A stretch of DNA of 34,143 bases. It comes from Candidatus Nitrosomarinus sp. (GTDB lineage: Archaea; Thermoproteota; Nitrososphaeria; Nitrososphaerales; Nitrosopumilaceae). Both the position numbers and the translations under genes were made by a program. The stretch covers positions 1-34,143 of the forward strand of contig REGF01000003.1 in NCBI GenBank assembly GCA_003702465.1, given 5' to 3'. Shown here in pieces: positions 1 to 34,143 of the stretch (positions within the stretch are counted from its first letter, which is position 1; each line of letters opens with the position of its first letter). Under the pieces are notes generated by a model. That model saw nothing but the letters and a program-made list of their open reading frames with translations. It was not told the DNA's origin and searched no databases.

Positions 1-450
1 AACAATACCAATTTCAATAATTGTAGGTTTGATAAATTGAAATAGATTTGTTTTACTAATTATTGCTTTAATCAAAATAAAACTTCGAGAAATTCCCAAT
101 GAGTATGCGGAAATCTCCATTAATCCAAATGGTGTTAAAAACAAAATTGTTAGTGGTGAAATACTTGCTACTTCAGGCACAGATGTTGCAATTGCTGCAA
201 ATGCGTATCCTGTAGACCACGATGAGAATAGTCCCCAAAAAATACCAAATCCTGGAATAAACATGGGTAATGCAATTGTTGTATTATGAACAAAAATTCC
301 AAAAGCATCAATATCTGCAACTAATTTTTCAAATTCTACCATAAACAAATCTGCCTCTTCTTGATTAACAGTAGACATTGAACTTAATTGGAAGATAATT
401 GTAAAAATTGCTAAAAAAACAAAAAATAAAACAATTCTATTTTTATTCAC
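1..450 (-). CDS. SpoIIM (stage II sporulation protein M / DUF95)-like membrane protein, 3'-truncated by the window edge
   Basis: Manual reverse-strand translation from GTG at 450: VNKNRIVLFFVFLAIFTIIFQLSSMSTVNQEEADLFMVEFEKLVADIDAFGIFVHNTTIALPMFIPGFGIFWGLFSSWSTGYAFAAIATSVPEVASISPLTILFLTPFGLMEISAYSLGISRSF...; open to base 1; SpoIIM-like pattern and several TM segments. Not in the supplied ORF list. Confidence 0.75.
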   Translation of the reverse strand, partial: MNKNRIVLFFVFLAIFTIIFQLSSMSTVNQEEADLFMVEFEKLVADIDAFGIFVHNTTIALPMFIPGFGIFWGLFSSWSTGYAFAAIATSVPEVASISPLTILFLTPFGLMEISAYSLGISRSFILIKAIISKTNLFQFIKPTIIEIGIV

Positions 451-526
451 ATAGGTTTGCGTTGATGAACAATATTTGAGGGTTAGTTTAGAGCAGATTT
501 AATTAAACCAAATAATATTTTTTGAT

Positions 527-1975
527 ATGAAAAAAGAGTTGTCTTTTGTACTCAATTATGCGTTAAATAAGGGATTTCAAATTCATCCTGACGCATTTAA
601 AATCTTAGATGACATTACTGATTCTAAAAAATTAGAGAAAATAATTAAAGAAATTGTTAAAGAAAAAACCAGACAAAAACAATATCAAATTAATCAAAAT
701 GATTTAGAAACATATCTAGGAATTAAAGATGATCCAAGTCTCCAAAATGAGTTGAAGGTATTATCAGATCCTTCTTTAAAAATCACTTCTGGAGAAGGTG
801 TTAAAGGATACAATGCCTTGTTTTCAAGTCGTTTTAACAAACTAAAACGAATTATTTCAGAAAGACCGGAATCAAAAATGTTAAAATCAATTGCAGTTGT
901 TAAATCAACAAAATTAGAAAATGATGTTTATGTCTGTGGATTGGTGACTGCCAGAAATGCTGAGCGAAATATTACAAAATTAGTGTTAGAAGACCCTTCA
1001 GGCTCCTTTGAAGGTATAATTTTTGATGAGGAGTTGCAAAAATCGGCTGGAACTCTATTACTAGACCAGTTTGTGATGGTTAGAGTAACTTCAGCAAAAA
1101 ACTCTGGATTAATGATTAAAGACCTAATTATGCCTGATTTGCCTGATCAAAAAATCAATAAATCTGAAAGTGAAGTATTTGCTGTATTTTTATCAGATTT
1201 GCATATTGGAAGTAAATATTTCATGGAAGATGAATTAACTGAATTTGTAAAATGGATTTCTAGTCCTGATCCTGTTGCAAAAAAAATTCGCTTTGTCTTA
1301 ATTGGAGGAGATATGGTTGATGGTGTTGGAATTTATCCTAATCAAAATAAAGAATTAGTTTGTCAAACAATTGAAGAGCAATTACAAAAAGCAGAAGAAT
1401 TATTAGATAAAATTCCAAAAAATGTCAAAATTGTAATTATGCCAGGCAATCACGATCCTGGAAGAAGAGCCCTACCACAACCTGCAATTCCACAAAAATA
1501 CAATTCTGGTTTATGGAATAAAGAAAATGTAGAGATGGTTGGTAATCCAGCCTTAGTTTCATTAAATGGTGTTAAAGTGCTAATGTTTCATGGTCAAAGT
1601 ATTGATGATATTGTAAAAACTACGCCTGGATTGAGTTATGATCAGCCTACTAATGTTATGAAACACTTGCTTAGAGCCAGGCATTTGAGTCCGATTTATG
1701 GTAGTCAAACACCAATTGCACCAGAGGTAGAAGATCTATTAGTAATTGAGGACACTCCAGATATCTTCCATGTTGGACATGTTCATCAAGCCCAATTAGA
1801 TATGTACAAGGGAATTTTACTGGTTAATTCTGGTTCTTGGCAAAAACAAACTCCCTTTCAGGCTAGCGTAGGAATGACACCAAACCCAGGACTTGCAATA
1901 ATTGTGAATCTTAAAACTTTTCAGGTATTTCATGAAAATTATAGTTCTGACTCAAATAATGTCTTGCAAAGTTAA
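527..1975 (+). CDS. polB: DNA polymerase D small subunit DP1 (exonuclease/phosphoesterase subunit)
   Basis: 482 aa; OB-fold region followed by calcineurin-like phosphoesterase motifs (LSDLHIGSKYF, GGDMVDGVG, MPGNHDPGRRALPQPAIP, FHGQSIDD, GHVHQAQ) typical of archaeal DP1. Confidence 0.95.
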   Translation: MKKELSFVLNYALNKGFQIHPDAFKILDDITDSKKLEKIIKEIVKEKTRQKQYQINQNDLETYLGIKDDPSLQNELKVLSDPSLKITSGEGVKGYNALFSSRFNKLKRIISERPESKMLKSIAVVKSTKLENDVYVCGLVTARNAERNITKLVLEDPSGSFEGIIFDEELQKSAGTLLLDQFVMVRVTSAKNSGLMIKDLIMPDLPDQKINKSESEVFAVFLSDLHIGSKYFMEDELTEFVKWISSPDPVAKKIRFVLIGGDMVDGVGIYPNQNKELVCQTIEEQLQKAEELLDKIPKNVKIVIMPGNHDPGRRALPQPAIPQKYNSGLWNKENVEMVGNPALVSLNGVKVLMFHGQSIDDIVKTTPGLSYDQPTNVMKHLLRARHLSPIYGSQTPIAPEVEDLLVIEDTPDIFHVGHVHQAQLDMYKGILLVNSGSWQKQTPFQASVGMTPNPGLAIIVNLKTFQVFHENYSSDSNNVLQS

Positions 1976-3154
1976 TTCGTCTTTGAATGATTTTTTTATT
2001 ATTTCCGAAGAAACAGTTAGTTTGTATTTTTTTGTTCTTCCATGAATTCCTTGGTGAATCAAACGTCCAGAAATAATTCCAGATAATTCAATTTCACTCA
2101 ACATTTGAGTAATTCGTCTTTGAGTTAATTCGTCTTTTCCGACTGTTTTACACAGAGTTTTGTATTGAGTATAGATTTCTCCAGTCGACGAGCCGTTAGC
2201 CTTCATTATTGATAATATGACTAGTTTTTCATGAAGTGGGTATGATTTTAGAGATGCCTCTTCTTTATTTTCTTCAATTTTTTGTGAAGCCTCTCGTACA
2301 TGTTCAATATTGACTTTCTCAGATTGTTGTCTTTCAGCCAATTCTCCTGCTACTCTTAACAAATCTATTGCTCTTCTAGCATCACCATGTTCTCCGCCAG
2401 CTAGGGCAGCACAGAGATTTAATGCTGGTTCTTCTACTGCATCTTCGATAAATGATTCGTTAATTCGTTCTTCTAGAATTTTTTTAATTTGTTCAACATT
2501 ATAGTTTGTAAAGACAATTTCCTCCTCACCAAGACTGCTAATTACTCTAGGATCTAGTTTTTCTTTGAATGTTAAGTCATTTGAAATTCCTACCATTGTG
2601 AGAGAACCGGCGTCTAGTTGTTCGTTTGCCCTTGTTAGTTGGTAAAGAATGTCTTTTCCAGTTTTTACTACTAATTGTGCCAGATAGTCAATTTCATCAA
2701 TGACGAAAACCGCATTTAGTTTTTCATTAGTGATTTTGTTTAGAAGTCTTTTGAATACTTCACTTATAGCAAGCCCAGTTGTTGGTAGTTCTTTTTCATT
2801 TAGCCCTAATTGTCTTCCTAAACTGACTAATAATCCGTATAATGTAGTCTCGTTTTTAGAATTTGAATATACTAATTTTATTGGAAAATTTGATTTTTCA
2901 ACCCTTTCTTGAATTTTTGAAAGTACTTTTTTCACAACTAATGTTTTTCCTGTACCTGGTTTTCCATATACAAGAAGATTGGATGGTCTAGATTGTTTTA
3001 GAATTGGTAATAGTGATTGTGTGACTTGTTCTTGTTCAGAATTTCTGTGAAGTATTGTGTTTGGAATATAGGTAAAATGTAAGATTTCACGGTTTTTTAT
3101 TATTGATTTTCCAGATTCTGCTGCATCAAGCATTCTATCAATCGGGTCAGACAT
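1952..3154 (-). CDS. cdc6: Orc1/Cdc6 family replication initiator (AAA+ ATPase, C-terminal winged helix)
   Basis: 400 aa; Walker A YGKPGTGKT, Walker B VFVIDEID, sensor region MVGISNDL, GEHGDARRAIDLLRVAGELAE, C-terminal wHTH. Convergent 24-bp overlap with the DP1 gene. Confidence 0.95.
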   Translation of the reverse strand: MSDPIDRMLDAAESGKSIIKNREILHFTYIPNTILHRNSEQEQVTQSLLPILKQSRPSNLLVYGKPGTGKTLVVKKVLSKIQERVEKSNFPIKLVYSNSKNETTLYGLLVSLGRQLGLNEKELPTTGLAISEVFKRLLNKITNEKLNAVFVIDEIDYLAQLVVKTGKDILYQLTRANEQLDAGSLTMVGISNDLTFKEKLDPRVISSLGEEEIVFTNYNVEQIKKILEERINESFIEDAVEEPALNLCAALAGGEHGDARRAIDLLRVAGELAERQQSEKVNIEHVREASQKIEENKEEASLKSYPLHEKLVILSIMKANGSSTGEIYTQYKTLCKTVGKDELTQRRITQMLSEIELSGIISGRLIHQGIHGRTKKYKLTVSSEIIKKSFKDELTLQDII

Positions 3155-3401
3155 ACTCAGACACCTTCATTTCCTTTCAATTTCAACATACTTCTCTTTA
3201 ATTTATGAGAGTATAGAATACTATAGTAATTCTAGTTTAGTTTATCATTAATTATTTTTAGTTAGTTTTAGATTTTCAAAAAAAAAAAAATTAAAAAAAG
3301 ATAGAGTGGAAATATTGGTGTGTGGGTTTTAAAATAATTGAAAACTTAGTTAACAAATTGTTAATTATATGTGAAGAAAATCAAAAAAAACCTCATTTTA
3401 A

Positions 3402-3423
3402 CCCCTTTATTTCCATTCCAGGC
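3402..3423 (-). repeat. ORB-like element 1
   Basis: cccctttatttccattccaggc; reverse complement gcctggaatggaaataaagggg. Confidence 0.75.
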
Positions 3424-3462
3424 GTTAACAATCCTATTAACACTGTGAATATCCCAAAAACA

Positions 3463-3484
3463 CCCCTTTATTTCCACTCCAGGC
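3463..3484 (-). repeat. ORB-like element 2
   Basis: cccctttatttccactccaggc; 21 of 22 identical to element 1, 61-bp offset, same orientation. Confidence 0.75.
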
Positions 3485-3593
3485 ATGAAATTCATGTCAT
3501 TAAGGGGGCTAAATTACAAACAAGTTGTTAATAACAAAAAACACACTAGGCGTGGGCTAGGCAGTCAATCTTAACAAACAACAATGTTAACAA

Positions 3594-3610
3594 AACTGAT
3601 CAGATCAGTT
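3594..3610. promoter_or_regulatory. Perfect 8-bp-arm inverted repeat (aactgatc-a-gatcagtt) upstream of the 3645 gene; candidate operator
   Basis: Sequence aactgatcagatcagtt read directly; located about 35 bp before the likely ATG. Confidence 0.5.
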
Positions 3611-3644
3611 CAACCGTTAACATTAGATCTGTATGATCTCAACA

Positions 3645-4034
3645 ATGGCAAAAAAACGAATTAGAATAGATATGGAGGATGCTGACGGGGCCCGTTATGA
3701 TATAAAATTGGAGGGTAATGTAACCAGAGATAAAGTACTAAAAATTTTTGAAATGATGGATTTAATGAATATTGAAGATCAAGAAGAACAATCAGTTAAA
3801 ATGGATTCAACAGGTTCTAAAATCTCACATATTGTAGAAAAATACTTTCCAATGGGAAAATTCACATCTACAAACATACTTGAAAAATACGAAGATGAGT
3901 TCAATGAACCCGTAAAACTTAGTGTAATTTCGACATATTTATCACGATTTGCATCAAAAGGTAGGGTGGAAAGAACAAGAACTGGAAGAGAATGGACCTA
4001 CCAATCCATCAAAATTACTCAAAAACAACAATAA
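3645..4034 (+). CDS. Conserved hypothetical protein with a probable C-terminal winged-helix-like region
   Basis: ORF 3633-4034; in-frame ATG at 3645 (MAKKRIRIDMED...) looks the better start. C-terminal TSTNILEKYEDEFNEPVKLSVISTYLSRFASKGRVERTRTGREWTYQ resembles a small wHTH. Confidence 0.7.
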   Translation: MAKKRIRIDMEDADGARYDIKLEGNVTRDKVLKIFEMMDLMNIEDQEEQSVKMDSTGSKISHIVEKYFPMGKFTSTNILEKYEDEFNEPVKLSVISTYLSRFASKGRVERTRTGREWTYQSIKITQKQQ

Positions 4035-4038
4035 ATCA

Positions 4039-4200
4039 TCAACTAATGGTTACTTTACGAACAATTAACCTATCTTTACCAAGAATCATTTTAACATATT
4101 CGCCTTTTTGAACGTCCATAAATTTTCTAAATTGTTTTGGAATTGATATTGTACCTGCAGACGTAATCTTTACCAGGACTTCATTTTCTTGTACAGACAT
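4039..4200 (-). CDS. AbrB/SpoVT-like DNA-binding protein (53 aa)
   Basis: Manual reverse translation: MSVQENEVLVKITSAGTISIPKQFRKFMDVQKGEYVKMILGKDRLIVRKVTIS*; swapped-hairpin AbrB pattern (VKITSAGTISIPKQFRKFM). Missing from the ORF list because of its length. Confidence 0.8.
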   Translation of the reverse strand: MSVQENEVLVKITSAGTISIPKQFRKFMDVQKGEYVKMILGKDRLIVRKVTIS

Positions 4201-4335
4201 AATATGATTATAATTTAATAATATATATAATTTAATAATTTACTAATTTAATAAATAAATAAAATTTAGAACAAATTTGACCCTAAATTTCATTATTTGG
4301 CTTAAAATTATCCTCAAAAAATATTGTAGAACTAT

Positions 4336-4944
4336 CTAAACTACAGTTGGATTGGATGTAACATCTCCAACTTTAGATTTACCTTTTTCAGTGATTGAAT
4401 AAGTATATGGCTTAGTTTCTGTGTTCCTTTCAACTAATCCACTTTCAAATAATTTCTTCATTAACCTTGAAGTATGCTCTCTACTCTTCTTTGTTGTGAT
4501 TTGTATATCACGTGATGTCATAGCTTTGTTTGTGATAAGGCGTAACACATAGTCTGTTGGGCTCACATGCTCAATATTGGGAATATTAGGCACAGAAACA
4601 GGCTTTTCAACTACAATCTCAGGCTTTTCAACTACCTCAATTTGTTTTTCAGGCTCCTTATTTTCCTCAACTAACTTTTGCACGAATTGTTTTAATTCTA
4701 GATTAGGATCCTCAGGCTTTTCCTCAATTCCTTGTAATTCTAATGCATCCAGGCGTATTTTCATATCAATTAACTGTCTTTCATAATACTCTAAACGCTC
4801 TGATTGAGTAGGATCTGCGATATCACTACTAGATTTAATGAATGGACGTACTTTGAAGAATAAATACAAACTACCCAATCCTATCAAAAATGCTAAAATC
4901 ACACCTAAAATCACTTCAGGATCAGGAATTTCTACTAACATCAC
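4336..4944 (-). CDS. Membrane-anchored winged-helix protein (N-terminal TM, linker, C-terminal wHTH)
   Basis: 202 aa; hydrophobic VILGVILAFLIGLGSLYLFF; Glu/Pro/Val-rich linker; TSRDIQITTKKSREHTSRLMKKLFESGLVERNTETKPYTYSITEKGK wHTH. Confidence 0.75.
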   Translation of the reverse strand: MMLVEIPDPEVILGVILAFLIGLGSLYLFFKVRPFIKSSSDIADPTQSERLEYYERQLIDMKIRLDALELQGIEEKPEDPNLELKQFVQKLVEENKEPEKQIEVVEKPEIVVEKPVSVPNIPNIEHVSPTDYVLRLITNKAMTSRDIQITTKKSREHTSRLMKKLFESGLVERNTETKPYTYSITEKGKSKVGDVTSNPTVV

Positions 4945-5088
4945 AAATTCTATGCCTAAGTAGTGATTTATTGTGATTGACCAATATTATTTCACACTTT
5001 AGATTAACAATCTCACACAATCTATCACAATTTTAAATTCACTATCACATTCATTCATTCATTGAATATTTCTATCAAATCACACTAA

Positions 5089-5451
5089 TCACATATTTGA
5101 CGCCTGTCTGATTAACTTCTCTATCACACTAATCACTTCATCTTCTCTTTCTGGAAAAATATCACTCTCATTAATCACGCTTATTTGTTCAGAAAGTTTG
5201 GAAATCACATCAATATCATCAGGCAAAAGTATGCCTAAACCACGTAAAAGTATGATTGAGTAGAATAACGCGACTAATTTCTCTCTAGATTGACCTACTT
5301 GCCTATAATACGCACCTTTAGAAATGGAAAAACTTGATTCTAAAAGATCCTTTTGATTTAAAATAATTTCAATTTGTCGCTCTGTAAACAGTGATTTTTT
5401 GATAATTTTCCTAATAATGTTGTTAAAATTGGATTCTTTAGACTCTGCCAT
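5089..5451 (-). CDS. Conserved hypothetical protein, probably DNA-binding/regulatory
   Basis: 120 aa; FTERQIEIILNQKDLLESSFSISKGAYYRQVGQSREKLVALFYSIILLRGLGIL helical, HTH-like. Confidence 0.6.
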   Translation of the reverse strand: MAESKESNFNNIIRKIIKKSLFTERQIEIILNQKDLLESSFSISKGAYYRQVGQSREKLVALFYSIILLRGLGILLPDDIDVISKLSEQISVINESDIFPEREDEVISVIEKLIRQASNM

Positions 5452-5516
5452 AGCTATACAAAACTGTATACCGACATTCCAATTAAACTTTAAAGTGTCA
5501 TAAACAAACCAAAACT

Positions 5517-6263
5517 ATGGCTGGAAAAGTAGAATCCTTCTTAAAATCTGAATTAGAGAAAAAAAATGCATTACTATTTGTCTTAATTGATTCAGAAGTA
5601 TCAAACTTAGAGGCTTCAAGTAAGCTTGCTCAAGATGTGGAAAAGATAGGCGCTTCTGCCATTTTGGTAGGAGGATCATCAGCAACTGATCAAATTGAAA
5701 TGTCTCAAGTTGTTAAAGGTATTAAAGAAAATATTCAAATTCCAATAATTCTATTTCCTGGAAATGTAACCGGTGTTGTGCCTGATGCTGATGCTATACT
5801 ATTCAGTTCCTTGATGAACTCTGAAAATCCTTATTTCATTACTCAAGCACAAGCCTTAGCAGCTCCAAGTGTTGCTAAATTTGGATTAGAACCACTTCCA
5901 ACTGCTTATTTGGTCATAGGAGACGGTACATCTGCTTGGTTTGTTGGTTCTGCTAGAGGAATTCCATTTGAAAAGCCAAAAATTGCTGCAGCATACTCAT
6001 TGGCAGCACAATTTCTTGGTATGAGATTTGTATACTTAGAAGCAGGTTCTGGTGCAAAATCAAGTGTAACTCCTGAAATGGTAAAAACTGTCAGACACAC
6101 ATTCAATGGATTCTTGATAGTTGGTGGTGGAATTAAAGATGTTGAAACTGCAGAAAATCTTGTTAAAGCTGGTGCTGATGCATTAGTTATAGGTACTTTT
6201 CTAGAAAAGGGTGGAAGTTTATCAAAATTAGAAGAAATAGCAAAAGCAATTCAAAGAAGTTAG
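5517..6263 (+). CDS. Geranylgeranylglyceryl phosphate synthase (GGGP synthase)
   Basis: 248 aa TIM barrel; LFVLIDSE, AILVGGSSATDQ, PIILFPGNVTGV, YLEAGSGAKSSV, LIVGGGIKDVETAENLVKAGADALVIGTFLE. Confidence 0.93.
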   Translation: MAGKVESFLKSELEKKNALLFVLIDSEVSNLEASSKLAQDVEKIGASAILVGGSSATDQIEMSQVVKGIKENIQIPIILFPGNVTGVVPDADAILFSSLMNSENPYFITQAQALAAPSVAKFGLEPLPTAYLVIGDGTSAWFVGSARGIPFEKPKIAAAYSLAAQFLGMRFVYLEAGSGAKSSVTPEMVKTVRHTFNGFLIVGGGIKDVETAENLVKAGADALVIGTFLEKGGSLSKLEEIAKAIQRS

Positions 6264-6278
6264 TAATAATATTCAATT

Positions 6279-9200
6279 ATGTCTGAAAACGACGCAATTT
6301 CTCGTATTCGTGGTATTGAAATGCCTGATTACTATCTAAATTATTATTCAAATCTCTCAAAAGAAACCTATTCAATTTTTGAGCACGCAGCATTAGCAAA
6401 ATCTACTCTAGTTGATTCTTCAGGCATAATTGAGCCGAAAATCGCATTTGATCTAGCAGATAGGGTTGCAAAAATGCACGAAATTGATATTGCTGAACCA
6501 TTAAGAGAAATTTTAAAAATCAACGGAAAAGAGCTTTCTGCATTAATTTTAGCAAAAGATATTGCATTAGGAAAATATTCTCTTCCAGAAGCACCCTTAG
6601 AGGAAAAACTTGATCTTGCGGTTCGTGTAGGGTTAGCAATAATTACTGAAGGAGTAACAATTGCACCATTACAAGGAATTAGTGAAGTTAAAATTAAAAA
6701 AAATAAAGATGGAACAGACTATCTTTCGGTTTCAATTGCTGGACCAATGCGTTCAGCTGGAGGAACTGAATCTGCAGTGACATTATTAATTGCAGATCAT
6801 GTTAGAAAAATTGCAGGATTATCAAAATTTCAAGCAAATTCCTTTGATGATGAAACCGGTAGATTTGTTGAAGAATTGAGAATTTATGAAAGAGAGGCTA
6901 GTAGTTTTCAATTTCATATTTTAGATGAAGATATTGAACATGTAATTTCCAATCTTCCAGTTGAATTAGCTGGAGTTGATACTGATCCATTTGAAGTCGT
7001 AAATCATAAAGGAATGACTCGAATCCAGACAGACAGAGTCAGAGGTGGGGCTTTACGTGTATTAAATGACGGTTTGATTGGAAGATCTAAAAAATTACTC
7101 AAAAGAATTGAAATGTACAATTTAGATGGATGGGAGTGGCTCAATGATCTAAAAGGTGCTGTTCAAACTGGAGATAACCAAGAAGATGCTGCAGCAAAAA
7201 GAATGAGAGAAGTAATTACTGGCAGATCTGTCTTATCTATGCCTAACAAATTAGGTGGATTTAGGCTCAGATATGGAAGAGCATGTAATACTGGGTTTGC
7301 AGCAGTAGGATTTCATCCAGTAGTTGCAGAAATCTTGGATCATACCATCGCAGTTGGAACACAAGTTAAAATTGATATTCCTGGAAAAGGTGCAACTGTA
7401 GCATTTGTCGATACTATTGAAACTCCAACTGTTCGTCTTCAAAACGGAGACGTTGTTAAAATTAAAGATGTCAAACATGGAATTGAAATTAAAAATAAAA
7501 TTGAAAAAATTCTTCATCTTGGAGATGTTCTAATTACATTTGGAGACTTTCTTGAAAATAATGCTCAGTTAGTTCCTTCTGGATATGTGGAAGAAATTTG
7601 GATTGAACAATTAAAGGAAATTATTTCAAAATCTGAGGCTAAAAATCCATTTCTAGAACAATTTTTGATTAAAACACCTTCAGTAGATGAAGCACTAAAA
7701 ATTTCACTTGATTATAATTTTTCATTACATCCACATTATCTCTATTATTGGGATAAAATTTCATTAGAAGAATTAGACCAACTTTTACAAGCAAAAAATG
7801 TTAATGAAAACAAAATTGAATACTCAACAGAAAAAAAGAAAATTTTAGAAAAATTAGGAACCCCACATAAAGTTGAAAATCAATCAATTATCTTAGAAAA
7901 TGAAGAAGCAAAAATTTTCTTCAATTTATTATTTTTAACAAAACCAGAAATCAATGATCTTTCAATACCTGAAATTTTATCAATTTCATCAAAAATTAAA
8001 ATTAATAATAAATTTTCAACGTCTATCGGAGTTAGAATAGGCAGACCTGAAAAAGCTGCTCCACGACAAATGAAACCACCCACTCATACTTTATTTCCTA
8101 TTTCTGATAAAGGAGGACCTACAAGAGATCTGCTTAAAGCATCACGAAATGAGCATTTTTTTGCTAATATTCATAACAGGTTTTGTGAACAATGTAACGA
8201 GCCATCAATAGGAATCAATTGCTCAAATTGTGGTAAGAAAACTTCAGTTATTTTTAGATGTAATAATTGTAGAGATACGTTAACAGAACCATTTTGTGAA
8301 AAATGTAAAAGGAAGGCTCCAGCACATTCACATAAAGAATTTCCACTAAAATCACGACTACTTTTAGCACAAGAAAAAATGGGTTTACGTGCAAAAGAAC
8401 CATTCAAAGGACTTAAGGAATTAATCAGTCAAGATAAAATTGCTGAACCGTTAGAAAAGGGATTAGTACGTCAAACTTTTGGCCTAACAACATTCAAAGA
8501 TGGTACTATTAGATTTGATGCAACAAATTCCCCTTTAACTCAATTCAAGCCATCTTGGATTGGAACTTCTATTGAAAAACTAAAGGAATTAGGTTATTCT
8601 CATGATATTGATGGAAAACCACTAGAAAATATTGATCAAATTATAGAACTCAGAATGCAAGATGTAGTAATTCCTGAAGAGAGTGGAAAATATCTAGTTT
8701 CCACTTGCAAATACATTGATACTCTTTTAACAAAATTCTATGGTAAATCTTCATTTTACAATGTTAACAATCCTGAAGAATTAATTGGTCATCTAATAAT
8801 TGGTTTAGCACCACATACCTCAGTTGGAATTGTAGGGAGAGTTATTGGATATACTGATACTCATGTTTGCTTTGGTACACCGAATTGGCATTCAGCAAAG
8901 AGACGTGATGCTGATGGTGATGCAGATTCAATAATGTTGTTAATGGATAGCTTACTAAATTTCTCAAGACAATTTCTATCTGATAGAATAGGAGGTTTAA
9001 TGGATGCTCCATTACTTGTACAACCTTTAGTCTTACCACATGAATCCCAACCTCAGGCACATAATCTTGAAGTAACAAAAATTTTTCCTCTCGAATTTTT
9101 TGAATCTACAATTCAACAAAGTAAAGCATCTGATGTGACATCAGTTGAAATAATTAAATCTAGATTAGAAACTAAAAGACAATTCTTTGATTATCATTTT

Positions 9201-9656
9201 ACTCATTTCACATCATCGTTAACTACTTCCAAATCACGAAGTGCATATTCAACTCTAGGCTCAATGCTTGACAAATTTGATATGCAAGTAAAAAATGCTG
9301 AATTGATTAATGTGGTAAATCCATCTGAACTTGTCTCAAATGTAATTTCAACACATCTTGTCCCAGATATTATGGGAAATCTTAGAGCATATGCTAGACA
9401 AAGTTTTAGATGTACTGCATGTGGCAAATCATATCGTCGAATGCCTCTTATCCAAACATGTGTTTGTGGACATAAATTAATTGCAACAATAACTCGAGGT
9501 TCTGTAGAAAAATATCTAAAACTTGCAAAAAGATTAGTGGACAAATATGATGTTGGTGAATATCAACGTGGAAGAATCCATGCTTTATCTGATGAAATTG
9601 AATTAGTTTTTGGAAAAGGTCAAGGTGACCAGTCACTACTTACTGATTACGCATAA
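6279..9656 (+). CDS. polC: DNA polymerase D large subunit DP2
   Basis: 1125 aa; VRVGLAIITEGVTIAPLQGISEV, VSIAGPMRSAGGTE, HNRFCEQC...CSNCGKK...CNNC...CEKC zinc cluster, HSAKRRDADGDADSIMLLMD catalytic motif, C-terminal FRCTACGKSYRR...CVCGHKL; no intein seen. Confidence 0.96.
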   Translation: MSENDAISRIRGIEMPDYYLNYYSNLSKETYSIFEHAALAKSTLVDSSGIIEPKIAFDLADRVAKMHEIDIAEPLREILKINGKELSALILAKDIALGKYSLPEAPLEEKLDLAVRVGLAIITEGVTIAPLQGISEVKIKKNKDGTDYLSVSIAGPMRSAGGTESAVTLLIADHVRKIAGLSKFQANSFDDETGRFVEELRIYEREASSFQFHILDEDIEHVISNLPVELAGVDTDPFEVVNHKGMTRIQTDRVRGGALRVLNDGLIGRSKKLLKRIEMYNLDGWEWLNDLKGAVQTGDNQEDAAAKRMREVITGRSVLSMPNKLGGFRLRYGRACNTGFAAVGFHPVVAEILDHTIAVGTQVKIDIPGKGATVAFVDTIETPTVRLQNGDVVKIKDVKHGIEIKNKIEKILHLGDVLITFGDFLENNAQLVPSGYVEEIWIEQLKEIISKSEAKNPFLEQFLIKTPSVDEALKISLDYNFSLHPHYLYYWDKISLEELDQLLQAKNVNENKIEYSTEKKKILEKLGTPHKVENQSIILENEEAKIFFNLLFLTKPEINDLSIPEILSISSKIKINNKFSTSIGVRIGRPEKAAPRQMKPPTHTLFPISDKGGPTRDLLKASRNEHFFANIHNRFCEQCNEPSIGINCSNCGKKTSVIFRCNNCRDTLTEPFCEKCKRKAPAHSHKEFPLKSRLLLAQEKMGLRAKEPFKGLKELISQDKIAEPLEKGLVRQTFGLTTFKDGTIRFDATNSPLTQFKPSWIGTSIEKLKELGYSHDIDGKPLENIDQIIELRMQDVVIPEESGKYLVSTCKYIDTLLTKFYGKSSFYNVNNPEELIGHLIIGLAPHTSVGIVGRVIGYTDTHVCFGTPNWHSAKRRDADGDADSIMLLMDSLLNFSRQFLSDRIGGLMDAPLLVQPLVLPHESQPQAHNLEVTKIFPLEFFESTIQQSKASDVTSVEIIKSRLETKRQFFDYHFTHFTSSLTTSKSRSAYSTLGSMLDKFDMQVKNAELINVVNPSELVSNVISTHLVPDIMGNLRAYARQSFRCTACGKSYRRMPLIQTCVCGHKLIATITRGSVEKYLKLAKRLVDKYDVGEYQRGRIHALSDEIELVFGKGQGDQSLLTDYA

Positions 9657-9658
9657 AA

Positions 9659-10981
9659 TTATCTTAATTTGACGTATTCGTAAGCACCTAATTTTTTATC
9701 AAAACAATACTTTACTTTTTGATAGTCTTTTCTCCAGGATTTTACTTTTGGAAGAATTTTCTTTGGATCCTTTTTCTCAATAATTATTTGTTTGATGAAT
9801 GTAGCAATTTCTTTCATTTCATTTTCTTTCATTCCTAATCTGGTAATTTCAGATACACCCAATCTAATACCTCCTGGATGGAAATAATTTCTTCCAGCTT
9901 TGATATCTCCAGGAATAAGTTGTCTATTTACAATAATGTTAGCTTTTTCTAATTCAGCTTCAACTTTTCCACCATCAGAATAATCTAAAACATTAACTGC
10001 AATTTGATGTGATTGCGTATATCCTCTACTTTCACCTAATACTTTGAATCCAACATCATTTAGTGCTTCAGCAAATACTTTTGCATTTTTAATAATTTGA
10101 GATGCATAATCTTTACCAAACTCCAATGCTTCAGCAAATGCAACAGCTTTACCTGCCATGTTATTGATGTGGTGACTACTAGTCAATCCTGGGAATGTTG
10201 CTTTCTTAATTGGTTCTTCATGTTCTTCAGAACCTAAAACTAATCCACCTTGAGGACCAAACAATGTTTTGTGTGTACTCATAGTCATTGTATCGGCTCC
10301 TTCACGTAAAGGATCTTGGAATTTTCCACCAGCAATTAATCCTGCAACATGAGCTGCATCATAATTGATATGAATGTCATATGTTTTAAGAAAATCTGAT
10401 AATTCCTTTACTGGATGTGGGAATAAGAATAATGAACCACCAAACATTGCCATTTTTGGAAGACGATTATCTTTTTTGAGTTCTTTAACTTTCTGTTTAG
10501 TTTTGTCTACATCAATTGTCATATCTTCAGCATTAAATGGATAAAATTCAATTTCTAAACCATGAACTAATCCTGCAGTTCCAGAATGCTCTTTTTTACC
10601 ATGTGAAATATGTCCACCAGCAGGAATAGATGGAGCAATCATTACATCACCAGGATTTGAATAAGCCGAATATACTGCTAAATTTGCAACAACTCCAGAA
10701 ATAGGTCTAACATCTGCAAATTTTGCTTTGTATAGTTTTTTAGCTAATTTCATACATTCTACTTCTACATCATCAATGTAGATACATCCAGCATAGACTC
10801 TATCTCCAGGCCAACCTTCAGCATATCTATTACCAAAATCAGAAATTATTGCTTCTCTGACTGCAGGACTTGGAATATTTTCACTAGCAATTAATGGAAT
10901 TGAATTTTCAAACCATTTATGATGTTCTTTTAATTTTGAAAATATTTTATTGTAAGATTCTTTGTTTTGTGATTTTACCAT
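9659..10981 (-). CDS. glyA: Serine hydroxymethyltransferase
   Basis: 440 aa; SENIPSPAVREAI, NRYAEGWPGDRVYAGCIYIDDVE, MTMSTHKTLFGPQGGLVLG PLP-Lys motif, HPGGIRLGVSEITRLGM. Confidence 0.95.
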   Translation of the reverse strand: MVKSQNKESYNKIFSKLKEHHKWFENSIPLIASENIPSPAVREAIISDFGNRYAEGWPGDRVYAGCIYIDDVEVECMKLAKKLYKAKFADVRPISGVVANLAVYSAYSNPGDVMIAPSIPAGGHISHGKKEHSGTAGLVHGLEIEFYPFNAEDMTIDVDKTKQKVKELKKDNRLPKMAMFGGSLFLFPHPVKELSDFLKTYDIHINYDAAHVAGLIAGGKFQDPLREGADTMTMSTHKTLFGPQGGLVLGSEEHEEPIKKATFPGLTSSHHINNMAGKAVAFAEALEFGKDYASQIIKNAKVFAEALNDVGFKVLGESRGYTQSHQIAVNVLDYSDGGKVEAELEKANIIVNRQLIPGDIKAGRNYFHPGGIRLGVSEITRLGMKENEMKEIATFIKQIIIEKKDPKKILPKVKSWRKDYQKVKYCFDKKLGAYEYVKLR

Positions 10982-11049
10982 ATTTTACGAATTGGTTTTC
11001 CCAATTTAAAAACACCGATATCGAATTATTTTCCACCATATTGATCTGG

Positions 11050-11062
11050 AAGGTATAAAAGG
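11050..11062 (+). promoter_or_regulatory. Thermosome promoter TATA box
   Basis: aaggtataaaagg about 28 bp upstream of ATG 11085, implying a leaderless or near-leaderless transcript. Confidence 0.6.
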
Positions 11063-11084
11063 GGAATCTGGAGTTTTGCCAATT

Positions 11085-12794
11085 ATGGGTATGCAAGCAA
11101 CTTCAAAAGGAAATATGCCTGTTGTACTGCTAAAAGAAGGCGGTTCAGAAACTAAAGGTAAAGATGCTCAAAAAAACAATATTGGAGCAGCAAAAATCGT
11201 TGCTGAAATAGTTCATACCAGTTTAGGTCCACGAGGAATGGACAAAATGTTAGTTGATTCCTTAGGTGACGTTACAATTACAAATGATGGTGCAACCATT
11301 CTAAAAGAAATTGACGTTCAACATCCAGCAGCAAAAATGCTAGTTGAAATTTCTAAAACTACTGATAATGAAGTAGGTGATGGAACAACTTCAGCTGTTG
11401 TTTTAGCCGGTGCATTATTAGAACAAGCTGAATCATTAATTGATCAAGATGTTCATCCAACAATTATTGTAGATGGTTACAAAAAAGCTGCTAGAAAATC
11501 AAAAGAGTATCTTGAAGAAATAGCAGACTCAATTTCTTCAGTTGATAAAAATATTTTAAATAAAATCGCAAAAACTTCAATGCAAACCAAATTAGTTAGA
11601 AAAGATTCTGATTTACTTGCAGATATTATTGTAAAATCCGTTATCGCTGTTTCTGAAAAAGAAGGTGAAACATATGATGTAGACATAGATGATATTAAGG
11701 TAGAAAAGAAAGCTGGCGGTTCAATCAAAAATTCAATGATTGTTCAAGGAATTGTTTTAGATAAAGAAATTGTTCATGGTGGAATGCCTAGAAAAATTAC
11801 TGACGCAAAAATTGCATTACTAAATACTGCATTAGAAATTAGCAAAACTGAAACTGACGCAAAAATTAACATATCAAATCCTCAACAACTAAAATCATTT
11901 TTAGATGAAGAAAATAGAATGCTCAAAACTATGGTTGACAAAGTAATTGGTTCAGGAGCTAATGTTGTATTGTGTCAAAAAGGACTTGATGATATGGCAC
12001 AACATTATTTGGCAAAAGCAGGAATTATTGCAGTTAGAAGAATTAAAGAAAGTGATTTAACAAAACTTGCAAAAGCAACAGGTGCTAGAATTGTTACAAA
12101 CTTAGATGATTTGTTTGAAAAAGATTTAGGCAGTGCTGAAGTTGTTGAAGAAAGAAAAATTGAAGAAGATAAATGGGTTTTTGTTGAAGGATGCAAACAT
12201 CCAAAATCTGTAACTTTACTTTTACGCGGTGGTTCACAAAGAGTAGTTGATGAAGTCGAACGTTCTGTTCATGATGCATTAATGGTAGTAAAAGATGTAA
12301 TTTTAAAACCACAGATTGTTGCTGGAGGTGGTGCACCTGAAACATACGCTTCTACAAAACTTAGAGGTTGGGCAAAATCATTAGAAGGAAGAGAACAATT
12401 AGCTGCAGAAAAATTTGCAGATGCTTTAGAATCAATTCCTTTAACACTATCTGAAAATGCAGGAATGGATCCAATTGACACTCTTACAGTATTACGTTCA
12501 AAACAACAGAAAGGTGAAAAATGGACTGGAATTGATGTAATGAAAGGTAAAATTGGAAATATGAAATCAAGTGATATTATTGAACCATTAGCAGTCAAAC
12601 TACAAATTGTTTCAGCAGCAGCTGAAGCAGCCTGTATGATTCTTAGAATTGATGATGTCATCGCTACCCAAAGTTCTGGTGGTGGCGGTGGAGGAGAAGG
12701 AGGAATGCCACCTGGAATGCCACCTGGAATGGGTGGAATGGGTGGAATGCCACCTGGAATGGGTGGAATGCCTGATATGGGCGGAATGATGTAA
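11085..12794 (+). CDS. Thermosome subunit (group II chaperonin)
   Basis: [67 protein letters not shown]-terminal Gly/Met tail. Track start 11076 is TTG; in-frame ATG 11085 fits the TATA position better. Confidence 0.96.
12699..12791 (+). repeat. Short in-frame repeats encoding the GMPPGMGGM tail of the thermosome subunit
   Basis: ggaatgccacctggaatgccacctggaatgggtggaatgggtggaatgccacctggaatgggtggaatg. Confidence 0.85.
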
Positions 12795-12853
12795 TTTCAT
12801 TAGAAAATTTTCTTACTTCAAAAGTTTATTTGATAAATAATTTACAAATTATT

Positions 12854-13129
12854 ATGAACGCTTCATCAAAAATTTTATCCGGTTTTAAGTATGGTTATCT
12901 AGTTGTATTTTTTGCATTATTATCCGGTATCTTTTATCCTATAATTACACAAACAAGTTTTGAACCAGTAATTAGTGGAATTTTAGTATTATTTTTAGGT
13001 CTAGCCGGTGGTGTTTTGTTGTATAGAGCTACAACATCAGAAACAAAAAGAGAAATATTTTTTGGAAGTGGATTTGTCTTAATTGGAATTTCGTTGTATT
13101 TTATTTTTCAATTAACTGGAAGAGTTTAG
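12854..13129 (+). CDS. Small multi-TM membrane protein of unknown function
   Basis: ORF 12830-13129; in-frame ATG at 12854 (MNASSKILSGFKYGYLVVFFALLSGIFYP...); about three hydrophobic segments; 4-bp convergent overlap with the GS gene. Confidence 0.6.
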   Translation: MNASSKILSGFKYGYLVVFFALLSGIFYPIITQTSFEPVISGILVLFLGLAGGVLLYRATTSETKREIFFGSGFVLIGISLYFIFQLTGRV

Positions 13130-14556
13130 ACATCAAAGTAAAGATAAAATTCGTGAGGATGTGGTCTAATTGCAATTTCTCTTTGATCTCTTCGTTCTAA
13201 TTCAATAATTTTGTCAACAACATCGTTAGTGTAAATTGGACTCAAGAATTTCCTATCACTTTCTAATTCATCTAATGCTTCACCAAGACTTTTTGGCAAA
13301 ACTCCAATTCCACGTTTAGCTCTATCTGATTTTGTCATTTTAAATATATCATCACGTACTTGGTCACCTGGATCCATTTTCTTTTTAATTCCATCCATTC
13401 CTGCTGCTGTTACTGCAGCAAAGACAAGATATGGATTTGATGATGGGTCAGGTGCTCTAAATTCTAATCTTTTTAATTTTGAATGTTGTTTTCCTTTCAA
13501 ATGTTTTGGAACTCTAACTATAGCAGAACGATTGCCTGAACTCCATGCAATATAGGCAGGAGCTTCATATCCTGGAACTAATCTATGATATGAATTTGTA
13601 GTTGGATTACAAATTGCAGATAGTGCTTTTGCGTGATTAATAATTCCTCCACAAAAGTATCTGCCAAGTTGACTCAATTCAATTTCGTCATCAGGATCAA
13701 AGAATGCATTATCCTTTCCTTTCCATAAACTGACATTAACATGCATTCCAGAACCAGCATCCATTGCAATTGGTTTTGGCATACATGTTGCAACTTTTCC
13801 ATATTTTTGTGCGACATTTTTAATTACATATTTGTAAGATTGTGCAGCATCTGCAGCATTTGTCATATGATCATACATGATATCAATCTCACATTGTCCT
13901 GCTGTTGCAACTTCGTGATGGTGATTATCACATAAAATTCCAAAATTTTTACTAAGAATATTTACACATTCATTTCTGTAAGGTGTGAGAGTATCTGATG
14001 GTGTTGTAGGATAATAGCCTTCTTGTAATCCCATTGGATACCCATCACCATCATTACTCCACGGTGCTTCTTTTGATTCAATTGAATATGATTGTCCTTT
14101 GTATGGTGTTAAAACATCCCAATGAACTTTATCAAAAACAAAAAATTCTACTTCAGGACCCCATGTACTATAATCAAATCCTTGAGTTTTGATATACTCT
14201 TCTGCTTTTTGAGCTATACCTCTAGGATCTCTAGATAATCTTCCTCTATCTTCTCCCCAATACACATCACAAAGAAGTCTAGCTGTTTTATTTTCAGTCA
14301 TCCAAGGAATTATTGCAAATGTACTTGGATCTGGTTTTAACAATAAATCTGAATCATCTATGGTTGTAAAACCTACAATTGATGAACCATCTAATTTTGG
14401 TAAACCATTCTTCATTTGTTCTGGAGTGAATGTATTAGCTGAAATTGTAGTATGGTGAAAGTGTCCAGTTAAACCAGTAAATTGTAAATCAATAAACTGA
14501 ATTCCTTCATGTTGAATTCTTGAGAATACTTCGTCAGGTGAATACGTAATTTGCAT
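13126..14556 (-). CDS. glnA: Glutamine synthetase (canonical-looking paralogue)
   Basis: LDGSSIVGF, WGPEVEFFVFD, HHHEVATAGQCEI, MDAGSGMHVNVSLW, NPTTNSYHRLVPGYEAP, NRSAIVRVP, EFRAPDPSSNPYL. Track start 14586 is TTG; ATG 14556 sits about 23 bp after a TATA-like element. Confidence 0.95.
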   Translation of the reverse strand: MQITYSPDEVFSRIQHEGIQFIDLQFTGLTGHFHHTTISANTFTPEQMKNGLPKLDGSSIVGFTTIDDSDLLLKPDPSTFAIIPWMTENKTARLLCDVYWGEDRGRLSRDPRGIAQKAEEYIKTQGFDYSTWGPEVEFFVFDKVHWDVLTPYKGQSYSIESKEAPWSNDGDGYPMGLQEGYYPTTPSDTLTPYRNECVNILSKNFGILCDNHHHEVATAGQCEIDIMYDHMTNAADAAQSYKYVIKNVAQKYGKVATCMPKPIAMDAGSGMHVNVSLWKGKDNAFFDPDDEIELSQLGRYFCGGIINHAKALSAICNPTTNSYHRLVPGYEAPAYIAWSSGNRSAIVRVPKHLKGKQHSKLKRLEFRAPDPSSNPYLVFAAVTAAGMDGIKKKMDPGDQVRDDIFKMTKSDRAKRGIGVLPKSLGEALDELESDRKFLSPIYTNDVVDKIIELERRDQREIAIRPHPHEFYLYFDV

Positions 14557-14574
14557 AGCTTTTCCGTGACTGAC

Positions 14575-14582
14575 TTTATATG
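14575..14582 (-). promoter_or_regulatory. TATA-like box for glnA
   Basis: Minus-strand catataaa about 23 nt from ATG 14556. Confidence 0.5.
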
Positions 14583-14639
14583 GCAATTTTATACTTCAAT
14601 CAAACACAAATACAACCAGCATTTAAGGATTAGGTAGAA

Positions 14640-15197
14640 ATGTCCGAATCAAATCCTATTGATATCAATTCATTACATAATATCGTTTTACGAGAAACTG
14701 AAAATGATTCTTTGTTAGAAATTAAACCTAATTTCTATCGAAACTTATCGGATTTTATTGGAAATTTAAAAAAACAGGAATTTGAAGGTGTAGAAAATAA
14801 AATCAAAGAAACAATGATAGAAATGGCTACCGAATTGACATCATTATTGTTACATATTAGATTAGAAAAAATTTCTAACTCTAATGATTATGATATTGGT
14901 TATCTTTTAGATGAGGAGAAATTCATTATAGATTCTCAAGATGAACAAAATGAAAGAATTGAAATGATTCTTTCAGCAACAATCAATGGAAAATCAAAAT
15001 TTCTTGAATCTTTAGCTGAAAATCATAAAATTAAAAAAATTGTTGTAAGATTTCTTGAAGATGTAGATGAAATTGTAGGTGCAGATCTTGAAAAATATGG
15101 ACCATTCAAAGTTGAAGATATAGCTACAATTCCATATGAAAATGCTCAGGCTTTAATTGCTAAAAATATTGCAACTAAAGTTAGATGGGAAGATTAG
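14640..15197 (+). CDS. GINS complex subunit (Gins51/Gins15-like)
   Basis: 185 aa; N-terminal LHNIVLRETENDSLLEIKPNFYRNLSDFI; C-terminal B-domain KIVVRFLEDVDEIVGADLEKYGPFKVEDIATIPYENAQALIAKNIATKV is characteristic of archaeal Gins51. Confidence 0.87.
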   Translation: MSESNPIDINSLHNIVLRETENDSLLEIKPNFYRNLSDFIGNLKKQEFEGVENKIKETMIEMATELTSLLLHIRLEKISNSNDYDIGYLLDEEKFIIDSQDEQNERIEMILSATINGKSKFLESLAENHKIKKIVVRFLEDVDEIVGADLEKYGPFKVEDIATIPYENAQALIAKNIATKVRWED

Positions 15198-15228
15198 GTA
15201 AAAATTATACCTATTATTCATATAAAAT

Positions 15229-15513
15229 ATGTCTCATACTGGTGTAGACGTAATTGATTTTCTATTTTATACAATTTATCCCGTAATTGGAATTTTTGTT
15301 GTTGAAATAATCAGTAGATTAATCAAACTTCCTAAATGGATAAAACTTTGGACTCAAGCAGTTGTGTCTGCTGGATTTGGTATTTACTATTGGTTTATCT
15401 TACCTGCACCACAAAATTTTCCATTAACTGCGATGGTTATGTTTGCTCTAGCAATTGCTTTAGTTTATCAAGGTAGACGAGCAAAAATCTCTCCTGAAAA
15501 AAGTCCTTACTGA
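15229..15513 (+). CDS. Small multi-TM membrane protein of unknown function
   Basis: 94 aa; hydrophobic stretches FLFYTIYPVIGIFVVEIIS, WTQAVVSAGFGIYYWFIL, LTAMVMFALAIALVYQG. Confidence 0.6.
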   Translation: MSHTGVDVIDFLFYTIYPVIGIFVVEIISRLIKLPKWIKLWTQAVVSAGFGIYYWFILPAPQNFPLTAMVMFALAIALVYQGRRAKISPEKSPY

Positions 15514-15518
15514 TTTGA

Positions 15519-15737
15519 TTATTTTCCAAAGAATCTTTTGAAAATACTTCCTTTTCCTCTATTTCCGTCTCGAATTACTTTTCTTTGTCCAAATCTTTCT
15601 GCTCTTATTTGTCTTAATTTTACACAACGATGCTCTTCAGGCAATCTATGTTCAGAACAAAATGGATCTTTACAATAACTGCAATGAAATGGCATATCTG
15701 TCATATCTCCACAATATGCACACTTTTCAGATATCAT
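15519..15737 (-). CDS. AN1-type zinc finger protein
   Basis: 72 aa; CAYCGDMTDMPFHCSYCKDPFCSEHRLPEEHRC, the AN1 C2HC pattern. Confidence 0.87.
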   Translation of the reverse strand: MISEKCAYCGDMTDMPFHCSYCKDPFCSEHRLPEEHRCVKLRQIRAERFGQRKVIRDGNRGKGSIFKRFFGK

Positions 15738-15860
15738 AATTTACTATGAATTTTTTCTTTTAAAAAACTTATTAGAATTTTTTAAACTTGTTTTAAGACA
15801 TTAACCACAAAATTTTCTAAACATTTTTAGTATTGATAAAAAAAAATCAAATGATTACAA

Positions 15861-16601
15861 ATGATTGATGGTAAGGTTGCAATAATTACTGGTGCAAGTA
15901 GTGGAATTGGAGAGGCCACAGCTATTACACTTGCAAAAGCAGGTGTTAAAGTTGCAATTGGTGCTAGAAGAGTTGATAGATTAGAAGAATTATCTAAAAA
16001 AATCATTGCTGAAGGTGGAGAAGTTCATTTTCAAAAATTAGATGTTACAAAACGTGAAGAATGTGATAATTTTGCTAAAGCAGTTTTAGAAAAATGGGGT
16101 TCAATTGATATCTTAGTAAATAATGCTGGCTTAATGCCATTAAGCTTTTTCAAAAATCTCAAAGTCGATGAATGGGATAGAATGGTTGATGTAAATATCA
16201 AGGGTGTGTTATACTGTACAGGCTCAGTAATTTCTCATATGAAAGAAAAAAAATCTGGTCATATAGTTAATCTTTCATCCGTAGCTGGAAGAGTGGTATT
16301 TCCTGCTGGTAGTGTTTATTGTGCAACAAAATTTGCTGTTGCAGCATTTACTGAAGGATTAAGACAAGAATTTAGTGTTAGATCAAATATTCGAGTAACT
16401 AGTATTGAACCTGGAATAGTTGCAACAGAACTAACTGACACCATTACAGATGAATCTCTTAAACAATTTGTAGAAAATGGAAAAAAAATGGAAACTCTAC
16501 AAGCACAGGATATTGCAAATGCAATTTTGTATGCTGTAGATTCCCCATCACATGTTAATGTTAATGAAGTTTTGATTAGACCTACAACACAAGAAAAATA
16601 G
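15861..16601 (+). CDS. SDR-family NAD(P)-dependent oxidoreductase
   Basis: TGASSGIGEATA, NNAGLMPL, YCATKFA. Confidence 0.93.
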   Translation: MIDGKVAIITGASSGIGEATAITLAKAGVKVAIGARRVDRLEELSKKIIAEGGEVHFQKLDVTKREECDNFAKAVLEKWGSIDILVNNAGLMPLSFFKNLKVDEWDRMVDVNIKGVLYCTGSVISHMKEKKSGHIVNLSSVAGRVVFPAGSVYCATKFAVAAFTEGLRQEFSVRSNIRVTSIEPGIVATELTDTITDESLKQFVENGKKMETLQAQDIANAILYAVDSPSHVNVNEVLIRPTTQEK

Positions 16602-16603
16602 TT

Positions 16604-17752
16604 TTGTCAAAAATTCCTCATGTGGTTATTTTAGGTGGAGGATTTGGAGGTCTATCTGCAGCAAATGAAATTAGAAATTCGTTAGATTCTTCTAAAGTCA
16701 ATATTACAATTATAGATAAAAAAGACTGGTTTATGGTTGGCTACGCCAAATTATGGATCATGAATGGGAGTAGAACTTTTGAAAATTCCATTGGCTCATT
16801 ACAAGAATTACCAAAAAAACAAATTGGTTTTCTCAAAGATGAAATAATTGAAATTGACACAAAAAATAATTTTGTTAAAACAATATCAGAAAAAATTTCA
16901 TTTGATTTTTTAATTATTTCAATGGGAGCCGTATTAGCTCCAGAAAAAATTCCTGGATTAAATGATAATGGATTTAATTTGTATGATCATAATCAATTAA
17001 ATGAAATTAATCAAAAATTAAATCAAATAGAGTCTGGAAAAATTGCTATTGCAATAATGGGAATGCCTTACAAGTGTCCACCAGCACCTTTTGAGGCTAG
17101 TTTACTAGTTGATTCAATGCTTAGAAAAAGAGGAGTACGAGATTCTGTTCAAATTGACTTTTTTACTCCTGCACCAATCACACTACCAGCAGCAGGGCCA
17201 GAAGTTAGTAAACAAATTCTTGATTTAATAAATTCAGAAAAAATTACTTTTCATAATTCAGAAAAAATTAAACAAGTAGCACCAAAAAAATTAATTTTTG
17301 AAAATAATGAATATGATTTTGACATTTTGTTAGCAATTCCACCACATATTGCACCAAAAGTGATCTATAATTCTAATTTAGCAAAAGAACCTGGATTCAT
17401 TCCTATTAATAGAGATTGTAAAACTCCATTTGAAAATATTTTTGCAGTTGGTGATGTAACAACTTTAGCTGTAACTGATGTAATCGCTGTTCCAAAAGCT
17501 GGAATTTTTGCAGAAGGAGAAGGGATTACAGTTGCAAAAAATATTATTTCTAAAATTGAATTAAATGAAAAATCACTTTTGTTTGATGGTAAAGGTGGGT
17601 GCTTTTTAGAATCTGGTAGAGATACTGCATCAATTATTGAGGTTGATATGTTTACAAATCAAAAACCATCAACTAAATTAACAGAATCCACATCTGAAAA
17701 TCTTTCTAAAAAAATTAATTTTGAAAAAGAGAGATTATCAAAATGGTTATGA
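16604..17752 (+). CDS. NAD(P)/FAD-dependent oxidoreductase (sulfide:quinone reductase / type II NADH dehydrogenase-like)
   Basis: 382 aa, TTG start; VVILGGGFGGLSAANEI FAD motif; MGMPYKCPPAPFEASLLVD; FAVGDVT. Confidence 0.85.
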   Translation: MSKIPHVVILGGGFGGLSAANEIRNSLDSSKVNITIIDKKDWFMVGYAKLWIMNGSRTFENSIGSLQELPKKQIGFLKDEIIEIDTKNNFVKTISEKISFDFLIISMGAVLAPEKIPGLNDNGFNLYDHNQLNEINQKLNQIESGKIAIAIMGMPYKCPPAPFEASLLVDSMLRKRGVRDSVQIDFFTPAPITLPAAGPEVSKQILDLINSEKITFHNSEKIKQVAPKKLIFENNEYDFDILLAIPPHIAPKVIYNSNLAKEPGFIPINRDCKTPFENIFAVGDVTTLAVTDVIAVPKAGIFAEGEGITVAKNIISKIELNEKSLLFDGKGGCFLESGRDTASIIEVDMFTNQKPSTKLTESTSENLSKKINFEKERLSKWL

Positions 17753-17962
17753 TTTATCATTATGTTCCTTTTCTCTAGTTAAATGTTCAAGAATGGCTTT
17801 TACTTCAATACCTAAATCCTGATTATTTTTTGATAGATTTAATTTTTCAGCTATACTATTTTTGAAATTTTCATCTTCAATCTCTATACTCCTTTTTTGA
17901 ACACAATCTGTATGGTCTTTGTCGGTAGCAGAAATTTTATGACAAATATTACAAATTTTCAT
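17747..17962 (-). CDS. Small CxxC protein of unknown function
   Basis: 71 aa; CNICHKISATDKDHTDC, possible zinc-binding N-terminus. Confidence 0.6.
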   Translation of the reverse strand: MKICNICHKISATDKDHTDCVQKRSIEIEDENFKNSIAEKLNLSKNNQDLGIEVKAILEHLTREKEHNDKS

Positions 17963-18017
17963 ATTCTTAATTCTAGATACGACGATTTAATAATTTCATT
18001 TTGTGCCTGTGAATTTA

Positions 18018-18091
18018 GGGATCGTAGTCTAGCTTGGTATGATACTAGCCTGGGGGGCTAGTGGTCGCAGGTTCAAATCCTGCTGATCCCA
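18018..18091 (+). tRNA. tRNA-Pro (anticodon GGG)
   Basis: Acceptor gggatcg/tgatccc; anticodon stem ctagc/gctag with loop ctggggg (GGG at 34-36); T-arm gcagg-ttcaaat-cctgc; discriminator A; no intron and no encoded CCA. Confidence 0.93.
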
Positions 18092-18853
18092 TTATAATTT
18101 CAAAATTTTTAGCAATTTTTCAAAATTTTCTCGTGTTTTTTCTTGCTTGTAATTTTTTAATGCTAAAATTATTTTTTCTTTAGGGGAATTTTTGTAAATT
18201 TTTTGTGTTTGTTTTGCAATACCTGAACCAATAAAAAATGCTTGAGTAATTGACGTAACATTAGAAGGTCTTCTTTCTGTACTTGCACTTTCAAAATCAA
18301 TTAAAGTTGCTTTATTTTTTCCAACAATCACATGTTTTGAAATATTACTTAACTCTCCATGATCAAAACCAATTTGATCTAATCTATAACAATCTTCTAA
18401 AATATCTTTAATTGTAATTTTTAATTTTTTGGTACTTCCTTTTCCTTTTAACATTTCAATCCAATCACTAAATTTTTCTCCTTCTAAATATTCCATCACT
18501 AAGAAATTTTTACTAACATCAATAATTTTTGGACCTACATCAACTGAATTCACTAATTTTAAAAGAATTGATTCCTTTTTCATATTTTCTCTTTGCGAAT
18601 CTGTCCTTCTAATTTTTAATGCAACTTCTTTATTCCCTCTTTTTACGAGAACAACAACACCAACGTAACCCTTACCTAAAATTTCTAAATTCCCAATTAA
18701 TGTTGGACCTGTTAAACAAATTGATTTGATTTTCAATTTTTCTAATTCTTTTATTCTAGCATTAATTTGACGATTTGTAGCATTTGGGTATCCTAGAACT
18801 TTTGAATAAGGTTCTTCTGAAAATTTTTTAATTGAAATGAATGAGTGCGCCAT
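18092..18853 (-). CDS. Putative atypical archaeal Ser/Thr protein kinase (COG2112-like)
   Basis: 253 aa; LGKGYVGVVVLVKRGNKEVALKIRR, FLVMEYLEGEKF, DQIGFDHGELSNISKHVIVGKNKATLIDFESAS. Confidence 0.8.
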   Translation of the reverse strand: MAHSFISIKKFSEEPYSKVLGYPNATNRQINARIKELEKLKIKSICLTGPTLIGNLEILGKGYVGVVVLVKRGNKEVALKIRRTDSQRENMKKESILLKLVNSVDVGPKIIDVSKNFLVMEYLEGEKFSDWIEMLKGKGSTKKLKITIKDILEDCYRLDQIGFDHGELSNISKHVIVGKNKATLIDFESASTERRPSNVTSITQAFFIGSGIAKQTQKIYKNSPKEKIILALKNYKQEKTRENFEKLLKILKL

Positions 18854-20159
18854 CTACTGAAATTAATTCACTGGCTTCCTCTTTAATTGATTTACTTAGA
18901 TTTTTGTTTCCAACAAATACTTTGAAACCTTTCTTGAAATCTCCTTGAAGGCCTTTTGGTATGCCTACAGTAAGATTTTTTTTCAAAAATTCTTTCATAA
19001 ATGAGACTGCTTCTGTATGTTTTCGCTTTTCTAATGAAATTATTTTTAATTCATTCCCAATCCAGATTAATTCTGCATTTTTGAGATTTTTTCTGATAAA
19101 GCTTTTTGTACTATCTTCTCTGAAAATTTCAGGTCCTTTCTTTTGATAAATTTGGCTTATTTGTGTAGATTCTAAAAAGAACATAAGATATGCTTCTTTT
19201 TGTTGATCCGTATAGGATTTACTTCTATATACGGTAAATCCTTCTATTTCTAATTGTTTTACTAGTGATGTTGTTGCTCTTTTAATTTGTCCCCAAATTA
19301 TATCAGGACTTCTTGCTTTAAATTCAAATTTTACAACTAACAAATTTTTCCAAAATTTATTTGACTGTTTTAATTTTTTAATTTTAAAAAATTCTAAGCT
19401 TGGTTTTTCTAAAAATGCTCTAGAAATTAAAATAAATTTTACAATATTTTCATTTGAAATTGCTGCAGCCAAATTTCTTTTATCATCAATTGGATCCATG
19501 ATGACTATTGGAGTATCAAATTGATTTGATGTTTTACCTATTACTTGGTTTTCTTTAATTTTTGATATTGATTTTAATAATTTCTCAAAACTTCCATATT
19601 CTAAAATTAAAACTTCTGAAATATATCCACTAAAACCTTGTTTAGCTATCTCTGCACCATAAATTCCATTTGATTGTAAAAATTTTTTTAGAATTCTTAC
19701 TTCATTTCTCATTTTTTGTGTTAACGATTTTTTCATAAATTCTGTATGGTAAGGTGATCTATCTGCCGCACTTTTCCATTCACCAATTTTTACATCATAA
19801 CATGGTACTATGTTGATTTTTGTATCTTTAATCTTAGCCTCAACATAAGGATGTTGAGAATATCTTACATATGGAGCATATTTTTTTAATGATGTAAATC
19901 CTATTTTTTTTGAAATATTTTCTAATTTCTCTTCTGAAATATTTTTTTTAAATTTAATAAAAATATCAATATCTGCATTCTTTGATAACCAAGTACCTTT
20001 TGCATATGAACCACCAAATTCTATTTTTACTATTTCTGAATACTTTTCAATTTCTATTTTTACTAATTCATAAACAATGTTTGCAATTTCTTGTTTGGAT
20101 TTTTGAACATTGTTTGATGGGTTTGTATCTTTAGATATTCTAGAAATAATTTGTTTCAT
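18828..20159 (-). CDS. cca: CCA-adding enzyme (archaeal class I tRNA nucleotidyltransferase)
   Basis: 443 aa; FGGSYAKGTWLSKNADIDIFIKF nucleotidyltransferase motif, VPCYDV, DRSPYHTEFM. Confidence 0.93.
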   Translation of the reverse strand: MKQIISRISKDTNPSNNVQKSKQEIANIVYELVKIEIEKYSEIVKIEFGGSYAKGTWLSKNADIDIFIKFKKNISEEKLENISKKIGFTSLKKYAPYVRYSQHPYVEAKIKDTKINIVPCYDVKIGEWKSAADRSPYHTEFMKKSLTQKMRNEVRILKKFLQSNGIYGAEIAKQGFSGYISEVLILEYGSFEKLLKSISKIKENQVIGKTSNQFDTPIVIMDPIDDKRNLAAAISNENIVKFILISRAFLEKPSLEFFKIKKLKQSNKFWKNLLVVKFEFKARSPDIIWGQIKRATTSLVKQLEIEGFTVYRSKSYTDQQKEAYLMFFLESTQISQIYQKKGPEIFREDSTKSFIRKNLKNAELIWIGNELKIISLEKRKHTEAVSFMKEFLKKNLTVGIPKGLQGDFKKGFKVFVGNKNLSKSIKEEASELISVDGALIHFN

Positions 20160-20163
20160 ACCT

Positions 20164-20697
20164 TTAGTTAAACTCCATTAAATCTGTGTATATAGGACCA
20201 CTTGGAGTCAATTCGCTTTTTTTTAATTTAAAACTGGATACATCTTGAATTCCAAAATTATTATTTTCATACATTTTCATCTCTTTTGTAATATCTCCAA
20301 TCTTCTTTTTAATTCTAAATACAGTGATATGAGGTTTAAATGATTTATCTGAAGTAAATCCTAATGGTTTTAAGGAATCTTGAATTTTTTTGGATAAATC
20401 AATCATTTTATTTGAACCATTTTGATCAGTTCCTATCCAAATAATTTTTGGAGATTTTGTGCTAGGAAAAACTCCAATTCCTTTTAAATTAACTTCAAAT
20501 TTTGAAAATTCTATTTTTTTTAATTCCTCAATAACTAATTCTATTTTATTTTCTGAAATTTCACCTAAAAATTGTAATGTAAAATGAAGATTTTCTGATT
20601 GAATAGGTTTTGCATCAACTTTAATTAAATTTTGAAAATTCCTTATTGAATTAATTATTTCATTATTTGATATATCTATAGACAGAAAAACACGCAT
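20164..20697 (-). CDS. thpR: RNA 2',3'-cyclic phosphodiesterase (2'-5' RNA ligase family)
   Basis: 177 aa; paired HxT motifs LHFTLQFLG and PHITVFRIK; FLSIDIS N-terminus. Confidence 0.9.
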   Translation of the reverse strand: MRVFLSIDISNNEIINSIRNFQNLIKVDAKPIQSENLHFTLQFLGEISENKIELVIEELKKIEFSKFEVNLKGIGVFPSTKSPKIIWIGTDQNGSNKMIDLSKKIQDSLKPLGFTSDKSFKPHITVFRIKKKIGDITKEMKMYENNNFGIQDVSSFKLKKSELTPSGPIYTDLMEFN

Positions 20698-20766
20698 TAT
20701 AGGATTTTTCTGATTATGTTTATAATAATTTCCGTTAACTTCATAGACGAGTATTTTTTTTGATAT

Positions 20767-21318
20767 GTGTTGACAAAATTACTTGTATGTCTAACAGGCA
20801 TGCCTGGTGCAGGAAAATCTACAATTGCTGAAGGTTTGAAATCTAAAAATTATGAAATAATTAATTTAGGGAATGCAGTAAGAGAAGAAGCAAGAAATCG
20901 AAACTTAGATCCAACAAGAGAAAATCTTGGTAAACTAATGCTTGAATTAAGAGAAAAAAATGGACCTGGTGCAATAGCTGAACTTGTAAAACCAAAAATA
21001 GAATCTTCAATTGCAAATGTGTTGTTAATAGATGGAGTAAGATCCAATGATGAAATACAAGTATTGAAAGAATTAGGAATAGTAAAATTATTAGCTATTC
21101 ATGCATCAACTGATACTAGATTTGATTTCTTGCAAAAAAGAGGACGTTCAGACGATCCTCAAACTAAAGAACATTTCAATGAAAGAGATAATCGTGAATT
21201 AGGTGTAGGTGTTAGTAATTCTATTGCACTATCTGATTTTGCAATATCAAATATTGGTTTAACTAAAGATGAATTAATAAAAAAAGCGTATGAAGTAATT
21301 CAAAGATGGGCTGAATGA
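20767..21318 (+). CDS. UPF0200-type P-loop nucleoside kinase-like protein
   Basis: 183 aa; TGMPGAGKSTIAEGL Walker A; LIDGVRSNDEIQVLKE; RGRSDDPQT. Confidence 0.87.
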   Translation: MLTKLLVCLTGMPGAGKSTIAEGLKSKNYEIINLGNAVREEARNRNLDPTRENLGKLMLELREKNGPGAIAELVKPKIESSIANVLLIDGVRSNDEIQVLKELGIVKLLAIHASTDTRFDFLQKRGRSDDPQTKEHFNERDNRELGVGVSNSIALSDFAISNIGLTKDELIKKAYEVIQRWAE

Positions 21319-21710
21319 ATTTTCCTAATCTTAGCTGTAAAATAGAAATATTTTGCACAATAAACCCATCTGAATCTAAAGAAAAACTTGAAACAACTAT
21401 ATCCAATATTTTTCCCTATTCAAAAATAACTAGTAATGAATTTTCAATAAATGCAGTTTCTAAAGAATTAAGATCATTTGAAAAAATATATCAATTTATT
21501 CATAATAACAAATTACAAAAAAATTTTTTACGATCTCTAGAAGATAATTTAAAAAATGATTCTACATGGTTTTATCTTAACAAGCAAGCTGCATTTGTTG
21601 AACAAATTGCAATTTGTGAAGAATTTGATGAATCTCCATTGGGACCAATTAAAGTCTCATTAACATCATCAAATATTGATAGAATTATTGATTGGATAGT
21701 CTTTGATTGA
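21315..21710 (+). CDS. UPF0201/COG1325-type RNA-binding-domain protein
   Basis: 131 aa; 4-bp overlap with the UPF0200 gene; LDR-like arrangement with DESPLGPIKV. Confidence 0.75.
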   Translation: MNFPNLSCKIEIFCTINPSESKEKLETTISNIFPYSKITSNEFSINAVSKELRSFEKIYQFIHNNKLQKNFLRSLEDNLKNDSTWFYLNKQAAFVEQIAICEEFDESPLGPIKVSLTSSNIDRIIDWIVFD

Positions 21711-21794
21711 ATAAAATTAGTTAAGAAAATCAACCCATTTTTGATTATTTTTTTTAGTTTGAATTTAAAATCAATTTTTTAATATTATTATGAA

Positions 21795-22208
21795 ATGTTA
21801 ATAAAATTAGGCATAATTGCATCAGTTTTGGTTTTAGGTGGTATGATGTTTTCTACAGAAATTACTTCACTATTTCCTAATACTTCTGCCTTATTAGCTG
21901 ATTCTTTAAAAGATGACATTAATTCATTAAATGCAAAAGTAACAGATTCTGCTGAAAATAGACTAGATTCTTCTTTGGATAAAACCATTCAAAGTGTAAG
22001 TGATAGTGTTTATGAAGGAATTACAGACACTGGAGATAAATTAGTTGAAAATGTCAATGAAAAAATTTCTGAAGGAATTACAGACACTGGAGATAATATT
22101 AAAAATGAAATTTTAGAATCATCTACTTCATCTACAACAGCTTTAGTAAATGAAGTATCTGAATTTGATCCTTTTAGTTTCATTAAGAATTTATTTAAAA
22201 CTAATTAA
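21795..22208 (+). CDS. Hypothetical protein with N-terminal TM and in-frame 19-aa repeat
   Basis: 137 aa; [19 protein letters not shown] then [29 protein letters not shown]. Confidence 0.6.
22014..22096 (+). repeat. Two perfect 26-bp direct repeats (57-bp period) inside a CDS
   Basis: gaaggaattacagacactggagataa at 22014-22039 and 22071-22096. Confidence 0.9.
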
Positions 22209-23100
22209 TTTCTACTTCTAAAAGATCTCTTGCTGTAATTACTGAATTATGAATTTTTTCAGCCTCGTTTTTATGTTGAATTTCATCTTTATATCTTGCA
22301 GAAAAGTGTGTTAAAATTAGATTTTTTACTTTTGCATTTTTACCCAGTTCGGCAGCTTGTTTTGCAGTAGAATGACAAGTATCTAAAGCTCTTTGTTTCT
22401 CTTCATCAATAAATGTAGAATCAAAAACTAAATAATCACATCCTAAGAAGAACTCTTCTAATTTTTTTGTAGGCATTGTATCTCCTGAAATTCCTATTTT
22501 TTTACCTGGACGTTTCTCACCTAATACTTGCTCTGGTTTTATTATTGTTTGATTATTTGTTATTTCTTGTCCATTTTGTAATTGGTTCCATAATTCGCCT
22601 TCAGGTATTCCTAATTCTTTTGCCTTTTGAACATTAAATCTACCTGGTTTATCTTTCTCTTCAAATAAATATGAAAATGCGGTGATAGAATGATTAGCTT
22701 TTGTTGCATGAATTAAATATTTTTTATTTTCAAATATTTTTCCTTCATTTACAATATTAATTAAAATTGAAAATGGCAATCCAAAATTTAATACTTTAAT
22801 ATTTGCTCCAAGAAATTCATCAATTCCTTTGGGACCAAAAATTTCCAATGGTTCAGTTCTATTTTGCATTGACATTGTTTGTAATAATCCTAAAATTCCT
22901 ACACAATGATCTCCATGCAAATGCGTAACGAATAATTTCATTTTTTTATTCCATCCTAAACCTGATTTCATATATGCAATTTGTGCAGCTTCACCTGCAT
23001 CAAACATTAGAATTTCTCCTTCTCTTTCTAGACATATGCAAGATAATCCCCTTTTTTCAGTTGGTTGTGCAGCAGATGTTCCTAAAAAAACAAGTTTCAT
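22201..23100 (-). CDS. rnz: Ribonuclease Z (tRNA 3'-processing)
   Basis: [69 protein letters not shown]. Confidence 0.95.
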
Positions 23101-24044
23101 TTAATCAAAATAGTTCTTGTCAGACTTTTATGCCTATAGATATGATATTTTTTTAATCCCTTTAATTTCATTTTAGGATCTAATTCTTTTTTGAACATAA
23201 TTGCAATTTTTTTGTTTTTAGGCACAATTGAGATAAATCTTTTAAGAATTTCTTCAGGTTTTTCTGATGTTTTTGAAGATTTACCATATGGCAAATCAGT
23301 AACAATTGCATCAAAATTATTTGAAATTTTTAATAATTCCTTAAAATCAGATTTCAAGATTTTTGATTTAAAATTATTTAATTTCAGATTTTCTTTTGTC
23401 ATATTGCACATTTTTTCATCAAAATCAATTCCTATAGAATTGATACCCATTGATTCAGATTCAAGTAATGTGGTGCCTGTGCCACAAAATGGATCACATA
23501 CTGTTTGACCTTTTTTTAATCCAGTTAAATTTATCATAACTCTTGTTAATTTCCAATCTAATTCATGAGGATATTTTTTTACTTTTTTTGGTCTTATTTT
23601 ATTTTCATATTTTTCTGAAAAACCAAAAAAACTTTCTGTATTTGTGAAAATCAAATATACAGTTATTTCAGGATTTTTTAAATTAACTTTCGCTTGTGTG
23701 AATTTTGAAATCATATCACCCATTGATTTTTCTAATTCTAACACATTCAATTGATTTGTTGATAGATTGATTACTCTACATACAAAACTTTGTGTATTTT
23801 TTAACACTTGAAAATTTTCTTCATCTAAAAAGAGCCCAGACATTTTTCTTAAAATTTGTCCAGATGTTTTTACAAATGTTGCACGTTCTGAAATTTTTTT
23901 CCAATTAGTTTTAGATTGAATAATTATTAAATTTGAGATAATTTTTATTTTAGCAAATCTATCAAATGATTTTGTAATTGTAGTTATTTCATCTATTGCA
24001 AGTTCTAAATTTTCTTTTGATAAAATAAAAAAACTTTCTGGCAT
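23097..24044 (-). CDS. TrmG10-like tRNA methyltransferase (COG1041)
   Basis: 315 aa; [45 protein letters not shown] and [16 protein letters not shown] overlap with rnz. Confidence 0.87.
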
Positions 24045-24922
24045 TACATTATTGCCTTTGCAATAGTATTTGAAATATCTACTTTTGATGTTTTACCTGG
24101 AATTGTATTTGTACTAATAATACTTGTCACTCCAGCTTTTTTTATTTTCTTTTCTGCATCATTAATTAATAATGCATGTGTACACGCAACATAGATTCTT
24201 TTACACTTTTGCTTTTTGAGAAACTGTGTGGCTTTGATTAAACTACCACCTGTGCTAATCATATCATCTACTAAAATCAAATCTCTGTTTTCAACTTCTG
24301 ATAAATTTGTAGTTTTAATTTTTACTTTACCTGTTTTTCTATCTCTAGCTTTTTCTAATGCAATATAATCAGAATTGAATTCCTTTGCGAATTCTTTTGC
24401 TCTTTGTTTTCCACCTTGATCTGGTGATATGATTAATGGATTTTTTAGCCTCAATTTCTTAAAATATTTGACAAGATCTGGTATTGCAGAGACATTTTGG
24501 GTTTTATTACTGAAATATTTCAATCCTATTAAACTATGAATATCTACTACTGTAATTTTTGATGCTCCTGCTCCTTTGAATAATTTTGCAAGAACTTTCA
24601 TTGTTACAATTTCACCTGGTAAAAATTCTCTATCTTGTCTTGCATAACCCATGTATGGTACTACTACATCAACTTGAGATGAATTTTCTTTTGCTTTTGT
24701 AATTAATGATAATATTTGAACTAAATTGGTATCTACTGGTGGAAAAATGGATTGTATAACAATTGATCTTTTTTTTGCAATTTTTCCAATTAATGTAATT
24801 TTACTTTCTCCATCAGGAAATGTTCTAATTTCTGATTTAACTAAATTTGCCTTTATTTTCTTTGCAATTTTTTTTGCTATTTCATCAGAAGTTATTCCTG
24901 AAATTACTGATATTTGACTCAA
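24044..24922 (-). CDS. prs: Ribose-phosphate pyrophosphokinase
   Basis: 292 aa; FPDGESKITL, PYMGYARQDREFLPGE, ISPDQGGKQRA, LILVDDMISTGGSLIKA. Confidence 0.95.
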   Translation of the reverse strand: MSQISVISGITSDEIAKKIAKKIKANLVKSEIRTFPDGESKITLIGKIAKKRSIVIQSIFPPVDTNLVQILSLITKAKENSSQVDVVVPYMGYARQDREFLPGEIVTMKVLAKLFKGAGASKITVVDIHSLIGLKYFSNKTQNVSAIPDLVKYFKKLRLKNPLIISPDQGGKQRAKEFAKEFNSDYIALEKARDRKTGKVKIKTTNLSEVENRDLILVDDMISTGGSLIKATQFLKKQKCKRIYVACTHALLINDAEKKIKKAGVTSIISTNTIPGKTSKVDISNTIAKAIM

Positions 24923-24969
24923 TAAGAAAATATGATAAGTAGGGATTCTTAAGTTTTGAGAAATTTTTC

Positions 24970-26703
24970 TTATTCGTCGCCTTCTCCACGACCTAAATCA
25001 CCTAATCCATATTCATCAATTACTTTATTTCTAAATTCATCTTTTTCATCAATTTCTATTTGTTCTTTCTTCTCATCTCCTTGATACACTGTTCTAATTG
25101 GCCATGGAATTCTAATATCATATCTCTTAAATTCTTCATACATTATCATTCTTAGATCAGTTTTAGTCTTAAATTGTGATCCATAGTCTTTTACGTATAA
25201 CCACATTGAAAAATCCAATGCAGAATCATTGAATTGATTAAATCGTACAACTGGTTGAGATATGTCTACATGTAAATCCTTATCACAACCGCAACTTGAT
25301 TTATTTTCATCTAAATATGGACATCTGTTTTGTCTAACAAGATGTCTTCCTTTGGCATCTCTGATTTCAACCATGCCTCGTTTTCCAATTTTTACTAAGA
25401 TTGCTGCAACCTGTTTTGGGTCATTAAGATAGGAAACACCAACTGTTACTACTGCTGGAACAAGCTTGTTTTCTTTTGTGTAATTGATAATTTGTGCTGT
25501 AACCAATTGTCTTGTAGGAATAATTGCTACTGATTCATGTAGTGCATCTCTAACATATGTAACTCTAGGCGTAATTTTATGAACAATTCCATTATATCCT
25601 GATTCTAATTGAACTCTTTCTCCTTCTTTGAAAATATTGTCTTTTCTAATCATCAAATATGCAAAATAATTTTGCATTGTTTCTTGAAGAGCTAAACCAA
25701 TACCAATTGCAAGTCCACCTGTTGCAGTTGCTAATACAAATAAATCAACTCCCCACCATGATACAACTCCCAAAATTGTTGCAACAAAAATCCCTACAGG
25801 TAAAATTTGTTTGAATGATTTTGGAATACCTTCCCTTTTTTTACGTGCATAACCTGGTGGTCTGGAACTTGGAATTAATGGTTCAAAACCGTTTATTCTT
25901 TTTTCTTCTCTCCAAATATCTATTGGAAATATTTCATCTGGTTTTGCCCCCGGCTTTAATTTTCTTCCTGATTGATTACTGCCTGTAATACAATTGTTGA
26001 AATATTTCAAATATTTTGCCCTTTCAGATTCTTTCCACTGTTCAAAAGGATTACTAACTAATTTTTCATAACTTCCAATGGGATTACCTTTTGAATTACG
26101 ATATTGTTCTAATTGAACAATGCCCTCTTTAGTTTTACATAAATTTTTGAATTCTTCCTCTGTAAAATCTTCTGGAGTAATTGTTGGAGGAATCCATTTG
26201 TATAATTTATGGAAAAGATTATCGTCATCAGAAAATCCTTGCATATCATACCATGCATCAAAATCTTGTTTTTCAAGAATTGATTTATCTCGTTTTGTAA
26301 GCATTATTGGAATCAAATGAGAAATTGTATATCCCACAACTAAAATATTAAAAGTATTAAGGATTTTAGCAAAAGTTTCTTCAGCACTAAGTTCCATTGT
26401 AATTGAATTAGAATCATTTTCAAATAATTCTGAAGTTTGAATATATGCATTAGTAGAAGAAATTAACGCAATTGCAAAAAACGGTAATACCGCATTTTGT
26501 ACAAATCTTGATAAATGTGGTTTAGTGTAAAATATTTTTTTTGATTTAATTAATGATGAAAATTTTCTATATGCAGCAGAAATTGCAATTATCCCAATTA
26601 TCATTATGATGAAAGCTAATTGAAGTGATTCAGATGAAGCTAATAGTTGAGAAACAGTTTCAAATTCTCCAACAGAAATTTGTGAAATATCTCCTTCGCT
26701 CAT
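24970..26703 (-). CDS. MscS-family mechanosensitive channel with large insertions
   Basis: 577 aa; several TM helices; GGLAIGIGLALQETMQNYFAYLMIRKDNIFKEGERVQLESGYNGIVHKITPRVTYVRDALHESVAIIPTRQLV (TM3/beta domain). Confidence 0.87.
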   Translation of the reverse strand: MSEGDISQISVGEFETVSQLLASSESLQLAFIIMIIGIIAISAAYRKFSSLIKSKKIFYTKPHLSRFVQNAVLPFFAIALISSTNAYIQTSELFENDSNSITMELSAEETFAKILNTFNILVVGYTISHLIPIMLTKRDKSILEKQDFDAWYDMQGFSDDDNLFHKLYKWIPPTITPEDFTEEEFKNLCKTKEGIVQLEQYRNSKGNPIGSYEKLVSNPFEQWKESERAKYLKYFNNCITGSNQSGRKLKPGAKPDEIFPIDIWREEKRINGFEPLIPSSRPPGYARKKREGIPKSFKQILPVGIFVATILGVVSWWGVDLFVLATATGGLAIGIGLALQETMQNYFAYLMIRKDNIFKEGERVQLESGYNGIVHKITPRVTYVRDALHESVAIIPTRQLVTAQIINYTKENKLVPAVVTVGVSYLNDPKQVAAILVKIGKRGMVEIRDAKGRHLVRQNRCPYLDENKSSCGCDKDLHVDISQPVVRFNQFNDSALDFSMWLYVKDYGSQFKTKTDLRMIMYEEFKRYDIRIPWPIRTVYQGDEKKEQIEIDEKDEFRNKVIDEYGLGDLGRGEGDE

Positions 26704-26842
26704 AATTTATCTTCTAACTGTGTATAATTTTCTGGAATTAAATGTTAATCTGTTAAAATTCTATAGAAAATTAATGCTAATTGAATACTTTGTGCCTAAA
26801 ATTGTTGCAACATTTAACAAGGGTTACAGTACTAATTTCTAA

Positions 26843-28189
26843 ATGACCTATCAAAAATCAGTATGGGATGATGCCCCATCGATGAAATCTTATACATTAT
26901 CAAATTTTAGACAACTTCCACAAATTCAGCAACTTTCTGAAGAAAAACAATTTGAAATGGAAGTTGTGGGAAATGTTTTACCATTTAAAGCAAATAATTA
27001 TGTAATTGAACAATTAATTGATTGGAATAATATACCAAAAGATCCAATTTTTGTTCTAACATTTCCTCAAAAAGGAATGTTAAAACCTCAACATTATGAT
27101 CAAATGGCTACAGCATTAAAGAACAATGCTGATAAAAAAGAAATTGCAAATATTGCAAATGAAATTCGTTTACAATTAAATCCACACCCAGCAGGTCAAA
27201 TGGAACTTAATGTTCCAACATTACAAGATGGAACTAAATTATATGGAATGCAACATAAATACAAAGAAACTTGTTTGTTTTTCCCTAGTCAAAGTCAAAC
27301 TTGTCATGCATATTGTAGTTTTTGTTTTAGATGGCCTCAATTTGTTGGAATGGACGAAATGAAATTTGCAATGCAAGAAGGCGAACAACTAGTTCAATAC
27401 GTTAGAGAACATCCAGAAATCACAGATGTATTGTTTACTGGTGGAGATCCAATGATCATGAAAGCAAAAATCTTTTCCAAGTATGTTGATGCAATAATTG
27501 ATGCAAATCTCCCAAATCTTAAAACTATTAGAATTGGAACAAAAGCACTTTCTTATTGGCCTTACAAATTTTTGACAGATTCAGATTCTCAAGAAATGCT
27601 AGAAGTTTTTAAAAAAATTACTGACAGTGGCTTACACCTTGCATTTATGGCTCATTTCAATCATCTAAATGAATTATCTACATCTGCAGTCAAAGATGCA
27701 ATTAAAGAAGTTAGAAAAACAGGTGCACAAATTAGAACTCAGTCACCTCTCTTAACACATATCAATGATGATGCTGAAATGTGGGCAAAAATGTGGACAA
27801 AACAAGTTGAATTAGGTTGTATTCCGTATTACATGTTTGTGGTTAGAGATACAGGTGCTCAACACTATTTTGGAATTTCTTTAGTTAAAGCACATGAAAT
27901 CTTTAGGAAAGCATATTCTTCAGTTAGTGGAATAGCTCGAACTGTTAGAGGACCAAGTATGTCTGCAACGCCTGGCAAAGTCCATGTAATGGGAACTACA
28001 AACATCAATAATCAAAAAGCACTGGTTTTGAGATTTATTCAAGGTCGAAATCCTGATTGGGTAGATATACCATTTTTTGCAAAATATGATGAAAATGCAA
28101 TTTGGTTAGATGATTTAAAACCCATATCCGGTGAAAAGTTCTTCTTTGAGGAAGAAATGTTGGAATTTAAGAAAAGTAAACTAAATTGA
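26843..28189 (+). CDS. KamA-family radical SAM aminomutase (2,3-aminomutase-like; substrate uncertain)
   Basis: 448 aa; CHAYCSFCFRWPQF radical SAM motif, VLFTGGDPMIM, RIGTKALSYWPYK, IRTQSPLLTHIND. Confidence 0.88.
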   Translation: MTYQKSVWDDAPSMKSYTLSNFRQLPQIQQLSEEKQFEMEVVGNVLPFKANNYVIEQLIDWNNIPKDPIFVLTFPQKGMLKPQHYDQMATALKNNADKKEIANIANEIRLQLNPHPAGQMELNVPTLQDGTKLYGMQHKYKETCLFFPSQSQTCHAYCSFCFRWPQFVGMDEMKFAMQEGEQLVQYVREHPEITDVLFTGGDPMIMKAKIFSKYVDAIIDANLPNLKTIRIGTKALSYWPYKFLTDSDSQEMLEVFKKITDSGLHLAFMAHFNHLNELSTSAVKDAIKEVRKTGAQIRTQSPLLTHINDDAEMWAKMWTKQVELGCIPYYMFVVRDTGAQHYFGISLVKAHEIFRKAYSSVSGIARTVRGPSMSATPGKVHVMGTTNINNQKALVLRFIQGRNPDWVDIPFFAKYDENAIWLDDLKPISGEKFFFEEEMLEFKKSKLN

Positions 28190-28275
28190 GCATTTTATCC
28201 TAAAATTTACCTGACTTTATTGACAATTCTATCTTACTAGATAAGATTAGTAAAATAATTTGTAAAATTTAGTGA

Positions 28276-29721
28276 TTGAATTCTACACAAGTTCTACAAA
28301 CTATTAAAGATGAAAACATATCTTTTATCGATTTTTGGTTTGTTGATATTTTTGGTGAACTCCATAATGTCGGTATGCCGAGTTATGCAATTGATGAAAA
28401 TAGTTTCGTAAATGGTCTTGAAAAACTAGACGCTAGTTCAATTGTTGGATTCAAATCTGTAAATAATTCTGATATGATTTTAATGCCAGATCCAAATTCA
28501 TTCAAAATTTTACCTAGTGATTATGATCCAGGTCATAGAAAAAATGCAAGAATTTTTTGTGATCTATATGATGGTAGTACAAATAAAGAATCACGTTACA
28601 ATAGAGATTCTAGAGGAATTGCACATAAAGCAACTGAAAAACTTTCAGAATTTGGATTTACTCATACGAATTGGGGTCCTGAAATAGAATTTTTTGTTTT
28701 TGATTCAATTAGTGTTTATCCTTCACCATATGCTGCAACTCATTCAGGTGGTGGTTCAGGTTATTCGATCGAATCAAAAGAATCACCATGGGCAAAAGGA
28801 AATGTAAGTACTGCAATTGATATCAAAGAAGGATATTATCCATCACAACCAAAAGATACACTTGAGGGATTTAGAAAAGATGTTTGTGATGATTTGTATA
28901 ATTATTTTGGAATTAAAATTGAAGCTGAACATCATGAAGTAGCAACCTCAGGGCAATGTGAAATCAATTTAGTTTATGATGAAATGATTGGAATGGCAGA
29001 TAATGTAATTGCAGTAAAAAATTTAGTTAAAGTCAAAGCTAAACGAAAAAATAAAGTTGCAACTTTTATGCCAAAACCAATTTTTGGTGATAATGCATCA
29101 GCTATGCACACACATCAGAGTTTATGGAAAGATGAAACTAATGTCATGTATGATCATGATGATAATGTTGCTCAAATGAGTCAAACTGGAAGATATTATA
29201 TCGGTGGAATACTAAGTCATGCTTCTGCACTATGTGCAATTTCAAATCCTACCACTAATTCTTACAAGCGACTTGTTCCAGGATTTGAAGCACCAGTTAA
29301 CGTTTGTTGGGGATTAGCAAATCGTTCAACAGCAATTAGAGTTCCAATGTATAACAGAAATCAGGAAAAAAGTAAAAGAATTGAATATCGTGTACCAGAT
29401 CCTACTGCTAATATCTATCTTTTAGAAGCTGCATTACTTTTAGCAGGATTAGATGGAATTAAAAATAAAATTGATCCTGGTGATCCTATTGAAGAAAATG
29501 TTTACAAACTTTCAACAGAAAAGAAAAGAGAATATAACATTGGTTCTTTGCCTGTATCATTGAAAGGTTCATTAGATTCTCTTGCTAGTGATTCCAAATT
29601 TTTAGAACAGATATTTACAAAAGACTTCCTTGACACTTACACTGAATTGAAATACAAAGAATATACTGCATTTGCACAAACTCCTACTGCATGGGAAGTT
29701 TCTATGTATGCAGATGCATAA
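28276..29721 (+). CDS. Second, divergent glutamine synthetase-family protein
   Basis: 481 aa, TTG start; LDASSIVGF, NWGPEIEFFVFD, HHEVATSGQCEINL, FGDNASAMHTHQSLW, NPTTNSYKRLVPGFEAP, NRSTAIRVP, EYRVPDPTANIYL. Confidence 0.92.
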   Translation: MNSTQVLQTIKDENISFIDFWFVDIFGELHNVGMPSYAIDENSFVNGLEKLDASSIVGFKSVNNSDMILMPDPNSFKILPSDYDPGHRKNARIFCDLYDGSTNKESRYNRDSRGIAHKATEKLSEFGFTHTNWGPEIEFFVFDSISVYPSPYAATHSGGGSGYSIESKESPWAKGNVSTAIDIKEGYYPSQPKDTLEGFRKDVCDDLYNYFGIKIEAEHHEVATSGQCEINLVYDEMIGMADNVIAVKNLVKVKAKRKNKVATFMPKPIFGDNASAMHTHQSLWKDETNVMYDHDDNVAQMSQTGRYYIGGILSHASALCAISNPTTNSYKRLVPGFEAPVNVCWGLANRSTAIRVPMYNRNQEKSKRIEYRVPDPTANIYLLEAALLLAGLDGIKNKIDPGDPIEENVYKLSTEKKREYNIGSLPVSLKGSLDSLASDSKFLEQIFTKDFLDTYTELKYKEYTAFAQTPTAWEVSMYADA

Positions 29722-29775
29722 CTGGTACAAATATCAAAAATAACACTTTTAAAATTTGAATTAAATTTTTTTATT

Positions 29776-30453
29776 ATGAATTACAAACTTTTCTTTCTTT
29801 CATTATTATTGATTCCTAGTTTTACTGGAATTGTATATGGACATACTGTTGATGGAATAGGAGATTACCGTATAGAAATTGGTTGGATGAATGAACCAGT
29901 TGTTTCTGGAGAAACAAATGCTCTTGAATTGTATGTGAGTCCACTTACTGCATGTCCAGATATCCCTACTCTCTTAGAATGTGCAAATTCTCAAGAATTT
30001 GAAAATGGTATTGATGGATTAAGAAAAATGCTTAAAGTTCAATTTGTTTATGATAAAACAGAAACAATTACTCTTCCATTAACTGCAGATCATGATGTGC
30101 CAGGAAAATATTATGCTTTCATTACGCCTACAATTTCTGGATATTATCAAGCAAATCTTATTGGAAAAATTTTAGAAACTCCTGTGAATTTATCACTGCA
30201 TCCACCACCAATTGCAGAAAGATCATATATTGAATTTCCTCAATCAGCAGACTTGGCTTTAACAGAAGTTATTGATGATAATTCAAAACTTGAACAAAAA
30301 ATTGAAACTTTAGAAAATACTATAAAAAATCTAGAAACCTCTAATAATCAATTGAAAGATCAAATTGATGGATATTTTGTAATGGTACTGCCAATAGGAA
30401 TTATTGGAATAATTATTGCTATAATTGCTTTAATTAAAACACGAAGAAGTTAA
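29776..30453 (+). CDS. Secreted beta-domain protein with coiled coil and C-terminal TM anchor
   Basis: 225 aa; signal peptide MNYKLFFLSLLLIPSFTGIVYGH; coiled coil LEQKIETLENTIKNLETSNNQLKDQI; TM VLPIGIIGIIIAIIALI. Confidence 0.75.
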   Translation: MNYKLFFLSLLLIPSFTGIVYGHTVDGIGDYRIEIGWMNEPVVSGETNALELYVSPLTACPDIPTLLECANSQEFENGIDGLRKMLKVQFVYDKTETITLPLTADHDVPGKYYAFITPTISGYYQANLIGKILETPVNLSLHPPPIAERSYIEFPQSADLALTEVIDDNSKLEQKIETLENTIKNLETSNNQLKDQIDGYFVMVLPIGIIGIIIAIIALIKTRRS

Positions 30454-30557
30454 TTTTTTAGTATTTTTTATTAAATTTCCAAATCATTGATATTCTGTAA
30501 TTTAATAAACTACAAGTATAGGAAAATGATTACAGATCCTAACTAGGTTGATAAAAA

Positions 30558-31706
30558 ATGGTAGAATCTAATTATGATATTTTAGGTATTGTAGAAGGAA
30601 CTACTGAAAAAGAGATTAGAGATGCATTTAGAAGATTAGCTTTACAATTCCACTCAGATCGAGGTGGAGAAAATGAACAATTTATAAAAATCAAACAAGC
30701 ATACGACGATCTAAAAATTGGAAAAAAATATCCTGATACAGATATTGAAAAAATCAAAAATTCAAAGGTTTATTCTGATGAAAGTGAAGAAGACGTTAGA
30801 AGAAAAAATCAGATTTTAGGTCAAGAATTATCAAAAGAAATGCAAACTGCTGAAGAATGGGCATCTGCTTTAAATCGTTCAAATATTACAGGTACTAGAT
30901 TATTTGGTTCAAAAACTCTTGGTGAAATTGAATTAGAAAGAAAAGCAACAGGTACATTATCTATTAAAGGTAATTTTATGGCTGGAAGTTTAACTTACGA
31001 TGGACCAATAATTATGCAAGGAAGTATTACTAGCCCCTCCTGGACTCAAGAATACAAAACTAATATTCACTTAACAAAAGGTGATTTCAAATTCATTGAT
31101 CCTTTAGAAAATAAATACAAAATTGATAATGGAGCACAAATTATTGTAGATAATGGAAATGCTGTTGTAGGTAATATTTATGGTAGAAAATTTAGAGTTG
31201 AAGATAAAGAAGGTAGAGTAGGAGTTTTTAAAATTCAAGAACATAGAACAAGTGTCTCAGCATTAAACGGTAAAATTGTTGCCGAAAATATTGTTGATAC
31301 TGTATCTTTAGATGCAGATTCAATTATTGTTTTAAATGTTGAAGAAGATGCAATACTTTCTGCACGAGAGATTTTGTTTTATGGTAGTAAGTTAACTTAT
31401 GATTGTGTAATTAAATTAAAACAAAATGGATCAATTAGATTTTTTGAAACTTTTTCCATCCAAGGATTAAGTGGAGATGCAATAATTGAATTAGAAAATG
31501 GTAAAAAAATTAGATTATTTGATCTTAAAACTAAAAAAATTAAAGACTTAGCTGATGAATTTGTTCCTCATAAAGAAAATTACAACAAAGATGCTACTAT
31601 GGTAGGAAATGGGTTTACAATTACTTATGATATGTTGAATAATCTATCTAAGAAACCAACTAAAAAATCAAATTGGAAATCTAAATTCAAATTTTCAAAA
31701 GATTAA
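30558..31706 (+). CDS. J-domain-like protein (HSD variant) fused to a large beta-rich domain
   Basis: 382 aa; YDILGIVEGTTEKEIRDAFRRLALQFHSDRGGENEQFIKIKQAYDDL then repeated short beta-like segments up to about residue 330. Confidence 0.83.
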   Translation: MVESNYDILGIVEGTTEKEIRDAFRRLALQFHSDRGGENEQFIKIKQAYDDLKIGKKYPDTDIEKIKNSKVYSDESEEDVRRKNQILGQELSKEMQTAEEWASALNRSNITGTRLFGSKTLGEIELERKATGTLSIKGNFMAGSLTYDGPIIMQGSITSPSWTQEYKTNIHLTKGDFKFIDPLENKYKIDNGAQIIVDNGNAVVGNIYGRKFRVEDKEGRVGVFKIQEHRTSVSALNGKIVAENIVDTVSLDADSIIVLNVEEDAILSAREILFYGSKLTYDCVIKLKQNGSIRFFETFSIQGLSGDAIIELENGKKIRLFDLKTKKIKDLADEFVPHKENYNKDATMVGNGFTITYDMLNNLSKKPTKKSNWKSKFKFSKD

Positions 31707-31770
31707 AGAATTGAAAATAAGTTGACTTAATTAAAAATAATAAAAAGAAATTAAAAATTGTAGAACTAAT

Positions 31771-32082
31771 CTAATCGATTAATTCAGTCCAACCTTTGAC
31801 GAAGACTGAGTTCTTGTAGAGTGGAACTGGTTGTCCAACTGTAAAGTCCATTGGTCTCATCCAAAAGATTGCTTTTGTTGGGCATACACCGATGCATGCA
31901 CCATCAGAAATACATCTTTCTGGGTAGAAGACAAATGCTTTACCTCTCTTCCAGCCTTCAACTGGTTTTACTCTAAGGACATCAGGACCAAGTGTTGTAC
32001 AGATTTCTACACAGAGTGCACATCCGATACACATTTGTTCACTTATGTCTGGAATAATTCCTACTGGCATAACAAAATTCAA
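31771..32082 (-). CDS. Dicluster ferredoxin, one half with CxxDxxC
   Basis: 103 aa; CIGCALCVEIC and CISDGACIGVCP. Confidence 0.9.
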   Translation of the reverse strand: MNFVMPVGIIPDISEQMCIGCALCVEICTTLGPDVLRVKPVEGWKRGKAFVFYPERCISDGACIGVCPTKAIFWMRPMDFTVGQPVPLYKNSVFVKGWTELID

Positions 32083-32095
32083 TCGAGATTCGTGC

Positions 32096-32106
32096 TTAAT
32101 ATAATT
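32096..32106 (-). promoter_or_regulatory. TATA-like element of the ferredoxin gene
   Basis: Minus strand taaattatattaag about 15-25 nt before ATG 32082. Confidence 0.4.
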
Positions 32107-32124
32107 TACCTAGATTTTTTGAGC

Positions 32125-32157
32125 TATAACGGCGTTTCAAATTTTATAACGGCGTTT
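32125..32157. repeat. Paired 13-bp direct repeats upstream of the ferredoxin gene
   Basis: tataacggcgttt at 32125-32137 and 32145-32157, 20-bp offset. Confidence 0.85.
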
Positions 32158-32160
32158 GAA

Positions 32161-32775
32161 TTAGATCGCTTGATTTTGTTCTTTTGATTTATTCTGATCG
32201 TTATCAATAATTCTGATCGTTAGATTATTTTCAATTTTTTTTAGATAGTAAACGTTTGTTTCAGATAATTTCATTATGTGTTTACCTCCAGGAGACAAAA
32301 TCCATTCAAAACTATCATTTTTTTTTGCCATTCCAGTAACCACTATAGAACAATCACTTTGTTTACCTAATGCTGAAAGTAACATTAAACATGAATTAAC
32401 AAATCTCGCAGATTCTAAATCATCAAAAAGATTGTAAATTCCATTAAATGAATCAATAATAATCAAAAATTCTTTTTCTGAAATTTTACAAATAATATCT
32501 GATAATCTTTCTTTCCAATCAAGCTTATTTGGTCTAAAAATCATCAAATTTTCTTTTTGTTCAATCATTTTTGATTCAATATATCCTGAATATAACAAAT
32601 CCATGTCTACAAAAATAATTGGATTTTTTTCAGAAATAATTATTTTATTTAAAAATTCTATTTTATGAAATGAATTTGAACACAAAACTAGGCTGGGTAC
32701 ATTTTTTTTAAATTCATTTTGGAAATATTCTAGATTATCATTTAGATTTATCTCAGGATTTTTATCCAACAACAA
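32161..32775 (-). CDS. RecA/KaiC-like fold protein lacking a recognisable P-loop
   Basis: 204 aa; strand-helix pattern SLVLCSNSFHKIEFLNKIIISEKNPIIFVDMDL, Walker B-like EFLIIIDSF, SIVVTGMAKKNDSFEWILSPGGKHIMKL. Confidence 0.6.
   Translation of the reverse strand: MLLDKNPEINLNDNLEYFQNEFKKNVPSLVLCSNSFHKIEFLNKIIISEKNPIIFVDMDLLYSGYIESKMIEQKENLMIFRPNKLDWKERLSDIICKISEKEFLIIIDSFNGIYNLFDDLESARFVNSCLMLLSALGKQSDCSIVVTGMAKKNDSFEWILSPGGKHIMKLSETNVYYLKKIENNLTIRIIDNDQNKSKEQNQAI
32191..32222. repeat. 13-bp direct repeats within the RecA-like gene 3' end, 19-bp offset
   Basis: attctgatcgtta at 32191-32203 and 32210-32222. Confidence 0.85.
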
Positions 32776-32798
32776 AGTAGGATTTTACAGATATAATA

Positions 32799-33950
32799 AT
32801 GAATTTGATGTCAAAGGATATTTCTGGTGATTTTCCTGTTTCAAATAAAATCTATTTGAACAATGCATCTGTTTCTTTGATGCCTTTACAGAGCATTAAT
32901 GCCATGAATGATTTTTTGATTTCATATAATTCATCAGGTCCTGATTCTAAAGAATCAGCAAAATTAATTGAAGAAAAACTCAATAATGTAAGAAAAATTA
33001 TTGCAAAAATAATTTGTTGTAATCCTAAAGAAGTAATTTTAACTCAAAGTACTACTGATGGAATTAATATTGTTGCTAATGGTTTATCTTTTGATGAGAA
33101 CTCTAATATCGTAATTAGGGGAATGACTCATGAACATCATTCTAATTTTTATCCATGGATTAAATTAAAAAATAAAATTTCAGTAAGAAATATTCCAATT
33201 GATTCAAATGGATTTTTCAAATTAGATGATTTGAAATCAAATCTAGATAAAAATACAAAATTAGTAGCTATAAGTCATGCACTGTATAACACTGGTTCTA
33301 TTTTACCTGCAGAAAAAATTTCTACTGCAATCAATAAACAAATACCATTTTTTATTGATAGTGCACAAACAATTGGGTGTATTGGTACGCATGATGTATC
33401 AAAATTAGGTTGTGATTTTATGTCATTTAATGGGTCAAAATGGTTATGTGGACCAATGGGGACAGGTTTGTTTTATTGTAAAAAGGAATCAAGTGAATTA
33501 TTAGAACCAAAAACTATTGGAGGTGAATCTGCAATTATTGAAAATGATAATAATTTAGTTTTCAAGGAATTACCTGAAAAATTTCAAACTGGTTTTAGAA
33601 ATTATGTTGGTATTGTTGGATTAGAATCTTCAGTAAAATATCTACTAAATTTTGGTATGGAAAATATTCGCAAAAAAAACCAAAAACTATCTAATCTGTT
33701 TAGAGATGAATTAGAAAAAATCTCTAATGTTGTTTTATACGGGCCTGATGATCCTGAACAACGTACCAGTATTGTTTCATTTAATATCAAAAATTTTGAT
33801 CCTGAAAAAGTTGTAGAAAAACTTGAAAAACAAAATATTATTTTAGCAGTAAGAGAAATAATGGAAAAAAAGATTATTCGTGTATCTCCTCATTTTTTTA
33901 ATAACGAATCTGATATGTTAAAAGTAATTGATGAAATTAGAAAATTATAG
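32799..33950 (+). CDS. Class V aminotransferase-fold PLP enzyme (lacks the desulfurase Cys loop)
   Basis: 383 aa; TQSTTDGINIVANGL, HEHHSNFYPW, SHALYNTGSILP, DSAQTIG, SFNGSKWLCGPMGTG PLP-Lys, RVSPHFFNNESDM. Confidence 0.87.
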   Translation: MNLMSKDISGDFPVSNKIYLNNASVSLMPLQSINAMNDFLISYNSSGPDSKESAKLIEEKLNNVRKIIAKIICCNPKEVILTQSTTDGINIVANGLSFDENSNIVIRGMTHEHHSNFYPWIKLKNKISVRNIPIDSNGFFKLDDLKSNLDKNTKLVAISHALYNTGSILPAEKISTAINKQIPFFIDSAQTIGCIGTHDVSKLGCDFMSFNGSKWLCGPMGTGLFYCKKESSELLEPKTIGGESAIIENDNNLVFKELPEKFQTGFRNYVGIVGLESSVKYLLNFGMENIRKKNQKLSNLFRDELEKISNVVLYGPDDPEQRTSIVSFNIKNFDPEKVVEKLEKQNIILAVREIMEKKIIRVSPHFFNNESDMLKVIDEIRKL

Positions 33951-34143
33951 ATTTTCTTGTTCTTCAATAACCATCATAGTTAGCGTTGATTGTACTTTAC
34001 TAATTTTTCTAATTTTATTTGTGATTATTGCTCTTAGTTTTTCTGCATCATCTGATGAGATTTTTAAAACAATATCATATACTCCATAAACTCCTCTTAC
34101 TTCGTATTCCACATTTTCATCAGATAGAATTTGTTTAATTTCA
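33945..34143 (-). CDS. Lrp/AsnC-type ligand-binding domain protein, 5'-truncated by the window edge
   Basis: Manual reverse translation: EIKQILSDENVEYEVRGVYGVYDIVLKISSDDAEKLRAIITNKIRKISKVQSTLTMMVIEEQENL*; RAM domain pattern. Confidence 0.8.
   Translation of the reverse strand, partial: EIKQILSDENVEYEVRGVYGVYDIVLKISSDDAEKLRAIITNKIRKISKVQSTLTMMVIEEQENL

Follow-up and report, generated by a model that had tools for sequence, protein, structure and literature searches.

The window, a stretch of 34,143 nucleotides from Candidatus Nitrosomarinus sp. (Nitrosopumilaceae; contig REGF01000003.1), encodes an Orc1/Cdc6 initiator that is separated by 478 bp from a divergently oriented winged-helix gene. 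The gap between the two genes is built like an archaeal oriC of the ORB type, with boxes, AT-rich intervals, and short repeats (Table 1). The best PDB match of the Orc1 protein is the Aeropyrum pernix homolog (2v1u, 2e-84), and its closest named relatives are those of Nitrosopumilus sp. MED-G94 (98% identity) and Nsub (97%). The assembly to which the window belongs encodes a single Orc1; several relatives (among them G034, G074, and G066) encode one to three additional Orc1/Cdc6 paralogs with ~30% identity, which possibly represent integrated elements. A small AbrB/MazE-type protein (Pfam PF04014) is encoded on the minus strand between the winged-helix gene and the next gene (4045-4200).

Table 1. 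Features of the orc1 locus and its surroundings, in positions of the window.
Feature	Position	Strand	Remarks
DNA polymerase D small subunit DP1	527..1975	+	Pfam DNA_pol_E_B; convergent with orc1, overlaps its end
orc1/cdc6 initiator gene	1952..3154	-	400 aa; Pfam Cdc6_lid and Cdc6_C, TIGR02928
Box D, weak ORB	3161..3183	-	overlaps orc1 leader, immediately upstream of start codon
C-D interval	3184..3298		83% AT; holds A13 tract (3278-3290); alternative melting site
Conserved block CTAACTAAAAATAATTAAT	3247..3265	-	high column conservation in 96 aligned loci
Box C, ORB	3299..3320	+	inverted relative to A and B
B-C interval	3321..3401		80% AT; most likely the duplex unwinding element (DUE) and MCM loading zone
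Phased TTMAC array	3349..3375	-	TTCAC-N6-TTAAC-N6-TTAAC; 26, 37, and 48 bp after box B
Box B, ORB	3402..3423	-	130/131 loci; partner of A at 61 or 62 bp
A-B spacer	3424..3462	-	conserved GGATATTCACANTGTTAA and TTAAC abutting box B, by column conservation
Box A, ORB	3463..3484	-	130/131 loci
Outer GTTAAC/TTAAC repeats	3527..3621		between box A and winged-helix gene; conserved columns
Divergent winged-helix gene	3633..4034	+	133 aa; start possibly 3645
DNA polymerase D large subunit DP2	6279..9656	+	Pfam PolC_DP2 domains

The original prediction had placed an origin at 3278-3510 on the basis of two 22-bp repeats, a partial copy in opposite orientation, AT-rich DNA, and an A13 tract. The repeats are present as boxes B and A (GCCTGGAATGGAAATAAAGGGG and GCCTGGAGTGGAAATAAAGGGG on the minus strand, respectively, with one mismatch), and the partial copy (GAGTGGAAATATTGG, starting at 3304 on the plus strand) was also recovered. 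Within the intergenic region, the closest agreement between two 22-mers comprises 21 of 22 positions, and because 300 first-order Markov simulations reached at most 19, the pair exceeds chance expectation; further copies with fewer than 6 mismatches are absent from the window. All three predicted boxes are real, but a fourth and weaker one (box D) had been overlooked, as had the GTTAAC/TTMAC repeats, and the origin extends roughly over 3155-3632. The DNA between boxes B and C is indeed AT-rich; the least stable stretch, however, is located elsewhere (at about 3243-3302), and, for low duplex stability, the best 60-bp segment of the C-D interval reaches the 99.8th percentile of the window. The A13 tract is the only run of A or T in the window with a length of at least 10, yet the exact tract is loosely conserved, and it was rejected as a defining element of the origin. 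Two further elements stand out by their conservation: GGATATTCACANTGTTAA in the A-B spacer, which nearly equals the boxes in this respect, and CTAACTAAAAATAATTAAT, an AT-rich block in the C-D interval, which may be a promoter or a melting element.

Conservation and uniqueness of the ORB boxes

Boxes A and B are present in direct orientation upstream of orc1 in 130 of 131 non-redundant loci of Nitrosopumilaceae, separated by either 61 bp (48 loci) or 62 bp (82 loci), so the 22-mers are conserved in related genomes as predicted. An alignment of 96 loci includes also the inverted box C and box D, the latter about 24-29 bp upstream of the orc1 start. At least 12 of 17 positions of GAGTGGAAATATTGGTG are matched by box C in 125 of 130 loci, and at least 12 of 18 positions of the GAGAGGAAACAAAGGTGT core by box D in 112 of 130 loci; in each case, shuffled sequences reach 12 in 4 of 130. 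An interpretation of the GGTG in box D as a pure ribosome-binding site was rejected because it leaves the conserved GGAAA at ORB spacing unexplained.

The boxes are also virtually unique within genomes. Each of nine Nitrosopumilus genomes (eight of them complete or nearly so) contains exactly two matches to the ORB pattern TNNANTKGAAAYNNNGGGG, always as the pair adjoining orc1, with one control match overall. The pattern is matched only by boxes A and B in the entire assembly that contains the window, and the only pair in the 1,645,259 bases of G046, located at 1645088 and 1645150, again adjoins orc1. A stricter pattern yielded about 84 matches in 60 genomes of the genus (versus 2 control matches), with one match outside the pair (in G228).

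In other families of the order, the A/B pair was found in 32 of 40 loci, with a spacing of 59-64 bp and, in most cases, an inverted box beyond; a tandem pair spaced by 55-68 bp is absent from 30 genomes elsewhere in the phylum, many of which possess a plus-minus-plus set of ORBs. Judging from this distribution, the tandem arrangement seems to characterize the order; the layout of B, C, and D is possibly more ancient, although this is an uncounted impression.

Strand skew was analyzed in two complete genomes of relatives (G086 and G046), the window's own assembly consisting of 111 contigs; about half of each genome was sampled in 40 stretches, and the arms were assumed to be equal. The best bipartition by TA skew falls on the sampled stretch at orc1 in G086 (r = 0.59, permutation p = 0.001) and on the last stretch before orc1, across the contig end, in G046 (r = 0.60, p = 0.002), which places the predicted inflection at the orc1 locus. 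With GC skew, the maxima are in these two stretches as well (p = 0.048 in G086; p = 0.23, nonsignificant by itself, in G046). All of these p values are optimistic because the permutation loses the autocorrelation between neighboring stretches, and G046 is partly masked; the positional agreement across the two genomes is the stronger point. The sign of the skew in both genomes is unusual in that T exceeds A to the right of the origin and G tends to fall below C.

Box sequence and initiator residues

Boxes A and B comprise the ORB core TGGAAAY followed by a G-string, which is only partly retained in boxes C and D (GGTG). The full dyad TCCAnTGGA of the archaeal consensus (PMC4164010, PMC4153887), however, is not formed: among the 260 A and B boxes of the family, the tetranucleotide at the position of TCCA is TGGA in 228, TAGA in 29, CAGA in 2, and CGGA in 1, but never TCCA. 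Since the mapped origin of Nitrosopumilus maritimus counts as ORB type, this mismatch concerns a variable position of the consensus and does not exclude the boxes from the class. Other families of the order have TCCA in most of their A and B boxes and never TGGA or TAGA. The variant had been predicted to be thaumarchaeal, but its range is narrower: it is specific to Nitrosopumilaceae, with the canonical half retained by the remaining families.

A parallel change is found in the initiator. In A. pernix Orc1, residues R345, R346, R367, and R369 are close to the DNA (PMC9738581); their counterparts in the alignment of the 2v1u match are R346, R347, Q368, and I370 of the window protein. Position 370, located in the wing, is never arginine in the 96 proteins from Nitrosopumilaceae (I in 86, M in 5, T in 3, S and V in 1 each), whereas all 53 outgroup Orc1 proteins have arginine (23/23 in the order and 30/30 elsewhere in the phylum). 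In a smaller set, 48 other positions of Orc1 also split the family from the order. Because both the box change and the wing change map to the base of one family, they constitute a single event, which is a correlation and no proof of cause.

The TTMAC array and the winged-helix gene

Loci of the family contain about 4.0 copies of GTTAAC per 480 bp, about 27-fold more than the expected 0.15. The repeats in the B-C interval are phased. Among 130 loci, TTMAC lies at an offset of 26 bp from box B in 94 and 27 bp in 20, 37 bp in 98 and 38 bp in 21, and 48 bp in 46 and 49 bp in 30, even though the interval has no constant length (about 57 to 87 bp). Both of the first two sites are present in 113 of 130 loci (0.09 expected from shuffling), a contrast that shuffling overstates because loci of related species are non-independent. 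Agreement between families is the better evidence: all seven loci of family f2 have TTMAC at 26 and 37, and TTCAC is present at 27 or 37 in several distant families (f7, f10, f12); in f8, the motif is mostly off register. Since the 11-bp step corresponds to about one helical turn, the sites would face one side of the DNA.

In whole-genome searches, the strict trio of TTMAC sites was found in eight of nine genomes of the genus and in one of four from other genera, at the origin each time, and was absent elsewhere in the genomes that carry it. A looser search of 21 genomes of the genus gave nine matches, including one that is clearly off the origin (G201) and one that is unplaced (G215). The literature search revealed no earlier description of a TTAAC repeat at an archaeal replication origin.

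The winged-helix gene, which is the only copy in the genome, adjoins the origin in all but one of the 131 family loci. Of the first 20 outgroup loci, 15 show the same linkage, and homologs are present also in the second outgroup set. The C-terminal part of the protein is weakly similar to BlaI/MecI/CopY (Penicillinase_R was matched by 22 of 35 members, best E 1e-7), and Foldseek returned weak MecI/BlaI-type matches (best E 0.0065) for a model of moderate confidence. A sequence search against solved structures gave nothing significant, and the N-terminal part has no match in Pfam. The linkage of the gene suggests a role of its product at the origin. The array may be bound by an additional origin factor, for which the linked protein is only a candidate; in distant families, the gene is present without the full array.

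Probable origin function and comparison with known systems

Direct observations are the anatomy of the region, its conservation among loci, its unique occurrence within the genome, and the switch of strand skew at the locus in relatives. It is very likely that 3155-3632 is the chromosomal replication origin (oriC) of a Nitrosopumilus species, where Orc1 would most likely bind boxes A-C and recruit MCM to the DNA between B and C. By analogy with the systems of Sulfolobus and Aeropyrum, Orc1 from the adjacent gene would bind the tandem boxes A and B, which lie 61 bp apart near the same helix face, and the inverted box C. Initiators on the convergent boxes B and C, which together span 125 bp (3299-3423), would guide MCM to the intervening AT-rich DNA, the presumed place of duplex opening. 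Orc1 bound to box D may repress its own gene, and a further factor may occupy the TTMAC array.

Several alternatives deserve consideration. The boxes might merely serve as operators in the control of orc1 and the divergent winged-helix gene by Orc1, with replication starting elsewhere. The overlap of box D with the orc1 leader would suit this reading, as would the presence of two divergent promoters in the region and the ability of Orc1 paralogs to regulate transcription (PMC9738581), but an operator would need no inverted boxes around AT-rich DNA. The inflection of skew at the locus in two genomes, the lack of any other ORB pair in nine genomes, and the single mapped origin of N. maritimus, whose ORBs form part of the archaeal consensus, likewise render such a purely regulatory function highly improbable. 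A different site of melting and MCM loading, between boxes C and D (3184-3298), is unlikely, although melting could start in this interval, which is the seat of the least stable DNA and of a conserved AT-rich block. Part of its AT richness would be accounted for by the orc1 promoter. Moreover, boxes C and D point away from each other, unlike B and C, which converge as in the MCM-recruiting ORB3-DUE-ORB2 unit of Sulfolobus, and it is the B-C interval that contains the fixed TTMAC array.

With an oriC as the preferred interpretation of the locus, the function of the array can be framed in two ways. It is possible, if rather doubtful, that it represents an essential non-ORB element bound by a dedicated factor, perhaps the winged-helix protein, which acts together with Orc1 or MCM during opening, and that the initiator of Nitrosopumilaceae changed its ORB specificity via the residue that replaced the wing arginine. 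An equally tentative explanation, which we also consider somewhat improbable, is that the TTMAC repeats control transcription of the winged-helix gene or orc1 and have no role in replication. BlaI/MecI-fold repressors bind short palindromes, and the winged-helix neighbor shows a weak match to this fold; TTAAC repeats occur also outside the ORB region, toward the winged-helix gene. Transcriptional control is less easily reconciled with the fixed distance of the array from box B despite a B-C interval of about 57 to 87 bp, and with the same offsets in another family, at about 50% Orc1 identity.

The locus resembles the ORB origins of A. pernix and Pyrococcus in its core (TGGAAAY-AAGGGG) beside orc1 but differs from them in the left half of the dyad and in the Orc1 residue equivalent to R369 of A. 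pernix. The position of DP1 beside orc1 is shared with Pyrococcus. The other families of the order (f2, f8, and others) have the same A/B pair, in most cases the inverted box C, and the winged-helix neighbor, but differ from the window in their canonical TCCA and the retained wing arginine. The oriC1 of Sulfolobus/Saccharolobus is likewise adjacent to orc1 and has inverted ORBs that flank a similarly sized DUE with an extra conserved element inside; in S. islandicus, MCM is recruited to a 130-bp ORB3-DUE-ORB2 unit (PMC12141716). The array is a candidate counterpart of this element, ucm, to which it is similar in position only. The ucm-binding factor UBP has over 300 genomic binding sites and is distributed among Desulfurococcales and Sulfolobales (PMC12141716), whereas strict copies of the TTMAC array are almost restricted to the origin, and the array differs in sequence and repeat form. 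The ucm sequence itself (ATTATACAAAC, 11 bp deduced from published oligonucleotides) has no match with up to two mismatches in 3150-3640, and UBP/ucm was therefore rejected as the DUE element of this locus.

An origin of this kind is already known from a sister species. N. maritimus SCM1, which belongs to the same genus, is reported to possess a single origin of the ORB type; it was mapped by marker frequency (PMC4010727, PMC5333045), and the mapping is credited to Pelve 2013 (PMC4010727, PMC5333045, PMC4153887). The ORB consensus CTTCCAGTGGAAACGAAAGGGGT was derived from active origins that include that of N. maritimus (PMC4153887), and a single true origin is given for SCM1 by Ori-Finder 2 (PMC4164010). 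The origin described here is thus known in kind, and very probably also in place, from this sister species. The papers cited here on the N. maritimus origin contain no mention of the array, box D, or the change in the Orc1 wing. Added by the present analysis are the four boxes, the fourth of which overlaps the orc1 leader, the joint change of box and initiator, and the TTMAC array with its traces across the order.

Ammonia-oxidizing archaea are abundant in the ocean, but a mapped origin is available for one species, and the papers cited here give no dissection of it. The four-box origin, the paired change of box and initiator, and the fixed array provide concrete targets. The discoverers of ucm and UBP ask whether divergent lineages have analogous origin proteins (PMC12141716), and the array together with the linked winged-helix gene makes this question testable in Nitrosopumilaceae. 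The locus also fixes the position of the origin for estimates of growth from read depth in these uncultured genomes.
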